Below, piece after piece: positions 1 through 64,000 of a DNA stretch of 64,000 nucleotides; the first letter of the stretch is position 1; every line of letters starts with the position of its first letter. The stretch is taken from the NCBI RefSeq assembly GCF_004349105.1, contig NZ_SMLB01000005.1, positions 62,001 to 126,000 of the forward strand, given 5' to 3'. The notes beneath the pieces are model-generated. The model had not been told where the DNA came from. It was given only the letters and a program-made list of their open reading frames with translations, and did no database searches. A program made the translations under genes and the position numbers. This stretch comes from Jiangella aurantiaca (GTDB lineage Bacteria; Actinomycetota; Actinomycetes; Jiangellales; Jiangellaceae).

Positions 1-1
1 C

Positions 2-3000
2 GACGTCGCCTCCGTGCTGGTGCAGGACGACCGCGTCGTCTCCGTCGACCCCAGCACCGCGGGCGAGGGCGCGATCCCCGGCGGCGCGTTCGTCCTGGTC
101 GGCCGGGAGGCCGGCGCGGCGGCGATCCGCACGCTACGTCCCGGCGATCCCGTCACCCTGAGCTACGAGCTCAGCGACGAGATCGCCCGGCAGATGCGGT
201 TCGTCATCGGCTCCAACCGCGAGCTGGTCCGCGACGGCGTCGCCCGGCCGGACTCCGAGCTCGACAACGCCGTCCACCCGCGCACCGTCATCGGCTTCAA
301 GGACGACGGCCGGACGATGCTGCTGGTCACCAACGACGGCCGGCAGCCGCCGGTCGCCGGCATGACGATGCGCGAGCTGGCCCGGTTCATGGTCCGGCTG
401 GGCGCGGAGACCGCCTGGAACCTCGACGGCGGCGGCTCCACCTCGATGGTGGCCCGCCCGCTCGGCGAGGAACAGGCGACCGTGCGCAACAGCCCGTCCG
501 ACGGCTCCGAGCGGCTCGACCCGAACGGCGTCGGCCTGTTCGTGGCGCCGGGCAACGGCCGGGCCAGGCAACTGGTGATCACGCCGGACGAAGAGATCGC
601 CCGGGCGTTCCCCGGCCTGCACCGCACGCTGACCGCCAAGGCGGTCGACAACCACCTCACGCCGGTAGCGCTCGACCCGGCCGCGGTCCGGTGGCGCAGC
701 AGCGGCGGCACGTTCGACGGGTCCGTCCTCTCGGTGCCGGAGGGCCGGCGCGGGCGCGTCGTCGTCCACGCCACCGCCGGCGCGGCGCAAGGCGTCCGCA
801 GCGTCCGGATCCTCGGCGAGCTGGACTCGCTGGAGCTGTCCACGAACCGGATCTCGATCGGCGAGGCGAGCCCGCGGAACGCCGTCCGGGTCGACGTCAC
901 CGGGCGCGACGCGCAGGGCTTCGCCGCGCCCGTCGAGTTCGTCGACCTCGACCTCACCTACGACGAGTCCGTCGTCGACATCACGCCGTCCGGCACCGGC
1001 CTGCTGATCACCCCGCTGGCCGCAGGCGGCACCGTCGTCGAGCTGAGGGCGGCCGGCCACACCGTGAAGCTGCCGGTGACCGTCGGCGTCCAGACCGTCC
1101 AGGTCTACGACTTCCAGGACGACTACGCCGCCAACGGCCGCTGGACCCGCAACGGCACCGCCGGCGTGCCCATGACGATCTCGGACGACCCCGAGGGCAT
1201 CCGGCTGGACTTCGGCGCGGCCCGCAACAAGGGCATCACCGCCGCCAGCAACCCGAACCGCTGGGTGCAGATCCCCGGCCAGCCGCTGCGCGTCCGGCTC
1301 AAGATCAAGTCCAACGTGTTCATCCCGAACGGGCTCACGTACGCGGGCTTCTGGGACGCCGCGGGCAACTCGGTCGGCGTCTACGGCACCGGGCTGCAGC
1401 CGTCGGACCAGTGGCAGTACGCGACGTTCACCATCCCGTCGTCGGCGGTGTTCCCGATCCGGTTCAACTCGTTCCAGGGCATCAACACCGCGGTCGACCA
1501 GCAGGCGCCGGGCCGGTTCGTCCTCGGCGGCCTGGAGGCGGACGTGCCGTCGCAGATCGACCTGCCGCCGGTGGATCCGCTGCGTGCCGACCCGCTGGTC
1601 TCGGCCGACGGGCAGGCCCAGCCGGGCGCCGACTGGACGTTCGCCACGCTCTCCGACGTGCAGTTCACCGCGTCGGCGCCGGACCTCACCCAGGTCGCCG
1701 TCGCCGCGCTGAACCGCATCCGCGCCGAGGAGCCGGACCTCGTCGTGCTCAACGGCGACATCGTCGACCGCGGGCTGCCGGAGGACATCGCGCTGGCCCG
1801 CGAGACGCTCGAGGCGGGCGGCTGCGACCTCGTCGCCGTCGGCGAGGAGCCGGCGGCCGAGAGCACGCCGGACCTCGACTCCGGCACCATCCCCTGCTAC
1901 TACGTGCCGGGCAACCACGAGTCGTACGGGGTGAACAACACGCAGTCGACGCTGGACGCCTGGGAGGCCGAGTTCGGCCGGCCGTACCGGACCTTCGACC
2001 ACAAGGGCACCCGGTTCATCCTGCTGAACAGCGCGCTGGGCAGCCTGCGCGGCTCGGACTGGGACCAGCTGCCGATGCTCCAGGAGGCGCTGGCGACCGC
2101 GGCCGAGGACGAGTCGGTGAGCAACGTCATGGTCTTCGCCCACCACCCGGTCGACGACCCGGCGGAGACGAAGTCCAGCCAGCTCGGCGACCGCATGGAG
2201 GTCCGGCTGATCGAGCGGCTGCTGGCCGACTTCCGTTCGTCGAGCAACAAGGGCGCGGCGATGGTCGGCTCGCACGCCCAGATCGTCGACGTCCAGCGCC
2301 GGGAGGGCGTCCAGTACGTCGTCCACCCCACGTCGGGCAAGGCGCCGTACGGCACGCCCGACCGCGGCGGCTTCACCGGCTGGGTCGAGTGGGGCGTCGA
2401 CCGCGACACGTCCGGCGCCAACCGCTGGCTCAGCGCCGACGTGCGGGCGTTCGCCCAGGAGGTCGTCGTCGAGGCGCCGGAGACGGTCGAGGTCGGTCGC
2501 GCGGTGACTGTCGGCGGGCACGTCGTTCAGCCGTCCGGCGTGCTGCCGGGCAGCCGGGTGGTGCCGCTGGCCTACCCGATGTCAGTGCACTGGTCCGGCG
2601 ACGACGGCCTGGCCATCGGCTCGGGTGAGGCGGCGATCCGCCGGGCGCGGGCGCAGGGGAAGGTCGCGATCCTGGATCCGGTGACCCGCGAGCTGACGGG
2701 TCTGCGCACCGGCGAGGTGACGCTCGAGGTGACGAACGACTCGATGCGGCGCTACACCGGCGAGGAGTCGCTGGCGCCGGTCACCGGCCGGACGACGGTC
2801 CGGGTCGTGGCCGCCGCCGGTGCGGGGGCGCGGGTCGACGCCGCTGCCCCGGTGTTCACGGCGCTCGCGTCGGACGACGCTGGTGCCGTGCGGGCGGTGA
2901 CGATCACGAACAGCGGCGACCTGCCGCTGGTGGTCTCCGAGCTGACGGTGACGGCTGACGGCGCCGGCTCGGCCCGAGCGGCCGGCACGGCGAGCGCGTT

Positions 3001-3301
3001 CGCGCTGGCCGGTCCGTCGGCGTGCATGCGGGCGCCGATCGCCCCGGGCGCGTCGTGCGAGGTCCCGGTCCGGTTCACCCCGCCGGCTGTCGGCGCGACG
3101 GCGACCGCCGACCTGGTGGTCGGGACGAACGCCCCCGGCGGCCCCATCGAGGTCGCCCTGACCGGCGCCGCCGCCGACCCGGCGTCGGCCGAGCCGGAGG
3201 CACCCGGCCAGGACGGTCCGGTGCCCGTCGACGAGCCGACGGCCGGGCCGGGCGGTGAGTCCGGCTCGGCGCTGGCCGGGCCGCTGCCTCGCCAGGGCTG
3301 A
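2..3301 (+). CDS. Phosphodiester glycosidase / calcineurin-like phosphoesterase multidomain protein, 5' truncated
   Basis: The frame is open to the window edge, so the N-terminus lies outside; about 1,100 residues are visible. An NAGPA-type phosphodiester glycosidase domain comes first, with its signature NLDGGGSTSM near residue 140. A calcineurin-like metallophosphoesterase follows, with all metal-binding blocks: DVQF near 552, NGDIVD near 585, GNHE near 637, HHP near 717 and GSHAQ near 757. The C-terminal 110 or so residues look like an Ig-like HYDIN/ASPM module (FTPPAVG...VALTG), ending in an acidic, proline-rich tail. Inference: a cell-surface or secreted enzyme acting on phosphodiester-linked glycans or polymers. 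Substrate unknown. The signal peptide would lie upstream of the window. Confidence 0.85.
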   Translation, partial: DVASVLVQDDRVVSVDPSTAGEGAIPGGAFVLVGREAGAAAIRTLRPGDPVTLSYELSDEIARQMRFVIGSNRELVRDGVARPDSELDNAVHPRTVIGFKDDGRTMLLVTNDGRQPPVAGMTMRELARFMVRLGAETAWNLDGGGSTSMVARPLGEEQATVRNSPSDGSERLDPNGVGLFVAPGNGRARQLVITPDEEIARAFPGLHRTLTAKAVDNHLTPVALDPAAVRWRSSGGTFDGSVLSVPEGRRGRVVVHATAGAAQGVRSVRILGELDSLELSTNRISIGEASPRNAVRVDVTGRDAQGFAAPVEFVDLDLTYDESVVDITPSGTGLLITPLAAGGTVVELRAAGHTVKLPVTVGVQTVQVYDFQDDYAANGRWTRNGTAGVPMTISDDPEGIRLDFGAARNKGITAASNPNRWVQIPGQPLRVRLKIKSNVFIPNGLTYAGFWDAAGNSVGVYGTGLQPSDQWQYATFTIPSSAVFPIRFNSFQGINTAVDQQAPGRFVLGGLEADVPSQIDLPPVDPLRADPLVSADGQAQPGADWTFATLSDVQFTASAPDLTQVAVAALNRIRAEEPDLVVLNGDIVDRGLPEDIALARETLEAGGCDLVAVGEEPAAESTPDLDSGTIPCYYVPGNHESYGVNNTQSTLDAWEAEFGRPYRTFDHKGTRFILLNSALGSLRGSDWDQLPMLQEALATAAEDESVSNVMVFAHHPVDDPAETKSSQLGDRMEVRLIERLLADFRSSSNKGAAMVGSHAQIVDVQRREGVQYVVHPTSGKAPYGTPDRGGFTGWVEWGVDRDTSGANRWLSADVRAFAQEVVVEAPETVEVGRAVTVGGHVVQPSGVLPGSRVVPLAYPMSVHWSGDDGLAIGSGEAAIRRARAQGKVAILDPVTRELTGLRTGEVTLEVTNDSMRRYTGEESLAPVTGRTTVRVVAAAGAGARVDAAAPVFTALASDDAGAVRAVTITNSGDLPLVVSELTVTADGAGSARAAGTASAFALAGPSACMRAPIAPGASCEVPVRFTPPAVGATATADLVVGTNAPGGPIEVALTGAAADPASAEPEAPGQDGPVPVDEPTAGPGGESGSALAGPLPRQG

Positions 3302-3758
3302 CGACCCACGGGACGCACCCCTACTCAACGTGGTCATTTGCAGGCCGGTGACCTGCGGAGACGGAGAAACCTGAAAAAGCTCTCATTCGTAGGTATCTGG
3401 GCGCCCGGACCGTGCTCTGTATCTGTGAACGCCGAACTGGCCACCAGGCGGCGTTCCGCGGACCAGGGACCTCCGGCCGTGTCGCGCACACCGAGGGGAG
3501 ACGGCCATGACAGCGGCACCACGTCCGGCCGTCCCCGACCAGCCCGTGCGCGACGGCTTCGCTCCCCTGGAACCGTGGCGGGCTCTTTCGAGAAACCGCG
3601 TCGTCGAGATCCTCGCAGCCAGGCGACGCAGGCGTCCACGACGTCTGCTCGTACAACGTCTGTGAAGCCGGGGGGCTGCTGCGATGGTCGGCACAACGGG
3701 GGGTGACGGGTACGTGGGCAGGGCGTGGTTCGCCGCGCCCGGGGGCGCGTGCCCGTCA
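3302..3758. other. Intergenic stretch, no gene seen
   Basis: About 450 bases between the phosphoesterase and the sigma factor promoter. Open frames here have no recognisable protein features. Near 3339-3355 a weak dyad (GCAGG/CCTGC) could help end transcription. Nothing else convincing was seen. Confidence 0.5.
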
Positions 3759-3786
3759 CTGACGGCGATCTACCTGCATCTATACT
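3759..3786 (+). promoter_or_regulatory. Promoter of the sigma factor gene, leaderless type
   Basis: A -35-like CTGACG at 3759-3764, a 16-base spacer and a near-perfect -10 TATACT at 3781-3786 stand 7 bases before the GTG start. Transcription would begin at or beside the start codon. Confidence 0.7.
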
Positions 3787-3793
3787 CTGGGCG

Positions 3794-4438
3794 GTGGCCG
3801 ATCTGTCCGTCAGTGAGCTGGTCGAGGCGGCGTCCAGGGGCGATCAACTCGCCTGGGACCGCCTGGTCGACGACCACGCCTCGCTGGTGTGGGCGGTCGT
3901 CCGGAGTCACCGGCTGCACGGCGGCGACGCCGAGGACGCGTTCCAGAGCACGTGGCTGCGGCTGGTCGAGAACCTGGGCCGGCTCGCCAAGCCCGAGCGG
4001 CTGGCGGCCTGGCTGGTCACCACGGCGCGACGCGAGTGCCTGCGGCTGCTACGCCGGGCCGGCGCCGAGCTGCCCGACCTCCACGTCGCAGACCGCGCCG
4101 ATGACGCCGCTACCCCAGATCTCGGACCGGTCGAGGCTCTCCTCGCGCGCGAGGAACAGGTCGCGGTGCTGCGCGCGTTCCAGCGCCTGCGGCCCCGCTG
4201 CCAGGATCTTCTGCGGCTCACCGTGGCCGCGTCCAACCCGCGCTACGTCGACGTCGCCGCGGAGCTCGACATGCCCGTCGGCAGCGTCGGCCCAACCCGG
4301 CAGCGCTGCATCGAGCACCTGCGCCGGCTCATCCACGACGGCGACACCGGCGGCGCGGACACCGGCGGCGCGGACACCGGGGGCGACACGAACCACAACG
4401 GCCCGGCCGGCGCCCACCCGCGCAGGGGCCGGCGCTGA
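3794..4438 (+). CDS. ECF-type RNA polymerase sigma factor
   Basis: A 214-residue sigma-70 family protein. Region 2 covers roughly residues 10-80 (DQLAWDRLVDDHASLVW, then GGDAEDAFQSTWLRL and the basic TTARRECLRLLRR). Region 4 covers about 130-190, with a helix-turn-helix around YVDVAAELDMPVGSVGPTRQR. The C-terminus is a low-complexity tail with three DTGG repeats. The GTG start at 3794 was chosen over the longer upstream frame because it sits 7 bases after a TATACT -10 box and directly before region 2. Twelve bases separate it from the next gene, so the two are probably co-transcribed. No anti-sigma factor with a recognisable zinc motif is adjacent. Confidence 0.88.
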   Translation: MADLSVSELVEAASRGDQLAWDRLVDDHASLVWAVVRSHRLHGGDAEDAFQSTWLRLVENLGRLAKPERLAAWLVTTARRECLRLLRRAGAELPDLHVADRADDAATPDLGPVEALLAREEQVAVLRAFQRLRPRCQDLLRLTVAASNPRYVDVAAELDMPVGSVGPTRQRCIEHLRRLIHDGDTGGADTGGADTGGDTNHNGPAGAHPRRGRR

Positions 4439-4449
4439 AGGGGGCACCC

Positions 4450-4905
4450 ATGGCTGACGACGACCGCCTGGTCGACCAGCTCCGCGAGGTCATCGAGGCC
4501 ACCGACCCGCCGCCGCGGCGGCTGGTCGACGCGGCCAAGGCGAGCCTGGTGTGGCGGACGGTCGACGCGGAGCTGGCCGAGCTCATCGGCGACTCCAGCA
4601 CCGAACCGGCCGCCGCCGTCCGGTCGGCCACCGAGGCGCCCCGGCTGCTGACGTTCACCGCCGGCGACACCGTCGTCGTCCTCGAGGTCACCCGCGAGGG
4701 CGACGCGCACCGCGTCATGGGCCAGATCGTGGCTCCGGCACCGGCGACGGTCGAGGTGCGGCACGCCGAGGGCGTCGTCTCGGTCACCACCGACGCCGAC
4801 GGCCGGTTCCGCGCGGCGCCGGTCGCCGCCGGCCCCATCTCCGTCAGCTGCCGGTTCGAGGACGACACCCGGCCGGCCGTCGTGACCAGCTGGGTGAGCA
4901 TCTGA
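4450..4905 (+). CDS. Hypothetical partner of the sigma factor with a carboxypeptidase-regulatory-like C-terminus
   Basis: 151 residues with a good ribosome binding site (GAAGGGGG) before the ATG. The N-terminus is acidic and helical (DDRLVDQLREVIEATDPPPR). The C-terminal 70 residues read as a small beta-sandwich (TTDADGRFRAAPVAAGPISV), like a carboxypeptidase regulatory or transthyretin fold. In other actinomycetes, as I recall, similar small proteins sit between an ECF sigma factor and a CHAT-domain protein; that third gene is absent here. No transmembrane segment or zinc motif is seen. A role in controlling the sigma factor is only an inference from position. Confidence 0.6.
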   Translation: MADDDRLVDQLREVIEATDPPPRRLVDAAKASLVWRTVDAELAELIGDSSTEPAAAVRSATEAPRLLTFTAGDTVVVLEVTREGDAHRVMGQIVAPAPATVEVRHAEGVVSVTTDADGRFRAAPVAAGPISVSCRFEDDTRPAVVTSWVSI

Positions 4906-5601
4906 GTGGGCGACGTCGAGCACGTCACCACCGGCCAGTCCGGTGCCACGGTCACCCGTGCCGCGGGCACCTACCGCAAGGAGTCCGCCACCGATGACCT
5001 CCTCGGCGAGGCCGCCCGGCTCACCTGGCTGCGCAGGCAGGGCATCCCGGCCGCGGAGGTGCTGGAGTGCGGGCCGGGCCTGCTGGTCACCGCCGAGGTG
5101 CCGGGCCGCCCGGCCGACGACGACTGGCCGCCGGCGGCCCGCGACGGCGTCGTCGACGCGCTGGCCGAGCTGACCCGCGCGCTGCACGCCCTGCCGGTCG
5201 CCGACTGCCCGTTCGACCGCCGGCTGGCGGTGACGGTGCCCGCGGCGCTGGCCGCCGACGTCGACCTCGACGACCTCGACGAGGTCCACCGCGGCTGGTC
5301 CCGCGAGCAGCTGACCGCCGAGCTGCTGGCCACCCGGCCGGCCGGCGAGGACCTCGTCGTCTGCCACGGCGACCTCACCACGCAGAACGTCCTCATCGAC
5401 CCCGAGACACTCACGGTGACGGGCGTCCTCGACGCGGGACGGCTGGGCGTCGCGGACCGCTGGCTCGACCTCGCCGTCGCCACCCGCGAGGTCACCGACC
5501 TGGGCGGAGAGGACGCCGCCGCCCGCTACCTGCGCGGCTGCGGCGTCGAGCCCGACCCGGCGAAGCAGACCTTCTATCGGCTGCTCGACGAGTTCTTCTG
5601 A
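4906..5601 (+). CDS. APH(3')-like aminoglycoside O-phosphotransferase family kinase
   Basis: 231 residues; the GTG start directly follows the preceding TGA. Features of the APH(3') family: an N-terminal GQSGATVTR nucleotide-loop segment, the catalytic loop VCHGDLTTQNVLID, the metal-binding VLDAGRLGVADRW, and the C-terminal FYRLLDEFF, which also ends the Tn5 NPTII enzyme. The length is about 30 residues shorter than usual (about 264), mostly in the N-lobe and the middle. It probably phosphorylates the 3'-hydroxyl of aminoglycosides or a related aminocyclitol, using ATP, in the cytosol. Its place behind a sigma factor suggests stress-linked expression. Whether it confers resistance cannot be told from sequence. 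Confidence 0.85.
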   Translation: MGDVEHVTTGQSGATVTRAAGTYRKESATDDLLGEAARLTWLRRQGIPAAEVLECGPGLLVTAEVPGRPADDDWPPAARDGVVDALAELTRALHALPVADCPFDRRLAVTVPAALAADVDLDDLDEVHRGWSREQLTAELLATRPAGEDLVVCHGDLTTQNVLIDPETLTVTGVLDAGRLGVADRWLDLAVATREVTDLGGEDAAARYLRGCGVEPDPAKQTFYRLLDEFF

Positions 5602-5720
5602 CAGCGCCCGCGGGTGCTCTCGCCGTCCTGGAAATGGGGATCTCCGCCCCGATCCGTGGGCCGAGGATCGAGGCTCGGACCGGTCGCTCTGCGCTTCCGT
5701 GGGGCGTGACGCCCGCCGAA

Positions 5721-5796
5721 CCGGCGGATACTCGGGAAACCGACGGATACCGCCCGGATCAGGCCCGCATCCGTCAGATTCGCGAGTATCCGCCGG
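5721..5796. repeat. Inverted repeat between convergent genes
   Basis: CCGGCGGATACTCG at 5721-5734 pairs perfectly with 5783-5796. Inside it, CGACGGATAC (5741-5750) pairs with most of GCATCCGTCA near 5768-5777, giving a nested imperfect dyad. It lies between the 3' ends of the APH-like gene and tdk and may act as a two-way terminator or an intergenic repeat. Confidence 0.55.
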
Positions 5797-5893
5797 ATTC
5801 CCAGGCATCAGCCGACGGCCTGCGTCGCCTCATCGGTGGTGTCGTTAAGCACCAACGCCACACCGAGCCACCACGTCGGCCAGGCGCCGAACG

Positions 5894-6541
5894 TCAGGAC
5901 GCGGCGAACGGGAGCGGCTCGGCGCCGGGCTCGGCCACCCGCGCGCTGACGGCGGTCATCCGGCGGCGGTGGTGCTGCCGGCACAGCACCTCGTAGCCCA
6001 CCACACCCTCGCCGTCGGTGTCGCCGACGACCACCTGCTCGCCCTCGGTCACCATGATGCCGCCGACGGTGCGGGCGTTGTGCGTGGCCCGCCGGCCGCA
6101 CCAGCACAGTGCCTCGACCTGCAGCGTCTCGACCCGATCGGCCAACTCGACCAGCCGCGCGGAGCCAGGGAACAGCCGGGTGCGGAAGTCGGTGAGGATG
6201 CCGAACGCGTACACCGGGACGTCCAGCTCGTCGGCCATCCGGCCGAGGTCGTCGACCTGCTCGGACGTGTAGAACTGCGCCTCGTCGGCGATGACGTAGT
6301 CGATGCGGGCGCCGGCCGTCAGCCGGGCCGCCACCAGCGCCCACAGCTGCGTCGACGGCGTCACCTCGACGGCGTCGGCGGACAGGCCGAGCCGGCTGGA
6401 CACCGTCGCCTCGCCGGCGCGGTCGTGCGAGGTCATCATGAGCCCGGACAGCCCGCGGCGGCGGTGGTTGTAGTCGGTCTGCAGGGCCAGCGTCGACTTG
6501 CCGCAGTCCATGGTCCCGGTGAAGAACGTCAGCTCCGCCAC
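5894..6541 (-). CDS. tdk: Thymidine kinase (type II)
   Basis: A 215-residue enzyme that phosphorylates thymidine to dTMP in the pyrimidine salvage pathway. Walker A GTMDCGKST at residues 9-17, Walker B-like YVIADEAQFY, and the zinc-binding cysteines in ALCWCGRRATHNAR and LCRQHHRRR. Length is normal for bacterial TK1-like enzymes. It begins 7 bases after the stop of the phosphatase gene, with GAGGA just before the GTG start, so it is the last gene of a minus-strand operon with DUF5998 and the phosphatase. Confidence 0.93.
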   Translation of the reverse strand: MAELTFFTGTMDCGKSTLALQTDYNHRRRGLSGLMMTSHDRAGEATVSSRLGLSADAVEVTPSTQLWALVAARLTAGARIDYVIADEAQFYTSEQVDDLGRMADELDVPVYAFGILTDFRTRLFPGSARLVELADRVETLQVEALCWCGRRATHNARTVGGIMVTEGEQVVVGDTDGEGVVGYEVLCRQHHRRRMTAVSARVAEPGAEPLPFAAS

Positions 6542-6548
6542 GCCGTCC

Positions 6549-7655
6549 TCAGGCCTCCCCGACCAGCAGCGGCACCAGCAGCTCGTCGTCGCTCAGCGCC
6601 CCGTGCAGCCCGCGCAGCCGGGTCTCGACCGGGAACACGCTGCGCCGCTCGACCGCGCAGTCGCCGTGCACGCTGACGACGACGTCGCCGATGCGCTCGG
6701 CCACCCGCGACTCCACCGCGCCGAACCAGCCGGCCGTGACCGCCTCGGCGCGGGTCAGCACCTCGGCGCGGTCCGCCAGCACCGACCGCCACGCGCCGGC
6801 GATGTCGTCCGGCCCCGCGCCGGGCACGCCGTACACGTGCCGGAACCGGGCCTCGCCGGCGACCAGTGCTACGCCCTCGCGCAGGGCGGGCACATCGTCG
6901 ACGTCGATGCGGCGGCTGGGCTCCACGTCGACCATGCCGTGGTCGGCGGTGACGACGAGAACGGTGCCGGCCGGCAGCTCGTCGTAGAGCTGCTCGGCGA
7001 ACCGGTCGGCCATGGCCAGCTGGTAGCGCCAGGCGGCCGACCGCCAGCCGTGCTGGTGGCCGGTGTAGTCGAGGTCGCCGTCGTAGACGTACACCAGCGA
7101 CGGCTCCGCGCCGGAGGACCCCTCGACGGCCGCCGCGACCCGCTGCCCGTACGTGTTGGCGGCGCGGAACGGCCCGCCCATGGCCGCGCGGGTCAGCCCG
7201 GTGTCGCGGAAGCTGCTCTGCCCGATGACGGTGGTCGCGATGCCGGCGCGGTCGGCGCGGCCGAACAGCGACGGATATGGCTGGTAGGTGAGCGGGTCCA
7301 GCGGCGGGTCCCACTTGAGCGCGTTGAAGATGCCGTCGCCGCCCGGCACCCGCGACGTGTAGCCGACGATGCCGTGCTTCCCGGGCGGCAGGCCGGTGCC
7401 GAGGCTGGCCAGGCTGGTGGCCGTGGTGGTGGGCGTGCCGGCGGTGATGGCCCGACCGGCCATCGACGTCAGGAAGGGCGCCTGCGCCGGGTGGGCGCGC
7501 AGCAGGTTCCAGCCGAGCGCGTCGACCAGCAGCACGCAGTAGCGGCGGGCCGGCGGCAGGCCCAGCACATTCAGCTCGTCGGGGACGCCGAGGGCCGCCA
7601 GGACGGACGGCAGCAGGTCAGCGAGGGCCGCCTCGCCGTAACGGGGCAACGGCAC
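6549..7655 (-). CDS. Alkaline phosphatase superfamily protein (nucleotide pyrophosphatase/phosphodiesterase type)
   Basis: 368 residues. The type I phosphodiesterase/nucleotide pyrophosphatase fold is shown by YCVLLVDALGWNLL (first metal Asp), the nucleophile region GTPTTTATSLASLGTG (a Thr as nucleophile), KHGIVGYTSRVP, VYVYDGDLDYTGHQHG and VTADHGMVDV (last metal Asp/His). No signal peptide or membrane segment, so it is probably cytosolic. It lies 3 bases after the DUF5998 stop and 7 bases before tdk. Likely hydrolyses a phosphodiester or phosphonate bond; the substrate is not evident. Such genes are common next to DUF5998 in actinobacteria. Confidence 0.85.
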   Translation of the reverse strand: MPLPRYGEAALADLLPSVLAALGVPDELNVLGLPPARRYCVLLVDALGWNLLRAHPAQAPFLTSMAGRAITAGTPTTTATSLASLGTGLPPGKHGIVGYTSRVPGGDGIFNALKWDPPLDPLTYQPYPSLFGRADRAGIATTVIGQSSFRDTGLTRAAMGGPFRAANTYGQRVAAAVEGSSGAEPSLVYVYDGDLDYTGHQHGWRSAAWRYQLAMADRFAEQLYDELPAGTVLVVTADHGMVDVEPSRRIDVDDVPALREGVALVAGEARFRHVYGVPGAGPDDIAGAWRSVLADRAEVLTRAEAVTAGWFGAVESRVAERIGDVVVSVHGDCAVERRSVFPVETRLRGLHGALSDDELLVPLLVGEA

Positions 7656-7658
7656 CGG

Positions 7659-8240
7659 TCACCGCACGCTGACGGTGGCGGCGGACAGCGCGCGGGCGAA
7701 CGTCAGCAGGTCGCGGACCCGGCCGCTGCCGTCGCCGGCCTCGCTGACCCGGAGCGTGAAGTCGTCGGACGTCAGTGCGCCGGTGTAGCCGTGGTCGGCT
7801 TCGCAGTCGGGGTCGCCGCAGGTGGCCGGCTCGAGGTCGATGCGGCTCATGGCGCCCCAGCCGACCGTCAGGACGACGTCGAGCGCCGGGGTGCCCGTCC
7901 GGTAGGCGGCGGGCGCGGTGACGGTGCGGCTGACAACCACGGACGCCACGCGGTCCAGCGGCACCGCCTCGGTGGACGTGGTGGCGTACGGCACGTCGTG
8001 GGTGTCGTCTGAGGGGTACTCGTCGGTGTGCCCGACGATCAGCCTGGTCGGGGTGAGCACCAGCACGCTGACGTGCCGGCGCAGTTCGTCACGGTCGAAG
8101 TGCGGCTCGTGGTGCACGACGTACGAGTTCACCGCCTCGCCGGCCAGCGAGGTCTCGAGCATGTCCGCGACGAGGTCGGGATAGTAGCCGGCCTCCTGGA
8201 TGGCCAGGCGAAGACCCTCACGCGTCCCTGTATCCGCCAT
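7659..8240 (-). CDS. DUF5998 family protein
   Basis: 193 residues, recognised as the actinobacterial DUF5998 family from the cysteine-rich segment ATCGDPDCEADHGYTG and the N-terminal AIQEAGYYPDLVADMLETSLAGE. No membrane segment. The ATG start has a GGATGGAG sequence shortly upstream. It starts 33 bases after the stop of the acetyltransferase gene and is tightly followed by the phosphatase gene, so it heads the downstream part of a minus-strand operon. The function of the family is unknown. The three grouped Cys and His residues could bind a metal (inference). Confidence 0.75.
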   Translation of the reverse strand: MADTGTREGLRLAIQEAGYYPDLVADMLETSLAGEAVNSYVVHHEPHFDRDELRRHVSVLVLTPTRLIVGHTDEYPSDDTHDVPYATTSTEAVPLDRVASVVVSRTVTAPAAYRTGTPALDVVLTVGWGAMSRIDLEPATCGDPDCEADHGYTGALTSDDFTLRVSEAGDGSGRVRDLLTFARALSAATVSVR

Positions 8241-8273
8241 TGCTCCATCCTCGCACGCTCGTCGTGGTTGCCG

Positions 8274-10916
8274 TCACGGCAGCCGCCGGGTGTACCAGTC
8301 CTGTCGCGCGGCCGGCGCCGCCACGCTGGCGGAGCCGTTGACGACCGCCAGCCCGGCCTCGCCGGCGAGCACCGGGTCCAGCTCGATCGAGCCGACCTCT
8401 GGCACCTCGTCGACCAGCCGCGACATGCGGTGCACGAGATCCTCGACCGCACCCAGGTCGGCCATGATGCCGCCGTGGTAGCCCATGAGCAAGGCGGCCG
8501 CCTTCACTTCGCGCACCATCTCCGCGGCGTCGCGGTCGGTGAGCGGCGGGATCCGGTACGAGCGATCCCCCAGCAGGTCCGACGCCACCCCGGACACGCC
8601 GAACGACACCACCGGGCCGAACATCGGGTCCTCCCAGGCCCGGATCGACACCGGCACGCCGCCCGGCGCCATCGGCTGCACGACGAACCCTGCCTCGGCC
8701 GGGTCGGACAGCGTCCGGGCCATCGTCGCCCAGGCGTCGCGCATCTCGTCCTCGGTGTCGATGTTGCGCCAGACGGCGGCGAGGTCGGGCCGATGCCGCA
8801 GCCGCGGCGACGTCGCCTTCAGCACCACCTCGCCGCCCAGCTCCCCCAGCGCCGCCAGCGCGGCGTCCAGCGTCGGCGCCGAAACCATCGGCAGCAGCTC
8901 GACGCCGTAGGCGGCCAGCAGCTCGCGCAGCCGCGCGGGATCCAGCTCGGCACCCGTGGCGGGGTCGGCGTGCGGCGCGCTCAGCACGCCCCGGGCCACC
9001 TTCCGGGCGCCCGCGGCGTCGCAGCCGTCCAGCCGCGGCACCTTGCCGTGGCTGCGCCGCCGCCACTCGGCGTACGCGGTGGCGTGGCCGAGCGCCCGGG
9101 CCGCCTCCTCGGGCGACGGGTACGACGGCACCCCGGCCGGCCCGCGCACGCCGCGCTGGCCTTGGAACGTCGTCACGACCGGCTTCCCGGCCGACGCGGC
9201 CACCTCGGCCAGCGCCGTGGCGACGTCCTGGCCGCCGGGCCCGTCGACGGCCGGCGCGTAGACGACGAGGACGGAGCTGACGGCGGGCTCGTCGACGAAC
9301 GTGCGCAGCGCCTTGCGGTAGTCGTCGGCCGTCGCGCCGGCGCCGAAGCCGACCGGGTCGCCGTAGACGTCCAGCCCGGCGCTGACTGCTGCGTCGGCGG
9401 CCAGCAGGCACAACGCGCCGGAGTTGCCCATGACGGCGACGGTCCGGCCGGTGGGCAGCGGCTGGAAGGCCAGCACCTGCGCGACGTCGAACATCTCCGG
9501 GATCGTGTCGACGAGGATGACCCCGGACTGCCGGAACATCGCGTCCAGCGCGTCGGCCGGCGCCTCGATCGGCCGGACGGTGTGCCCGAGCGGCACGCCC
9601 TGGGTGGACCGGCCGCTCTTCACCGCGACCACCGGCTTGACCTCGGCGACCGCGCGCGACAGCCGGGAGAACTTGCGCGGGTTGCCCAGCGACTCCAGGT
9701 ACAGCAGCACGACCTCGGTCGCGGGGTCGTCGCGCCAGTACTGCAGCAGGTCGTTGCCGGACACGTCGGCGCGGTTGCCAGCCGAGACGAAGGTCGACAC
9801 GCCCAGGCCGCGTGCGGCGCCGTCACCGAGGATCGCGCTGCCCAGCGCGCCGGACTGGGCGAAGAACCCGACCCTCCCGGCCGGCGGCAGCGTGGTCGCC
9901 AGCGACGCGTTCAGCGAGTACGCGGGATCGGTGTTGACGATGCCCAGGCAGTTCGGCCCGACGATGCGCATGCCGTGCGCCCGGGCCAGCCGGACCAGCT
10001 CGGCCTGCCGGGACCGGCCGACCGGCTCGCCCGTCTCGGCGAACCCGGACGACACGACGACCAGACCGCGCACGCCCTTCGCGGCGCAGTCGAGGACCAC
10101 CTCGGCGACGGCATCGGCGGGGACCGCGACCAGCGCGAGGTCGACCTCGCCGGGGACATCGCGGACGCTCTTGTAGGCCGGCAGGCCGGTGATCGCCGTC
10201 GCCTCGCGGTTGACCGCGTAGACCGGCCCGGTGAACCCGCCCAGCACGAGGTTGCGGACCAGCGTCTGGCCGATCTTCTCCCGCCATCGACTGGCGCCGA
10301 TGACGGCGACCGACCGTGGCGTCAGCAGCCGCTCGATGGAGCGCGCCTCGGCCCGGTGCTCGCGTGCGGCCATGACCTCGAGCGAACTGCCCGTCGGCGC
10401 GATCTCGAACTCGACATGGACGACGCCGTCCTCGTAGCTGTTGTCGACGGTGTAGCCGGCGTCGGCGAAGACCGTGATCATCTTGTGGTTGGCGGGCAGG
10501 ATGTCGGCGACGAACCGGCGCACGCCCCGCTCGCGGGCCGCCTGCGCCAGGTGCTCGAGCAGCACGCTGCCGACGCCGCGGCCCTGGTGCCCGTCCTCGA
10601 CCAGGAACGACACCTCGGCGTCAGTGCGGCTGAGCCGCTCGTACCGGCCGACGGCGATCATGTCGTCGCCGATGAGCAGGATCAGCGCCACGCGGTCGCG
10701 GTGGTCGACGTTCGTGAACCGCTCGATGTCGCGGCTGGTCAGCCTCGGGTACGGGGCGAAGAAGCGGTAGTACTTGGACCGGTCGCTGACGCGCGCGTAG
10801 AACTCGACCAGGCGTGCGGCGTCGGCCGGCACGATGGGCCGCAGGTGCGCCGTCGCGCCGTCTGACAGCACGACGTCGGCCTCCCAGTGCGCGGGATAGA
10901 CCGCCGCTTCGTCCAC
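8274..10916 (-). CDS. Bifunctional GNAT acetyltransferase / acyl-CoA synthetase (NDP-forming)-like protein
   Basis: 880 residues. An N-terminal GNAT domain (about 15-175) carries the acetyl-CoA loop QGRGVGS at 111-117. It is followed by a CoA-binding domain (PRSVAVIGAS near 200), a succinyl-CoA-ligase-like domain (GALCLLAADAAVSAGLDVYG) and a C-terminal ATP-grasp domain (from about 660, LKATSPRLRHRPDLAAV). This is the Pat/PatA type of protein lysine acetyltransferase, with GNAT placed first as in Streptomyces; such enzymes acetylate acyl-CoA synthetases and other proteins. The usual catalytic His of the synthetase part was not verified, so that half may be regulatory. GTG start chosen because a TAGCCT -10 box lies 6 bases before it. 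DUF5998 follows after 33 bases. Confidence 0.87.
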   Translation of the reverse strand: MDEAAVYPAHWEADVVLSDGATAHLRPIVPADAARLVEFYARVSDRSKYYRFFAPYPRLTSRDIERFTNVDHRDRVALILLIGDDMIAVGRYERLSRTDAEVSFLVEDGHQGRGVGSVLLEHLAQAARERGVRRFVADILPANHKMITVFADAGYTVDNSYEDGVVHVEFEIAPTGSSLEVMAAREHRAEARSIERLLTPRSVAVIGASRWREKIGQTLVRNLVLGGFTGPVYAVNREATAITGLPAYKSVRDVPGEVDLALVAVPADAVAEVVLDCAAKGVRGLVVVSSGFAETGEPVGRSRQAELVRLARAHGMRIVGPNCLGIVNTDPAYSLNASLATTLPPAGRVGFFAQSGALGSAILGDGAARGLGVSTFVSAGNRADVSGNDLLQYWRDDPATEVVLLYLESLGNPRKFSRLSRAVAEVKPVVAVKSGRSTQGVPLGHTVRPIEAPADALDAMFRQSGVILVDTIPEMFDVAQVLAFQPLPTGRTVAVMGNSGALCLLAADAAVSAGLDVYGDPVGFGAGATADDYRKALRTFVDEPAVSSVLVVYAPAVDGPGGQDVATALAEVAASAGKPVVTTFQGQRGVRGPAGVPSYPSPEEAARALGHATAYAEWRRRSHGKVPRLDGCDAAGARKVARGVLSAPHADPATGAELDPARLRELLAAYGVELLPMVSAPTLDAALAALGELGGEVVLKATSPRLRHRPDLAAVWRNIDTEDEMRDAWATMARTLSDPAEAGFVVQPMAPGGVPVSIRAWEDPMFGPVVSFGVSGVASDLLGDRSYRIPPLTDRDAAEMVREVKAAALLMGYHGGIMADLGAVEDLVHRMSRLVDEVPEVGSIELDPVLAGEAGLAVVNGSASVAAPAARQDWYTRRLP

Positions 10917-10922
10917 CGCACC

Positions 10923-10928
10923 AGGCTA
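10923..10928 (-). promoter_or_regulatory. -10 box for the acetyltransferase gene (leaderless type)
   Basis: On the minus strand TAGCCT stands 6 bases before the GTG start at 10916, with no ribosome binding site between them. Confidence 0.6.
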
Positions 10929-10942
10929 GCGGGGGCGCCCCG

Positions 10943-10991
10943 TGATCATGTTCCCTCGCGGTCGCTGACACGCCGCGAGGAAACATGATCA
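10943..10991. repeat. Large intergenic hairpin with GATC-containing arms between divergent genes
   Basis: TGATCATGTTCCCTCGCGG (10943-10961) is mirrored at 10973-10991 with 18 of 19 bases matching and an 11-base loop. It lies between two divergent start sites (10916 and 11018), so it could be an operator seen by both promoters or a member of a dispersed hairpin family (see 22765, 23707, 38395). Confidence 0.7.
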
Positions 10992-11003
10992 TGGGACTGT
11001 CGG

Positions 11004-11009
11004 TAGGTT
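11004..11009 (+). promoter_or_regulatory. -10 box for the oxidoreductase gene
   Basis: TAGGTT stands 8 bases before the ATG at 11018, with no ribosome binding site visible; this supports that start codon over the in-frame ATG at 10985, which lies inside the hairpin. Confidence 0.5.
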
Positions 11010-11017
11010 CCCATGCC

Positions 11018-11902
11018 ATGCGCTTCGGACTGGTCGGCACTGGACACTGGGCCCGGGTGGCCCACGCACCCGCACTAGCGGCGACGGAGGACGTCACGTT
11101 CACCGGCGTCTGGGGCCGCGACCCGGCGCGGACGGCGGCGCTCGCGGACGAGTTCGGCGTGCGGGCGTACGGCTCGTTCGACGAGCTGCTGGCCGACGCC
11201 GACGCCGTCGAGTTCTCCGTGCCCCCGGATGTGCAGGCCGAGTACGCCACGGCGGCGGCCACGGCCGGGAAGCACCTGCTGCTGGAGAAGCCGATCGCGC
11301 TCGACGCCGCCGGCGGTCGCGCGCTCACTGACGCCGCCGCGGCGTCCGGGGTGGCCAGCGTCGTGTTCTTCACCCAGCTCTTCCGGCCCGAGGTGCGCGA
11401 CTGGCTGGCGTCCCGCCGGGCCGCGGCGTCCGAGCACCCGTGGGAGGGCGGGACGGCGCTGACGCTGGGCTCCGTCCAGCGCGAGCACGGCGTCTTCTCC
11501 ACGCCCTGGCGGCTGGAGCGCGACGGCGGGCTCTGGGACCTCGGCCCGCACGCCCTCTCCATCCTGCTGAACGTGCTGGAGCCGGTCGAGACCGTCGCCG
11601 CGCACGAGGACCCGCTGGGCACCGTCCACCTCGTCCTCGGCCACCGCGGCGGCGCGTCCAGCACCGTCACCGTCTCGCAGAACGTTCCGGCGGCGGCCGG
11701 CCTCTCGTATGCGCGCGTGTGGGGCGGTGCCGGCCACGCCGTCCTGCCCGAGCAGCCCACCCCGGTCGTCGACGCGCTCAGCACAGCCATCGCTGAGCTG
11801 ACCGCCGCCGCGCGGCCCGGCGCGCCCGCGCATCCGCACGGGCTCGAGTTCGGCGCACGGGTCCTGGACGTCCTGGTCCGGGCCCAGGACCAGCTCGGCT
11901 GA
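11018..11902 (+). CDS. Gfo/Idh/MocA family NAD(P)-dependent oxidoreductase
   Basis: 294 residues. The N-terminal Rossmann fold shows LVGTGHWA near residues 5-12, the family signature LLLEKPIALD (catalytic Lys region) near 90, and the C-terminal substrate domain contains GGGLWDLGPH-like GGLWDLGPHAL. Length is slightly short for the family (usually 330-380). The family oxidises or reduces sugars, inositols and related compounds; the substrate here is not evident. The gene stands alone, divergent from the acetyltransferase and convergent with the haloperoxidase gene, from which it is separated by a strong hairpin. Confidence 0.85.
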   Translation: MRFGLVGTGHWARVAHAPALAATEDVTFTGVWGRDPARTAALADEFGVRAYGSFDELLADADAVEFSVPPDVQAEYATAAATAGKHLLLEKPIALDAAGGRALTDAAAASGVASVVFFTQLFRPEVRDWLASRRAAASEHPWEGGTALTLGSVQREHGVFSTPWRLERDGGLWDLGPHALSILLNVLEPVETVAAHEDPLGTVHLVLGHRGGASSTVTVSQNVPAAAGLSYARVWGGAGHAVLPEQPTPVVDALSTAIAELTAAARPGAPAHPHGLEFGARVLDVLVRAQDQLG

Positions 11903-11997
11903 GGCGGCCCGGCGCCAGCACCTCGGCCGGTCGGCGACGCATTCGCTCGCCGGCGGAGGCCCGGCTGCCCGGGCATGCGTCTCCGCCTCACAGACGG

Positions 11998-12035
11998 ATC
12001 GTCTGGAGCCGGCCATCAGACCGGCTCCAGACGAT
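11998..12035. terminator. Bidirectional hairpin terminator
   Basis: ATCGTCTGGAGCCGG (11998-12012) and its perfect complement at 12021-12035 with an 8-base loop. It sits between the stops of two convergent genes. No T-tract, as usual in actinomycetes. Confidence 0.75.
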
Positions 12036-12069
12036 GTCGTGTTCGGATCGGCAATTGATGAAGAGTTGA

Positions 12070-14577
12070 TCAGCCGAACGGGACTGGGACTGCGCTGAGT
12101 GTGCTCGTGCCGTTACCCAGCTGGCCATCGTTGGCGCCCCAGGCCCATGCTCTACTGCGGGAATCGAGGCTCAGTCCGTGGTCGAGACCAGCGCCAATGG
12201 CCGCCGCCTCGGTCAGGTTGGTGTCATCAACCTGAACTGGGATTGGGCTGTTCGTGCCGGAACCGTTTCCAAGCTGTCCTCTTGCGTTTTGTCCCCAACC
12301 AAGCAGTGTGCCGTCTGACAAGAGCAAGAGACTGTGCCTGTTGCCAGCAGCGATGCTAGTCCCGTCGCCGCCAACGGCAACGGTTACCGGGACCGAACTA
12401 CTGCTCCCAGACTGGCCGTTGTCGCCGAGCTGCCCGAAGATGTTCTCGCCCCATGCACTGACAGCACCGGTGCTGACGGCCAGGCTGTGTCCGCCTCCTG
12501 CGGCGACAGCGACCACGTCGGATAGCCCGCTCACTTGCACCGGCGTCAGGCGGTTGGTCGTGGTGCCGTCGCCAAGCCGGCCAGAACCGTTGTTGCCCCA
12601 TGCCCAGGCCGTGCCGTCCGCGCGCAGCGCCAGGCTGTGTGCAGCTCCTGCGGCGACAGCGACCACGTCGGATAGCCCGCTCACTTGCACCGGCGTCAGG
12701 CGGTTGGTCGTGGTGCCGTCGCCGAGCTGGCCGGAGCTGTTGTCGCCCCAGGCCCACACCTGGCCGCCGGAGTCCAGCGCCAGACTGTGGCCACCACCGG
12801 CCGCAACGGCAATTATGTCGGAGAGACCACTCACTGGAACTGGCGAGAGGCGGTCGGTGGTGGTTCCGTCGCCGAGCTGACCGTTGCCATTGACGCCGCT
12901 GGCGACGACGGTACCGTCGGGTTGCACGGCGAGGCTGTGTTCGTCGCCACCGTCGATGCGTTCGGATGGTGTTGGGATCGGCTGGATGCAATTCCAGTCG
13001 GGGCAGGTCTGGGTGTAGGTGAGGACGTTGCCGGTGAGCTGGTTGGCCAGCGCGGTGCCGGTGGCGATGCCGTCGTCGGCGTCGAACTGGTAGTGCACGC
13101 CCAGGTAGACGCGGCTGCGGGCGTTCTCCTCGGCGGCCTCGGTGAAGCTGTCGAACACGCGGGTGACGCCCTGCGCGTGCGGGTCGTCGGTGGTCAGCGT
13201 CAGCGGGAACGGGTTGATGAACGTCGTGGCGGCCGCGAACTCGTTGGTGAGCACCTGCGCCCAGGCCGCGCCGAAGGTGGCGTGTCCGGACACCCAGGCC
13301 GGGAAGCACGGCGAGAACGGCACCTCGCTGGCCGGGTTCAGCTCGGCGGTGCGTGACAGCGGCTGCCAGGTCGGGTCCGGGTTGGTGGCGTCGTTGTGGA
13401 TCGCCGTGACCGGTCGCCACAGATCCACGTTGGTGAGGTACTTCTGGTCCCACGCGGCGATACCGGCGTCGCCCAGGCCTAACGAGACCTGCGCGAACAG
13501 CCGGGCCACCCGGATGCCCTGCTGCGACCAGCGGGTGTCGAACTCGTCGGCGTTGCCGGTCAGCTCGGCCGCGGGCTGACCCTGGGCGACGATCTGGGTC
13601 GCCTCCAGCAGCTGCCCCGGCGGCTTGTAGGTGCCGTCGAGGTCGTTGGCCCAGAACCACGCCGCCTCGGTCTGATCCGCCGTGCGGTCACCGTTGAGTT
13701 CGGCATCGTCCGCGCCGAGCGCGCGGACCTCGGCCAGCTGCGCGGCGTACTCCGGACTGGCCAGCAACGCCGCGTAAGAGTCGTGCCCGGCCGGGCCGTC
13801 CTGCCGGAACTGCGAACCCGAGGTCATCGTGAACGGGTCCACGTTCCCCCAGTTCGGGGTGGCCGCCGCGGCCAGGTCCGGGCAGGCCGGGTCCTGCGTG
13901 GGCTCCCACGCCCCCGCCACCCCATCCAATGTGTAGGGCATCGGGTCCTGCGACCCGTCGTCGGCGCGCGCAGTGATCACAGCGTTCGCCACGAACGAGC
14001 CCAGCGCGTACGCCTCCTGCTGGAAGTCCGTCCCGTGCCGGGAGTTGAAGGCGTTCTGGATGAACGCCGCCTCGCTGGGCAGCGCCTCGATCAGGATGTC
14101 CCGGGCGGCGTAGCCGGCGGCCAGGTCCGCGTCCACCGACGTGGTGATGTCGGCGATGACCAGGTACGGTTCCCACCCGCACGCCTCAGCCGCGGGGGTG
14201 CCCGTGGCCAGCTGCCGCAGGTGGGCGAAGAACACCGAGTTCAGCGTGTCGAAGATGCCGATGTTCATCATCGCCGCGGCTCGCGCCAGCCGCGTCGGCG
14301 CCACACCCGTCGTCTCGGCGAACGCCTCGGTCAGCGTCTCGTTCCAGTAGTAGACCGTGCCGGCCTCGGTGGCCTGCGCGGCCTGGAACGGATCCGACGG
14401 ACACGACGTCGCCGTCGTGTTCGCCGCCGCGCGAGGCACTCCACCCGGGACGAGTGATGTCGCCAGCACACCGGCCAACGCCAGCACCACTGCGACCACG
14501 ACGCCCAGGCGCCGACGCGCCCGGGATCTCGACCACGCCGGCGCCATCCGCGCCGGCAGGTGAATCGGAATGGACAT
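12070..14577 (-). CDS. Secreted vanadium-dependent haloperoxidase fused to RCC1-type repeats
   Basis: About 835 residues. A signal peptide (RARRR then VVVAVVLALAGVLATSL, cleavage near AAA-N) leads into an all-alpha haloperoxidase/PAP2 domain with the vanadate-binding blocks QKYLTNVDLWRPVTAIH (about 378-392), FPAWVSGHATF (about 425-435) and SRVYLGVHYQFD (about 487-498). The usual Pro before SGH is Val here. From about residue 540, five to six RCC1 repeats follow (HSLAL...WAWGDNSSGQLGDGT), which should fold as a beta-propeller. The RCC1 half has visibly lower G+C than the enzyme half and contains a 79-bp exact DNA repeat. Start: GGAGG lies about 7 bases before the ATG at 14577, better than the ATG 12 codons upstream. 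Probable role: extracellular halogenation or peroxide chemistry, with the propeller for binding (inference). Confidence 0.87.
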   Translation of the reverse strand: MSIPIHLPARMAPAWSRSRARRRLGVVVAVVLALAGVLATSLVPGGVPRAAANTTATSCPSDPFQAAQATEAGTVYYWNETLTEAFAETTGVAPTRLARAAAMMNIGIFDTLNSVFFAHLRQLATGTPAAEACGWEPYLVIADITTSVDADLAAGYAARDILIEALPSEAAFIQNAFNSRHGTDFQQEAYALGSFVANAVITARADDGSQDPMPYTLDGVAGAWEPTQDPACPDLAAAATPNWGNVDPFTMTSGSQFRQDGPAGHDSYAALLASPEYAAQLAEVRALGADDAELNGDRTADQTEAAWFWANDLDGTYKPPGQLLEATQIVAQGQPAAELTGNADEFDTRWSQQGIRVARLFAQVSLGLGDAGIAAWDQKYLTNVDLWRPVTAIHNDATNPDPTWQPLSRTAELNPASEVPFSPCFPAWVSGHATFGAAWAQVLTNEFAAATTFINPFPLTLTTDDPHAQGVTRVFDSFTEAAEENARSRVYLGVHYQFDADDGIATGTALANQLTGNVLTYTQTCPDWNCIQPIPTPSERIDGGDEHSLAVQPDGTVVASGVNGNGQLGDGTTTDRLSPVPVSGLSDIIAVAAGGGHSLALDSGGQVWAWGDNSSGQLGDGTTTNRLTPVQVSGLSDVVAVAAGAAHSLALRADGTAWAWGNNGSGRLGDGTTTNRLTPVQVSGLSDVVAVAAGGGHSLAVSTGAVSAWGENIFGQLGDNGQSGSSSSVPVTVAVGGDGTSIAAGNRHSLLLLSDGTLLGWGQNARGQLGNGSGTNSPIPVQVDDTNLTEAAAIGAGLDHGLSLDSRSRAWAWGANDGQLGNGTSTLSAVPVPFG
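12495..12723 (-). repeat. 79-bp exact direct repeat inside the RCC1 region
   Basis: Positions 12495-12573 and 12645-12723 are identical base for base, 150 bases apart, equal to one 50-residue RCC1 unit. Silent positions also match, so the duplication or gene conversion is recent. Confidence 0.85.
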
Positions 14578-14919
14578 GACAACGCCTCCGATCAGGAGCA
14601 GCGATGTCCGCACCGGGCACCCGGCATACCGGCCGATCGGCCATCAACCCGCCCGCACGGACACTGACGCTGGCGATCCTGTGCAGGGGCGCGGCCTGCC
14701 GAGAATGATCTCGGCCAACCCCGGCCGACGCCGTCTGATTTCGGTCGCCGTCGGCGAAGGTCGGCCTCTTCCGGGCGACCCCGGCCACGACCGGCTGGCC
14801 GCCCCGCTACCGTCCGCGTGTAGCGCCGACGGGCGCGGCGTGACACACCCGCGGTGTGCGGCGATTCGCTGCCGACTCAGTGCACCACTCTGCGGGTGCA
14901 TAAAGGGTCATAAGGGGCA
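14578..14919. other. Intergenic stretch upstream of the haloperoxidase gene
   Basis: No convincing gene. It holds the ribosome binding site of the haloperoxidase gene, a perfect 12-base palindrome GGCCGATCGGCC at 14631-14642 that could be an operator, and a small dyad TGCACC/GGTGCA at 14881-14900. Confidence 0.5.
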
Positions 14920-14949
14920 TTTACAACCGTGGACGTGTCTGCGTATGAT
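14920..14949 (+). promoter_or_regulatory. Candidate promoter upstream of the truncated regulator
   Basis: TTTACA (14920-14925), an 18-base spacer and TATGAT (14944-14949) in a locally A+T-rich patch. The resulting leader to the ATG at 15157 would be about 200 bases, which is long. Confidence 0.4.
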
Positions 14950-15156
14950 CTTGAACCGTGGGCTTGTGCGGGACGTATACCGAGGCCACAGCCACGATCA
15001 GCGTCACATTGGGGGGATGTGCGGATGCCGGGAAATGACCTCGTGGAACCGCCGACTGCGACATGAATTGCGAGTGAGCAGTCCGTTTCGTTCCGCTGCG
15101 GTCGCCCGCCGCGGGCGCATCGATGACGGCGGCCTGGCTCAGGGGGGCGGACACCG

Positions 15157-16044
15157 ATGTACGAACGCCAGCACGGCGACGAGCTGGACTTCACCCGACC
15201 GGATCCCGCTCTTGCGCGAACCGGCGCGGATTTCATCGTCTACCTGAGACGGCTGAAGCTGTGGGCGGGCGATCCGTCCTTCCGCGAGCTCCAGCGACGA
15301 TCCGGGGTTCCGGCGAGCACGCTGTCCGACGCGCTCAATCGGAAGCTCGCGAGACTCCCGCGCCTGGATGTCATCCGCGCGTTCGTGAGCGCATGTGGTG
15401 TCGGCCTCGCCGACCAAGCCCGGTGGGTCGCCACGTGGCGCGCTCTTCGCCTCGAGGAAGCCGCCACCACCGAGTCGGCCTCGGCACGTCCGTCCACGAC
15501 GGCTTTCCACCGAGATCCGCGCGTCGTCGACCGCGACCACGCCATCGCACGGCTCGACGCCGTGCTCCGCGAACACCGGGCGGGTCGCCGACGGTCGCCG
15601 CTGGTGCTGATCACCGGGACCTCGACGGCCGCCGCCAGCGCGACCGCGCGGTCTTGGATGCGGCGCCAGTCGGCCACGTTCCCCGACGGCCGGCTCTACC
15701 TCGATCTTCGCAGCGCCGCCGGTGGAGCCGGCCACGCCGGATTGTCGATGCTCCTGCGTCAACTCGGCGTGCTCGAGGACGAGATCCCGGTGACACCGGA
15801 CGCCCGGGCCGGTCTCTACCGGTCGATCAGCCGGGAACGAACGTTCCTGGTGTTACTGGACAACGCCACCGACGCCGACCACCTCCGGCCGCTCCTGCCA
15901 GAGGGGCCGGCCTGCTACACCCTGATCACCAGCACCGCACCGCTGTTCACGCTCGCCTCCAGGCACGACGCCGTGCAGCTGTCCGTAGGTCGTGGCGACC
16001 AGGTCCGCGGCGACCGCGCGAGCACGGATCCCAGATCTGCATGA
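15157..16044 (+). CDS. Truncated HTH/NB-ARC-type regulator with a degenerate P-loop
   Basis: 295 residues. The N-terminal 90 residues form an XRE-like helix-turn-helix region (FRELQRRSGVPASTLSDALNRK). Residues 120-290 align by pattern with the NB-ARC ATPase of large actinobacterial transcriptional regulators: VLITGTS... in place of the Walker A strand, FPDGRLYLDLR, LLRQLGVLEDEIP, RTFLVLLDNATDADHLRPLLPEG and LITSTAPL. The Walker A consensus GxxGxGKT is gone (GTSTAAASATARS instead) and the helical and TPR repeats that normally follow are missing; the last 15 residues look like a frameshifted tail. RBS AGGGGGG precedes the ATG. It may still bind DNA but is unlikely to bind ATP normally; it may be a decaying gene. 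Confidence 0.7.
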   Translation: MYERQHGDELDFTRPDPALARTGADFIVYLRRLKLWAGDPSFRELQRRSGVPASTLSDALNRKLARLPRLDVIRAFVSACGVGLADQARWVATWRALRLEEAATTESASARPSTTAFHRDPRVVDRDHAIARLDAVLREHRAGRRRSPLVLITGTSTAAASATARSWMRRQSATFPDGRLYLDLRSAAGGAGHAGLSMLLRQLGVLEDEIPVTPDARAGLYRSISRERTFLVLLDNATDADHLRPLLPEGPACYTLITSTAPLFTLASRHDAVQLSVGRGDQVRGDRASTDPRSA

Positions 16045-16356
16045 ACTTGCCGTGCACGCATTGCGCCCGCACGTGCTCTGTACGTTGCCGTGCGACACAA
16101 CGGACAAATGTCGCCGCGATGAACGCCGTGAGCGCGGCTCACTCGTATCGTGTCGCTCAAGCGAACTCATGTCGACAAGTGGCTCCGAAATCCGGGCTAA
16201 ACCTTGACATGATCGTCATTTCCCGGAAAGAGTGCACGTCGTACCAAGTCTCCGACAGGAGTAGGGGGAGCATCTGTCGCTTCGGCTCGGTCTCCACAAC
16301 TGAATCCTGCGCACAGATCTCCTCATCATCCGCAGCATCCGCAGAGAGGAGCGCAC
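16045..16356. other. Lower-G+C intergenic stretch upstream of the secreted protein
   Basis: No gene seen. Contains TTGACA at 16204-16209 inside a small dyad (TGACATGATCGTCA) but no clear -10 partner, and the GAGAGGAG ribosome binding site for the next gene. It may include the lost 3' part of the NB-ARC-type gene, too decayed to read. Confidence 0.4.
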
Positions 16357-17319
16357 ATGCGCTACCGCAAGATCGCCCTGACGGCGGCAGCCGCCGGCCT
16401 CATGGCCGTTGGTTTCGCCGCGCCGTCCCAGGCCGCGCTGACGACGTTCTGCGACGGTGTCGCAGCCGACGTCACGGTGCCGGGGGACCTGGTGGTCGCC
16501 GCCAACAAGTCGTGCGAGCTGACCAACGTCACCATCAACGGCAACGTGACCGTTCGTGCCGACGCGAACCTGCTGCTCGACGGCTCCACCGTCAACGGTA
16601 ACGTCCGCGTCCTGGCGAACGGCTTCGGTGACCTCGTCGGCACGTCGGTCACCGGCACAACCGTCCTGAACGCGGCGTATGGCGTCTACACCGAGGAGAG
16701 CGCCCTCGGCAACAACGTCACCTCGACCGACTCCGGGTTCTTCTACTCGGTCGGCTCGAACCACGCTCGCAGCGTCACCTCCACGAACGGTGAGACCTTC
16801 ATCGAGAGTGGCTGGGTCAGCCGGAACCTCGCGACCACCGGCGACACCCTGACCGACGTGTACGACACCGTCATCGAGGGCACCTACTCGGTAACCGGTG
16901 CCGAGCAGGGCGCGATCCTGTGCCTGTCGGAGGTCGACGGCGATGCCACGTTCAGCGGCACTCCTGGGGACATGCAGGCGATTCTCCAGATCGGTGCCTC
17001 CGCACCGCTGACCGGCTGCGGCTTCAACGTGTTCGGCGGCGACCTGAGCGTCACCGACAACATGGCTGAGTCGTACGTGTCGGACAACGTGGTTCGCGGC
17101 GACCTCACCTGCTCGGGTAACACCCCGGCCACGGTTGCCGAGAACAACCGCGTCCGCGGCGAGGACAACTGCGAGTCCGCGATGGCCGCGGCGTCGGCTC
17201 GGTCGTCGATGCGCAGCGACGTGGCGGCGGACCGCAAGGCGGAGGTCAAGGCCGACGCCGAGGCTCGTTCCGAGGTCGCGGAGGACGCGGCCGAGGCGGC
17301 CGGCCCCGCGTTCAGCTGA
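16357..17319 (+). CDS. Secreted beta-helix-like protein of unknown function
   Basis: 320 residues. A clear Sec signal peptide (RYRKIALTAAAAGLMAVGFAAPSQA, cut near residue 27) is followed by about 230 residues rich in N, T, V and G with recurring short beta-strand units of the type VTINGNVTVRADANLLLDG and STVNGNVRVLANG, as in parallel beta-helix or polymer-forming proteins. Five cysteines are present (for example FCDGV, KSCELT, LTGCGF, LTCSGN, EDNCES). The last 50 residues are Ala/Glu/Arg-rich and probably helical. RBS GAGAGGAG precedes the ATG. Not recognised as a named family. A role as an envelope or matrix protein is only an inference. A very strong hairpin follows. Confidence 0.75.
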   Translation: MRYRKIALTAAAAGLMAVGFAAPSQAALTTFCDGVAADVTVPGDLVVAANKSCELTNVTINGNVTVRADANLLLDGSTVNGNVRVLANGFGDLVGTSVTGTTVLNAAYGVYTEESALGNNVTSTDSGFFYSVGSNHARSVTSTNGETFIESGWVSRNLATTGDTLTDVYDTVIEGTYSVTGAEQGAILCLSEVDGDATFSGTPGDMQAILQIGASAPLTGCGFNVFGGDLSVTDNMAESYVSDNVVRGDLTCSGNTPATVAENNRVRGEDNCESAMAAASARSSMRSDVAADRKAEVKADAEARSEVAEDAAEAAGPAFS

Positions 17320-17341
17320 ACCCGGCCTAGCCGATAGATAA

Positions 17342-17388
17342 CACTGGCGGCGGATGGCCCCTTCCCGGGGTCATCCGCCGCCAGTGTC
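17342..17388 (+). terminator. Strong hairpin terminator
   Basis: Arms 17342-17362 and 17368-17388 match at 20 of 21 bases with a 5-base loop (TTCCC), 23 bases after the stop of the secreted protein gene. Confidence 0.85.
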
Positions 17389-17410
17389 TGACTGCCGTCT
17401 TACCGCGCGC

Positions 17411-17427
17411 TCTCAGGCGATTCTCAC
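17411..17427 (+). promoter_or_regulatory. Candidate response-regulator box (autoregulation)
   Basis: TCTCAG at 17411-17416 and TCTCAC at 17422-17427 form a direct repeat with 11-base period, typical of OmpR-family dimers. The same layout occurs at 19664-19680 before the HtrA gene. Confidence 0.55.
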
Positions 17428-17449
17428 GTCGGCCGGGCAGACTGAGGGC

Positions 17450-18139
17450 ATGCGAGTACTAGTCGTCGACGACGATCCCGGCGTGCGCGAGTCGCTGCGC
17501 CGGTCGCTGGCGTTCAACGGCTACCAGGTCGAGCTGGCCGCCGACGGCGAGGAGGCGCTGCGCACCATCAGCGCCGAGCCGCCCGACGCCGTCGTCCTCG
17601 ACATCATGATGCCGCGCCTCGACGGCCTCGCTACCTGCCGCGCGCTCCGCGCCGCCGGCAACGATCTGCCCATCCTCATGCTGACCGCCCGCGACGAGGT
17701 CTCCGACCGCGTGTCCGGGCTCGACGCCGGCGCCGACGACTACCTGCCCAAGCCGTTCGCCCTCGAGGAGCTGCTGGCCCGGCTGCGCGCGCTGCTGCGC
17801 AGGGCCGCGCCGGCCGCCGACCCGGCGGCGGAGCGGCAGCTGCGCATGGGCGACCTCGTCCTCGACCCGGTCACCCGCGACGTCACCCGCGGCGGCCGCG
17901 CCATCCGGCTCACCCGCACGGAGTTCTCCCTGCTGGAGCTGCTGCTGCGGCACCCGCGCCAGGTGCTCACCCGCGACCGCATCCTCGAGGAGGTGTGGGG
18001 CTACGACTTCCCGACGACGGCGAACTCGCTGGAGGTGTACGTCGGGTACCTGCGCCGCAAGACCGAGGAGCAGGGCGAGCCGCGGCTCATCCACACCGTC
18101 CGCGGGGTCGGCTACGTCGCCCGCGAGGATCCGCCGTGA
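17450..18139 (+). CDS. mprA: OmpR-family response regulator, MprA-like
   Basis: 229 residues. Receiver domain with acidic pocket VVDDD at 5-9, phospho-acceptor Asp51 ([12 protein letters not shown]) and the Lys of [13 protein letters not shown] near 100; C-terminal winged helix ([32 protein letters not shown]). Start set at the ATG at 17450 because the receiver domain begins there and GAGGGC precedes it. It overlaps the kinase gene by 4 bases (GTGA). The order regulator - kinase - HtrA protease equals mprA-mprB-pepD of M. tuberculosis, which responds to envelope stress. Two TCTCA boxes upstream suggest autoregulation. Confidence 0.88.
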
Positions 18140-19662
18140 CCAGCGACGCCGCCCGCCAGGTCTGGTCGCCGTCGAGCGTGCCGCCTCCGCCGCCGGACGA
18201 CTCCGGGCGCGGCGCCGCGCCGCCGCCGGGCGGCAACCCACCGGGCGGCACGCCCGGCGGCTCGTCCGGCGGCCGGTCCACGCCCGGGTTCGCGTCGCGG
18301 CTGTCGCTGCGCACCCGGGTCGGCGCGCTGGCGGCACTCGGCGTCGGCCTCGCCGTCACGCTGACCGCCCTGGCGGCCTACCTCACCGTCTCCTCGCAGC
18401 TGCAGTCGTCGGTCGACGCGAACCTGCTCGACCGCGCCCAGCAGGCCGTCTCGACGCCGTTCGGCGATCCCGGGCAGCTTGTGAACCAGCCTGCCGAGGC
18501 GATCCTGGCCGCCGACCTGCGCATCGCGCTGCTGCGCGAGGACGGCCAGCCGTTCACCGCCGACGCCCGTAGCACGCCGCCCATGGGCCGCGACGAGCTC
18601 GCCGTCGCCCGCGGCACCGAGGAGCAGAGCGTCCGGACCCTCCGCCTCGACGGCGAGCCGTTCCGCGTCGTCGCCGTGCCGGCCGGCCGTGACCCGATCG
18701 GCGCGGAGTACGCGCTGGTGCTCGCGCAGCCGACCGAGCAGACCGAGGAGGTGCTGGAGCGGCTGCGGCTGGTGTCGTTCATCGCCGGCGGCGCCGGCAT
18801 CGTGCTCGCGACGTGGGCCGGCCTGTCCATCGCGCGGGCCGGGCTGCGCCCCGTCCGGCAACTGACCCAGGCCGCCGAGCACGTCGCCGCCACCGGGCAG
18901 CTGGAGCCGATCGAGGTCACCGGCAGCGACGAGATCGCCCGCCTGGCGCACGCGTTCAACGCCATGCTGGCGGCGCTGAGCGAGGCCCGGCTGCGCCAGT
19001 CGCGGCTGGTCGCCGACGCCGGGCACGAGCTACGCACACCGCTGACCAGCATGCGCACCAACCTCGACCTGCTGGCACAGAGCGAGGCGAGTGGCGGGCT
19101 GGCCGCCGCCGACCGCGCCCAGCTGATCGCCGACACCCGCGCCCAGGCCGTCGAGCTGTCCACACTGGTGGGCGACCTCGTCGAGCTGTCCCGTGAGGAC
19201 CCGCCGGCGGCGTCACGGGAGCAGATCGACCTCGCCGACGTGGTCCGCGACGCGCTCGGCCGGGTGCGCCGCCGGGCGCCGGGCATCGCGTTCGCCGCGG
19301 ACCTGCACAGCTGGATCGTCCAGGGCGACGCCACCCAGCTCGGCCGAGCGGCCACGAACCTGCTCGACAACGCCGCCAAGTTCAGCCCGCCGCACGGCAC
19401 CGTCACCGTCACCCTGCGCGACGGCGTCCTGGACGTCTGTGACGAGGGCCCCGGCATCTCCGAGGTCGACCGCACCCGCGTCTTCGACCGCTTCTACCGG
19501 TCGTCGGAGGCGCGCGGGCTGCCCGGCTCCGGGCTGGGGCTGGCCATCGTCAAGGCGGCGGCGGAGCGGCACGGCGGCAGCGTCGAGGCCGGGCGTGCCC
19601 CGTCGGGCGGCGCGCGCCTGACGATGCGGCTGCCGGGCGCTTCTTCGACTGCTCTTGACTGA
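18136..19662 (+). CDS. mprB: Sensor histidine kinase, MprB-like
   Basis: 508 residues. A Pro/Gly-rich cytoplasmic N-terminus (about 55 residues) precedes TM1 ([22 protein letters not shown]), an extracytoplasmic sensor of about 130 residues, TM2 ([19 protein letters not shown]) and HAMP. The H-box [13 protein letters not shown] carries His297; the N-box is [11 protein letters not shown], the G-boxes DEGPGIS and [24 protein letters not shown] start shares four bases with the regulator stop. It should autophosphorylate and pass phosphate to the upstream regulator. The stop lies 1 base before the boxes of the next gene. Confidence 0.9.
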
Positions 19663-19663
19663 C

Positions 19664-19680
19664 TCTCAGCATGCTCTCAG
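19664..19680 (+). promoter_or_regulatory. Candidate response-regulator box in front of the HtrA gene
   Basis: TCTCAG at 19664-19669 and again at 19675-19680, 11 bases apart, directly after the kinase stop codon. TTGACT at 19655-19660 could be a -35 element. Same layout as at 17411-17427. Confidence 0.6.
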
Positions 19681-19702
19681 AGATGGCGGGCACCGTGGAG
19701 AC

Positions 19703-21091
19703 ATGGACGACGTGACCCGCAATCCCGGCCAGCCCGAGGGCTCGGCCAGCACCACGACGCTGCCGACCGCACCCGTGCCCCCGCCGCCCGCGGGGACTCC
19801 GGCCGGCAGCGCCTCCACTCCGGCACCCACCACCGAGCTCCCCCGCAGCGGCTGGTCCACGCCGCCGCAGTCCGGCGCCGACGCCACCGGCGGCCAGCCG
19901 GTCGGCGCGCCCGGACCCACCGAGGCCGGCGCGGCCGGCTCCCCGCCGCCGCACGAGCCGCCGACCGAGCACGACCGCAGGCCCGAGCCCAAGCGCCGTC
20001 GCGCCCCACTCGTGCTGGCCGGCGTCGCGCTCGGCGCGATCGTCGGCGGCGCGGCCGGTGCCGGCGTCGTCGCGGTCGTGAACGACGACGACGGCGACAG
20101 CGCCAGCCCGGTGACGCGCAGCGACCTGAGCAACTCCAGCAACGACAACGGCCAGCAGACGTCCGACCTGACGGGCGTGCAGGCCGTCGCCGCCGAGATG
20201 CTGCCCAGCGTCGTGTCGATCACTGTGCAGAGCCAGTTCGGCCAGGCCGGCGGCACCGGCGTCATCATCTCCTCCGACGGCGAGATCGTCACGAACAACC
20301 ACGTGGTCGAGAGCGCCGGTCAGGGCGGCACGGTGCAGGTGACGTTCTCCGACGGCACCACCGCGGACGCCGAGGTCATCGGCACCGACCCGCTCACCGA
20401 CCTCGCCGTCATCAAGGCGCAGGACGTGTCCGGTCTGCAGCCGGCCGAGCTGGGCAACTCCGGCGACCTCGCCGTAGGCCAGCAGGTCGTCGCGATCGGT
20501 TCGCCGCTCGGCCTCGACGGCACCGTCACCAGCGGCATCGTCTCCGCGCTGGACCGGCCGATGGCGGCCAGCAGCGAAGGCCAGCCGCAGGCGGGCGTCA
20601 ACTCCGTCATCGACGCCATCCAGACCGACGCGCCGATCAACCCCGGCAACTCGGGCGGACCGCTGGTCAACATGAACGGCCAGGTGGTCGGCATCAACAG
20701 CGCGATCCTCACCACCGGCAGCGGCAACGGCTCCATCGGCCTCGGCTTCTCGATCCCGATCGACCAGGCCAAGCCGATCATCGACGAGCTGCGCCAGGGC
20801 CAGGAGGCCACCCACGCCCAGATCGGCGTCGGCGTCAACGACGCGCAGGACGGCGACGTCCGCGGCGCCCTGATCGCCCAGGTCAATCCCGACAGCCCCG
20901 GCGCGGAGGCCGGCCTGCAGGAGGGCGACATCGTCACCCACGTCGGCGACCGCGTCATCACCGACGCGACGTCGCTGATCGCGGCCGTCCGGTCGCACCG
21001 TCCCGGCGACGAGATCGAGCTCACCTATGTGCGCGACGGCCAGGAGAACACCACCACGGTGACCCTGGGCAGCGACGCCCAGACCAGCTGA
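19703..21091 (+). CDS. pepD: Membrane-anchored HtrA/DegP-type serine protease, PepD-like
   Basis: 462 residues. A long Pro/Thr-rich cytoplasmic N-terminus is followed by one TM helix (APLVLAGVALGAIVGGAAGAGVVAVV), a trypsin-like domain with catalytic His200 (TNNHVV), Asp233 (DPLTDLAVIK) and Ser317 (GNSGGPL), and one C-terminal PDZ domain (GALIAQVNPDSPGAEAGLQEGDIV). It should degrade or chaperone damaged proteins outside the membrane. In M. tuberculosis pepD follows mprAB and is controlled by MprA. The ATG at 19703 was chosen; the longer TTG start at 19655 would run through the regulator boxes. Confidence 0.9.
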   Translation: MDDVTRNPGQPEGSASTTTLPTAPVPPPPAGTPAGSASTPAPTTELPRSGWSTPPQSGADATGGQPVGAPGPTEAGAAGSPPPHEPPTEHDRRPEPKRRRAPLVLAGVALGAIVGGAAGAGVVAVVNDDDGDSASPVTRSDLSNSSNDNGQQTSDLTGVQAVAAEMLPSVVSITVQSQFGQAGGTGVIISSDGEIVTNNHVVESAGQGGTVQVTFSDGTTADAEVIGTDPLTDLAVIKAQDVSGLQPAELGNSGDLAVGQQVVAIGSPLGLDGTVTSGIVSALDRPMAASSEGQPQAGVNSVIDAIQTDAPINPGNSGGPLVNMNGQVVGINSAILTTGSGNGSIGLGFSIPIDQAKPIIDELRQGQEATHAQIGVGVNDAQDGDVRGALIAQVNPDSPGAEAGLQEGDIVTHVGDRVITDATSLIAAVRSHRPGDEIELTYVRDGQENTTTVTLGSDAQTS

Positions 21092-21111
21092 GCCACGCCG
21101 TCGTCCGGAAA

Positions 21112-21152
21112 GGGACGCCCCCGGAGCCTGGTGCGTGCTCCGGGGCGTTCCC
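21112..21152 (+). terminator. Hairpin terminator after the HtrA gene
   Basis: Arms GGGACGCCCCCGGAGC (21112-21127) and 21137-21152 pair with one small bulge around a 9-base loop. Confidence 0.7.
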
Positions 21153-21200
21153 CTGCCTGCGGCCGATGAGTTTGTCGGTGGGGGTGGGCAGACTGGGATC

Positions 21201-22751
21201 GTGCTGCTGAAGGACGTCGCCGACACCTCCGCCGCCGTCGCCGGGGTGTCCGGCCGGCTGGCGAAGATCGACCTGCTGGCCGGCTGCCTGCGCCGGTCCG
21301 CACCCGCCGAGGCCGAGGTCGTCGCCAGCTATCTGGCCGGCGAGCTGCGCCAGCGCCGCACCGGGCTCGGCTACGCGTCACTGCGGGACCTGCCTCCGCC
21401 GGCCGACGCGGCGTCGCTGCAGGTGCTCGAGGTCGACGCCGCGTTCGCGGCGATCGGCGAGCTGTCCGGGAAGGGCTCGACGGCGGCCCGGCGGGAGCGG
21501 TTCCGCGACCTCATGGCCCGCGCCACGCCGGCCGAGCAGCGACTCCTGGCGGCACTGGTCTCCGGCGAGCTGCGCCAGGGCGCGCTCGACGGCGTGCTCA
21601 CCGAGGCCGTGGCGCGCGCCGCCGAGGTGCCGGCCGCAGACGTGCGCCGCGCGATCACCGTCGCGGGTGCCCTGGTGCCGGTCGCGGCCGCGGTCCTGGC
21701 CGCGGGTCCGGACGGGCTGGCGCAGTTCCGGCTGACGGTCGGGTCGCCGCTGCGGCCCATGCTGGCCTCCCCCGCGCCCGACATCGCCGAGGCGCTGCAG
21801 CGCACCGGCGAGGCCGCCGTCGAGTGGAAGGTCGACGGCGTCCGGGTCCAGATCCACCGCGACGGCAACGACGTCGCCGTGTTCACCCGCACGCTCGACG
21901 ACATCACCGGCAACGTGCCGGAGCTGGCGGAGGCCGCGCTGGCGCTCCCCGTCCGCTCCGTGGTGCTCGACGGCGAGACCATCGCGCTCGACCCGTCCGG
22001 CCGGCCGCTGCCGTTCCAGCGCACCGGGTCGCGGGTCAGCAGCAGGGTCGACGTCGCGACGGCGCGGGCCAAGGTGCCGCTGTCCCTCTTCGTCTTCGAC
22101 GCCCTGCACGTCGACGGTACCGACCTCATCGGCGCCCCCGGCATCGACCGCTGGGCCGCCCTGTCCGCCGTCGTGCCGGCGTCGGCCCGGGTCCCCCGCC
22201 TGGTGACGGTCTCGGTGGATGAGGCTCAGGCCTTCTTCGACGATGCTCTCGCCCACGGCCACGAGGGCGTCATCGTCAAGGGCCTCGACGTCCCCTACGA
22301 GGCCGGCCGACGCGGTGCCGGCTGGCTGAAGGTCAAGCCGCGGCACACCCTCGATCTCGCCATCCTCGCGGCCGAGTGGGGCCACGGCCGGCGGCAGGGG
22401 TGGCTGTCCAACCTGCACCTGGGCGCGCGCGACCCGTCCGGGGCCTACGGTCCCGAGGGTGGCTGGGTGATGCTCGGGAAGACGTTCAAGGGGCTGACCG
22501 ACCAGATGCTCACCTGGCAGACGGCCGAGCTGCTGTCACTGGCGGACGGGCCGACGGATGGCTGGGTGGTCCACGTGCGGCCGGAGCTGCTGGTCGAGGT
22601 CGCCTTCGACGGCGTCCAGACCTCGCCGCGCTACCCGGCCGGCGTGGCTCTGCGGTTCGCCCGCGTCCTGCGCCACCGTCCCGACAAGCCCGCCGCAGAG
22701 GCTGACACGATCGACTCGGTGCTGGCCATCCGCGGGCCGGTCCATGCGTAG
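21201..22751 (+). CDS. ATP-dependent DNA ligase (LigB type)
   Basis: 516 residues. N-terminal DNA-binding helices (residues 1-180) are followed by the adenylation domain with nucleotidyl Lys210 in EWKVDGVRVQIHRDG, motif III LDGETIAL, motif IV EGVIVKGLD and motif V GAGWLKVKPRHTLDLAI, then an OB-fold domain (GWVMLGKTFKGLTDQM, then VEVAFDGVQTSPRYPAGVALRFARV). Length matches actinobacterial LigB/LigA-type ATP ligases, which add to the essential NAD-dependent ligase. The GTG at 21201 gives the usual LLKDVADTSAAVA N-terminus; a CAGACT sequence 6 bases before it resembles the -10 boxes elsewhere. Confidence 0.92.
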   Translation: MLLKDVADTSAAVAGVSGRLAKIDLLAGCLRRSAPAEAEVVASYLAGELRQRRTGLGYASLRDLPPPADAASLQVLEVDAAFAAIGELSGKGSTAARRERFRDLMARATPAEQRLLAALVSGELRQGALDGVLTEAVARAAEVPAADVRRAITVAGALVPVAAAVLAAGPDGLAQFRLTVGSPLRPMLASPAPDIAEALQRTGEAAVEWKVDGVRVQIHRDGNDVAVFTRTLDDITGNVPELAEAALALPVRSVVLDGETIALDPSGRPLPFQRTGSRVSSRVDVATARAKVPLSLFVFDALHVDGTDLIGAPGIDRWAALSAVVPASARVPRLVTVSVDEAQAFFDDALAHGHEGVIVKGLDVPYEAGRRGAGWLKVKPRHTLDLAILAAEWGHGRRQGWLSNLHLGARDPSGAYGPEGGWVMLGKTFKGLTDQMLTWQTAELLSLADGPTDGWVVHVRPELLVEVAFDGVQTSPRYPAGVALRFARVLRHRPDKPAAEADTIDSVLAIRGPVHA

Positions 22752-22764
22752 GCCGGTTCCGCGC

Positions 22765-22820
22765 CCTTGACCATCAAGGATCGACCACGCCATGACGGGG
22801 CCGACCCTTGATGATCATGG
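22765..22820. repeat. Intergenic hairpin with GATC-containing arms
   Basis: Arms 22765-22783 (CCTTGACCATCAAGGATCG) and 22802-22820 match at 16 of 19 bases; the left arm is itself a small palindrome (CCTTGA/TCAAGG). It lies between the convergent ends of the ligase and the next minus-strand gene. Confidence 0.6.
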
Positions 22821-22853
22821 AGAGACGCGGGTTCCGGCACTCAAACGACGAAC

Positions 22854-23615
22854 TCAGCGCCCGCCGCTGATTCCGCGGTGCGCCTGCGCCAACCGCTCCA
22901 TCCCGTCCGCCAATACCTCGACGCCGGTGTGGTCAGACGACCGCAGCAGCAGCCCCGCCGCCTCCCACAGCGCCGTCTGGACGGCGTTGGCGGTCTGGTC
23001 GTCAGCGGCGGCGGTGGCGGCCGTCTCGAGGCCGGTGGTGGCATCGACGAGGCGGGACCAGGAGGTCGGGGCGTAGCGGCCGGTGACGACGCGGACCCGC
23101 TCGCCCTCCTTGAGGACGGCGTCGCGGTCGCGCTCGAACAGGTATTGCCCGAGCGCGGCCCCGCCCACGCCGCCGCCGGCAAGTCCGACGAGCGCGCCGA
23201 TGACCGCTCCGATGGCGCCGAGACCGATCACCAGAGCGAGCACGACCAGCAGCACCGCACCGACGGCCGCGCCGGCGATGGCCGGGGCGAGCTGGTGGCG
23301 GCGCAGCCCGATGCCGACCACCTGGAACATCGGCCCAGGCTGGGCGAGTGCCTCGGCGACGCGGGCACGCAGCGGCTGGTCGTTCAGCCCGGGCCGCAGC
23401 ACCGCGAACGTCTCGGGGACCGCCTGACCGGACGTGGCCGCATGCGCGGGCCGGCCCGACGTCCACCGGACGGCGCCCCAGGGGCGCTTCTCGACGACGT
23501 TGGGCAACCACGAGCCGCGCTTGGCGTGCAGCCGATCGACGATCTCCTGCTGCTGCTCCCAGGCCTGCGACCACTCCCACTCTTTCATGGCGCTCAGCGG
23601 GTGCGGTCGGCTCAT
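22854..23615 (-). CDS. Membrane protein of unknown function with a glycine-zipper-like region
   Basis: About 253 residues. The N-terminal 110 residues are soluble and Trp-rich (KEWEWSQAWEQQQEIVDRLHAKRGSWLP). Then two hydrophobic segments follow (LAPAIAGAAVGAVLLVVLALVIGL and a Gly-rich VIGALVGLAGGGVGGAALGQYLF). The last 90 residues are soluble and helical. The ATG at 23615 has GGAGAG about 9 bases upstream; the GTG 10 codons earlier has none. No known domain recognised. It is a single gene, convergent with the ligase. Confidence 0.6.
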   Translation of the reverse strand: MSRPHPLSAMKEWEWSQAWEQQQEIVDRLHAKRGSWLPNVVEKRPWGAVRWTSGRPAHAATSGQAVPETFAVLRPGLNDQPLRARVAEALAQPGPMFQVVGIGLRRHQLAPAIAGAAVGAVLLVVLALVIGLGAIGAVIGALVGLAGGGVGGAALGQYLFERDRDAVLKEGERVRVVTGRYAPTSWSRLVDATTGLETAATAAADDQTANAVQTALWEAAGLLLRSSDHTGVEVLADGMERLAQAHRGISGGR

Positions 23616-23706
23616 CTCGATCTTCTCTCCATCGTGATCGTTCACCAGGGTGGATGTTGCGCCCGTCCCCCGAACGAGACTGTTCGAAGCCTACCCAACG
23701 GCCTAC

Positions 23707-23747
23707 CAAGATCATGTGGTCCATCCGGACATAAATGTCTGATCTTG
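23707..23747. repeat. Intergenic hairpin with GATC-containing arms
   Basis: CAAGATCA (23707-23714) pairs perfectly with TGATCTTG (23740-23747); inside it GACAT/ATGTC forms a second small stem. It lies between two divergent genes. Confidence 0.5.
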
Positions 23748-23791
23748 CCTGCTACGGCTCCCCCGCACGCACCGGGCCGCCCACCGGGCCG

Positions 23792-23797
23792 TACGGT
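23792..23797 (+). promoter_or_regulatory. -10 box for the SURF1 gene (leaderless type)
   Basis: TACGGT stands exactly 6 bases before the GTG at 23804; no ribosome binding site. Confidence 0.5.
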
Positions 23798-23803
23798 GTG
23801 AGT

Positions 23804-24613
23804 GTGTACCGGTTCCTGCTGACGCCTCGCTGGCTGCTGCTCCACGCCGTGGCGGTGGCGGCGGTGGCCGGCTGCCTGGTGCTCGGCTGGTGGCAGGCCG
23901 ACGTCTACCAGGACAGTCACGGCCGGCACGAGCTGCGCGCCCGCGAGCCGGTCGCCATCAGCGAGCTGGTCGCGCCGGGCGCGGAACTGGGCGATGCCGC
24001 CGACCGGCAGGCCGTCGCCACCGGGGCCTACCTGGCGGACCAGCAGCAGCTCGTCCCCGGCCGGGCGCACGACGGCACGCTGGGCTCGTTCGTCGTCACG
24101 CCGTTGGAGACCGGCGACGGCATGGTGGTGCCGGTGCTGCGCGGCTGGGTCGACGACCCCGAGGAGGCCGGCACCGCCGTCCCGTCCGGCGAGGTCACCG
24201 TCACCGGCTACCTGCTGCCGCCCGAGACGCCCGACCATGCGACCGTGCGCAGCGGTCAGGAGCTCGAGGACGGCCGCATCGCCTACATCGCGCCGGACCA
24301 GCTGGCCCAGCGCGCCGGGGTGAGCGAGGCGACGGCGCTGCACGGCTACCTGCTGCTCCGCGAGGAGTCGCCGGAACCGGCCGCCGCGCCCGCGGTGCTC
24401 GACGTCGACACCGTCGCCCCCATCCGCGACGTCAGCCCGTGGCAGAACCTCTCCTACTGGGCGCAGTGGTGGGTGTTCGCGCTGGCCGCGGTGGTGTTCT
24501 GGGTGAGCATCGTCCGCAACGGCGTCCGCACCCGCCGGGCCGCGGCCGCCTCGGCCGACGACACCCGCGACGACGACGTCAGCGCACCCGCTCCGTCTCA
24601 CGCGCCTTCCTGA
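23804..24613 (+). CDS. SURF1 family cytochrome c oxidase assembly protein
   Basis: 269 residues with the SURF1 layout: TM1 near the N-terminus (RFLLTPRWLLLHAVAVAAVAGCLVLGWWQ), a periplasmic beta-rich domain (about 40-215; ATGAYLADQQQLVPGR, VVPVLRGWVDD, VTGYLLPPE) and TM2 near the C-terminus (WAQWWVFALAAVVFWVSIV). It helps insert heme into cytochrome oxidase. GTG 23804 was chosen because TACGGT lies 6 bases before it and the protein then begins at the conserved YRFLLTPRW; GTG 23798 is an alternative. Its last 35 bases overlap the 3' end of the convergent DUF3817 gene. Confidence 0.85.
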   Translation: MYRFLLTPRWLLLHAVAVAAVAGCLVLGWWQADVYQDSHGRHELRAREPVAISELVAPGAELGDAADRQAVATGAYLADQQQLVPGRAHDGTLGSFVVTPLETGDGMVVPVLRGWVDDPEEAGTAVPSGEVTVTGYLLPPETPDHATVRSGQELEDGRIAYIAPDQLAQRAGVSEATALHGYLLLREESPEPAAAPAVLDVDTVAPIRDVSPWQNLSYWAQWWVFALAAVVFWVSIVRNGVRTRRAAAASADDTRDDDVSAPAPSHAPS

Positions 24614-24890
24614 CGACGAACCGCTCGGCGAAGAACGACGCGAACGGCACGGTCCCGGCCAACGCGATGAGCACCGCCCAGCTCGCCTTCCAGCCGCGCT
24701 GGTGCACCAGCAGCCCGGTAGCCACGAGGTAGATCACGTACAGCCAGCCGTGGATCGGCGAGACCGTGCGGCTCATGGTGGCGTCGCCGGGCGGGCCGTA
24801 GCGGACGTAGATCGCCACGCATAGCACGAGCAGCACCACCCCGGTGGTGTAGGCCATGACGCGGTAGAAGGGCAGGGCATCTCGACGCAC
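24579..24890 (-). CDS. DUF3817 small integral membrane protein
   Basis: 103 residues with three transmembrane helices: VMAYTTGVVLLVLCVAIYV, WLYVIYLVATGLLV and WAVLIALAGTVPFASFF, plus the family-typical RYGPPGD and SPIHGWLYVIY segments. Function unknown; in actinobacteria it often lies near cytochrome or respiratory assembly genes, which fits the convergent SURF1 neighbour. The GTG start has TAGGCT 6 bases before it; that box overlaps the stop codon of the cyclase gene upstream, so it can be transcribed alone. Confidence 0.85.
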   Translation of the reverse strand: MRRDALPFYRVMAYTTGVVLLVLCVAIYVRYGPPGDATMSRTVSPIHGWLYVIYLVATGLLVHQRGWKASWAVLIALAGTVPFASFFAERFVVRKARETERVR

Positions 24891-24896
24891 CCTGCG

Positions 24897-24902
24897 AGCC
24901 TA
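24897..24902 (-). promoter_or_regulatory. -10 box for the DUF3817 gene (leaderless type)
   Basis: TAGGCT on the minus strand, 6 bases before the GTG at 24890; its first three bases are the TAG stop of the cyclase gene. Confidence 0.6.
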
Positions 24903-26288
24903 ACCGAGCCCCAGCAGCCGGTACGCCTCGACCACGCCGGTCTTGCCCTTGACCTCCAGGCCCTCGACCCGCTCGGTCCGCGCTCCGGGCAGCCGCCGCG
25001 CCGTCTCGGCACCGATCAGGACGCCGCCGACGGGCGCAGCGCTCTCCAGGCGGGCGGCCAGGTTCACGGCGTCGCCGATGACGGTGAACGTACGCCCGCC
25101 GGCGGTGCCGAGGAGGCCGACGGCGACCTCGCCGGTGTTGACGCCGACGCGGAACCGCGGCCAGCCGGGATGCGCGTCCGCCACCGTCGCCGTCACCTCC
25201 TGGATCGCCAGCGCCGCCGCGGCCGCCCGCCGCGCGTGGTCGGGCTGGTCGCCGTCGCGGTTGAACGTCACCATCAGCGCGTCGCCGACCAGCCGGTCGA
25301 CGGTGCCGCCGTACTGTTCGACGACCGGCGGGATGGCGATGGCGAAGTACTCGTTGAGCATCTCGGTGACGTCCTGCGGGCGGGTGCGCTCGGAGAACGA
25401 CGTGAACCCCTGCAGGTCGGCGAAGAGCACGCTGAGCTCGCGCATCCCCTTCGCGGTGTCGCCGAGGTAGAGGCCGGCGAACCGCTCCTCGTACCACTGA
25501 CGGTGGGCGCTGAGGGCGACCAGCGCGAACGCCGCGAGCATCAGCAGGTGCCACTCCCACCAGCTGGCGTGCCAGTTCCGGCCCAGCGCCACCGCCACCG
25601 ACGCCTCGGCCAGCAGCACGAACGCCGCGGCCATCGCCAGCAGCAGCGTCACCGAGCCGGGATGGCTGGGCAGCCGCAGGTACCGCACGACGGCGAACAG
25701 GTACAGCAGCAGCGCGGCGACAGCCAGCCAGACCAGCGGGCCGGACGCCCGTTCCGGCGGCGCCGGGTCGTTCAGTGGCGCCAGGCCTCCAACCGACGCC
25801 GCGCCCCACAGCACCATGACCGTCAGCAGGACGCCGCGGATCGTCCCTGACCACCGCATCACCGCGTGCGCGCGGCCGCCGCCCAGCTCCGTCGCCGACG
25901 CCGCCGCGAACACCGCCGCCACCAGCAGCCCGACCGGCGTGGCCAGCGCGAACCCGGCATTGGACTCGTCGAGCAGCACGCCGGGCGTCGCCAGCGCGTG
26001 CAGCCCGAGGAACCCGGCCGCCGCCAGGAACGCCAACGAGACCAGGAAGACACGCGCGTCGCTGCGCCGGCGCGCGGCCGTCCCCGTCGCGTAGGCCAGC
26101 CCCGTGCTCAGCGCCGCCGCGCCGAGCACCAGCCAGAAGTGCGCCGGGTGGTGCTGCCACATCACGTCCCACTCCGGCACCGCCAGCAGCACGACCAGCC
26201 CGGCGATCGGCAGCGCCAGCAGCAGCGCGGCCGTGCCGAGGCGGGGCGCGACGGCGCGCGCCGGCGGGTCCGCGGGCGTCCCGGTCAC
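24900..26288 (-). CDS. Membrane-bound adenylate/guanylate cyclase (class III)
   Basis: 462 residues. The N-terminal 240 residues hold about six or seven transmembrane helices (for example LLLALPIAGLVVLLAV, FWLVLGAAALSTGLAYA, VFLVSLAFLAAAGFLGL). After a short linker comes the class III catalytic domain: LSVLFADLQGFTSFSERT (first metal Asp), VGDALMVTF (second metal Asp), and TVIGDAVNLAARLES (base-recognition and transition-state Asn/Arg). The C-terminal EGLEVKGKTGVVEAYRL is typical. It makes cAMP (or cGMP) at the membrane. The GTG start overlaps the stop of the flavoprotein gene by 4 bases (GTGA), showing translational coupling. Confidence 0.88.
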   Translation of the reverse strand: MTGTPADPPARAVAPRLGTAALLLALPIAGLVVLLAVPEWDVMWQHHPAHFWLVLGAAALSTGLAYATGTAARRRSDARVFLVSLAFLAAAGFLGLHALATPGVLLDESNAGFALATPVGLLVAAVFAAASATELGGGRAHAVMRWSGTIRGVLLTVMVLWGAASVGGLAPLNDPAPPERASGPLVWLAVAALLLYLFAVVRYLRLPSHPGSVTLLLAMAAAFVLLAEASVAVALGRNWHASWWEWHLLMLAAFALVALSAHRQWYEERFAGLYLGDTAKGMRELSVLFADLQGFTSFSERTRPQDVTEMLNEYFAIAIPPVVEQYGGTVDRLVGDALMVTFNRDGDQPDHARRAAAAALAIQEVTATVADAHPGWPRFRVGVNTGEVAVGLLGTAGGRTFTVIGDAVNLAARLESAAPVGGVLIGAETARRLPGARTERVEGLEVKGKTGVVEAYRLLGLG

Positions 26289-28027
26289 GGCCGTGTCCTG
26301 CCCGGCTCCGTGGCCGCGAGGACCTGGTGCACCTGCTGGATGACCACCGACCCCTCGCCGACGGCCGACGCGACCCGCTTGACGGACCGGCGGCGGACGT
26401 CGCCGACCGCGAACACGCCCGGCACGCAGGTCTCGAGCATCAGCGGCTGCCGCTCCAGCGGCCAGCGCCGCGCGGCGTGGCTCTCCATGACGTCCGGGCC
26501 GGTGAGGAGGTAGCCCCACTGGTCGCGCTCGATCCGCTCCGGCAGCCATCCGGTATGCGGCTCGGCGCCGATCAGCACGAACAGTCCCGTCGCCGGTTCG
26601 GTGTGGGTCTCGCCGGTGGCGCGGTCGCGCAGCTCGACCCACGCCAGCCGGCCGCTGCCGCCGCCGTCGACCACCTCGGTCCGCAGCCTCACCTGGATGC
26701 CGGCCGCGTCGATGGCGTCGATGAGGTACTGCGACATGCTCTCGGCCAGCGACGCGCCCCGCACCAGCAGCGTGACGGCGCCGGCGTAGCGCGACAGGTG
26801 CATGGCGGCCTGCCCGGCCGAGTTGCCGCCGCCGACGACGAACACCGGCTCCCCCGCCATGGCCCGGGCCTCCGACACCGACGCGCCGTAGAAGACGCCG
26901 GCGCCCTCGAAGGCCTCCAGCGACGGCACGCCGATGCGACGGTAGCTGACGCCGGTGGCCAGCACGACGGCGCGTGCCCGGGCCTGCTGCCCGTCCGCCG
27001 CCGTCAGCACGCGCCAGCCGTCCTCGGAGGTCAGGCCGACCAGCTCGCGCATCAGCAGGAACGTCGTCCCGAACACCCACGCCTGCTGGTAGGCCCGCTG
27101 GGCCAGCTCGGCGCCGCTGATGCCGCGGGCGAAGCCGAGGTAGTTGCGGATCAGCGAGCTGGATCCGGCCTGCCCGCCGATCGACTCGCGCTCGACGACG
27201 AGCGTGCGCAGCCCCTCCGACGACGCGTAGACGGCGGCCGCGAGCCCGGCGGGCCCGGCGCCGACGACGATGACGTCGAAGTCGGTCGCCTCACCCAGCG
27301 TCGTGTTCACGCCGTAGGCGTCGGCCAGCTGGCTGTTGGTCGGGTCGACGAGCACCCGGCCGTCGTGCAGCAGGACGACCGGCGCGGTGACGTCCGCCAG
27401 GCCGGCCGCCGCGAGCGCCGTCCGTCCCTCGTCGGTCTCAGACGGGTGGAACTGGTGCTGGACGCCGTTGCGGACCAGCAGGCTGCGCAGCTCGTGGGCG
27501 CGCGGCGACCAGCGCGGCGCGACCACTGTCACCTCGCGCGGCGCCGCCGATACCGACCGCTCCCACTCCAGCAGGAACTCGGTGACGGTGCGGTGGAAGT
27601 ACTCGTCCGGCGAGCGCCAAGGCCGCAGCGCGTAGTAGTCGATCTTGCCGAGCGCGATCAGCCGGTGGATCGCGTCGGCGGTCTCGCGGTCGGCCCACGC
27701 GCCCCAGTCGACGACCAGCGCCCGCTTGGCCTCCGGGTACAGCTGCTTGACCTGCCCGAAGACGGCGTCGGCGGGGTCGCCGTCATCCTCGCCTGCGCCG
27801 TTCGGTGGCCGGTCGCAGAGGACCAGCGCGACCTGGAGGCCGCGGTCGCGGAGCGACTCCAGTGTCGTCAGCCCGGCCGCGCCGCTCCGCTCGTCGACGA
27901 CGTCGTAGTCGCCGCCGTAGCGCCGGCGCAGCTGGTCGGCGATGCGGCCCTGGCCCGCCGCGTCGTGCTCGTGCTCGATGACCACCAGCACCGGCCGCCG
28001 TTGGTCCGGCTGGACGGACAATGCCAC
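26285..28027 (-). CDS. Thioredoxin-reductase-like FAD oxidoreductase with N-terminal receiver-like domain
   Basis: 580 residues. The first 200 residues look like a receiver-like domain (RPVLVVIEHEHDAAGQGRIADQL; VALVLCDRP) plus a glutaredoxin-like segment (VTVVAPRWSPRAHELRSLLVRNGV). A two-dinucleotide-fold flavoprotein follows: FAD loop VVGAGPAGLAAA near 250 and NADPH loop VVGGGNSAGQAA near 395, with CVPGVFAVGDVR near the end. The redox CxxC of true thioredoxin reductases is absent (IGGQAGSSSLIRNYLG instead), so it cannot act as a disulfide reductase in the usual way. GTG 28027 was chosen because GGGGGAGG lies about 6 bases upstream. It is translationally coupled to the cyclase gene. Confidence 0.82.
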   Translation of the reverse strand: MALSVQPDQRRPVLVVIEHEHDAAGQGRIADQLRRRYGGDYDVVDERSGAAGLTTLESLRDRGLQVALVLCDRPPNGAGEDDGDPADAVFGQVKQLYPEAKRALVVDWGAWADRETADAIHRLIALGKIDYYALRPWRSPDEYFHRTVTEFLLEWERSVSAAPREVTVVAPRWSPRAHELRSLLVRNGVQHQFHPSETDEGRTALAAAGLADVTAPVVLLHDGRVLVDPTNSQLADAYGVNTTLGEATDFDVIVVGAGPAGLAAAVYASSEGLRTLVVERESIGGQAGSSSLIRNYLGFARGISGAELAQRAYQQAWVFGTTFLLMRELVGLTSEDGWRVLTAADGQQARARAVVLATGVSYRRIGVPSLEAFEGAGVFYGASVSEARAMAGEPVFVVGGGNSAGQAAMHLSRYAGAVTLLVRGASLAESMSQYLIDAIDAAGIQVRLRTEVVDGGGSGRLAWVELRDRATGETHTEPATGLFVLIGAEPHTGWLPERIERDQWGYLLTGPDVMESHAARRWPLERQPLMLETCVPGVFAVGDVRRRSVKRVASAVGEGSVVIQQVHQVLAATEPGRTRP

Positions 28028-28134
28028 ACCGACACCTCCCCCCGAAGGTCGCGGCCGGCCGTGCCCGTGGCCGGCCGCTTGCGGCGAGTCTACGGCCCAG
28101 ACGCGCGGTTGCGACCGGTCGCGACGGGAGAAGC

Positions 28135-28303
28135 GGTGGCAGCCGGCCGCAGGGCCACGCGCCAGCGGGCGAGAAGGGGTGGCAGCCGGCCGCAGGGCCA
28201 CGCGCCAGCGGGCGAGAAGGGGTGGCAGCCGGCCGCAGGGCCACGCGCCAGCGGGCGAGAAGGGGTGGCAGCCGGCCGCAGGGCCACGCGCCAGCGGGCG
28301 AGA
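28135..28303. repeat. 43-bp tandem repeat, about 3.9 copies
   Basis: Units start at 28135, 28178, 28221 and 28264 and appear identical by eye (GGTGGCAGCCGGCCGCAGGG at the start of each). 43 is not a multiple of 3, so the array is not coding. It fills the space between the divergent flavoprotein and arfB genes. The last copy departs from the others exactly where a GATAAT box begins. Confidence 0.92.
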
Positions 28304-28307
28304 TAAT
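28302..28307 (+). promoter_or_regulatory. -10 box for arfB at the end of the tandem repeat
   Basis: GATAAT, 6 bases before the GTG at 28314. Any -35 element must lie inside the last repeat unit. Confidence 0.6.
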
Positions 28308-28313
28308 GGGCAG

Positions 28314-28736
28314 GTGGCGCCGGTCCGAGTCCGCGAGACGCTCGTCATCCCCGACGACGAGCTGTCCTGGCGGTTCTCCCGGTCCAGCGGACCGGGCGGT
28401 CAGGGCGTCAACACGACCGACTCACGGGTCGAGCTGTCGTTCGACGTGCTCCGGTCCCGGGCGCTGAGCGCGGTGGGCCGAGCCCGGGTGGCCGAGCGGC
28501 TGCGGCACCGGCTGGTGGACGGCGTGCTGACGGTGGTCGCGTCGGAGCACCGGTCCCAGCTGCGCAACCGCGAGGCGGCTCAGGAACGGCTGGCGGCGTT
28601 GCTGGACGACGCGCTGCGCCCGCCCCCGCCGCCGCGCCGGCCGACCAAACCGTCGCGGGCGGCCCGGGCCCGCCGGGTGGAGCAGAAGCGGCGGGCCGGC
28701 GAGAGGAAGCGCCTGCGCCGCCGCCCCGACAACTGA
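28314..28736 (+). CDS. arfB: Alternative ribosome-rescue factor ArfB (peptidyl-tRNA hydrolase, RF-1 domain)
   Basis: 140 residues. The release-factor GGQ motif is at residues 28-30 in RSSGPGGQGVNTTDSRVEL, followed by the class I release factor fold (LRSRALSAVGRARVAERL) and a strongly basic C-terminal tail (PSRAARARRVEQKRRAGERKR) that in ArfB enters the empty mRNA channel. It frees ribosomes stalled without a stop codon. Length fits the family. The GTG start follows a GATAAT box by 6 bases and there is no ribosome binding site. It converges with nusB. Confidence 0.93.
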   Translation: MAPVRVRETLVIPDDELSWRFSRSSGPGGQGVNTTDSRVELSFDVLRSRALSAVGRARVAERLRHRLVDGVLTVVASEHRSQLRNREAAQERLAALLDDALRPPPPPRRPTKPSRAARARRVEQKRRAGERKRLRRRPDN

Positions 28737-28757
28737 CGCGACAACGCCGGCCGCTGA

Positions 28758-29168
28758 TCAGGCGCTCAGGCTGGGCTTGATGGCGACGAGCCGGCCGAGC
28801 AGGCCGTTGACGAACGTCGGCGACTGGTCGGTCGACAGATCGCGGGCCAGCGTCACCGCCTCGTCCAGTGCCACCGGGTCGGGGACGTCGTCGCGGTAGA
28901 GGACCTCGTAGACGCCGATGCGCAGCACGTTGCGGTCGACCGCCGGCATGCGCTCCAGCGTCCAGCCCTCCGAGTAGGTCGAGATGAGCTCGTCGATGCG
29001 GTCCCTGTGCGCGATGACGCCCTCGACCAGCTGGACGGTGTACTCGTTCAGCGGCTGCTCGGCGGTGGCCATACGGTGCGACAGTGTCGCACCGAGGGTG
29101 AGGCCGCGCAGCTCGGACTCGTACAAGATGTCGAGCGCGCGCTTGCGGGCGCGGCTCCTGGCTGGCAT
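28758..29168 (-). CDS. nusB: Transcription antitermination factor NusB
   Basis: 136 residues, all-alpha, beginning with the Arg-rich SRARKRALDILYESELRG and ending with SPTFVNGLLGRLVA, both typical of NusB. It binds boxA RNA with NusE (S10) during rRNA transcription. It is the last gene of the minus-strand series pepQ-efp-nusB, 13 bases after efp, the same order as Rv2535c-Rv2534c-Rv2533c in M. tuberculosis. Confidence 0.95.
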   Translation of the reverse strand: MPARSRARKRALDILYESELRGLTLGATLSHRMATAEQPLNEYTVQLVEGVIAHRDRIDELISTYSEGWTLERMPAVDRNVLRIGVYEVLYRDDVPDPVALDEAVTLARDLSTDQSPTFVNGLLGRLVAIKPSLSA

Positions 29169-29181
29169 GTCCCGGCGCCCG

Positions 29182-29742
29182 TCAGCCCGCGCGGCCGAGG
29201 TAGGAACCGTCGCGGGTGTCGACCTTGACCTTCTCGCCGCTGGTGATGAACAGCGGCACCTGCACCTCGTAGCCGGTCTCCAGCCGGGCCGGCTTGTTGC
29301 CGCCGGTGGAGCGGTCGCCCTGCAGGCCCGGCTCGGTGTACTCGATGGTGAGCACGACCGAGGCCGGGAGCTCGACGAACAGCGGGGTGCCGTCGTGCAG
29401 GCCGACGGTGGCGTCCTGATTCTCCAGCATGAAGTTCGCGGCGTCGCCGACCACGCTGGCCGGGACGTGCGTCTGCTCGAAGCTCTGGGTGTCCATGAAC
29501 ACGAAGTCGTCGGCGTCGCGGTAGAGGTAGGTCATCTCGCGGCGGTCGACGTTGGCGGTCTCGACCTTCACGCCGGCGTTGAACGTCTTGTCGACCACCT
29601 TGCCCGACAGCACGTTCTTGAGCTTCGTCCGGACGAACGCGCCGCCCTTGCCGGGCTTGACGTGCTGGAACTCCACCACGCTCCACAGTTGCCCGTCGAG
29701 GTTGAGCACGATGCCGTTCTTGAGGTCGTTGGTCGTCGCCAC
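29182..29742 (-). CDS. efp: Elongation factor P
   Basis: 186 residues, the normal length. Three OB-like domains; the modified lysine position is Lys32 in the loop [19 protein letters not shown]-like [18 protein letters not shown] and the C-terminal [13 protein letters not shown] are family signatures. It helps ribosomes through polyproline stretches. GTG start; 43 bases after pepQ and 13 before nusB. Confidence 0.97.
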
Positions 29743-29785
29743 GTCGTTCTTGCCTTCTTCGTCGTCGTCGATGGTCCCTGGCGTG

Positions 29786-30895
29786 TCACGCGTCCAGGAC
29801 CAGCAGGTCCTTGGTGGTGGGTGTGAGCAGCTCGGAACCGCCGGAGGCCCGAACCGCCAGCGTGTCCTCGATGCGGACGCCGCCGCGGCCGGGCAGGTAG
29901 ATCCCGGGCTCGACGGTCACAGCCATGCGATCGGCCAGTGTACCCGTCGCGGAGTAACCGAGCGTCGGCGCCTCGTGGACCTCCAGGCCCACGCCGTGCC
30001 CGGTGCCGTGCCCGAAGTTCTCCTTGTAGCCGGCGTCGTCGATGATCGCGCGGCTGGCGCGGTCGACGGACATGCACTCGGCGCCGACGGCGACGGCTTC
30101 GGTGCCGGCCCGCTGGGCGGCGGCGACGAGGTCGTAGATCTCCCGCTGCCAGTCCTGCGGCTGTGCGCCGACGACGGACGTGCGGGTGCAGTCGGCGTGG
30201 TAGCCGCGGTAGGCGCCGCCGAAGTCGATCTTCAGCAGCTCGCCGCGCTCGACCACGCGCTCCGTCGGCCGGTGGTGCGGGATCGCGCTGTTCGGACCAC
30301 TCGCGACGATGGTCTCGAAGGCGATGGCGTCGGCGCCGTGGCCGAACATCCTCCACTCCAGGTCGCGGGCGATCTCCTTCTCCGTCCGCCCGGCGAACCC
30401 GCCCGCCGCGTAGAGGTCCTCCAGGGCCCGGCACGAGATGCCGCAGGCCTCGGCCAGCAGGCCGAGCTCCTCCTCGTCCTTGACGGCGCGCAGCTGCTCG
30501 ACCGCGCGGCCGAGGTGGACGGTCTCGACGGCGGCCGGCTCGGCGTCGAGCGCCCCCTGGACCGCCTCCCAGAGCTCGAGGGTGACGGCGTGCTCCTCGA
30601 CGCCGAGCCGTAGACTCCCCCCGGCCTTCGCCGCGCGCGCGGCGAGGGACGTCGCCACTCCCCGCTCGACCACCAGCTCCACGTCTTCTGCGACGGCCTT
30701 GGCCGCCGTAGAATAACGGCTATCCGTCGCAAGTACGGCCGAACCGTCCGCAGTCAGGAGCAAAGCCGCGTTACTGCTGTCGAGGCCGGTGAGATAACGG
30801 ACGTTGACCAGGCTTGTGACTAGCGCCGCATCAATCTTGTCATCAACTAGCTTCCGAGCCAGTTCGGTGCGTCGCCTCGCATGGGTCTCCGCCAT
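29786..30895 (-). CDS. pepQ: Xaa-Pro aminopeptidase/dipeptidase (M24 family)
   Basis: 369 residues. A creatinase-like N-terminal domain ([26 protein letters not shown]) precedes the pita-bread catalytic domain with the two-metal ligands: [20 protein letters not shown] (two Asp), [14 protein letters not shown] (His), [13 protein letters not shown] (Glu) and [10 protein letters not shown] (Glu). It cleaves peptides beside proline in the cytosol. GGGAGAGAGGG lies upstream of the ATG. It is first in pepQ-efp-nusB; a divergent plus-strand gene starts 105 bases away. Confidence 0.93.
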
Positions 30896-30986
30896 CTTCT
30901 ACGCCCTCTCTCCCGGTCTGACCTGTACAGATGTCATTGCATTTCAATAATTGAGACGGGTGCTTCGCAGTTGATCACTGCTCGAC

Positions 30987-30992
30987 TACGCT
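30987..30992 (+). promoter_or_regulatory. -10 box for the first L7/L12-module gene (leaderless type)
   Basis: TACGCT, 7 bases before the ATG at 31000. Further upstream, a TCAATAATTGA palindrome (30944-30954) lies in the divergent promoter region. Confidence 0.55.
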
Positions 30993-30999
30993 CGTGATC

Positions 31000-31473
31000 A
31001 TGCTCATCCTAGGCCTGGTCGTCATCGTCATTCTGGCCCTCGTCATGAGCTTTCTCGTCATTCGGCGTGGGCCCGAGACAACCACCGCGCGCACCTTCTC
31101 ATCGTCCTTGACACCGCCCCCCGGGATCCGACTCCCCCGCGAGTTGCAGGACGAGGCTCGTGACGTCGCATCGCGTGGCAATACCGACCAAGCTGTGAAA
31201 ATCCTGCAGAAGCGGACAAGCCTTCCACCACCGCAGGCTACCGCCATCGTCTACGCGCTTCAGGCGGGACAGGTGTTCCCGGAGCCCGAGCCAGCCAGCA
31301 CCGCGCCGTCGACCCCGGCCCGCCGCCGCGGCGCCATCGACGCCGAGCTGCTGGCGACGCTGCGCCGGCTGGTCAGCCAGGACCGCCTGCGCCGCACGGC
31401 CGCGATCCGGCTGCTCAAGGAGCGCACCGGCATGAACAGCCGCGACGCCAGGCGGTTCCTCGACGCTCTCTGA
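31000..31473 (+). CDS. Single-pass membrane protein with two degenerate L7/L12 C-terminal-like modules
   Basis: 157 residues. One TM helix at the very N-terminus (MLILGLVVIVILALVMSFLVI) with Arg-Arg after it, so the rest is cytosolic. Two segments follow the L7/L12 C-terminal pattern: RGNTDQAVKILQKRTSLPPP (about 57-90) and QDRLRRTAAIRLLKERTGMN near the C-terminus, separated by a Pro-rich linker. It is a paralogue of the protein at 32632. In ribosomes this domain recruits translation GTPases; here the role is unknown. ATG 31000 was chosen because TACGCT lies 7 bases upstream. Copy 1 of the 66-bp intergenic element follows. Confidence 0.7.
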   Translation: MLILGLVVIVILALVMSFLVIRRGPETTTARTFSSSLTPPPGIRLPRELQDEARDVASRGNTDQAVKILQKRTSLPPPQATAIVYALQAGQVFPEPEPASTAPSTPARRRGAIDAELLATLRRLVSQDRLRRTAAIRLLKERTGMNSRDARRFLDAL

Positions 31474-31510
31474 CCCTTGCCGGCTCGTCGACCCGACCCG
31501 TGGATCGCGT

Positions 31511-31576
31511 ACATCACGAGGATTACCCCAGCGTCAACACGATTGCAGGCGTGGTGACGCTCCAGAAGACCTAATG
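31511..31576. repeat. Dispersed 66-bp intergenic element, copy 1
   Basis: 55 of 66 bases match 62764-62829. Both copies begin ACATCACGAGGATTACCC and contain a hairpin (here GCGTCAACACG/CGTGGTGACGC). Both lie shortly after the stop of a plus-strand gene, in the same orientation. Confidence 0.8.
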
Positions 31577-31829
31577 ATGGCCCGCCAAACGCGGCGAAAT
31601 CTCACCACCTGGACGCCGTGCAGGACCGGGAACGGCTCTCGCCCGTCCCCGGCGCGGGCGTCACGCACACGTAGCGGCGCTCCCCGACCCGAGCGCGCCG
31701 GCGAGACGCGGCCGCTGGCAACGCGGCATCACCGAACAACCCACCCACGACGCCCCGATCATCGCCCACCACGGCAAACCACCGGCGAGAAGGACCCACG
31801 GATCAGGCCTGCGGCTCCCATTTTCGGTC
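31577..31829. other. Intergenic stretch, nothing recognised
   Basis: About 250 bases between the repeat element and the vapB promoter. No frame gave a recognisable protein; base composition is slightly lower in G+C than nearby genes. Confidence 0.4.
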
Positions 31830-31860
31830 TTGATATCACCACCTATCCCGGTGATAGCAT
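31830..31860 (+). promoter_or_regulatory. vapBC promoter with overlapping palindromic operator
   Basis: TTGATA (-35, 31830-31835) and TAGCAT (-10, 31855-31860, 6 bases before the ATG). The dyad TATCACC (31834-31840) / GGTGATA (31850-31856) covers the spacer and touches both boxes, as expected for antitoxin autorepression. Confidence 0.7.
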
Positions 31861-31866
31861 GCCGGC

Positions 31867-32172
31867 ATGCGCCAGTTGCTGCTGCGGATCCCCGAAGATC
31901 TCCACCGTCGGCTCACCGCGCGGGCGCAGCGCGAGGGCGTCTCCATCAACGCGCTGGCCAACAAGGTGCTCTCCGCCGCCGCGCCGCCGCCTCCCCCGTC
32001 CGACGACGACATCGACGTGCGCCGTCTGGAGCTGCGCGAGAAGGCGCGCGAGCTCGGCATCCTCGTCGAGAACCCGGCGCCCTCCGTCCCGCCGGCCCAG
32101 TTCACCCGTGCGCTCAAGGCCACCGAAGGAGCCGGTCCGGTCGTCGACGAACTCTGGTCCGACGGCCGATGA
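31867..32172 (+). CDS. vapB: Ribbon-helix-helix antitoxin (VapB-like)
   Basis: 101 residues. The N-terminus is a ribbon-helix-helix DNA-binding domain (MRQLLLRIPEDLHRRLTARA, then GVSINALANKVL). The rest is a Pro-rich linker and an acidic, Trp-ending tail that would bind the toxin. It starts 6 bases after a -10 box inside a palindromic operator and overlaps the toxin gene by 4 bases (ATGA). It should neutralise the PIN toxin and repress its own promoter. Confidence 0.85.
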   Translation: MRQLLLRIPEDLHRRLTARAQREGVSINALANKVLSAAAPPPPPSDDDIDVRRLELREKARELGILVENPAPSVPPAQFTRALKATEGAGPVVDELWSDGR

Positions 32173-32615
32173 GCATGCTCACCTACGTCGACTCCTCGGT
32201 GCTGGTGCGCTCCTACCTCGCCGACGAGCCGCGGCACGCCGTCGCCCGCGGGCTGATCGAGGGCCGTACCCTTCTGGTCACGTCCACGCTGGCGCTGCTG
32301 GAGGCGTCGTCGGCGCTGGTCCGGGCCGCACGCACCCGCCACGTGGGCGACGTCGACACCCTGCTGGCCAAGCTCTACGAAGAGGTCTCGCCCACCGGGC
32401 CGATCGCGCTGATCCGGGCCGACGCCCTCGACACCGAGAACACCGCCCGGGTGCTGGTGCGCCGGTTCGGCATCCGCGCGTTCGACGCGCTGCACCTGGC
32501 CATCGCCGACCTCGGCGCGCGGCCTCTGGTCCGCTCCGGCGAGCGGGTCGGGTTCGCCTCGCACGACCCCGCGCAGCGCGCGGCGGCCGCGGATCTGGGG
32601 TTCGTGGCGGTCTGA
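32169..32615 (+). CDS. vapC: PIN-domain ribonuclease toxin (VapC-like)
   Basis: 148 residues with the four acidic PIN residues: Asp in TYVDSSVLVRSYL, Glu in ALLEASSALVR, Asp in RAFDALHLA and Asp in FASHDPAQ. VapC toxins cut tRNA or rRNA when their antitoxin is lost. The ATG overlaps the antitoxin stop. The pair sits between two paralogous L7/L12-module genes, and the second paralogue has its own promoter box. Confidence 0.9.
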   Translation: MSMLTYVDSSVLVRSYLADEPRHAVARGLIEGRTLLVTSTLALLEASSALVRAARTRHVGDVDTLLAKLYEEVSPTGPIALIRADALDTENTARVLVRRFGIRAFDALHLAIADLGARPLVRSGERVGFASHDPAQRAAAADLGFVAV

Positions 32616-32619
32616 CCGG

Positions 32620-32625
32620 TACCGT
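32620..32625 (+). promoter_or_regulatory. -10 box for the second L7/L12-module gene (leaderless type)
   Basis: TACCGT, 6 bases before the GTG at 32632, just after the vapC stop. Confidence 0.5.
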
Positions 32626-32631
32626 CTTCGC

Positions 32632-33279
32632 GTGGACTTCTGGCTGATCGTCGTCATCGCGTTCGGGGCCGCGCTCGTCCTCGGATTCGGCATCGTCATC
32701 CTGCGCGGCCGGGCCGACGCGGTACGCGGCGCGCCGTCGGGGAACGGCCGGAGCGCCGCGGTGGCGCCCGCCGTCCTGGACCGAGCGGCCCTCGACGACG
32801 CCGTCGGCGCCCTGCTCGCGGAGGGCAGGGTGATCCCGGCGGTCAAGCTGGTCCGCCAGCAGACCGGCTTCGGGCTCAAGGAGGCCAAGGAGTACGTCGA
32901 CCGGCTGGCCGCCGGGGCGAGTGCGCAGGCGGCCGCGCCGTCGCCGCAGGCTCGCGAGTCGATCCCGCCCAAGGCGATGGCGCGCATCCAGCAGCTGGCC
33001 GCCCAGGGCAAGAAGATCCAGGCCGTCAAGGAGCTGCGCCAGCACACCGGCCTCGGCCTCAAGCAGGCCAAGGACACCGTCGACCGGATGGCGGAGTCTG
33101 CCGTCGTGGGCGCACACGACGTTCCCACGCCCGCTCCCGCCGACCCGACCGACGACGTGATGGCGCGGATTCAGGTGCTAGTGGCGGAGGGCAAGAAGAT
33201 CCAGGCGATCAAGCTGCTGATCGACAACGCACCGGAGCTGGATCTGAAAAAGGCCAAGGAGATCGTCGACCGGCTCTAA
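32632..33279 (+). CDS. Single-pass membrane protein with three L7/L12 C-terminal-like modules
   Basis: 215 residues. N-terminal TM helix (LIVVIAFGAALVLGFGIVIL) then a cytosolic chain with three helix-helix modules close to the ribosomal stalk L7/L12 C-terminal motif: GRVIPAVKLVRQQTGFGLKEAKEYVDRL, about 65-95; KKIQAVKELRQHTGLGLKQA, about 122-150; and KKIQAIKLLIDNAPELDLKK at the C-terminus. The GLKEAK/GLKQAK segments are the ones that touch translation GTPases in true L7/L12. The start is the GTG 6 bases after TACCGT. It is convergent with aroQ, with a 6-base gap. It belongs to a family with PF00542-like modules; its function is unknown. Confidence 0.75.
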   Translation: MDFWLIVVIAFGAALVLGFGIVILRGRADAVRGAPSGNGRSAAVAPAVLDRAALDDAVGALLAEGRVIPAVKLVRQQTGFGLKEAKEYVDRLAAGASAQAAAPSPQARESIPPKAMARIQQLAAQGKKIQAVKELRQHTGLGLKQAKDTVDRMAESAVVGAHDVPTPAPADPTDDVMARIQVLVAEGKKIQAIKLLIDNAPELDLKKAKEIVDRL

Positions 33280-33285
33280 GCGGCC

Positions 33286-33720
33286 TCAGACCAGATCGGC
33301 GACGGCGCGCAGCGCGAGGTCGTAGGAGCCGAGCCCGAAGCCGGCGACGGTGCCGGTGGCGACGCCGGCGACGACGCTGGTGTGCCGGAACTCCTCGCGT
33401 GCGGCCGGGTTGGAGATGTGCACCTCGATCAGCGGTGCCCGCAGCTGGGCGCACGCGTCGCGCAGCGCGTAAGAGTAGTGCGTGAACGCGGCCGGATTGA
33501 GCACCACCGGCGTGCCGGCGTCAGCGGCCTCGTGCAGCCAGTGCAGCAGCTCGGCCTCGTCGTCGGTCTGCCGCACGTCGGCGTCGAGCCCGAGGCCGGC
33601 GGCGGTCTTCCGGCAGCGCTCCACCAGGCCGGCGAAGGTCGTGCTGCCGTAGACGTCCGGCTCGCGGGCTCCCAGGCGGCCGAGGTTGGGACCGTTGAGC
33701 ACCAGTACGCGCGTGGTCAC
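33286..33720 (-). CDS. aroQ: 3-dehydroquinate dehydratase, type II
   Basis: 144 residues. [20 protein letters not shown] contains the N-terminal signature and the catalytic Tyr; [15 protein letters not shown] and [18 protein letters not shown] hold the Asn, Glu-His and Arg active-site residues. It converts 3-dehydroquinate to 3-dehydroshikimate in the shikimate pathway. GTG start, 6 bases after TAGGGT. It is separated from aroB by three accessory genes, although the ancestral order aroC-aroK-aroB-aroQ is kept. Confidence 0.95.
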
Positions 33721-33726
33721 GGCCTG

Positions 33727-33732
33727 ACCCTA
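33727..33732 (-). promoter_or_regulatory. -10 box for aroQ (leaderless type)
   Basis: TAGGGT on the minus strand, 6 bases before the GTG at 33720. Confidence 0.6.
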
Positions 33733-33748
33733 TCGGGGCGCCCGTACG

Positions 33749-34666
33749 TCACGGGAGCCGGTTGCCGGCGGCGCGGTAGAGCGCGTACCAGGTCTCACGG
33801 CTGAGTTCGAGGTCGGCCGCCCGGGCCAGCTCCGCGACGCGGGCCGGCTTCGTGGTGCCGACGACCGGCTGCATCCGGGCCGGGTGGCGCAGGATCCACG
33901 CGACGGCGACGGCCGCCGGCGTCGTGTCGGCCTCGGCCGCGACGGCCGCGAGCGCCTCGTTGAGTTCCTGGAAGTCCTGGTTGCCGAGGAACGTCCCGGC
34001 GATGTGGCCGTGCTGCAGCACCGACCACGGCTGGATGGTGATGCCGTGCAGCCGGCAGTATTCCAGCGCGCCGCCGTCGCGGACCACCCCGCCGTCGAAC
34101 CCGGTGTTGACGTTGAGACCGGAGTCGACCAGCGCGGTGTGCGCGAGGCCGAACTGCAGCTGGTTGGCGATCAGCGGCTGCCGCACGTGCGCCCGCAGGA
34201 GCTCCAGCTGCGTGGCGTTCTGATTGCTGACGCCGACGTGGCGCACCTTGCCCGCCGACACCAGCTCGTCGAAGGCCGCGGCCACCTCCTCCGGCTCCAT
34301 CAGGGTGTCCGGCCGGTGCAGGAGCAGCAGGTCGACGTAGTCGGTGCGCAGCCGGCGCAGCGACCCCTCGACCGACGTGCGGATGTGCTCGGCGGAGAAG
34401 TCGAAGAACCCGGACCGGATGCCGCACTTCGTCTGGACGACGACGTCCTCGCGGCGGATCGCCGCCTGGGTCAGGGCGGCCCCGAACACCTCCTCGCACC
34501 GGCCGCCGCCGTAGATGTCGGCGTGGTCGAACATCGTGATCCCGGCGTCGGCGGCGGCGCCGATCAGCCCAGCGACCTCGTTCTCGGACAGCTGGTCGAT
34601 GCGCATGCAGCCGAGCGTGACGGCCGAGCCGCGCAGCCCCGAGCCGCCGATGTCGATGTATTTCAC
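33749..34666 (-). CDS. Aldo/keto reductase
   Basis: 305 residues. Catalytic tetrad regions of the AKR family: TMFDHADIYGGGRCEEVFG (Asp and Tyr), VVVQTKCGIR (Lys) and LLLLHRPDTL (His). SNQNATQLELL and NQLQFGLAHT are typical of the YdhF-like subgroup. It reduces a carbonyl with NADPH; substrate unknown. The GTG start lies 6 bases after TAGGCT, so it is its own transcription unit. It is part of the accessory block that separates aroB from aroQ. Confidence 0.88.
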   Translation of the reverse strand: MKYIDIGGSGLRGSAVTLGCMRIDQLSENEVAGLIGAAADAGITMFDHADIYGGGRCEEVFGAALTQAAIRREDVVVQTKCGIRSGFFDFSAEHIRTSVEGSLRRLRTDYVDLLLLHRPDTLMEPEEVAAAFDELVSAGKVRHVGVSNQNATQLELLRAHVRQPLIANQLQFGLAHTALVDSGLNVNTGFDGGVVRDGGALEYCRLHGITIQPWSVLQHGHIAGTFLGNQDFQELNEALAAVAAEADTTPAAVAVAWILRHPARMQPVVGTTKPARVAELARAADLELSRETWYALYRAAGNRLP

Positions 34667-34672
34667 CGGGCG

Positions 34673-34678
34673 AGCCTA
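34673..34678 (-). promoter_or_regulatory. -10 box for the aldo/keto reductase gene (leaderless type)
   Basis: TAGGCT on the minus strand, 6 bases before the GTG at 34666. Confidence 0.6.
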
Positions 34679-34706
34679 ACCGGCGCGCGGAAGCGCCCCG
34701 TTTGCC

Positions 34707-35002
34707 TTGGCACAACATGTCGTGGTCGACCTGCCGGTGCTGGTCACGTACGCCGGTGTGCTGGCCGCCGGTCTCACCGAGAGCGCCATCCGCCACCGGG
34801 TGCGCGCGGGTGAAGTACGACGACCCGTAGGGCACCGCCCCACCCGTGTTGTAGGGAGAAGACCGGACCATGGGCCGCCGGCCGACGGCACGGGAAGAAG
34901 CACAGCCAGGAGCGACTCGAGGATCTCGGGTTCGTCATCACCCGCTGGACCGGCGCCGGGATCCACCGCGACCTGTACGGTGCGCCGCTGCTGGTCCGCT
35001 GA
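34707..35002 (+). pseudogene. Remnant of an AbiEi/DUF559-type gene
   Basis: The first 30 codons (VTYAGVLAAGLTESAIRHRV then RAGEVRRP) match the N-terminal HTH found in actinobacterial AbiEi-like/DUF559 proteins. In another frame the last 33 codons before the TGA at 35000-35002 read ERLEDLGFVITRWTGAGIHR and on to LLVR, which fits the C-terminal end of a DUF559 endonuclease-like domain. The central 150 or more residues are missing and the two ends are out of frame, so the gene has suffered an internal deletion. It lies in the accessory block between aroB and aroQ. Confidence 0.65.
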
Positions 35003-35043
35003 GTGCACCGACGCTGTCGGTGCCCGGTGCCACGATGACGGGC

Positions 35044-37133
<2,090 letters not shown>

Positions 37134-37134
<1 letters not shown>

Positions 37135-38330
37135 CAGCGCACCGCCAGCCGGGCCGGGATGGCGTCGAGGTAGCTCTTCAAGTTGCGGGCGGTCTCGGCG
37201 ACGGAGTCGCCGCCGAACTTCTCCAGCGCCAGCTCGGCGACGACCAGCGCGACCATCGCCTCGGCGACGACGCCGGCCGCCGGGACCGCGCACACGTCCG
37301 AGCGCTGGTGGTGCGCCTTGGCGACCTCACCGGTGGCGGCGTCGATGGTGCGCAGCGCCCGCGGCACCGTCGAGATGGGCTTCATCGCGGCCCGGACCCG
37401 CAGCGTCTCACCGGTGGACATGCCGCCTTCGATGCCGCCGGACCGGCCCGACGTCCGCCGCACGCCGCCGCCGTCGACCGGCAGGATCTCGTCCTGTGCC
37501 TGCGAGCCGCGGGTGCGGGCCAGCTCGAAGCCGTCGCCGACCTCGACGCCCTTGATGGCCTGGATGCCCATGAGCGCGCCGGCCAGCCGGGCGTCGAGCT
37601 TGCGGTCACCGTGCACGTAGCTGCCGACGCCCGGGGGCAGGCCGGTGACGACCACCTCGACGACGCCGCCGAGGGTGTCGCCCTCGTCGTGCGCGGCGTC
37701 GACCTCGGCCACCATGAGCTTGCTGGTGTCGGAGTGGAAGCAGCGCAGCGGGTCGGCGTCGAGGTAGTCGACGTCGTCGGGCGTGGGCAGCGGCGAGCCT
37801 GCCGGCACCGCGACCGTCCCCAGCTCGACCGTGTGGCTGACCAGCCGGACGCCGTACGCCTGGCGCAGGAACGCCGAGGCGACCGCGCCGAGCGCCACTC
37901 GGGCGGCGGTCTCGCGCGCGCTGGCCCGCTCGAGCACCGGGCGGGCCTCGTCGAAGCCGTACTTCTGCATGCCCGCGAGGTCGGCGTGCCCTGGACGGGG
38001 ACGGGTCAGCGGGGCATTGCGGGCGCTGCCCTCGAGGACGGCCGGGTCGACCGGGTCGGCTGACATCACCTGCTCCCACTTGGGCCACTCGGTGTTGCCC
38101 ACCTGGATGGCGACGGGGCTGCCGAGCGTGCGGCCGTGCCGCACCCCGCCGACGACGGTGACCGCGTCGGCCTCGAACTTCATCCGGGCGCCGCGGCCGT
38201 ACCCGAGCCGCCGCCGCGCCAGCGCCGCGTCGATGTCGGCGGTCGTGACCTCGACCCCGGCCGGAAGTCCCTCGAGGATCGCGACCAGGGCCGGTCCGTG
38301 CGACTCCCCCGCTGTCAGCCATCTGAGCAT
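37134..38330 (-). CDS. aroC: Chorismate synthase
   Basis: 398 residues, starting [15 protein letters not shown] with the invariant GESHG. FMN/EPSP signature stretches include [41 protein letters not shown] and [15 protein letters not shown]. It makes chorismate, the end product of the shikimate pathway, using reduced FMN. It is first of the aroC-aroK-aroB operon. A large hairpin lies upstream, between it and the divergent tldD. Confidence 0.97.
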
Positions 38331-38394
38331 GCTCGAATTCTCCCACGCTCCGCTCGCCCGCCCCGACCGGCGTCCACGAGCACGCACGCTCGCC

Positions 38395-38466
38395 GTTGAT
38401 CTTGGAGTTCTTCGGGCATCTATCGGACATTCCGCCCCGCAATTGCCGAACAACTCCAAGATCAAC
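38395..38466. repeat. Intergenic hairpin with GATC-containing arms between aroC and tldD
   Basis: 22-base arms at 38395-38416 and 38445-38466, 20 of 22 matching; they begin GTTGATCTTGGAGTT. The loop is 28 bases. It lies between the divergent starts of aroC and tldD, ending 24 bases before the tldD -10 box. Confidence 0.7.
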
Positions 38467-38489
38467 ACCGGTGCGTCCGGGCGCTGGTC

Positions 38490-38495
38490 TAGGCT
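38490..38495 (+). promoter_or_regulatory. -10 box for tldD (leaderless type)
   Basis: TAGGCT, 7 bases before the GTG at 38503, no ribosome binding site. Confidence 0.6.
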
Positions 38496-38502
38496 CGGCA
38501 GG

Positions 38503-40029
38503 GTGCCGCACGAGATCGATCCCGCCTTCATCGCCCTTCCGATGCGCTCGCTGGCCGACGCCGCGTTGCAGCGAGCCCGTGACCTCGGCGTCGAGCACGC
38601 CGACTTCCGGCTCGAGCGCATCCGCTCCCAGGACCTCTCCTTCCGCGACGGCAAGCTCGAGGGCAGCCGCGACGGCGAGGACGTCGGGTTCGCGGTCCGC
38701 GTCCTGCATGAGGGCACCTGGGGGTTCGCCGCCACCGTCGACCTCACCAGCGACGACGCCGCGAAGACGGCCGAGCAGGCGGTCGAGCTCGCGAAGGTGT
38801 CGCGGCGCCTGAGCCCGGCACGCGTCGAGCTGGCCGACGAGCCCGTCCACCCCGACGTCACCTGGGTGTCGGCCTACGAGGTCAACCCGTTCGACGTCCC
38901 CGACACCGAGAAGATCGACCGCATGGTCGGCAACTCCGTCCGGGTCCTCGCGCAGCCCGACGTCGACCACGTCACCGCGCAGCTGCAGCAGGTGCAGGAG
39001 AACAAGTTCTACGCCGACACCCACGGCACCGTCACCACCCAGCAGCGGGTCCGGCTGCACCCGGTCTTCGAAGCGGTCAAGGTCGACGCCGCGAGCGGCC
39101 GGTTCGAGACCATGCGCACGCTCGCCGCCCCGGTCGGGCGCGGCTGGGAGTACGCCACGGGCGCCGACGGCGTCGTCGACTGGGGCGCAGCGCTGGACGA
39201 GCTCGGACCGCTGCTGGCGGAGAAGTTCGCCGCCCAGAGCGTCCAGGCCGGCCGCTACGACCTCGTCATCGACCCGACGAACCTGTGGCTGACCATCCAC
39301 GAGTCCATCGGTCACGCCACCGAGCTCGACCGCGCGCTCGGCTACGAGGCCAACTACGCCGGCACGTCGTTCGCCACCCTCGACCAGCTGTGGACGCTGC
39401 GCTACGGCTCCCCCATCATGCACGTCACCGGCGACCGCACGACGCCGCACGGCCTGTCGACCATCGGCTACGACGACGAGGGCGTGGCGGCGCAGCGGTG
39501 GGACATCGTCAGCGGCGGCACGCTGGTCGGCTACCAGCTCGACCGCGCCATGGCCGCCGCCAACGCCAGCGCGCTGGGCACCAGCCGCTCCAACGGCTGC
39601 GCGTTCGCCGACTCCCCCGGCCACGTGCCGGTGCAGCGCATGGCGAACGTCTCGCTGCAGCCCGCCGACGGCGGCCCGTCCACCGACGAGCTGATCTCGC
39701 AGGTCGACGACGGCATCTACGTCGTCGGCGACAAGTCGTGGTCGATCGACATGCAGCGGTACAACTTCCAGTTCACCGGCCAGCGGTTCTACCGCATCCG
39801 CGGCGGCGAGCTGGACGGCCAGCTGCGCGACGTCGCGTACCAGGCCACCACCACCGACTTCTGGGGCTCGATGGCCGCGGTCGGCGGCCCGCAGACGTAC
39901 GTGCTGGGCGGCGCGTTCAACTGCGGCAAGGCCCAGCCGGGGCAGATCGCGCCGGTGTCGCACGGCAGCCCGTCGGCGCTGTTCCGCGACATCCGCGTCC
40001 TCAACACCGCCGAGGAGGGTGGCCAGTGA
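38503..40029 (+). CDS. tldD: TldD family metalloprotease
   Basis: 508 residues. The zinc motif HEXXXH is present as HESIGH at residues 266-271 with flanking [39 protein letters not shown] and [17 protein letters not shown] are family typical. With TldE it forms a hetero-dimeric protease that degrades unfolded peptides and trims some RiPP precursors. The GTG start at 38503 follows a TAGGCT box. It overlaps tldE by 4 bases (GTGA). Confidence 0.93.
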
Positions 40030-41417
40030 GTGGCACCATGACGCCGCAGGAGATCGTCGAACGCTGCCTCGAGCTGGCCAAGGGCAGCGGCACGATCGTG
40101 TTGGTCGACGAGACGTCCACGGCGAACCTGCGCTGGGCCACCAACGCGCTGACGACCAACGGCGTCACCCGCGACCGGTCGGTCACGGTGATCGCGACGC
40201 TGGACGGCGGGACGGGGACCGCGTCCGGCGTGGTCGCCCGCAGCGCCGTCACGCCCGAGGGTCTGGAGCCGCTGGTCCGCGCCGCCGAGCAGGCCGCGCG
40301 CGACAACGGCCCCGCCGAGGACGCCCAGCCGCTGATCGAGGGCGACGCCGGCCCGGGCTGGATGGACCCGCCCGGCGAGACGTCGCCCGACGTGTTCGGC
40401 GGCATCGCGCCCGCCCTCGGCGACGCGTTCAGCCGCGCCGACGACGAGCGGCGGCTGCTGTACGGCTACCTCGAGCACGGCGTCCGCACCACGTACCTGG
40501 GGTCGTCGACGGGCCTGCGGGCGCGGCACGAGCAGCCCACCGGGCACATCGGCATCACCGGCAAGTCCGCCGACAAGACCCGCTCGGCCTGGGTCGGGCA
40601 GTCCTCGCGCGACCTCACCGACGTCGACGTCGCCGCGTTGGACGCAGAGCTGACCAAGCGGCTGGGGTGGGCGCAGCGCACGGTCGAGCTGCCGGCCGGC
40701 CGCTACGACACCGTGCTGCCGCCCACCGCCGTCGCCGACCTGATGATCTACGCGTACTGGACGATGAGCGCCCGCGACGCCGCCGACGGCCGGTCGGTGT
40801 ACTCCGCGCCCGGCGGTGCGACGAGGGTCGGCGAGCGGCTGTCGAAGCACCCGGTGTCGCTGTGGTCCGACCCCGCCGCGCCGGGGCTGGAGTGCGCGCC
40901 GGCGGTGTTCGCGCACGCGTCGTCGGCGGAGTCCAGCGTGTTCGACAACGGCCTGCCGGCCGGGCGTACCGCGTGGATCGAGGACGGCACACTGCGGGCG
41001 CTGCTGCAGACCCGGCACTCGGCCGGACTGACGGGCCTGCCCGTCACCCCCGCCGTCGACAACCTCGCCCTCACCGTCGACGGCGCCACCGGCGGCATCG
41101 GGGACCTCGCGGCCGGGGTCGAGCGCGGCCTGCTGCTCACCTGCCTCTGGTACATCCGCGCCGTCGACCCGCAGACGCTGCTGCTCACCGGCCTCACCCG
41201 CGACGGCGTCTACCTGGTCGAGAACGGCGAGGTCACCGGCGCCGTGAACAACTACCGGTTCAACGAAAGCCCGGTCGCGCTGCTCGACCGCTTCACCGCG
41301 GCCGGCGCGACGGTGCCGACGTTCAGCCGCGAGTGGGGCGACTACTTCCCGCGTACGGCCATGCCGGCGCTGCGGGTGCCCGACTTCAACATGTCGTCCG
41401 TCTCCCAGGCCTCTTAG
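40026..41417 (+). CDS. tldE: TldE/PmbA family protein, TldD partner
   Basis: 463 residues, lacking the HEXXXH motif as expected for the TldE half. Family stretches include IVLVDETSTANLRWATNALTTNG, LPPTAVADLMIYAYW, SVFDNGLPAGRTAWIEDGTL and RDGVYLVENGEVTGAVNNYRFNESP. The GTG start overlaps the tldD stop; ATG 40038 is an alternative. No RiPP precursor-like gene was noticed beside the pair. The left half of the Fic operator overlaps the stop codon. Confidence 0.92.
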   Translation: MSGTMTPQEIVERCLELAKGSGTIVLVDETSTANLRWATNALTTNGVTRDRSVTVIATLDGGTGTASGVVARSAVTPEGLEPLVRAAEQAARDNGPAEDAQPLIEGDAGPGWMDPPGETSPDVFGGIAPALGDAFSRADDERRLLYGYLEHGVRTTYLGSSTGLRARHEQPTGHIGITGKSADKTRSAWVGQSSRDLTDVDVAALDAELTKRLGWAQRTVELPAGRYDTVLPPTAVADLMIYAYWTMSARDAADGRSVYSAPGGATRVGERLSKHPVSLWSDPAAPGLECAPAVFAHASSAESSVFDNGLPAGRTAWIEDGTLRALLQTRHSAGLTGLPVTPAVDNLALTVDGATGGIGDLAAGVERGLLLTCLWYIRAVDPQTLLLTGLTRDGVYLVENGEVTGAVNNYRFNESPVALLDRFTAAGATVPTFSREWGDYFPRTAMPALRVPDFNMSSVSQAS

Positions 41418-41448
41418 CATCGGAAAACCCTTGATCTGATGCTAAGCT
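41413..41448 (+). promoter_or_regulatory. Fic gene promoter with inverted-repeat operator
   Basis: CTTAGCATC (41413-41421) and its exact complement GATGCTAAG (41438-41446) flank 16 bases. The -10 TAAGCT (41443-41448) overlaps the right half and stands 6 bases before the GTG start. The Fic protein carries its own C-terminal HTH, so autorepression is likely. Confidence 0.65.
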
Positions 41449-41454
41449 CTCCTC

Positions 41455-42660
41455 GTGGCATCGGATACGGTGTGGCCGGCGATCGGCTGGGAGGAACACC
41501 CCTGGCGTTCCTCGTTGCCACCCGATCTCGTGTCGCGGCGACTCCGAGAGCGCCACAGCGGCCAATACCGTGCCGCGGTCGTCCCGCCGATCGCGACGGC
41601 AGACGTCACACTGCCGTCGGCCGTGCTGGCGCTGGCCGACGAGGCGTCCGTGGAGATCGCCCGCTATGACGCCGAACTCGGTGCCAAGGTCGCTCCGTTC
41701 GGCGCGCTGCTGCTTCGCTCGGAGTCGGCATCGTCGTCGCAGATCGAGAATCTCACGTCCGGCGCCCGGGCCATCGCCCTCGCCGAACTCGACGAGGGCA
41801 ACCGGTCCAACGCGGCGCGCATCGTGGCGAACGTCCGCGCGATGGAGGCGGCGATCGACCTGGCCGACCGGCTGAGCGCCGACGCCGTCCTCGCGATGCA
41901 CGCGATACTCATGGCTCATGACCCGGACCACTCTCCTGGTCAGTGGCGCGACCAGCAGGTATGGGTCGGTGGCACGAATGTCGGACCGCACGAGGCGGCC
42001 TTCGTGCCACCGCATCACGCACACGTCCGCACAGCGATCGACGACCTCATGAGGTTCGTCCGCCGCGACGACGTTCCCGTACTGGTTCACGCCGCACTCG
42101 CCCACGCGCAGTTCGAGACCATTCACCCGTTCACCGACGGCAACGGCCGCACGGGTCGTGCGCTGATCCACGCCATGCTCCGGGCCAAAGACCTCACGAG
42201 GAACATCACGGTGCCTGTGTCTGCTGGACTACTCACCGACACGGATGGCTACTTCGCGGCGTTGACCAGCTTCCGGCGCGGCGACCCGGCACCCATCGTC
42301 ACCGCGATGGCCCAGGCGGCGCTCATCGCCGTCGTCAACGGACGTCAGCTGGTCGCGGACCTCGAAGCCGCCCGGCAACGGTGGACGGAGCGGATCAGGG
42401 CGCGTCGCGACTCGGCCGCGTGGCGACTGGCTGATCTGCTCTTGCGGCAGCCCGTCATCGACGCGGCCATCGCTCAGTCCGAGCTCGGGACCACGTCGGC
42501 GAACGCTCACGGAGCCATCCGCCAGCTCGAAGCGGCCGGCGTGATCACGGAGTTCTCCGGCAAACGCCGAGGCCGGTACTGGCAGGCCCCGGAGATCTTG
42601 GCCGCTCTGGACGACTTCGCGGTGCGAGCCGGACGGCGCGGCCGTCCGACGACCGCATGA
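41455..42660 (+). CDS. Fic family AMP transferase with N-terminal inhibitory helix and C-terminal winged helix
   Basis: 401 residues. The inhibitory motif (S/T)xxxE(G/N) is at residues 94-99 (SSQIEN) in the N-terminal part, so this is a class II Fic that holds itself inactive. The catalytic motif HPFTDGNGRTGR starts at His224. The C-terminal 90 residues form a winged helix (VIDAAIAQSELGTTSANAHG then IRQLEAAGVITEF). It should transfer AMP from ATP to a protein Ser/Thr/Tyr. GTG start directly after a -10 box and inside reach of the inverted repeat upstream. Confidence 0.92.
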   Translation: MASDTVWPAIGWEEHPWRSSLPPDLVSRRLRERHSGQYRAAVVPPIATADVTLPSAVLALADEASVEIARYDAELGAKVAPFGALLLRSESASSSQIENLTSGARAIALAELDEGNRSNAARIVANVRAMEAAIDLADRLSADAVLAMHAILMAHDPDHSPGQWRDQQVWVGGTNVGPHEAAFVPPHHAHVRTAIDDLMRFVRRDDVPVLVHAALAHAQFETIHPFTDGNGRTGRALIHAMLRAKDLTRNITVPVSAGLLTDTDGYFAALTSFRRGDPAPIVTAMAQAALIAVVNGRQLVADLEAARQRWTERIRARRDSAAWRLADLLLRQPVIDAAIAQSELGTTSANAHGAIRQLEAAGVITEFSGKRRGRYWQAPEILAALDDFAVRAGRRGRPTTA

Positions 42661-42662
42661 TG

Positions 42663-42704
42663 GCGGGTGGTTCGGTGGCGCCAGGGCACCACCGAACCAC
42701 CCGC
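42663..42704. terminator. Bidirectional hairpin terminator
   Basis: Perfect 16-base arms GCGGGTGGTTCGGTGG (42663-42678) and 42689-42704 with a 10-base loop, between convergent genes. Confidence 0.85.
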
Positions 42705-42726
42705 TATACCGGTCTGGTCGCCCGGG

Positions 42727-44427
42727 TTACGGGCGCCCACCGATCACGGTGAAGGTCTCGTCGGTGGTCGAGACCCGGCCGTACGGATCGGTGCTGCGCA
42801 CGACGACGGCGTGCTCGCCGTAGCGCAGGTCGCGGGGCAGCTCGAACGACCACAGGTGCGACGACGGCTCGGGGGCGGCCGGGCGCTCGCTGCCGGTGAG
42901 CGCCGACCGGAGCACGGAGATGTACGGGTCGTTCTGCGGCGCGAGGTGCGTCATCGGGCGGAACGGGCCGCCGTCGACGCTGACCTCGACGGTGTGCCGC
43001 TCGCCGCCGTCGAACACGTTCGCCGTCACCGTCGGGCGCGGCACGCCGGTGCCCGTCCAGTCGCGGGCATGGAACTGCACCGCCCCGGGCGCGAAGCCGG
43101 CCGACCCGCTCGGGCCGCCCGGGATGCGTACCTCGTCGCCCCAGCCGCCGTCGAACGTGAGCCGGATCCGGTAGTCCTGCGGCAGGCTGGCCGGCTTGAA
43201 CCGGGCCGAGTACTCGTTGCCGTCGAAGAACAGCTCGTAGTGGCCGTTCGGGTTGCCGTCCGCCATATCGGCGGCCTGGACGCCGCGCTCGTCCGTCGGG
43301 CCGGTGGTCCAGCCGCCGCCGCGCACCTCTGCCAGCACCTGGTGGTGGAAGTGCTCGGCGCCGAACCAACCGTCCTCGGGGCCGAGGTACATCTGCCAGC
43401 TGTTGCTGGTGTCGTGCCCGGAGATCGTGTATACGTGCTCGCGGTCCTGGAGGATGGCCAGCAGCTCCCTGATGTTGCCGGTGTTGGTGGCCGGCGACGT
43501 GGTCGCGTCGGTGGCCAGCGGGATGTGCGTCCCGATGACGATCAGCTTGTCGTCGGGCACGTAGCGCAGGTCGTTGCGCAGCCACTGCAGCTGCTCGTCG
43601 TTCAGGTAGCCGATGTAGCCGTGGTCCGGGCCCTGGTGCATGACGTTGTCCATGAGCACGAAGTGCACCTGGCCGTAGTCGAAGGAGTAGTCCGTCGGCC
43701 CGAACGTCTCCTTGTAGGTGTCGGTGGCATTCGCGTCGGTGGGCGCGTCGTAATCCTGGTCATGGTTGCCGGGCGTGTTCCACCACGGGATGCCGATCTG
43801 CGCGACCGCCTCGTTGTGGACGGGGAACAGGTCCAGCGGGTCGTTGACGACGTCGCCGACCGTGAGGCCGAACCTGGCGTCGGTGGTGCCGACCAGCGCC
43901 GCGATGACGTCGACGGCCATGTCCGCGACCTCGCCAGGGTTGCGGGTCTGCGGGTCGGCGAAGGCCAGCGCGGAGAACGTCTCGTCGACGGAGTCGTCGC
44001 GGTACATCGGGAAGTCGACCGACGCCGGCAGCGGGCCGGTCGGCTCGACGCCGCCGTAGCGCAGCTCGTAAGGGCTGCCGTCCGGGTAGTGCTTGTAGTA
44101 GAACTGCGGCAGCTGGACGTCGTCGACCGGCACCATCCAGCCTGCCGGCTTGCTGATGAAGATGACGGTCTGGTCGTCGACCACCAGGCTGTACCGGCCT
44201 CGGGCGTCGGTGCGCACGACGTCCCGGCCGTTCGACACTGACACGTCCGGCACGCCGGCCTCGCCGCCGTCGCGCTTGCCGTTGCGGTTGGCGTCGTCGT
44301 AGACGACACCGGTGGCGGTCTCGGTCTCGGCTGCGGTCTCGGCCCCGGCCAGGCCGAAGCCCGACGCGACCAGGCCGGTCACCGTCGCCGTGATGCCGGC
44401 ACCGAGAAGCCACGTGCGTCTCGCCAT
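42727..44427 (-). CDS. Secreted calcineurin-like phosphoesterase with N- and C-terminal accessory domains
   Basis: 566 residues. Signal peptide at the N-terminus with a twin Arg (ARRTWLLGAGITATVTGLVA), possibly Tat. Then an SdrD/B-like or metallophosphoesterase-N domain (GVVYDDANRNGKRDGGEAG), the metallophosphoesterase core (ALAFADPQTR, LTVGDVVND, NTPGNHDQDY, IGTHIPL, SGHDTSNSW) and a C-terminal metallophosphoesterase-C domain (from about 390). It is exported and hydrolyses a phosphoester, perhaps of teichoic acid or a phosphorylated metabolite. RBS GGAGGAATC before the ATG. It is downstream of a small membrane protein gene. Confidence 0.9.
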   Translation of the reverse strand: MARRTWLLGAGITATVTGLVASGFGLAGAETAAETETATGVVYDDANRNGKRDGGEAGVPDVSVSNGRDVVRTDARGRYSLVVDDQTVIFISKPAGWMVPVDDVQLPQFYYKHYPDGSPYELRYGGVEPTGPLPASVDFPMYRDDSVDETFSALAFADPQTRNPGEVADMAVDVIAALVGTTDARFGLTVGDVVNDPLDLFPVHNEAVAQIGIPWWNTPGNHDQDYDAPTDANATDTYKETFGPTDYSFDYGQVHFVLMDNVMHQGPDHGYIGYLNDEQLQWLRNDLRYVPDDKLIVIGTHIPLATDATTSPATNTGNIRELLAILQDREHVYTISGHDTSNSWQMYLGPEDGWFGAEHFHHQVLAEVRGGGWTTGPTDERGVQAADMADGNPNGHYELFFDGNEYSARFKPASLPQDYRIRLTFDGGWGDEVRIPGGPSGSAGFAPGAVQFHARDWTGTGVPRPTVTANVFDGGERHTVEVSVDGGPFRPMTHLAPQNDPYISVLRSALTGSERPAAPEPSSHLWSFELPRDLRYGEHAVVVRSTDPYGRVSTTDETFTVIGGRP

Positions 44428-44478
44428 GATTCCTCCGGTCGTCAGGGAGCACGGAGTTGCGAGACTTCACCCTGTCGG

Positions 44479-44501
44479 CGTCACCCCAACGTGAGGTGAC
44501 G
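44479..44501 (-). terminator. Hairpin terminator after the membrane protein gene
   Basis: CGTCACC (44479-44485) and GGTGACG (44495-44501), perfect arms, 24 bases after the stop of the minus-strand gene. Confidence 0.6.
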
Positions 44502-44525
44502 AACCCACGCACAACAGCAGAAGAG

Positions 44526-45152
44526 TTATGCCACCAGCACGACGCCGAATCCGGCGACCGCGAGCGCGACCAGCACGACGGTGGCGACCACCGACACCAG
44601 GCACAGATAGCCGGTGAACTGCAGCGACACTGGAAGGAACGGTGCCACGCGCGGCAGGTCGGAGAACCTGTCGAACAGGTCGCGGGTGAGCTGGACGCCG
44701 GCCCAGACGCCGCGGGCAGCCCGGCCCGCACCGCGCAATCCCGGCCCGGCCGATCGCACCTGGTGCAGCGCGTCGCCCGCCCGTGCCCACGCGCCGGCGA
44801 CGTCGTACGCCTCCGCGAGCTCGCCCGCCAGCTCGTCGACGGAGTCGACGGCGCGCATCAGCCGACGCCGCCGCCAGAGCACCCACAGGCCGGGCGCCGC
44901 GCCGGCCAGCGCCAGAGCCAGGAAGAACAGGCCGCCGTCACCACCCACCGCGAGGCCTTCGAGCGCCAGCACCAGCGCGGGCGTCAGCGGTAGCAGCCCG
45001 ACGACGAGCAGCGGGATCCTCGCCCGCCGGACCAGGACGGCGAGCGCGGCGGCCAGGTCGCGGATCACCCGCGCCCGCGTCTCACCGGCTGCCGCGGCCG
45101 CCGCCTCGGCCGTGCGCCGCCAGCGCTCGAACCGGCTCTCGTTCGTCGTCAT
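44526..45152 (-). CDS. Membrane protein of unknown function
   Basis: 208 residues. A charged N-terminus (NESRFERWRRTAEAAAAAAG) precedes two close transmembrane helices (IPLLVVGLLPLTPALVLALEGL; LFFLALALAGAAPGLWVLW), a long amphipathic central part and a C-terminal helix (TGYLCLVSVVATVVLVALAVAGFGVVLV). The ATG at 45152 was chosen because GTGTGAGG precedes it; the longer frame starts in the non-coding region. No family recognised. It stands alone between hairpin 44479-44501 and the deacetylase gene. Confidence 0.6.
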   Translation of the reverse strand: MTTNESRFERWRRTAEAAAAAAGETRARVIRDLAAALAVLVRRARIPLLVVGLLPLTPALVLALEGLAVGGDGGLFFLALALAGAAPGLWVLWRRRRLMRAVDSVDELAGELAEAYDVAGAWARAGDALHQVRSAGPGLRGAGRAARGVWAGVQLTRDLFDRFSDLPRVAPFLPVSLQFTGYLCLVSVVATVVLVALAVAGFGVVLVA

Positions 45153-45274
45153 GTGGGCCTCACACGGTCCGATGCGGGAGGAGCCAGCCGCTCGCCGAAC
45201 GAGTCGTCTCGCCGCGTCATGGGCGTAAGCGTGCCACATCGCCGCCGAGCATCACCGTGGCGCTGACCAACGCA

Positions 45275-46081
45275 TCAGGCGCGGGGAACGACGAACTCGT
45301 AGCCGGCGTCGAGCAGCGTCTCGATGATGGCCGGCAGTGCCTCGATGGTGCCGGCGCGGTCGCCGCCGCCGTCGTGGAGAAGGACGATCGCGCCCGGGTG
45401 GACCTGCTCGGCGACGTAGTCGTGGATGGCGCGGGCGCCGGGTTTGCGCCAGTCGCCGGGGTCGACGCTCCAGCCGAGCGGCACTTGGTCGAGCCCGGCG
45501 GCGATCTCGTTGACGTTCGCCGCGAAGTTGCCGCCGGGCGCCCGGAAGAACGGCACGTCGACACCGGAGACGGCGTCCTCGATGGCGTCCAGCGTGCCGC
45601 CGATCTCCTGCTCGATCACGTCCGGGTCGCGGTCGGGCAGCGAGGTGTCGTGGGTGATGGTGTGGTCGCAGAGCCGGTGGCCCTCGTCGGCGATCTCGCG
45701 GACCAGCCTCGGGTACAGCCGCGCCATCTCCCCGACGACGCAGAACGTGGCGGTGAGGTCGTACTCGCGGAGGATCCGCAGGACCTGCGGGGTCTGCTCC
45801 GGATGCGGGCCGTCGTCGAAGGTGAGGGCGACGGTGCGGCCGTCGCGGCCGTTCAGGCGGCGGGTGCCGGCGTCGTCCACTTCCGCGACCGGCGCAGTCC
45901 CGTTCTCGGCCGCCGGCACCAGCGAGAGCAGCCGGTCGGGGGTCTTGGGCGGCGCCTGCTGGGTGGTCTCGGCGGCGGCCGACCTGCTGCCGGGCGGCTC
46001 GCTGCGGGCGGCGCCGATGATGACGCCGACCATCAGGCAGAGAATCAGGGCAGCACGGAGTTCTCTGGACACCGGCACCAC
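45275..46081 (-). CDS. Secreted polysaccharide deacetylase (NodB homology)
   Basis: 268 residues. N-terminal signal/anchor (LRAALILCLMVGVIIGAARS), a Pro/Thr/Ala linker, then the NodB domain (about 80-265) with all five motifs: ALTFDDGPHPEQT (catalytic Asp), CDHTITHDTSL (metal His pair), FFRAPGGNF, DPGDWRKPG and IVLLHDGGGD (catalytic His). It removes acetyl groups from a glycan, probably peptidoglycan or a capsule polymer, outside the cell. No clear ribosome binding site; GTG start. Confidence 0.92.
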   Translation of the reverse strand: MVPVSRELRAALILCLMVGVIIGAARSEPPGSRSAAAETTQQAPPKTPDRLLSLVPAAENGTAPVAEVDDAGTRRLNGRDGRTVALTFDDGPHPEQTPQVLRILREYDLTATFCVVGEMARLYPRLVREIADEGHRLCDHTITHDTSLPDRDPDVIEQEIGGTLDAIEDAVSGVDVPFFRAPGGNFAANVNEIAAGLDQVPLGWSVDPGDWRKPGARAIHDYVAEQVHPGAIVLLHDGGGDRAGTIEALPAIIETLLDAGYEFVVPRA

Positions 46082-46257
46082 CCCGCTTCACTCAGGACGA
46101 ATCCGTCAGAACCCGGCAGGTGCGACGCTACCGGCGCAGCGCCGCAGACCCGGTGAGGCGCGCCGAATGCGCTTTCCGTCTCAGACCGCCCACCCTGTGG
46201 AGAACCACAGGGCGATCACGGCGGTGACCTTCATCGCGCCGGCCCGCCCGTATCCCG

Positions 46258-46263
46258 TACGGT
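46258..46263 (+). promoter_or_regulatory. -10 box for the first DedA gene (leaderless type)
   Basis: TACGGT, 6 bases before the GTG at 46270. Confidence 0.55.
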
Positions 46264-46269
46264 CGAGGC

Positions 46270-46950
46270 GTGAACATCCGCCTCTCCCCGGAAACCGAGC
46301 TGACCGGCCTGGCCGGCTGGGCCGTCGACCTCATGGACACCATGGGCGCGATCGGCGCCGGCATCGCCATCGCCGCTGAGAACCTGTTCCCGCCGCTGCC
46401 CAGCGAGGTGATCCTGCCGCTGGCGGGGTTCACCGCCAGCCGCGGCGACATGCACCTGGCGGCGGCGATCATCTGGACGACGGTGGGCTCGGTGGTCGGC
46501 GCGCTCATCTGGTACGCCGTGGGAGCGGCGGTGGGGCGCGACCGCACGCGGGGCATCCTCGCGAGGCTGCCGCTGGTCAAGATGGCCGACGTCGACAAGG
46601 CGGAGGCGTGGTTCGGCAAGCACGGCGTCAAGACCATCTTCTTCGGCCGGATGATCCCGATCTTCCGCAGCTTCATCTCCATCCCGGCCGGCGTCGAGCG
46701 GATGTCGCTGCCGGTCTTCCTGCTGTTCACGGCGCTCGGCAGCGCCATCTGGAACACCGTGTTCATCCTGCTCGGCTACCAGCTGGGGCAGAACTGGGAC
46801 GCCGTCGAGCAGTACGTCGGCATCCTGCAGTACGCGGTCATCGCGGCGGTGATCGTCGCGGTCGTGGCGTTCGTGGTGCTGCGCATCCGGTCGAACCGGC
46901 GCGACCGCGAGCGGGCCCGGCACCGGGTGCGCCGTCAGGAGCCGAGGTAG
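46270..46950 (+). CDS. DedA family membrane protein
   Basis: 226 residues, about five membrane segments. DedA signatures: AAENLFPPLPSEVILPLAGF, GSVVGALIWYAVGAAVGR and FFGRMIPIFRSFISIPAGVERM with the conserved RxxPxxR-like Arg pair. The family scrambles or flips lipid carriers such as undecaprenyl phosphate. The basic tail (RSNRRDRERARHRVRRQ) is cytosolic. It converges with a second DedA gene, 33 bases apart. Confidence 0.9.
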   Translation: MNIRLSPETELTGLAGWAVDLMDTMGAIGAGIAIAAENLFPPLPSEVILPLAGFTASRGDMHLAAAIIWTTVGSVVGALIWYAVGAAVGRDRTRGILARLPLVKMADVDKAEAWFGKHGVKTIFFGRMIPIFRSFISIPAGVERMSLPVFLLFTALGSAIWNTVFILLGYQLGQNWDAVEQYVGILQYAVIAAVIVAVVAFVVLRIRSNRRDRERARHRVRRQEPR

Positions 46951-46983
46951 CGCAGCACCGCCAGCACCCGGCGGCCGTCGCGG

Positions 46984-47670
46984 TCAGACCAGCTCCTGCG
47001 GCTTCTCGTCCGGTGACCCCTCCGCGCCGGACGCGGACTCGGTGGTCCCGGCCTGCTCGGCACGGCGCCGGTTGCGGACGCCGAGGCGGTGGCGGATCAG
47101 CTCGACCAACCCGGTGATGGACAGCGCGATGCCGAGCCCGACGCCGAGGCCGAGCAGCGGGTTGTCCTCGAACGCGTGCCCGCCGACGTAGCCGATCATG
47201 CCGGAGTAGGCGCCCCACGACAGCGCCGCGATGGCGTCGAAGAGGGAGAACTTCCGCAGCGGGTACTCGACCGTCCCGGCCGTGAGCGTGACCGCGGTCC
47301 GCCCGCCGGGAATGTACCGCGCGACGACGATGATCAGGCCGCCGCGCTCGTCGAGCATCCGTCCGGCCCAGGCGAACGTCGCGCCGGACCTCTTGCCGCC
47401 CTCGATGCGGTGTCTCACCCTGGTGCCCGCGGTGCGGCCGATGAAGTACGAGATGTGGTCGCCGACGAACGCGCCGGCCGCGGCGGCCAGGATGACGAAC
47501 AGCAGGTTCGGCACGCCGTCGGCCGCGGCGAACACGCCGGCCGTGATGACCAGCGACTCGCTGGGCACCGCCGGGAAGAAGGCATCGATGGCGGAGATGG
47601 CGAACAGCACCACGTAGACCCAGGGCGACCCCATGACGTCACGGGCTGCCTCGATGATCGCGTCGTTCAT
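46984..47670 (-). CDS. DedA family membrane protein, second copy
   Basis: 228 residues. Conserved DAFFPAVPSESLVITAGVFA, GDHISYFIGRTAG and VARYIPGGRTAVTLTAGTVEY match the DedA/SNARE-associated family, but a different subgroup from the copy at 46270. Four or five membrane helices. The acidic C-terminal tail (ESASGAEGSPDEKPQELV) is cytosolic. The ATG at 47670 was chosen because GGGGGACC precedes it and the protein then starts at the family N-terminus. Confidence 0.88.
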   Translation of the reverse strand: MNDAIIEAARDVMGSPWVYVVLFAISAIDAFFPAVPSESLVITAGVFAAADGVPNLLFVILAAAAGAFVGDHISYFIGRTAGTRVRHRIEGGKRSGATFAWAGRMLDERGGLIIVVARYIPGGRTAVTLTAGTVEYPLRKFSLFDAIAALSWGAYSGMIGYVGGHAFEDNPLLGLGVGLGIALSITGLVELIRHRLGVRNRRRAEQAGTTESASGAEGSPDEKPQELV

Positions 47671-47789
47671 GGTCCCCCGTGTCTCCGTTCGCCGAGTGGT
47701 CACCTCCGACCCTACGTGGCGCATGCACCGCGCACATGCGACCTCGGTCGGACGTCACCCCTGGACTTCCGTAGGGGTCTCCCCCGGCA

Positions 47790-50669
47790 TCAGTCCTGGA
47801 ACGCCTCCGGCGACGGGCACGAGCAGACCAGGTGCCGGTCGCCGTACGCGCTGTCGATGCGGCCCACCGGCGGCCAGTACTTGTCCTCGCGGCTGGCCGC
47901 CGACGGGTACACCGCGGTCTCGCGGTCGTACGGGTGCGACCAGTCCGCGACCAGCGATCTGGCCGTATGCGGCGCGTTGACCAGCGGGTTGTCGTCGGCC
48001 GGCCAGTCCCCGGCGGCGACGCGGTCGGCCTCGGCGCGGATCGCGATCATCGCGTCGCAGAACCGGTCCAGCTCGGTCTTGTCCTCGGACTCGGTCGGCT
48101 CGATCATCAGCGTGCCGGCGACGGGGAACGACATGGTCGGCGCGTGGAAGCCGTAGTCGATCAGCCGCTTGGCGACGTCGTCGACGGTGACGCCGGTCGC
48201 CTTGGTCAGTGGCCGCAGGTCGACGATGCACTCGTGCGCCACCAGCCCGCCGCGGCCGGTGTAGAGCACCGGGAAGTGGTCGCGCAGCCGCACGGCGACG
48301 TAGTTGGCGTTCAGCACCGCGGTCTGGGTGGCCAGCTTCAGCCCGGCCGGGCCCATCATCCGGATGTACGCCCACGGGATCGGCAGGATCGACGCCGACC
48401 CGAACGGCGCCGCCGCGATCGGCCCGACGCCGGTCGCCGGGCCTGCCTCCGGCAGTAGCGGGTGGTTCGGCAGGAACGGCGTCAGGTGCGCCCGCACGCC
48501 GATCGGGCCGACGCCGGGACCGCCGCCGCCGTGCGGGATGCAGAACGTCTTGTGCAGGTTGAGGTGGCTGACGTCGGCGCCGAACTCACCCGGCTTGGCG
48601 AGACCCACCAGCGCGTTGAGGTTGGCGCCGTCGACATACACCTGGCCGCCGGCCGCGTGCACCAGCCGAGCGATCTCGGTGATGCCCTCCTCGTACACGC
48701 CGTGCGTCGACGGGTAGGTGACCATGATCGCGGCGAGGCGGCCGTCGTGATCGTCGATCTTCGCCCGCAGGTCGTCGAGGTCGACGGTGCCGTCGTCGGC
48801 CGCCGCGACCACCACGACCCGCATGCCGGCCATGACCGCCGACGCCGCGTTGGTGCCGTGGGCGCTGGACGGGATGAGGCAGACGTCGCGCTGCTGGTCC
48901 CCGTTGGACCGGTGGAACGCCCGGATCGCCAGCAGCCCGGCCAGCTCGCCCTGCGACCCGGCGTTCGGCTGGATCGACACCGCGTCGTACCCGGTGACCG
49001 TGGCCAGCCAGCCCTCCAGCTGGCGGATCAGCGCGAGGTAGCCGTCGGCCTGCTCGACCGGCGCGAACGGGTGGATGCCGGCGAACCCGGGCCAGGTGAT
49101 CGGCTCCATCTCGGTGGCCGCGTTGAGCTTCATCGTGCACGAGCCGAGCGGGATCATGCCGCGGTCGAGCGCGTAGTCCTTGTCGGCGAGCTTGCGCAGG
49201 TAGCGCAGCATCGACGTCTCGGAGCGGTGCGTGTTGAAGACCGGGTGGGTGAGGTACGGGCTGTGCCGGCGCAGGCCCTCGGGGATGGCGACGGCGCCGC
49301 CGCCGGGCCGCATCGTCAGGCCGAATGCCCGCAGGACCTTCTCGATGTCGGCGTCGGTGGTGACCTCGTCGCAGGCGATGCGCACGTCGTCGCTGCCGGC
49401 CGGCCCGAGGTTGACGCCCAGCTCGGCGGCGTCGGCGACGACGGCGGACGCGCGGCCGGGCACCCGGGCCAGGACGGTGTCGAAGAACGCGTCGTGGACG
49501 ACCTCGACGCCGCCGGCCCGCAGCGCCGCCGCGAGCGCCGTCGCGTGGCCGTGCACCCGCGAGGCGATCTCGCGCAGCCCCTCGGGCCCGTGCCAGACGG
49601 CGTACATCGACGCGACGACGGCCAGCAGCACCTGCGCGGTACAGATGTTCGACGTCGCCTTCTCGCGGCGAATGTGCTGCTCGCGGGTCTGCAGCGCGAG
49701 CCGGTACGCCTGGGCGCCGGTACCGTCCTTCGAGACGCCGACCAGCCGGCCGGGCAGCCCGCGCTCCAGCCCGGCCCGGACGGCCATGTAGCCGGCGTGC
49801 GGCCCGCCGTACCCGAGCGGGACCCCGAACCGCTGCGACGACCCGACGACGACGTCCGCGCCGATCTCGCCGGGCGGCCTGAGCAGCGTCAGGGCGAGCA
49901 GATCGGCGGCGACGGTGACCAGCGCGCCCCGCTCATGCGCGGCCTCGACGACCGGCGCGAGGTCGCGGATCCGCCCGGACGCGCCCGGGTACTGGACGAC
50001 GAGACCGAACAGCTCGCCGTCGGGCAGTCCGCCGCCGGGCAGCCCTTCGTCGAGGTCGGCCACGACGACATCGATGCCCAGCGGCTCGGCCCGGGTCTGG
50101 ATGACGGCGATGGTCTGCGGCAGGCAGTCGGCGTCGACGACGACGGTGTCAGCGGTAGTGCCGCGGATGGACCGGCGCATCAGCGTCATCGCCTCGGCCG
50201 CCGCGGTCGCCTCGTCCAGCAGGCTGGCGTTGGCCGTCGGCAGCCCGGCGAGGTCGGACACCATGGTCTGGAAGTTCAGCAGCGCCTCGAGCCGGCCCTG
50301 CGAGATCTCCGGCTGGTACGGCGTGTACGCGGTGTACCAGGCCGGGCTCTCCAGCACCCGGCGGACGACCACCGGCGGCGTCACGGTGTCGTAGTAGCCG
50401 AGGCCGATCATCTGGGTGTGCCGCTGGTTGCGCCGCGACAGCGCCCGCAGCTCGTCCAGCGCCTCGGTCTCGGTGCTGGCCGGCGGCAGATCGAGCGCGC
50501 CGAGGTTGCGGATGGCATCGGGCACGGCCGCTTCGACGAGCGCATCGAGCGACTCGTACCCGACGGCGTCGAGCATCTTCGCGATCTCCTCGTCGCGCGG
50601 ACCGACGTGCCGGGCGACGAAGGGTGCCTCACTGGCCACGGAGGACAGTGGCTGGAACTGCTGGGACAT
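47790..50669 (-). CDS. gcvP: Glycine dehydrogenase (decarboxylating), P-protein
   Basis: 959 residues, a single-chain P-protein. The PLP lysine is near residue 705 in [69 protein letters not shown] and [17 protein letters not shown] are family signatures. It decarboxylates glycine and passes the methylamine to the H-protein lipoyl arm. GAGGAG lies 8 bases before the ATG, after the glycine riboswitch. gcvH is 6.6 kb away on the same strand; gcvT is not in the window. Confidence 0.97.
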
Positions 50670-50753
50670 CGACGGAGCTCCTCGGACGGATATGGCGAGT
50701 CAGCTCCCCCTCTGTCGTCGTCGCTCGTCACGACGGCTTCAGAGTGGCCTCGC

Positions 50754-50843
50754 CTGACCGGTCCTTTCTGCCTGAGAGGTTGACGGGGATGTTGCCCCTT
50801 CGGCGCCTCGCACCCCGGGTGGTGCGAGAACTCTCCCGGTCAG
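50754..50843 (-). promoter_or_regulatory. Glycine riboswitch, single aptamer, upstream of gcvP
   Basis: Read on the minus strand: P1 CTGACCGG pairs with CCGGTCAG; in between are the conserved GGGAGAG, a GCGCCGAAGGGGCAA core and CTCTCAGGCAGAAAGGAC, the hallmark glycine aptamer sequences. Only one aptamer is seen. Downstream, CTCTG/CAGAG arms around a GTCGT-rich hairpin form the likely expression platform before the gcvP ribosome binding site (which overlaps GAGGAG). Glycine should turn gcvP on. Confidence 0.93.
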
Positions 50844-50849
50844 AGTCCA

Positions 50850-51219
50850 CAGCTCGCCGTCAGCATAGCTCGCCCCTGCCCGGCCTGCGACGCAGACGCG
50901 CCAGCTGGGCGGCCCGCGGCCGGCCGGGCCGCTGGGCGCCGGCCTCGGGGTCGACGCACCACATCGGTGGTGTGCGCTCGTGCCGGGCGGACCGGCCGAT
51001 GATGATCCGGGCGTGTTGACACCAACGTCAACAGTTGGCGCTGATGTCAACATGCCGCACCGGCAGACCAGCCCCTGATGGCGACGCGTGCCACCCGGCA
51101 CCACCGGCACCCGCCCGGACGACACCTCACCCGCCTTACGGCCGCTACGGCGGCACGAACGCACGGCATACGGCCCTCAGGCGAGTGACGTGTCCGCACG
51201 ACGCGTGACCGGGCTGGCC
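50850..51219. other. Intergenic stretch between the riboswitch and trkH
   Basis: No gene. Holds small dyads: CACCAC/GTGGTG near 50960-50975 and GTTGAC/GTCAAC near 51015-51032 with a third partial copy (TGTCAACAT) near 51045. These could be operator sites; their use is unknown. The gcvP promoter must lie on the minus strand in this area. Confidence 0.45.
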
Positions 51220-52659
51220 ATGGTCGACACGCACCGCGAAGCGCCGCCGACCGCCGGGCCGGTCCGTGTAGCGTGGCGTCTCGTGGGAGGGCTCCGCCTG
51301 CGTGGTGACCGTGGCGTTCCCGGCCGGCGAGCGCCGTTCCTGCGGCATCCGGCGCAGGTCGTCGTGGTGGCGTTCGCGGCGGCGGTCGCCGTCGGCACGG
51401 CGCTGCTCATGCTCCCGGCGGCGCGCGAGGGTTCCGGCTCCGCCTCGCTGCTCGAGGCCGCGTTCACGGCGACGTCGGCGGTGTGCGTCACCGGACTGGT
51501 GGTGGTCGACACACCGGACTACTGGTCGACGTTCGGCGAGGTGGTGATCCTGGGGCTCATCCAGGTCGGCGGCTTCGGGATCATGACGCTGGCGTCACTG
51601 CTGGTGGTGCTGGTGTCGCGCCGGATGGGCCTGCGCTCCCGGCTGACCGCGGCGGCGGAGACGAAGACGTTCGGTCTCGGCGACGTGCGCAGCGTGCTGG
51701 TGGGCGTGGCGAAGGTGAGCGTCACCGTGGAGCTGACGGTGGCCGCGATCCTGACCGTGCGGCTGGCGACGGCATATGACGAGCCGCTCGGCCGGGCCGT
51801 CTACCTCGGCGTCTTCCACGCGGTGTCGGCGTTCAACAACGCCGGGTTCTCGCTCCACAGCGACAGCCTCATGCGGTTCGTCACCGACCCCTGGGTCAAC
51901 CTGCCCATCTGCTTGGCGATCATCATCGGCGGCCTCGGATTCCCCGTCCTGCTGGAGCTGCGCCGTCACCTGCGCCGGCCGTGGCGGTGGAGCCTGCACA
52001 CCAAGATCACCGTCTGGGCGACGGGCGTCCTGCTGGTGAGCGGGACGGCCTTCGTCGCCATCAGCGAGTGGGGCAATTCGGCGACGTTCGGCCCGCTGGA
52101 CGGGCCCGGCCGGCTGCTCGCCTCGTTCTTCCACGCCGTCAACACCCGCACGGCCGGCTTCAACAGCCTCGACGTCGGCGCCATGACCGAGGGCACCTGG
52201 CTCGGCAGCGACGTGCTGATGTTCATCGGCGGCGGCAGCGCCGGCACAGCGGGCGGGATCAAGGTCACGACGTTCGCGCTGCTGCTCTTCGTCATCCTGG
52301 CCGAGGTGCGCGGCGAGGAGTCCGTGCACGTCTTCGACCGCAAGGTCGGGCCGCGTGCCCAGCGCCAGGCGCTGAGCGTCGCACTGCTGGCCGTGGCCGC
52401 CGTCGTGATCCCGACCGTGTTCATCCTCGAGGCCACCGACATGGCGCTGGACCAGGTGCTGTTCGAGGTCGTGTCCGCGTTCGCGACCGTCGGACTGTCA
52501 ACGGGCATCACCGCGGACCTGCCCGCCGGGGCGCAGGCTGCCATCATGGTGCTGATGTTCATCGGACGACTGGGGCCCATCACGTTCGCCAGCGCACTCG
52601 CGCTGCGGCAGCGGGGGCGCCGTTACGATCTCCCGGAAGCGAGGCCGATCATTGGCTAG
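51220..52659 (+). CDS. trkH: Potassium uptake protein TrkH/KtrB
   Basis: About 479 residues, eight or more transmembrane helices in four pore repeats with the selectivity-filter segments TSAVCVTGLVVVDT, SAFNNAGFSLH, NTRTAGFNSLD and SAFATVGLSTGIT (each with the filter Gly). It is the membrane channel of a Trk/Ktr potassium uptake system. The start is not certain: ATG 51220 is used here; GTG 51283, 8 bases after TAGCGT, is an alternative that begins nearer the conserved region. It overlaps trkA by 8 bases. Confidence 0.9.
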   Translation: MVDTHREAPPTAGPVRVAWRLVGGLRLRGDRGVPGRRAPFLRHPAQVVVVAFAAAVAVGTALLMLPAAREGSGSASLLEAAFTATSAVCVTGLVVVDTPDYWSTFGEVVILGLIQVGGFGIMTLASLLVVLVSRRMGLRSRLTAAAETKTFGLGDVRSVLVGVAKVSVTVELTVAAILTVRLATAYDEPLGRAVYLGVFHAVSAFNNAGFSLHSDSLMRFVTDPWVNLPICLAIIIGGLGFPVLLELRRHLRRPWRWSLHTKITVWATGVLLVSGTAFVAISEWGNSATFGPLDGPGRLLASFFHAVNTRTAGFNSLDVGAMTEGTWLGSDVLMFIGGGSAGTAGGIKVTTFALLLFVILAEVRGEESVHVFDRKVGPRAQRQALSVALLAVAAVVIPTVFILEATDMALDQVLFEVVSAFATVGLSTGITADLPAGAQAAIMVLMFIGRLGPITFASALALRQRGRRYDLPEARPIIG

Positions 52660-53338
52660 GCAACCCGGCCGGTCCGGACGCGGCTCGAACCTCGTCGTCG
52701 TGGTCGTCGGCCTCGGCCGGTTCGGCACATCGCTGGCGGTGGAGCTGATGCAGGACCCGCGCATCGAGGTGCTCGGCATCGACCACGACGCCGAGCGGGT
52801 CCAGAAGGTGGCCGGCCGGCTCACGCACGCCGTCGTCGCCGACTCCACCGACGAGGACGCGATGCGCCAGCTGTCGGTGCACGAGGCCGAGCGGGCCGTC
52901 GTCTGCATCGGCAGCGACATCGAGGCCAGCATCCTCACCGCGTCCGTCCTCCTCGACCTCGGCGTCCCGAACATCTGGGCCAAGGCCATCAGCCAGGCCC
53001 ACGCCCGCATCCTCACCCAGCTGGGCGTGCACCACGTGGTCCGGCCGGAACACGACATGGGGCTGCGCGTCGCGCACCTGGTCCGCGGACGGATGCTCGA
53101 CTACATCGAGTTCGACGACGGCTTCGCCATGGTCAAGACGGCGCCGCCGCACGACGCCGTCGGGCGCCGGCTGGGCGACTCCGGCATCCGGCAGACGTAC
53201 GGGGTCACGGTCGTCGCGGTCAAGCGGCCCGGCGAGGGGTTCACGTACGCCACCGCCGACACCGTCGTCCACGACGGCGACACGCTGATCGTCAGCGGCA
53301 AGATCGCAGACACCGAACGGTTCGCCGACCTGACCTGA
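52652..53338 (+). CDS. trkA: Potassium channel regulator TrkA/KtrA (RCK_N + RCK_C)
   Basis: 228 residues. The N-terminal RCK Rossmann fold has VVVVVGLGRFGTSLAVEL (nucleotide loop) and GIDHDAERVQKVAGRLTHAV (acidic residue at the end of strand 2); the C-terminal RCK_C follows (VKRPGEGFTYATADTVVHDGDTLIVSG). It gates the TrkH partner in response to nucleotides. TTG start, GGAAGCGAGG upstream. The stop lies inside a short hairpin shared with the convergent gene. Confidence 0.92.
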   Translation: MARQPGRSGRGSNLVVVVVGLGRFGTSLAVELMQDPRIEVLGIDHDAERVQKVAGRLTHAVVADSTDEDAMRQLSVHEAERAVVCIGSDIEASILTASVLLDLGVPNIWAKAISQAHARILTQLGVHHVVRPEHDMGLRVAHLVRGRMLDYIEFDDGFAMVKTAPPHDAVGRRLGDSGIRQTYGVTVVAVKRPGEGFTYATADTVVHDGDTLIVSGKIADTERFADLT

Positions 53339-53353
53339 CGGCAGGGCCGTCAG
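53335..53353. terminator. Short hairpin terminator embedded in two convergent stop codons
   Basis: CTGACGGC (53335-53342) and GCCGTCAG (53346-53353) with a 3-base loop. The TGA of trkA and, on the other strand, the TGA of the GST-like gene both lie in its arms. Confidence 0.7.
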
Positions 53354-54342
53354 CCGAGGCCGAGCTCGGAGACGTCAGGCGGCGGGGTGCCGTCCGGGCC
53401 GAACGGGGTGCCGCCGAGCTCCTCGCGGTGGTGCGCGTCGTGCCAGCCCGACAGATCCGGGCCGGCGGGGACGATGCGCGACGCATTCAGCTGGTCCAGC
53501 ACCTGGTAGTAGTGCCGTTTGATGTGGTCGAAGTTCACCGTGCCGGCGAACCCCGGCGTCTGGTGGAGGTCGCGCGCGTAGGCCCACAGCACCGGCAGCT
53601 CGGTCAGCTTGTGCCGGTTGCACTTGAAGTGGCCGTGGTAGACGGCGTCGAACCGGACCAGCGTCGTGAACAGCCGGACGTCGGCCTCGGTGAGGTGGTC
53701 GCCGACCAGGTAGCGGCGGGTGGCCAGCCGCTCGGACAGCCAGTCCAGCCGGGCGAACAGCGCGTCGTAGGCCTGCTCGTACGCCTGCTGCGACGAGGCG
53801 AACCCGGCCCGGTAGACGCCGTTGTTGACGTCGGTGAAGACCAGCTCGTTGATCTCGTCGATCTCGTCGCGCCACTCCTCCGGGTAGAGGTCCGGCGCGC
53901 CCGGGCGGTGGAACGGCCGCCACTCGGTGCTGAAGTCCAGCGTGATCCGCGGGTAGTCGTTGGTGACGAGCCGCCCGGACGGCACGTCGACGATCGCCGG
54001 CACCGAGACTCCGCCGTCGTAGGACGGGTCGGCGGCGGCGTAGGCCTCGGCGAGGTAGCGGATGCCGAGGACGGGGTCGCGGCCGTCCGGGTCGAGCGTG
54101 AACCGCCAGCTGCGCTCGTCCTGGATCGGGTCGGCGATGGCGAGCGAGATGACGTCCTGCAGGCCGAGCAGCCGCCGGACCAGGACGGCCCGGCTGGCCC
54201 ACGGGCAGGCCAGGCTGACGACGAGGCGGTAGCGGCCGGGCTCGACCGGCCAGCCGGACGAGCCATCGGCGGTGATGCGGTCGTCGAAGCGGTTGCCGGC
54301 GCGGACGAACTCGCCGGACGCATTGGTGGTCAGCTTCGTCAT
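53350..54342 (-). CDS. Xi-class glutathione transferase-like protein (glutathionyl-hydroquinone reductase type)
   Basis: 330 residues. The catalytic Cys46 lies in LACPWASRAVLVRRLL, as in YqjG/PcpF enzymes, with VPAIVDVPSGRLVTNDYPRI and the C-terminal helical domain (YLVGDHLTEADVRLFTTLVRFDAVYHGHFKCNR). Actinomycetes normally use mycothiol in place of glutathione, so mycothiol may be the thiol here (inference). The ATG start lies 6 bases after TAGCGT. It is convergent with trkA and interrupts the conserved string between gcvP and the MerR gene. Confidence 0.9.
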   Translation of the reverse strand: MTKLTTNASGEFVRAGNRFDDRITADGSSGWPVEPGRYRLVVSLACPWASRAVLVRRLLGLQDVISLAIADPIQDERSWRFTLDPDGRDPVLGIRYLAEAYAAADPSYDGGVSVPAIVDVPSGRLVTNDYPRITLDFSTEWRPFHRPGAPDLYPEEWRDEIDEINELVFTDVNNGVYRAGFASSQQAYEQAYDALFARLDWLSERLATRRYLVGDHLTEADVRLFTTLVRFDAVYHGHFKCNRHKLTELPVLWAYARDLHQTPGFAGTVNFDHIKRHYYQVLDQLNASRIVPAGPDLSGWHDAHHREELGGTPFGPDGTPPPDVSELGLG

Positions 54343-54348
54343 GTCAGG

Positions 54349-54354
54349 ACGCTA
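54349..54354 (-). promoter_or_regulatory. -10 box for the GST-like gene (leaderless type)
   Basis: TAGCGT on the minus strand, 6 bases before the ATG at 54342. Confidence 0.6.
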
Positions 54355-54394
54355 CCCACGACGGGCCGTCGTGATCACTCCCGGAGACGCGGAA

Positions 54395-54430
54395 ACGCCC
54401 GCCCCTGCCGGTTCCGGCGTGGGCGGGCGT
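54395..54430 (-). terminator. Hairpin terminator after the MerR gene
   Basis: ACGCCCGCCC (54395-54404) and GGGCGGGCGT (54421-54430), perfect 10-base arms, 9 bases after the MerR stop. Confidence 0.75.
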
Positions 54431-54439
54431 CCGTGAGAG

Positions 54440-55051
54440 CTACTCCCCCGCGGCGCGGGCGCGGCGGCGGGCGGCGAGCTGGTCGCCGGGGTGCTCGGCC
54501 GGCGGTTCGCCGGGCCGCTCGGCCGGCAGCTCGACGAGGGTGGCCTCGATCTCGCGCCACACCCGGCCGACGGCGATACCGAAGACGCCCTGGCCGCCCT
54601 GGACGAGGTCGACGACCTCGTCGGCCGAGGTGCACTCGTAGACGCTGGCGCCGTCGCTCATCAGCGTGATGCCGGCGAGGTCCTCGACGCCGCGGTCGCG
54701 CAGGTGCTGGACGGCCTGGCGGATCTGCTGCAGCGAGACGCCGGTGTCGAGCAGCCGCTTGACGATCTTGAGTACCAGGATGTCGCGGAACGAGTAGAGC
54801 CGCTGGCTGCCGGACCCGGCTGCGCTGCGGATGCTCGGCTCGACCAGGCCGGTACGGGCCCAGTAATCGAGCTGACGGTACGTGATGCCGGCCGCGCTGC
54901 AGGCGGTGGGACCGCGGTAGCCGACGTCCTCGGGGACCGGGCCGACCATGCCCTCGAACAACAGGCCCTGGCGGGTGGCGGCGCGTCCGGCCGCGGCGGT
55001 ACGCCCGGCGTCACCCGCCGCGCCGGTACCGGATGTGCTGTCTGCGCTCAC
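54440..55051 (-). CDS. MerR family transcriptional regulator (Rv1830-like)
   Basis: 203 residues. A MerR winged helix-turn-helix (about 45-115; GITYRQLDYWARTGLVEPSI, RLYSFRDILVLKIVKRLLDTGVSLQQIRQAV) and an acidic middle part (LMSDGASVYECTSADEVVDLV); the C-terminus is Glu/Pro/Arg-rich. The N-terminal 40 residues are Ala/Gly-rich and disordered. In M. tuberculosis the matching gene sits in the same order after garA, Rv1828 and Rv1829. The GTG start has GAAGGGG upstream. A TTGACC/TAACGT promoter lies about 50 bases before it. Confidence 0.88.
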   Translation of the reverse strand: MSADSTSGTGAAGDAGRTAAAGRAATRQGLLFEGMVGPVPEDVGYRGPTACSAAGITYRQLDYWARTGLVEPSIRSAAGSGSQRLYSFRDILVLKIVKRLLDTGVSLQQIRQAVQHLRDRGVEDLAGITLMSDGASVYECTSADEVVDLVQGGQGVFGIAVGRVWREIEATLVELPAERPGEPPAEHPGDQLAARRRARAAGE

Positions 55052-55101
55052 GCCGACCCCTTCGTGGTCCGTGCCGATTGCGACGTCGTGTTACACCAGT
55101 G

Positions 55102-55130
55102 ACGTTAGGGCCGGGCCCCACGGCGGTCAA
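55102..55130 (-). promoter_or_regulatory. Promoter of the MerR gene
   Basis: On the minus strand TTGACC (-35, 55125-55130), a 17-base spacer and TAACGT (-10, 55102-55107). This gene has a leader of about 45 bases and a ribosome binding site. Confidence 0.65.
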
Positions 55131-55206
55131 TGCAACACGCGGCAAGTCTCAAGCTCGACTTCAGCTGTAGACAGAAATCACATCAGTCACACCAGTCACA
55201 CGAGTC

Positions 55207-55683
55207 TCAGCCGCTGAAGTCTTCCGGCGTCACCTCGTCGAGGAACTGGCGGAACCGGGCGACCTCGTCCTCCTGCTCTTCGGAGTCGGGGTCGGCCATG
55301 AGCACGCCTGCCTCGTCGAGCAGGGGCTCGGACGCGTAGATGGGCGACCCGGTGCGCAGCGCCAGCGCGATGGAGTCGGACGGGCGCGAGCTGACCTCGA
55401 GCCCGCCGGACAGCACCAGCTCGGCGTAGTAGGTGTTGTCGCGCACCTCGGTGATGCGGACCTGCTCGAGCGTGACGCCGACGGCGTCGAGCACGTCTTT
55501 GAACAGATCGTGGGTCATGGGCCGTGGCGGCACGACGCCTTGCTGGGCGAACGCGATGGCGGTGGCCTCCACGGCACCGATCCAGATGGGCAGGAATCGG
55601 TCACCGCCCACCTCACGCAGAAGGACGATGGGCTGGTTGGAGGGCATCTCCACTCGGACACCCACGACGTCTAGCTCGCGCAC
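55207..55683 (-). CDS. Bifunctional nuclease family protein (DUF151, Rv1829-like)
   Basis: 158 residues. Signatures VRVEMPSNQPIVLLREVGGDRFLPIWIG, ATAIAFAQQG and RPSDSIALALRTGSPIYASEPLL define the DUF151/bifunctional nuclease family; plant relatives show RNase and DNase activity. The C-terminus is acidic. The GTG at 55683 was chosen because TAGTGT lies 7 bases before it and the longer frame runs into the non-coding side. It is next to ftsR in the conserved order. Confidence 0.85.
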   Translation of the reverse strand: MRELDVVGVRVEMPSNQPIVLLREVGGDRFLPIWIGAVEATAIAFAQQGVVPPRPMTHDLFKDVLDAVGVTLEQVRITEVRDNTYYAELVLSGGLEVSSRPSDSIALALRTGSPIYASEPLLDEAGVLMADPDSEEQEDEVARFRQFLDEVTPEDFSG

Positions 55684-55690
55684 GGTTTCA

Positions 55691-55696
55691 ACACTA
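55691..55696 (-). promoter_or_regulatory. -10 box for the DUF151 gene (leaderless type)
   Basis: TAGTGT on the minus strand, 7 bases before the GTG at 55683. Confidence 0.6.
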
Positions 55697-55758
55697 CCCC
55701 CGCATCGGGCCGGACTCAGCGGGAGAACCAGCCCGCGGGACGTCGCCCGGAGCGACAC

Positions 55759-56502
55759 TCAGCGCGACAGGCGGCGCGTTCCCGCGTCGACCAGCGCCGC
55801 GTGCAGCCGGACGGTGAGCCGGGCGACGTCGGCGGCGGCCTCCTCGGCGCGGCCGCGGGAATCGGCGCCACGCTGCCGGAACATCGGCGCCACCACCTGC
55901 TCGACCAGCCCGATCTGCCGTTCGGCGGCGGTCCGGACGGCGCGCAGGTGCCGCGGCTGCAGCCCGTAATGGGCCAGCTCGCCGGCCGTGCGCGCGACCA
56001 GCAGGGCATCGGCGTCGTACGCGCCCCCGCGGCGCGCCGTCACCAGCCCGTAGGACTCCAGCTCGGTCAGCAGGTCGTCGGAGATCGCCGCGGCCTCCAG
56101 CAGCGACGCCCGCGGCAGCAGCACCTCGTCGTTGGGCGACCCGGCCGCGGTGTACGGCGTGACGGTGCTGCCGCCCTCGGTGACCAGCTCCATACCTCGA
56201 TCAAGTTGGCCGAGCTGCTCTTTTATCACCCGCAGCGGCAGATAGTGGTCGCGCTGCACCGTGAGGACGTAGCGCAGCCGGGCGACGTCGTCGTGGGTGA
56301 ACCGGCGGTAGCCCGACGGCGAGCGCTGCGGCTCGACCAGGCCTTCGGTCTCGAGGAATCGGATCTTGGAGATGCTGACGTCGGCGAAGTCGGGCCGCAG
56401 CTGGGCGAGCACCTCGCCGATGCTCATCGTCTGGCCGGCCGGCGCGGCGTCGCGCCGCGCCGGCCCGGAGGCACGCGCCGAGTTCCCCTCGGCGGGACTC
56501 AC
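55759..56502 (-). CDS. ftsR: MerR family cell-division regulator FtsR (Rv1828-like)
   Basis: 247 residues. MerR DNA-binding domain near residues 26-100 (MSIGEVLAQLRPDFADVSIS, KIRFLETEGLVEPQRSPSGYRRF) and a C-terminal alpha-helical effector domain (DDLLTELESYGLVTARRGGAYDADALLVARTA). In Corynebacterium the orthologue activates ftsZ. The ATG overlaps the stop of the FHA gene by 4 bases, so the two are coupled. DUF151 and a second MerR follow. Confidence 0.9.
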   Translation of the reverse strand: MSPAEGNSARASGPARRDAAPAGQTMSIGEVLAQLRPDFADVSISKIRFLETEGLVEPQRSPSGYRRFTHDDVARLRYVLTVQRDHYLPLRVIKEQLGQLDRGMELVTEGGSTVTPYTAAGSPNDEVLLPRASLLEAAAISDDLLTELESYGLVTARRGGAYDADALLVARTAGELAHYGLQPRHLRAVRTAAERQIGLVEQVVAPMFRQRGADSRGRAEEAAADVARLTVRLHAALVDAGTRRLSR

Positions 56503-57035
56503 CTCGGCCCGCCTCCGAACCCGTGCTGGCTGGAGTAGTAGACCAGGCGGTACTTGCCGATCTGGACCTCGTCGCCGTTGCTCAGCGCCACCTCGTCGAT
56601 GCGGTCGCGGTTGACGTAGGTGCCGTTGAGGCTGCCGACGTCGGAGACGACGAAGCCTCCGGGCATGCGCCGGAACTCCGCGTGCCGCCGCGAGACGGTG
56701 ACGTCGTCGAGGAAGATGTCGGAGTCGGGGTGCCGGCCGGCGCTGACGACGTCGGTGTCGAGCAGGAACCGGCTGCCCGCGTTGGGGCCGCGCAGCACCA
56801 CGAGCAGCGCGCTGCCCTCGGGCAGGGCGTCGACGGCGGCCTGGTCGGCCGCCGCGAGGTCGCTGGAGTCGTCCCGCTCGACCTGTGCGGTCTCCTCGCG
56901 CACCATGGCCATGGTGCTCGTGGCGTCACCCCCCGTCTCGGCCGGCTGCGTGGGCCGGACCAGCGGGGTTCCGCAATTGGAGCAGAACTTCGCGTCGGAC
57001 GGGTTTTGGTGCCCGCACTGGGTGCAGAACGGCAT
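56499..57035 (-). CDS. garA: FHA-domain protein with zinc ribbon, GarA/OdhI-like
   Basis: 178 residues. An N-terminal zinc ribbon (CTQC at 4-7, CSNC at 18-21), a linker with candidate phospho-threonines (DATSTMAMVREETAQVERDD) and a C-terminal FHA domain (about 85-170; SAGRHPDSDIFLDDVTVSRRHAEF, VGSLNGTYVNRDRI). M. tuberculosis GarA, in the same gene order, binds and inhibits 2-oxoglutarate dehydrogenase and glutamate dehydrogenase unless phosphorylated by PknB/PknG. The zinc ribbon is an addition over GarA. GGAGG lies 8 bases before the ATG. Confidence 0.88.
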   Translation of the reverse strand: MPFCTQCGHQNPSDAKFCSNCGTPLVRPTQPAETGGDATSTMAMVREETAQVERDDSSDLAAADQAAVDALPEGSALLVVLRGPNAGSRFLLDTDVVSAGRHPDSDIFLDDVTVSRRHAEFRRMPGGFVVSDVGSLNGTYVNRDRIDEVALSNGDEVQIGKYRLVYYSSQHGFGGGPR

Positions 57036-57233
57036 CAGCTGGCCTCCCGCCGAGGGTCTCCCCCCGGCTTCGACTCGTCGGCGCTACGAGTGTCTCACTC
57101 ACTCTCGACCAGCGCCTGAGGGTTTACGGATGTTGGCAACCTAGAACCGGCCGCCGCCAGGGTCAACCTGCGGCCTTCCCCCTTGTACCTTGTGGGACTC
57201 GCCGCCGCCTGGGACCTCGCGGCCGGCGCTGGC

Positions 57234-57620
57234 TTACCCCTCTACCTGGGAACGGTAGTCGTCGGCCGTCAGCAGCTGATCGACGGCCCCCGGATCGGCC
57301 GGGACGATCTCGATCATCCAGCCGGCACCGTACGGGTCGGCGTTGACCTGTTCCGGCGCGGCGTCGAGCTCGTCGTTACGGGCCACGACGGTGCCGGTGA
57401 CCGGCGCGAACAGCTCGCTGACGCTCTTGGTCGACTCGAGCTCGCCGCAGACGCCGCCCGCGGTGACCTCGTCACCGACGGCCGGCAGCTGGACGTACAC
57501 GATGTCGCCGAGCTGGTCCTGGGCATAGTGCGTGATGCCGACGCGGACGCTGCCCTCGGCCTCGCCGGGGCTGCGGACCCACTCGTGCTCCGCGGTGTAC
57601 CTCAGGTCGTCGGGATACAA
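57234..57620 (-). CDS. gcvH: Glycine cleavage system H protein
   Basis: 128 residues. The lipoylated Lys65 is in ELESTKSVSELFAPVTG; RYTAEHEWVRS and YVQLPAVGDEV are typical. It carries the aminomethyl group between the P, T and L proteins. The TTG at 57620 was chosen because GAGGAGG lies 8-9 bases upstream and the protein then starts at the usual xYPDDLRYTAEHEW; the GTG 8 codons before has no site. Same neighbourhood as Rv1826. Confidence 0.93.
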   Translation of the reverse strand: MYPDDLRYTAEHEWVRSPGEAEGSVRVGITHYAQDQLGDIVYVQLPAVGDEVTAGGVCGELESTKSVSELFAPVTGTVVARNDELDAAPEQVNADPYGAGWMIEIVPADPGAVDQLLTADDYRSQVEG

Positions 57621-57654
57621 CGAGATCTGCCTCCTCGGGGGCACCTGTGCGGGG

Positions 57655-58755
57655 TCATTCGTCGTCGCCGTCCTCCGGCGCCGGGCGAGCGTACTGAGGC
57701 TCCTGCGGATCGTGCAACACGTCGACGGTGAGGTCGTCGTACTCGTCGACGGTGGCCTGGGCGCCGTCCTGCTCGATGTCGCCGACGACGCCGTCGGCGA
57801 ACGTCATGGCGCCGCTCAGCTCGCCGGGATCGCCGAGGGCGACCACCTCGTACGGCGGCTCCAGCTCCTTGCCGCCGACGGTGAGCACGTCGCTGCTCGG
57901 GTTCTCGAACGAGGTGCTCGCGACCACGCGGACGGCCTCGTCGTTGCCGCCGCCGCGGATCTGGATCGCCTCGGCGCCGGCCACCCGCAGCTCGTTGACG
58001 GCGCGGAGCATGAGGAAGGCGTTGACCTTGTGGTCCGGATCACTGATCGTCATGATGATGCCGGGCCCGCTGGCCGCGATCGTGCCCGCCAGCACGCCGG
58101 CGCTCCGCGCCCGCTCCTGCGCCTGTTCGAGGGCGGCCGCCTCGGTGTCGGCGCCGCTGATGAGGTCGCGGCGGTCGGCCTCGAGCTCGGCGACGTGGTC
58201 GTCGAGGCGGTCGGCCTGACGGCGCAGCCCGTCGAGGATCTGCACGAGGTCGTCGCGGCGGGCGTTCGTGAGCGCGTCGTCGTCGTCGGACCGCACCTGC
58301 AGCACGGCGCCGAATCCGAGCAGCGCGACCAGCACCGCCACCAGCACCTGGCCGCCGTCGGGCTTCTGCCGGACGGCGTTCCAGAGCCGCCTGGTGCCCG
58401 ACGGCGCGGCCGGGGTGAACCGTCCGCTGCCGGGGACGAACGGCTGGGGCGCCGCCGCGGGCTCCTCGCCCGCGGCCGGTTCCTCCCGTGCGGTGGGCTC
58501 GGGCTCGGCCGGCTCCTCCGGCTCGGCCGGCTCCTCGGGCTCGGCCGGCTCCTCGGGCTCGGCCGGCTCCTCCCGCGCGGCGGGCTCGTCCCGCGAGGGC
58601 GCCTGGGGCTCGTCGACGACGGCGTCGCCCGGCTCCGGCGAGCCGGCGAGCTCGGCGGGCTCCGGTGCGTCGTCGTGACGGTGGTGGGCGTGCCGCGGCG
58701 CGGCGTCCGCGTCGTCGGGCACGGCGCCGGCGGGGTCGGCGTTCGCGTCAGGCAT
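57655..58755 (-). CDS. DUF881 family membrane protein with acidic Pro/Glu repeats
   Basis: 366 residues. The first 120 residues are disordered and acidic, including 18-bp DNA repeats that give EPAEPE units (about 62-85). One TM helix follows (QVLVAVLVALLGFGAVLQV), then a coiled coil (about 165-215; LTNARRDDLVQILDGLRRQADRL) and the DUF881 domain (from about 220; VLAGTIAASGPGIIMTISDPDHK, AEAIQIRGGGNDEAVR). Its role is unknown; it matches Rv1825. It overlaps the DUF1290 gene by 8 bases and is part of a coupled minus-strand set. Confidence 0.88.
   Translation of the reverse strand: MPDANADPAGAVPDDADAAPRHAHHRHDDAPEPAELAGSPEPGDAVVDEPQAPSRDEPAAREEPAEPEEPAEPEEPAEPEEPAEPEPTAREEPAAGEEPAAAPQPFVPGSGRFTPAAPSGTRRLWNAVRQKPDGGQVLVAVLVALLGFGAVLQVRSDDDDALTNARRDDLVQILDGLRRQADRLDDHVAELEADRRDLISGADTEAAALEQAQERARSAGVLAGTIAASGPGIIMTISDPDHKVNAFLMLRAVNELRVAGAEAIQIRGGGNDEAVRVVASTSFENPSSDVLTVGGKELEPPYEVVALGDPGELSGAMTFADGVVGDIEQDGAQATVDEYDDLTVDVLHDPQEPQYARPAPEDGDDE
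58502..58573 (-). repeat. 18-bp tandem repeat, four copies, inside the DUF881 gene
   Basis: Four units of GGCTCGGCCGGCTCCTC plus one variable base, each encoding six residues of the Pro/Glu/Ala stretch. Confidence 0.85.
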
Positions 58756-59080
58756 GGAAGATGTGCCGCCTGATCGTCGCGACGTTGGTGAAGATGCGGA
58801 TGCCCAGCACGACGATCACCGCCGTCGACAGCTGTGAGCCGACGCCGAGCTGGTCGCCGAGGAACACGATGAACGCGGCGATCAGCACGTTGGCGATGAA
58901 CGACACGACGAACACCTTGTCGTTGAAGATGCCCTCGATGACCGCCCGGATGCCGCCGAACACCGCGTCGAGCGCGGCGACGATGGCGATGGGCAGGTAC
59001 GGCTGCAGCTCCAGCGGCACTGACACGTCGAAGTAGAGGCCGGCCAGGATGCCGGCCAGGAGCCCGGCGAGTGGGATCAT
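58748..59080 (-). CDS. DUF1290 small integral membrane protein (Sbp type)
   Basis: 110 residues, three membrane helices: LAGLLAGILAGLYFDVSVPL, LPIAIVAALDAVFGGIRAVI and VVSFIANVLIAAFIVFLGDQ. It matches Rv1824 and B. subtilis Sbp. The ATG overlaps the stop of the upstream DUF881 gene by 4 bases and the 3' end overlaps the downstream DUF881 gene, so all three are probably made together and may form a complex in the membrane. Confidence 0.9.
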   Translation of the reverse strand: MIPLAGLLAGILAGLYFDVSVPLELQPYLPIAIVAALDAVFGGIRAVIEGIFNDKVFVVSFIANVLIAAFIVFLGDQLGVGSQLSTAVIVVLGIRIFTNVATIRRHIFHA

Positions 59081-59937
59081 GGAGCGCCCTCCCACGGCGT
59101 CGCAAAAGCAAGTGGCGTGTTGCCGGCGGGCAGGGTGAGCGACTCGTCGGAGCTCACGTCGAACCGGATGCCGCTGCTGGCGGCGATGGTGCGCAGCCAC
59201 TGGCCGCCGCTGCCGTCGCCGAAGTCGCGGGCCAGTGAGCGCGGGTCACCGATGGCGGAGACCTCGTAGGGCGCGTTCATGGGCCGGTAGTTGATCTGGA
59301 TGACGTCCTGCGCGGAGCGGATGGCGCTGAGCGGGGTGATGCGCTGGCCGTTGATGGCGACGGCCTCGGCGCCGGCCGCCCACAGTCCGTTCACCACCTG
59401 GCGCAGGTCGAGGTCGAGGACGCGGTCGGTGCCGTCCTCGGCGCTCTGCTCTTCGGCGTTGTCGACCGTGACCACCACCCCTGGCCCCGTCACGGCGATC
59501 GCACCCGTTGTCGCCTGCAAGCTCTCGACTTCCTCCCGCGTCTGCTGCCCGGCCGCGGAGTTCTGCAGGAGGTCGTTCTCGAGCTCGCCGATCTCCCCCT
59601 CCAGGGCGCTGACCTCGCCCTGGAGCCGGCTGACCCGCGCGTCCTCGTTGTGGATCTGCTCGATGAGTCCCTGCCGCTCCGAAGAGACAACACTAGCGGT
59701 GTTGCGGACCTGCAACACCGCCATGGTCAGCAACAGGCCGAGCGCGACGAGCCCCACCGCGAGGGCCGGCGACCGCCAGGTGCGCTCCGAGGTCGGCCGC
59801 TCGCCGGCGGCCCGGCGGCGCGCAGCCGCGTCCTCGTAGCCGGGGTCGAGCGGCTTGGCGAACAGATCGTTGAGCAGCGACATCGACTCGTCCGGCCGCC
59901 GCAGCGGACGGACGCGAGGAGCCTGCCCAGTCACCAC
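59077..59937 (-). CDS. DUF881 family membrane protein
   Basis: 286 residues. One TM helix (SPALAVGLVALGLLLTMAVLQV), a coiled coil (about 90-150; LIEQIHNEDARVSRLQGEVSALEGEIGELE) and the DUF881 domain (VTGPGVVVTVDNAEEQ, LRQVVNGLWAAGAEAVAINGQRI, NAPYEVSAIGDP). It matches Rv1823 and is the longer-conserved partner of the DUF881 protein at 57655. GTG start. It is preceded by pgsA on the same strand, as in M. tuberculosis. Confidence 0.9.
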   Translation of the reverse strand: MVTGQAPRVRPLRRPDESMSLLNDLFAKPLDPGYEDAAARRRAAGERPTSERTWRSPALAVGLVALGLLLTMAVLQVRNTASVVSSERQGLIEQIHNEDARVSRLQGEVSALEGEIGELENDLLQNSAAGQQTREEVESLQATTGAIAVTGPGVVVTVDNAEEQSAEDGTDRVLDLDLRQVVNGLWAAGAEAVAINGQRITPLSAIRSAQDVIQINYRPMNAPYEVSAIGDPRSLARDFGDGSGGQWLRTIAASSGIRFDVSSDESLTLPAGNTPLAFATPWEGAP

Positions 59938-59993
59938 GGTCCTATGCTCGCACGCACGTCACGGCGTTCCGCGCCGACATCCGCCTCAGGCGC

Positions 59994-60596
59994 TCACGAA
60001 TTCCGGCCGGCTCCAGGTGCCGCCAGCACCTTGCGGGTCTGTTCGGTGTAGAGGACCGCCGCCCACCAGTACAGCGCCACGCCCCAGACGACGAACGCCC
60101 AGCCGAAGACGCGGGCCAGCATCGGGATGGTGCCGTCGCCGTCGCCCCACAGCAGCAGCGGGAACGCGTAGAGCAGGCAGGCCGTCGCGGACTTGCCGAG
60201 GAAGTGGACGGGCAGGCCGGTGATGCCGCGGCGGGCGCGCAGCAGCGCGACGATGCCGGTCATGTACACGTCGCGCGCGACCAGCAGCAACGCGAACCAG
60301 AGCGGGATGATGTCGCGCAACGTCAGTGCGATGATCGTGGTGAGGATGTAGAGCCGGTCGGCGAGCGGGTCGAGCAGCTGGCCGACCCGGCTGATCTGGT
60401 TCCACCGGCGGGCCAGGTAGCCGTCGAGGTAGTCGGTGAACCCGGAGACCGCGAGCAGGATGATCGCGAGGGTGTCGGCCTCCTCGACCAGCACCAGCCA
60501 GAGGAACACCGGCACGCCGAGCAGCCGCAGGAACGACAGGATGTTCGGGATCGTGAACACCCGGTCGGTCTGCACCGCGGTCTCCTGCGCCTTCAC
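59994..60596 (-). CDS. pgsA: CDP-alcohol phosphatidyltransferase (phosphatidylglycerophosphate synthase type)
   Basis: 200 residues. The CDP-alcohol motif is complete: DYLDGYLARRWNQISRVGQL, then LDPLADR, supplying the D-DG-AR-G-D-D residues. About five membrane helices. It joins CDP-diacylglycerol to an alcohol such as glycerol-3-phosphate. The GTG at 60596 was chosen because GGAGG lies 8 bases upstream. Corresponds in position to pgsA2 (Rv1822). The exact alcohol substrate is not shown by sequence. Confidence 0.88.
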   Translation of the reverse strand: MKAQETAVQTDRVFTIPNILSFLRLLGVPVFLWLVLVEEADTLAIILLAVSGFTDYLDGYLARRWNQISRVGQLLDPLADRLYILTTIIALTLRDIIPLWFALLLVARDVYMTGIVALLRARRGITGLPVHFLGKSATACLLYAFPLLLWGDGDGTIPMLARVFGWAFVVWGVALYWWAAVLYTEQTRKVLAAPGAGRNS

Positions 60597-60689
60597 AGCC
60601 AGTCCTCCCCCGTGTCGCGGCCGGCCGCCGCCCCCCAAGCGTACGCGTCACGATCCAGCGGGGTCGTATTCGTGATCGCTCTCACACCC

Positions 60690-60714
60690 GCAATGGTTGC
60701 AGGTACGTTAGTAT
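60690..60714 (+). promoter_or_regulatory. MarR promoter and operator candidate
   Basis: An inverted repeat GCAATGGTTGC (60690-60700) lies just upstream of the -10 TAGTAT (60709-60714), which stands 6 bases before the GTG at 60721. It fits self-repression by a MarR dimer. Confidence 0.6.
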
Positions 60715-60720
60715 TCTGCG

Positions 60721-61185
60721 GTGTCCGCCTCCGAGTCCGACTTCGTCCGCGCCCTGGAGGCGTTCCTCCGTCAGCTGTCGTGCACCAAAGCCGACTCCGA
60801 CCTGCGGTCCATGATCGAGCTGGACCTCTCCATCTCGCAGTTCCGCTGTCTCATCCTGCTCAGCCGGCACACGGAGGCCCTGCCCATCAACGAGCTGGCC
60901 GACCGGCTCGACCTCACCCTGGCCACGGCCGGTCGCAACGTCGACCGCCTGGTCGCGCACAACCTGGTCGAACGACGTGAGGACCCGCACGACCGCCGCG
61001 TCCGGCTGGTCTCACTGTCCGACACCGGCCGGACGATCATGACCGAGATCGACGAGGCCCGGCACAACGCCATACGGGCCTTCGCCCGGTCCCTGGACCC
61101 GGCTGATCGGGACCGGCTCACCGCCGCGCTCGCTCCGATCGTCGAACCATCCGCACCGTCTCGCCTGGAGGAACAACTCTCATGA
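60721..61185 (+). CDS. MarR family transcriptional regulator
   Basis: 154 residues, winged helix: LSISQFRCLILLSRHTEALP, INELADRLDLTLATAGRNVDRLV and the wing REDPHDRRVRLVSLSDTGR. A single Cys near residue 21 may be redox-active or not. It overlaps the following efflux gene by 4 bases (ATGA), so it very likely represses this operon in response to a toxic ligand. GTG start directly after a -10 box. Confidence 0.92.
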   Translation: MSASESDFVRALEAFLRQLSCTKADSDLRSMIELDLSISQFRCLILLSRHTEALPINELADRLDLTLATAGRNVDRLVAHNLVERREDPHDRRVRLVSLSDTGRTIMTEIDEARHNAIRAFARSLDPADRDRLTAALAPIVEPSAPSRLEEQLS

Positions 61186-62744
61186 GTGCACCGGCCGGAC
61201 CCCCCGACACCGGGTCCGACGACAAGCTCGATCGCGGCGTCCTGATGGTCGCCGGTGTGGTGGTGCTCGGCGCCATCATGTCGATCCTCGACGTCACGGT
61301 CGTCAGCATCGCACTGCCGACCTTCCAGTCCGAGTTCAACGCGTCCGTGGCCACCGTCGCGTGGACCATGACGGCCTACACCCTGGCGCTCGCCGCGGTC
61401 ATCCCGATCACCGGCTGGGCGGCGGACCGGTTCGGCACGAAGCGCCTCTACCTGACGTCGCTCGTGCTGTTCGTGCTCGGTTCGGTGTTGTGCGCCTTCG
61501 CCTGGGACATCGGACCGCTCATCGGCGCCCGCGTCCTGCAGGGCCTCGGCGGCGGCATGCTGATGCCACTGGGCATGACGATCATGACCCGCGCCGCCGG
61601 CCCGGACCGCGTCGGGCGCGTCATGGCCGTGCTGGGCATCCCGATGCTGCTCGGCCCGATCGGCGGCCCGATCCTGGGCGGCTGGCTCATCGACGTCGCG
61701 TCGTGGCAGTGGATCTTCCTGATCAACCTGCCGATCGGCATCGTCGCGGTCTTCGCGGCGTGGCGCGTGCTGCCGCAGGACGAGCCGCAGCCGTCCGAGA
61801 CGTTCGACTTCGTCGGCATGGCGCTGCTCTCCCCCGGCCTGGCGGCGTTCCTGTACGGCGTCTCGTCGATCCCGGAGCACGGCACCATCCAGGCGACCGA
61901 GGTGCTCGCGCCGGCCATCATCGGCCTGGCGCTCGTGCTCGCGTTCGTGATCCACGCGCTGCGCAAGGACCACCCGCTGATCGACCTGCGGCTGTTCCTG
62001 AACCGGCACCTCACCATCGCCGTCGTGACGATGTCGCTGTTCATCGTGGCGTTCATGGGCGCCGGCCTGCTGTTCCCGAGCTACTTCCTTCAGGTCCGCG
62101 GCGAGACCACGACGATGGCCGGCATCCTGCTCGCGCCCCAGGGCATCGGCGCCATGGTCACCATGCCGATGGCGGGCCGGCTCACCGACAAGACCGGCCC
62201 CGGCAAGCTGGTCCTCGGCGGCATCGTGCTCATCGCCCTCGGCATGGGGACGTTCACGCAGCTCGAGGCCGACACGTCGTACTGGCTGCTGCTGAGCTCG
62301 CTGTTCGTCATGGGCCTCGGCATGGGCATGACGATGATGCCGATCATGACCGCGGCGCTGGCCAGCCTCACGCACGGCGAGGTGGCGCGCGGGTCGACGC
62401 TCATGAACATCGTCCAGCAGACCGGCGGCTCCATCGGTACCGCCGTCATGTCGGTCATCCTGACCAACCAGATCCTCAACAACGACTCCGCCACCGCGTA
62501 CTACGGGGCGGTCCAGACCCACACCATCGACCAGCTGCCGGCGGACATCGTCGGCCTCGGCCGGTCCGCCCTGGCGCATGCGTTCGGCGACACCTACCTG
62601 GTGGCGATTGTCCTGGTCGTGCTCTGCCTCATCCCGGCGTTCTTCCTGCCGCGGTCGAAGCAGGAGCTGCGCACGGACCCGCGCGAGGAGGGCGAAGGCG
62701 AGGGCGAGGGCGACGCCAACCAGGCGCCGGTCGTCCTGCACTGA
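61182..62744 (+). CDS. MFS drug efflux transporter, DHA2 (EmrB/QacA) family
   Basis: 520 residues, 14 predicted transmembrane helices. MFS motifs: SILDVTVVSIALPTFQSEF (TM1), WTMTAYTLALAAVIPITGWA with ADRFGTKRLYL (motif A), GARVLQGLGGGMLMPLG and GIPMLLGPIGGPILGGWLID (motif C). It exports drugs with proton exchange. ATG overlaps the MarR stop. The C-terminal tail is rich in Glu/Gly. Copy 2 of the 66-bp element starts 20 bases after the stop. Confidence 0.93.
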   Translation: MSAPAGPPDTGSDDKLDRGVLMVAGVVVLGAIMSILDVTVVSIALPTFQSEFNASVATVAWTMTAYTLALAAVIPITGWAADRFGTKRLYLTSLVLFVLGSVLCAFAWDIGPLIGARVLQGLGGGMLMPLGMTIMTRAAGPDRVGRVMAVLGIPMLLGPIGGPILGGWLIDVASWQWIFLINLPIGIVAVFAAWRVLPQDEPQPSETFDFVGMALLSPGLAAFLYGVSSIPEHGTIQATEVLAPAIIGLALVLAFVIHALRKDHPLIDLRLFLNRHLTIAVVTMSLFIVAFMGAGLLFPSYFLQVRGETTTMAGILLAPQGIGAMVTMPMAGRLTDKTGPGKLVLGGIVLIALGMGTFTQLEADTSYWLLLSSLFVMGLGMGMTMMPIMTAALASLTHGEVARGSTLMNIVQQTGGSIGTAVMSVILTNQILNNDSATAYYGAVQTHTIDQLPADIVGLGRSALAHAFGDTYLVAIVLVVLCLIPAFFLPRSKQELRTDPREEGEGEGEGDANQAPVVLH

Positions 62745-62763
62745 GGTTCGATCTGGGCCGCCC

Positions 62764-62829
62764 ACATCACGAGGATTACCCGAGCCTCAACACGCCTGCA
62801 AGCGTGTTGACGCAGCACAAAACCTCATG
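62764..62829. repeat. Dispersed 66-bp intergenic element, copy 2
   Basis: 55 of 66 bases match 31511-31576. The hairpin here is GCCTCAACACGC/GCGTGTTGACGC (11 of 12). It lies 20 bases after the efflux gene stop, in the same orientation relative to the upstream gene as copy 1. Confidence 0.8.
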
Positions 62830-62933
62830 TTCACCCGCGACGGCCGTCCCAACCGCCGAGGCGGGTCTAGTGTCGGACGCGTGGCGGGTCCCGTCCGCGG
62901 ATCCGGACGTTCCCTCGACGAGGAGGTCGGTCC

Positions 62934-63356
62934 ATGAGCACGCGCCTCAACCCCTACATCGGGTTCCGCGACGACGCCCGGCAGGCGCTGGAGTTCTACC
63001 GGTCGGTCTTCGGCGGCGAGCTCCAGCTCAGCACGTTCGCCGACTTCGGCGCCAGCGACGACCCCGCCGAGGCGGGCAAGATCATGCACGGCCAGCTGGA
63101 GGCCGGGAACGACCTGGTCCTGATGGCCGCCGACACGCCGAACGAGATGGAGTACATGCCCGGCGGCAACATCTCGATCTCGCTCAGCGGCGAGGACGAG
63201 GACGAGCTGCGCGGCTACTGGGAGAAGCTGTCCGGCAGCGGCACCGTCACCGTGCCGCTGGAGAAGGCGCCGTGGGGCGACGCCTTCGGCATGTGCGTCG
63301 ACCAGTTCGGCGTCACGTGGATGGTCAACATCACCGGGGCTCAGCCCCAGGAGTAG
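62934..63356 (+). CDS. VOC family protein (PhnB-like glyoxalase/bleomycin resistance fold)
   Basis: 140 residues. ARQALEFYRSVFGGELQLSTF, KIMHGQLEAGNDLVLMAAD and GDAFGMCVDQFGVTWMVNI are typical of the PhnB/YjdN group of the VOC superfamily. Metal-binding role not certain. GAGGAGG lies 8 bases before the ATG. Its 3' end faces the DUF4037 remnant on the other strand. Confidence 0.9.
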   Translation: MSTRLNPYIGFRDDARQALEFYRSVFGGELQLSTFADFGASDDPAEAGKIMHGQLEAGNDLVLMAADTPNEMEYMPGGNISISLSGEDEDELRGYWEKLSGSGTVTVPLEKAPWGDAFGMCVDQFGVTWMVNITGAQPQE

Positions 63357-63506
63357 CGACCAGCTCGTCCCGGTAGGTGTCGAAGCCGAGCACCTCGGAC
63401 CCTCACCGAGCAGAGCGGCCGCGTGCGGCACGCCGGTCAGCGGTTCGAGCACTTCGCGGGAGAACGCCTCGGCGAGGCCGAGACCGGGAACGAAAGCAGG
63501 CGTCAT
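63357..63506 (-). pseudogene. N-terminal remnant of a DUF4037-family gene
   Basis: Read on the minus strand from an ATG that overlaps the DHFR-like stop (ATGA): MTPAFVPGLGLAEAFSREVL then EPLTGVPHAAALLGEG; after one lost base near 63400 it goes on SEVLGFDTYRDELVA. FVPGLxLxxxF and EVLGFDT are typical of DUF4037 proteins, which run to over 300 residues. Only about 50 residues remain; the rest has been lost where the VOC gene now ends. Confidence 0.6.
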
Positions 63507-64000
63507 CGGTCGACACGGTAATGCAGGTGGGTGACGCCGGGCGCGGCGATCACCCGCACGACGTCCAGCGTCGTCGGCTCCAGCTCACCGAACAGCGGCC
63601 GGCCGGCACCGAGCAGCACCGGCACCTGATGGATCTCCAGCTCGTCCAGGGCGCCGGCCCGCAGCGCGAGCTGCGCCGTCGTCGCACCGTGCATCATCAC
63701 GTCGCGGTCGCCGGCGGCCGCCTTGGCCTGCGCGACCGCGCTCTCGACGCCGTCGGTGACGTAGTGGACATTCGGACCCCGGACGGCGTCCGCGCCCGGT
63801 TCCGTGCGGGTGACGACGAAGATCGGGACGCCGTCGTGGTGATCGCCGCCCCAGCCGCCGGCGTGCTCGAACGTCCGCCGGCCCACCACCACCGCGCCGG
63901 TGGCCAGCATCTCGTCCACCACCGGCAGGCTGGCAGCGGCGGTGCGGATGACGGGCACGCCGCCACCTCCGCGGGCCGGGCCGTCGCCGTCGAACAGCCA
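63503..64000 (-). CDS. Dihydrofolate reductase family / RibD C-terminal domain protein, 5' truncated
   Basis: Open to the window edge; about 165 residues visible. WLFDGDGPARG leads into AVVVGRRTFEHAGGWGGDHH, IFVVTRTEP, VMMHGATTAQLALRAGALDE and LEIHQVPVLLGAGRPLFGEL, the pattern of stand-alone RibD_C/DHFR-like reductases in actinobacteria. It probably reduces a pteridine-like or other small molecule with NADPH; the substrate is unknown. The TGA shares bases with the ATG of the DUF4037 remnant, so the two were once an operon. Confidence 0.85.
   Translation of the reverse strand, partial: WLFDGDGPARGGGGVPVIRTAAASLPVVDEMLATGAVVVGRRTFEHAGGWGGDHHDGVPIFVVTRTEPGADAVRGPNVHYVTDGVESAVAQAKAAAGDRDVMMHGATTAQLALRAGALDELEIHQVPVLLGAGRPLFGELEPTTLDVVRVIAAPGVTHLHYRVDR

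Follow-up and report, generated by a model that had tools for sequence, protein, structure and literature searches.

Organization of the fusion gene

The window analysed here, a stretch of 64,000 nucleotides, contains a minus-strand gene in which a vanadium haloperoxidase (VHPO) continues in frame into a series of RCC1 repeats, and this gene lies, together with one other recognized gene, in an insertion. The features are as follows:

11898..16088, no strand: insertion of about 4.19 kb, missing from this site in each of the 11 congeners
11998..12035, (-): 17-pair hairpin starting 34 bases past the stop of the fusion gene (stretch z -5.76)
12070..14577, (-): fusion gene, 835 aa, from ATG 14577 (the open reading frame, 12070..14613, reaches a mechanical start at GTG 14613)
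14422..14577, (-): export-like signal at residues 1-52, with a basic n-region, then a hydrophobic stretch, and AAA preceding N53 (boundary set by eye)
12973..14421, (-): VHPO domain (PAP2 superfamily), residues about 53-535, from Pfam, a solved-structure sequence match, ligands, and fold
13411..13443, (-): vanadate block K379-x8-R388-P389, from the alignment
13282..13290, (-): vanadate block S430-G431-H432, from the alignment
13093..13116, (-): vanadate block S488-R489-x5-H495, from the alignment
12967..12996, (-): junction, residues 528-537 (relatives stop at the residue-536 position; GC3 change point at residue 529)
12073..12966, (-): RCC1-type beta-propeller domain with six repeats, residues 538-835, from Pfam and the model
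12479..12928, (-): tandem array of three 150-nt units in the RCC1 half; measured against the reference copy at 12479-12628, the other two show 87% and 68% identity
15157..16044, (+): HTH_31-type regulator with an AfsR-like part (HTH_31 just under the Pfam cut-off)

We regard the gene starting at ATG 14577, which agrees with the gene as first delimited, as the likely one, because a GGAGG (read by eye) lies 7 bases upstream. The putative signal, also judged by eye, suggests that the protein is exported, and inspection of its C terminus by eye revealed no anchor or sorting signal. A search against NCBIfam returned no family at E 0.01. Although terminator-like, the hairpin past the gene has no T run and was not called by the terminator scan; strong and close to the stop, it is nevertheless consistent with a transcription unit extending through the RCC1 part. 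The original prediction had described an enzyme joined to RCC1 repeats, and this is what the sequence contains: one open reading frame, with six RCC1 stretches at residues 538-835.

The enzyme half

Pfam assigns the enzyme half to PAP2 (E 7.4e-7; 29.4 bits, just above the cut-off of 27.2), and the same half matches the sequence of a solved vanadium chloroperoxidase with an E of 1.5e-19. All eight solved sequences that it matched at E 0.01 are VHPOs, and no NapH-type chain was among the matches at this threshold. In an alignment of 20 sequences, consisting of the fusion enzyme, 17 of the 21 named VHPO loci, and two plasmid records, the residues K379, R388, S430-G431-H432, R489, and H495 (numbered from the ATG) are invariant in all 20, which upholds the vanadate-binding blocks claimed at the outset. 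These residues align with the vanadate ligands of the Curvularia chloroperoxidase, H495 with the axial one. D312 and F425 are invariant as well, and correspond to D292 and F397 of chloroperoxidase. With the vanadate ligands all present and aligned, the catalytic set of the enzyme half looks complete at the sequence level.

The enzyme half therefore carries the vanadate-binding Lys, Arg, Ser-Gly-His, Arg, and His of a VHPO, as well as, in the predicted model, the helical-bundle fold. The full-length model was built from an alignment with 17 enzyme-half relatives, none of which has RCC1; its pLDDT ranges from 47 to 97 over residues 61-530 (in ten-residue blocks), and its confidence is low over the RCC1 half, for which the alignment held no RCC1 relatives. 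It is closest to the bacterial iodoperoxidase 4usz (Z 35.3, 387 residues, 2.7 Å), followed by the Curvularia chloroperoxidase (Z about 28), NapH1/NapH3 (Z about 25), and the acid phosphatases (Z about 14).

The chloroperoxidase of Curvularia inaequalis (1idq and others) and the iodoperoxidase (4cit, 4usz) have their fold and vanadate ligands in common with the fusion enzyme, whereas they lack a propeller; the first block also differs, reading K-x6-R-P in the Curvularia enzyme and K-x8-R-P in all 20 aligned sequences, the fusion enzyme included. A stand-alone Solirubrobacter VHPO (L023) is 60% identical to the fusion enzyme over 418 aligned columns. This protein, a second from Solirubrobacter (L025), and two further sequences (L138 and L139) have the same vanadate blocks and the same two-cysteine C-terminal tail as the fusion enzyme but, unlike the fusion protein, stop at the join and have no RCC1 part.

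The RCC1 half

The RCC1 half matches Pfam RCC1 (PF00415) in six stretches (E 4.2e-61; 203.8 bits against a cut-off of 21.7), and Pfam WD40_RLD with an E of 2.1e-70; the whole genome contains five RCC1 matches, all of them inside the fusion gene. Modelled alone with 13 relatives, this half yielded 24 strands, which is enough for six four-stranded blades, with a pLDDT of 93.4 and a pTM of 0.91, and 294 residues of the model superposed at 1.2 Å on the 71-375 segment of UVR8 (Z 43). Structure prediction, which the original prediction had named as a check, thus returned a VHPO fold for one half and a propeller for the other.

UVR8, BLIP-II, and RCC1 are seven-bladed propellers. They have their repeat signature and blade fold in common with the propeller of the fusion protein, in which there are six repeats, and we know of no fusion of such propellers to an oxidant-making enzyme. 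Ran binding and nucleotide exchange, as in RCC1 itself, would hardly be expected of an exported bacterial protein. Among the 13 aligned bacterial relatives, 12 possess one further repeat at the point where the fusion protein ends. The modelled propeller accordingly looks one blade short of seven, and we rejected a seven-bladed assignment proper of the RCC1/UVR8/BLIP-II type, given six repeats by sequence, 24 strands by model, and a fit to UVR8 71-375 only. The close fit to UVR8 suggests that the predicted ring is curved as for seven blades, with a gap in it; the relatives with seven repeats in the RCC1 alignment may bias the model. The absent seventh blade may leave a slot, or the six blades may close into a ring of their own. 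No remnant of a seventh blade was seen past the stop in the three frames of 11898-12073.

The 150-nt units, with their 87% and 68% identity, fit a continuing amplification of blades, a process that Pereira and Lupas describe in their survey of highly repetitive propellers (PMC9218822). The original prediction had called RCC1 repeats best known from eukaryotic proteins and from some bacterial surface proteins, and this needs correcting, as the repeats are not chiefly eukaryotic: 41 of the 62 loci found by our pattern search are bacterial RCC1 genes, and the same survey finds the RCC1/BLIP-II group mostly bacterial and terms BLIP-II a secreted binder (PMC9218822). Judging from structure titles, RCC1-type domains have been solved in complex with partners, namely BLIP-II with beta-lactamase, UVR8 with COP1 and with RUP2, and RPGR with PDE6D.

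The junction between the two halves

The halves differ sharply in GC3. On the enzyme side (residues 1-545), GC3 is 0.925 against an expected 0.941, whereas on the RCC1 side (residues 546-835) it is 0.731 against an expected 0.935, the expectation being computed from the amino-acid content and from the codon use of six genes of the window. The best change point falls at residue 529 (numbered from the ATG), and the eight best at residues 526-535; the log-likelihood gain is 31.5, whereas none of 500 shuffles gave more than 9.6. This sharp difference indicates a separate origin of the RCC1 half, and the separate origin that the original prediction had drawn from base composition is therefore supported.

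The best change point lies 7 codons upstream of the position at which the nearest relatives, those of Solirubrobacter, stop. The C termini of the Solirubrobacter VHPOs read -CEDWTCTTPIS and -CASWSCATAIP, followed by the stop, whereas the fusion protein reads -CPDWNCIQPIPTPSER at the matching position and continues into RCC1. L138 and L139, which are of the Solirubrobacter kind, terminate at the same position, and the ends of three other sequences (L136, L137, and L155) are identical to those of L023 or L025. Since the relatives stop at the join, the RCC1 module was added at the natural C terminus of the enzyme itself.

The insertion and its genomic setting

On both sides of the insertion, the flanking DNA has matches in each of the 11 congeners, where only 4 to 12 bases (nine congeners) or 61 and 64 bases (the two most distant) separate the flanking matches. 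The insertion falls within the final codons of a Gfo/Idh-type gene; the severed end of that gene, with its old stop, can still be read by eye to the right of the insertion. Two genes were recognized within the insertion, the fusion gene and the HTH_31-type regulator, which is apparently truncated near the right end; no integrase is among the two, and neither a target-site duplication nor a terminal repeat was evident when the borders were inspected by eye. The original prediction had not mentioned the absence of the insertion from congeners, the six repeats against one more in relatives, or the position of the join at the end of the enzyme.

In a tree of the enzymes (39 rows, omitting duplicates and L049, which has <300 aligned residues), the fusion enzyme groups with two Solirubrobacter proteins with a support of 99/97, and Solirubrobacter belongs to another class of the same phylum. 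The enzyme half was found in one of the 22 genomes of the family, its own, and the other 21 gave no match at E 1e-10. The simplest account is that the block was acquired from outside, the fusion having formed before or after the transfer. Loss of the block in 11 congeners is unlikely, as it would have to leave an intact gene end in 11 genomes.

Searches for a second fusion and modular precedents

A search for the same domain pair, also named as a check in the original prediction, found it, within what was searched, in one lineage only. No second fusion was found among the 62 related loci (21 VHPO and 41 RCC1) recovered with six peptide patterns from 84,980 species, nor with the enzyme half in the family scan (22 genomes, E 1e-10) or the class scan (15 of 393 genomes matching, its own included, E 1e-20). 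The whole protein likewise retrieved no second fusion from the phylum (59 of 396 genomes with any match, E 1e-15) or from the class of genome G738 (63 of 399 genomes matching, E 1e-30). None was found in plasmids (154 records matched, none spanning 80% of the query), phages (19 records matched, again none of this span), or viral contigs (two loci, RCC1 only).

These searches have a defined reach. The scans of 22, 393, 396, and 399 genomes overlap and partly repeat the same genomes, and phyla beyond its own were covered by the pattern search, the plasmids, the phages, and the viral contigs only. In the class, phylum, and G738-class scans only two or three first-look candidates per genome were scored, and the six peptide patterns all derive from the fusion protein alone; with so few candidates per genome and single-protein patterns, a distant fusion could be missed. 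Those rows of the phylum and G738-class scans that came without a locus were judged by query range alone. Enzyme matches extended past query residue 535 in L029 and in five rows (G946, G1094, G868, and G1022 twice), all five of which have an internal stop; each of the proteins concerned (L029, L136, L137, L138, L139, and L155) terminates at the end of the enzyme, and those read beyond the stop show no RCC1 there. Conversely, no enzyme part was found in the RCC1 rows that start before residue 535 (G476, G1034, G938, G948, and G839).

Among the 37 VHPO loci from the class scan and the pattern search, which include the duplicate pairs L007/L029 and L023/L024, none has an RCC1 part, and in none does a separate RCC1 gene adjoin the stand-alone VHPO, with flanks of about 1.5 kb inspected for class-scan loci and up to 6 kb for named loci. 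A further 45 loci (L111-L155; 13 VHPO and 32 RCC1) contained no case with both halves. Full-text literature searches, including chloroperoxidase with RCC1, haloperoxidase with beta-propeller, and accessory-domain terms, yielded no publication on a VHPO-RCC1 fusion: PMC10710014 mentions chloroperoxidase and RCC1 in passages on unrelated genes, and the passages of PMC12115072 on haloperoxidase and beta-propeller are unrelated to such a fusion. The original prediction knew of no described fusion of this kind, and none came up in the literature, genomes, plasmids, phages, and viral contigs searched.

Two of the 37 VHPO loci continue for >100 residues past the enzyme. One, from Lentzea terrae (L041), has 279 residues there, including FG-GAP repeats, which a passage in PMC9218822 ranks among propellers; it thus resembles the fusion protein in having a C-terminal propeller-type module, but with FG-GAP in place of RCC1 and with an enzyme that lies on another branch of the tree and scores 24.4 for PAP2, below the cut-off of 27.2. 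The other, from Micromonospora, has 111 residues without a Pfam name. On plasmids, a VHPO-like stretch (32% identity) occurs in a 2,581-residue Ig-like protein of Rhizobium, and VHPO-like genes of Nostoc are annotated as spondin- and CARDB-domain proteins, so that these carry modules other than RCC1. The VHPO-related domains of the Rhizobium and Nostoc genes show 32-41% identity (tblastn), and all three proteins score below the cut-off for both PAP2 and VCPO; in Nostoc, Pfam confirmed CARDB at the N end, whereas spondin is an annotation of the record that Pfam did not reproduce at E 0.01. Added modules on VHPOs are thus already known, and RCC1 as the module is new within the searches made. The idea of an appended module is accordingly not a new one.

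Discussion

Our analyses confirm the VHPO-RCC1 fusion as a real, single-lineage chimera; both of its halves are of known kinds, and the join looks recent. Our preferred explanation, to which we give about an even chance, is that this real and probably recent chimera works as follows. The protein would leave the cell; its enzyme half, supplied with vanadate and hydrogen peroxide, would oxidize halide to hypohalous acid extracellularly; and the propeller, as an independent domain, would attach to a protein or glycan and thereby keep the source of oxidant close to a surface or partner. By analogy, the propeller is most likely a binding or localizing module for a secreted oxidant-producing enzyme, a role proposed because the solved RCC1-type domains of BLIP-II, UVR8, and RPGR occur in partner complexes; the FG-GAP repeats at the C terminus of the Lentzea VHPO also speak for it. 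Against this reading stand the lack of any relative of the fusion in the searches, the one repeat fewer than in 12 of the 13 aligned relatives, the low confidence of the RCC1 half in the full-length model, and a C terminus in which no anchor or sorting signal was seen by eye. The free-acid step is proposed because the enzyme resembles chloroperoxidase and iodoperoxidase; it is weakened by a commentary (PMC8407465) according to which free hypohalous acid is the product of macroalgal and cyanobacterial VHPOs, whereas the enzymes of Streptomyces and other bacteria halogenate site-specifically.

The strongest alternative, which we consider possible though clearly less probable, is that the join is a recent accident, with the enzyme working alone and the propeller a neutral passenger that is perhaps already losing blades. 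It would explain why the fusion occurs once in what was searched, with no RCC1 part in any of the 37 VHPO loci and no case of both halves in the 45 further loci, why the codon use of the propeller differs from that of neighbouring genes, and why the propeller has one repeat fewer than 12 of the 13 aligned relatives. However, the RCC1 frame is intact and its repeats model with high confidence, a strong hairpin lies close past the stop, and the three 150-nt units resemble a local duplication of blades.

It is improbable, in our judgement, that the propeller serves to bring a protein or peptide substrate to the enzyme, or that the enzyme is otherwise site-selective, so that specific halogenation rather than free acid would be the point. 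RCC1 folds do bind proteins (structure titles), and the site specificity described in PMC8407465 for Streptomyces and other bacterial VHPOs would suit this alternative. Among the solved sequences that the enzyme half matches at E 0.01, however, are chloroperoxidase and iodoperoxidase but no NapH-type chain, the NapH fold score lies below those of chloroperoxidase and iodoperoxidase, and neither of the two recognized genes in the insertion is a biosynthetic partner.

A PAP2-type phosphatase in place of a haloperoxidase is very improbable: the superfamily is common to both, Pfam gives PAP2 only for the enzyme half, and apo-chloroperoxidase can dephosphorylate (title of 3bb0), but the eight solved matches are uniformly VHPOs and the fold scores (Z 25-35 to the nearest VHPOs, about 14 to acid phosphatases) point the same way. 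An assembly or sequencing artefact, for which the draft state of the genome (102 contigs), the internal repeats, and the lack of a second example might speak, is scarcely credible, since the join lies inside a contig that extends past the 64-kb window, the DNA on either side of the insertion is collinear with that of 11 congeners, the frame is open, the switch in composition coincides with the domain border, and the repeat copies differ from one another.

More speculatively, and with only a slim chance of being right as a whole, secreted VHPOs of the Actinomycetota may serve as a chassis for interchangeable C-terminal propellers, such as RCC1 in this protein and FG-GAP in that of Lentzea, which would direct the oxidant to different targets; the present case would be a newborn one, with foreign codons and one blade short, whose open slot would take a strand or blade from a partner.

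The fusion is cleanly documented, in that the closest enzyme relatives stop where the module starts and the insertion site is empty in 11 congeners. If the propeller aims the enzyme, the protein would show how an oxidant producer can gain a target, and would offer a natural handle for immobilized halogenation; if the propeller is a passenger, the protein would show how such fusions begin.

Borders and cargo of the insertion

At the site of the ∼4.19-kb insertion that carries the vanadium haloperoxidase (VHPO)-RCC1 fusion gene, we distinguished the following features.

Window 10985-11902 and 16089-16122: Gfo/Idh-type gene and its severed end, at the insertion borders
Window 15157-16044: HTH_31-type regulator, AfsR-like part included, within the same insertion
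Window 16357-17319: secreted-looking protein

The insertion severed the last codons of the Gfo/Idh-type gene, and this detached end, former stop included, is still recognisable to the right of the insertion (window 16089-16122). The regulator gene (GC3, 0.818) is apparently truncated at the right border. A similar HTH stretch adjoins the VHPO gene, in two different orientations, in 4 of 16 class-level loci (L009, L015, L016, and L018), and no further match was found at E 1e-3 among the remaining loci compared. Beyond the insertion, the DNA encoding the secreted-looking protein is conserved in all 11 congeners; Pfam assigned this protein no family above cut-off, a weak beta-solenoid match reaching 14.7 bits versus a cut-off of 27.

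Comparison with other VHPOs

The Lys-Arg vanadate block (window VHPO residues 379-389) reads K-x8-R-P in the window VHPO and its 19 aligned relatives (20/20), whereas Curvularia chloroperoxidase has K-x6-R-P, a spacing shorter by two residues. The compared VHPO loci and genomes include the following.

G946, C45 66585-68063 (locus L136) and 80307-80885: VHPO matches
L133 3760-11505: VHPO-like stretch within an Ig-like protein, conjugative Rhizobium plasmid
L032 5797-7566: Micromonospora VHPO with a C-terminal tail
L041 5785-8013: Lentzea terrae VHPO with C-terminal FG-GAP_3

Among the matches listed for the class of G738, the full VHPO match is accompanied in genomes G946 and G1094 by another, incomplete match ∼12 kb away. 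The plasmid-borne Ig-like protein comprises 2,581 residues, and the 111-residue Micromonospora tail received no name from Pfam. The C terminus of the Lentzea enzyme carries four FG-GAP_3 stretches, which are a propeller-type addition independent of the RCC1 one.
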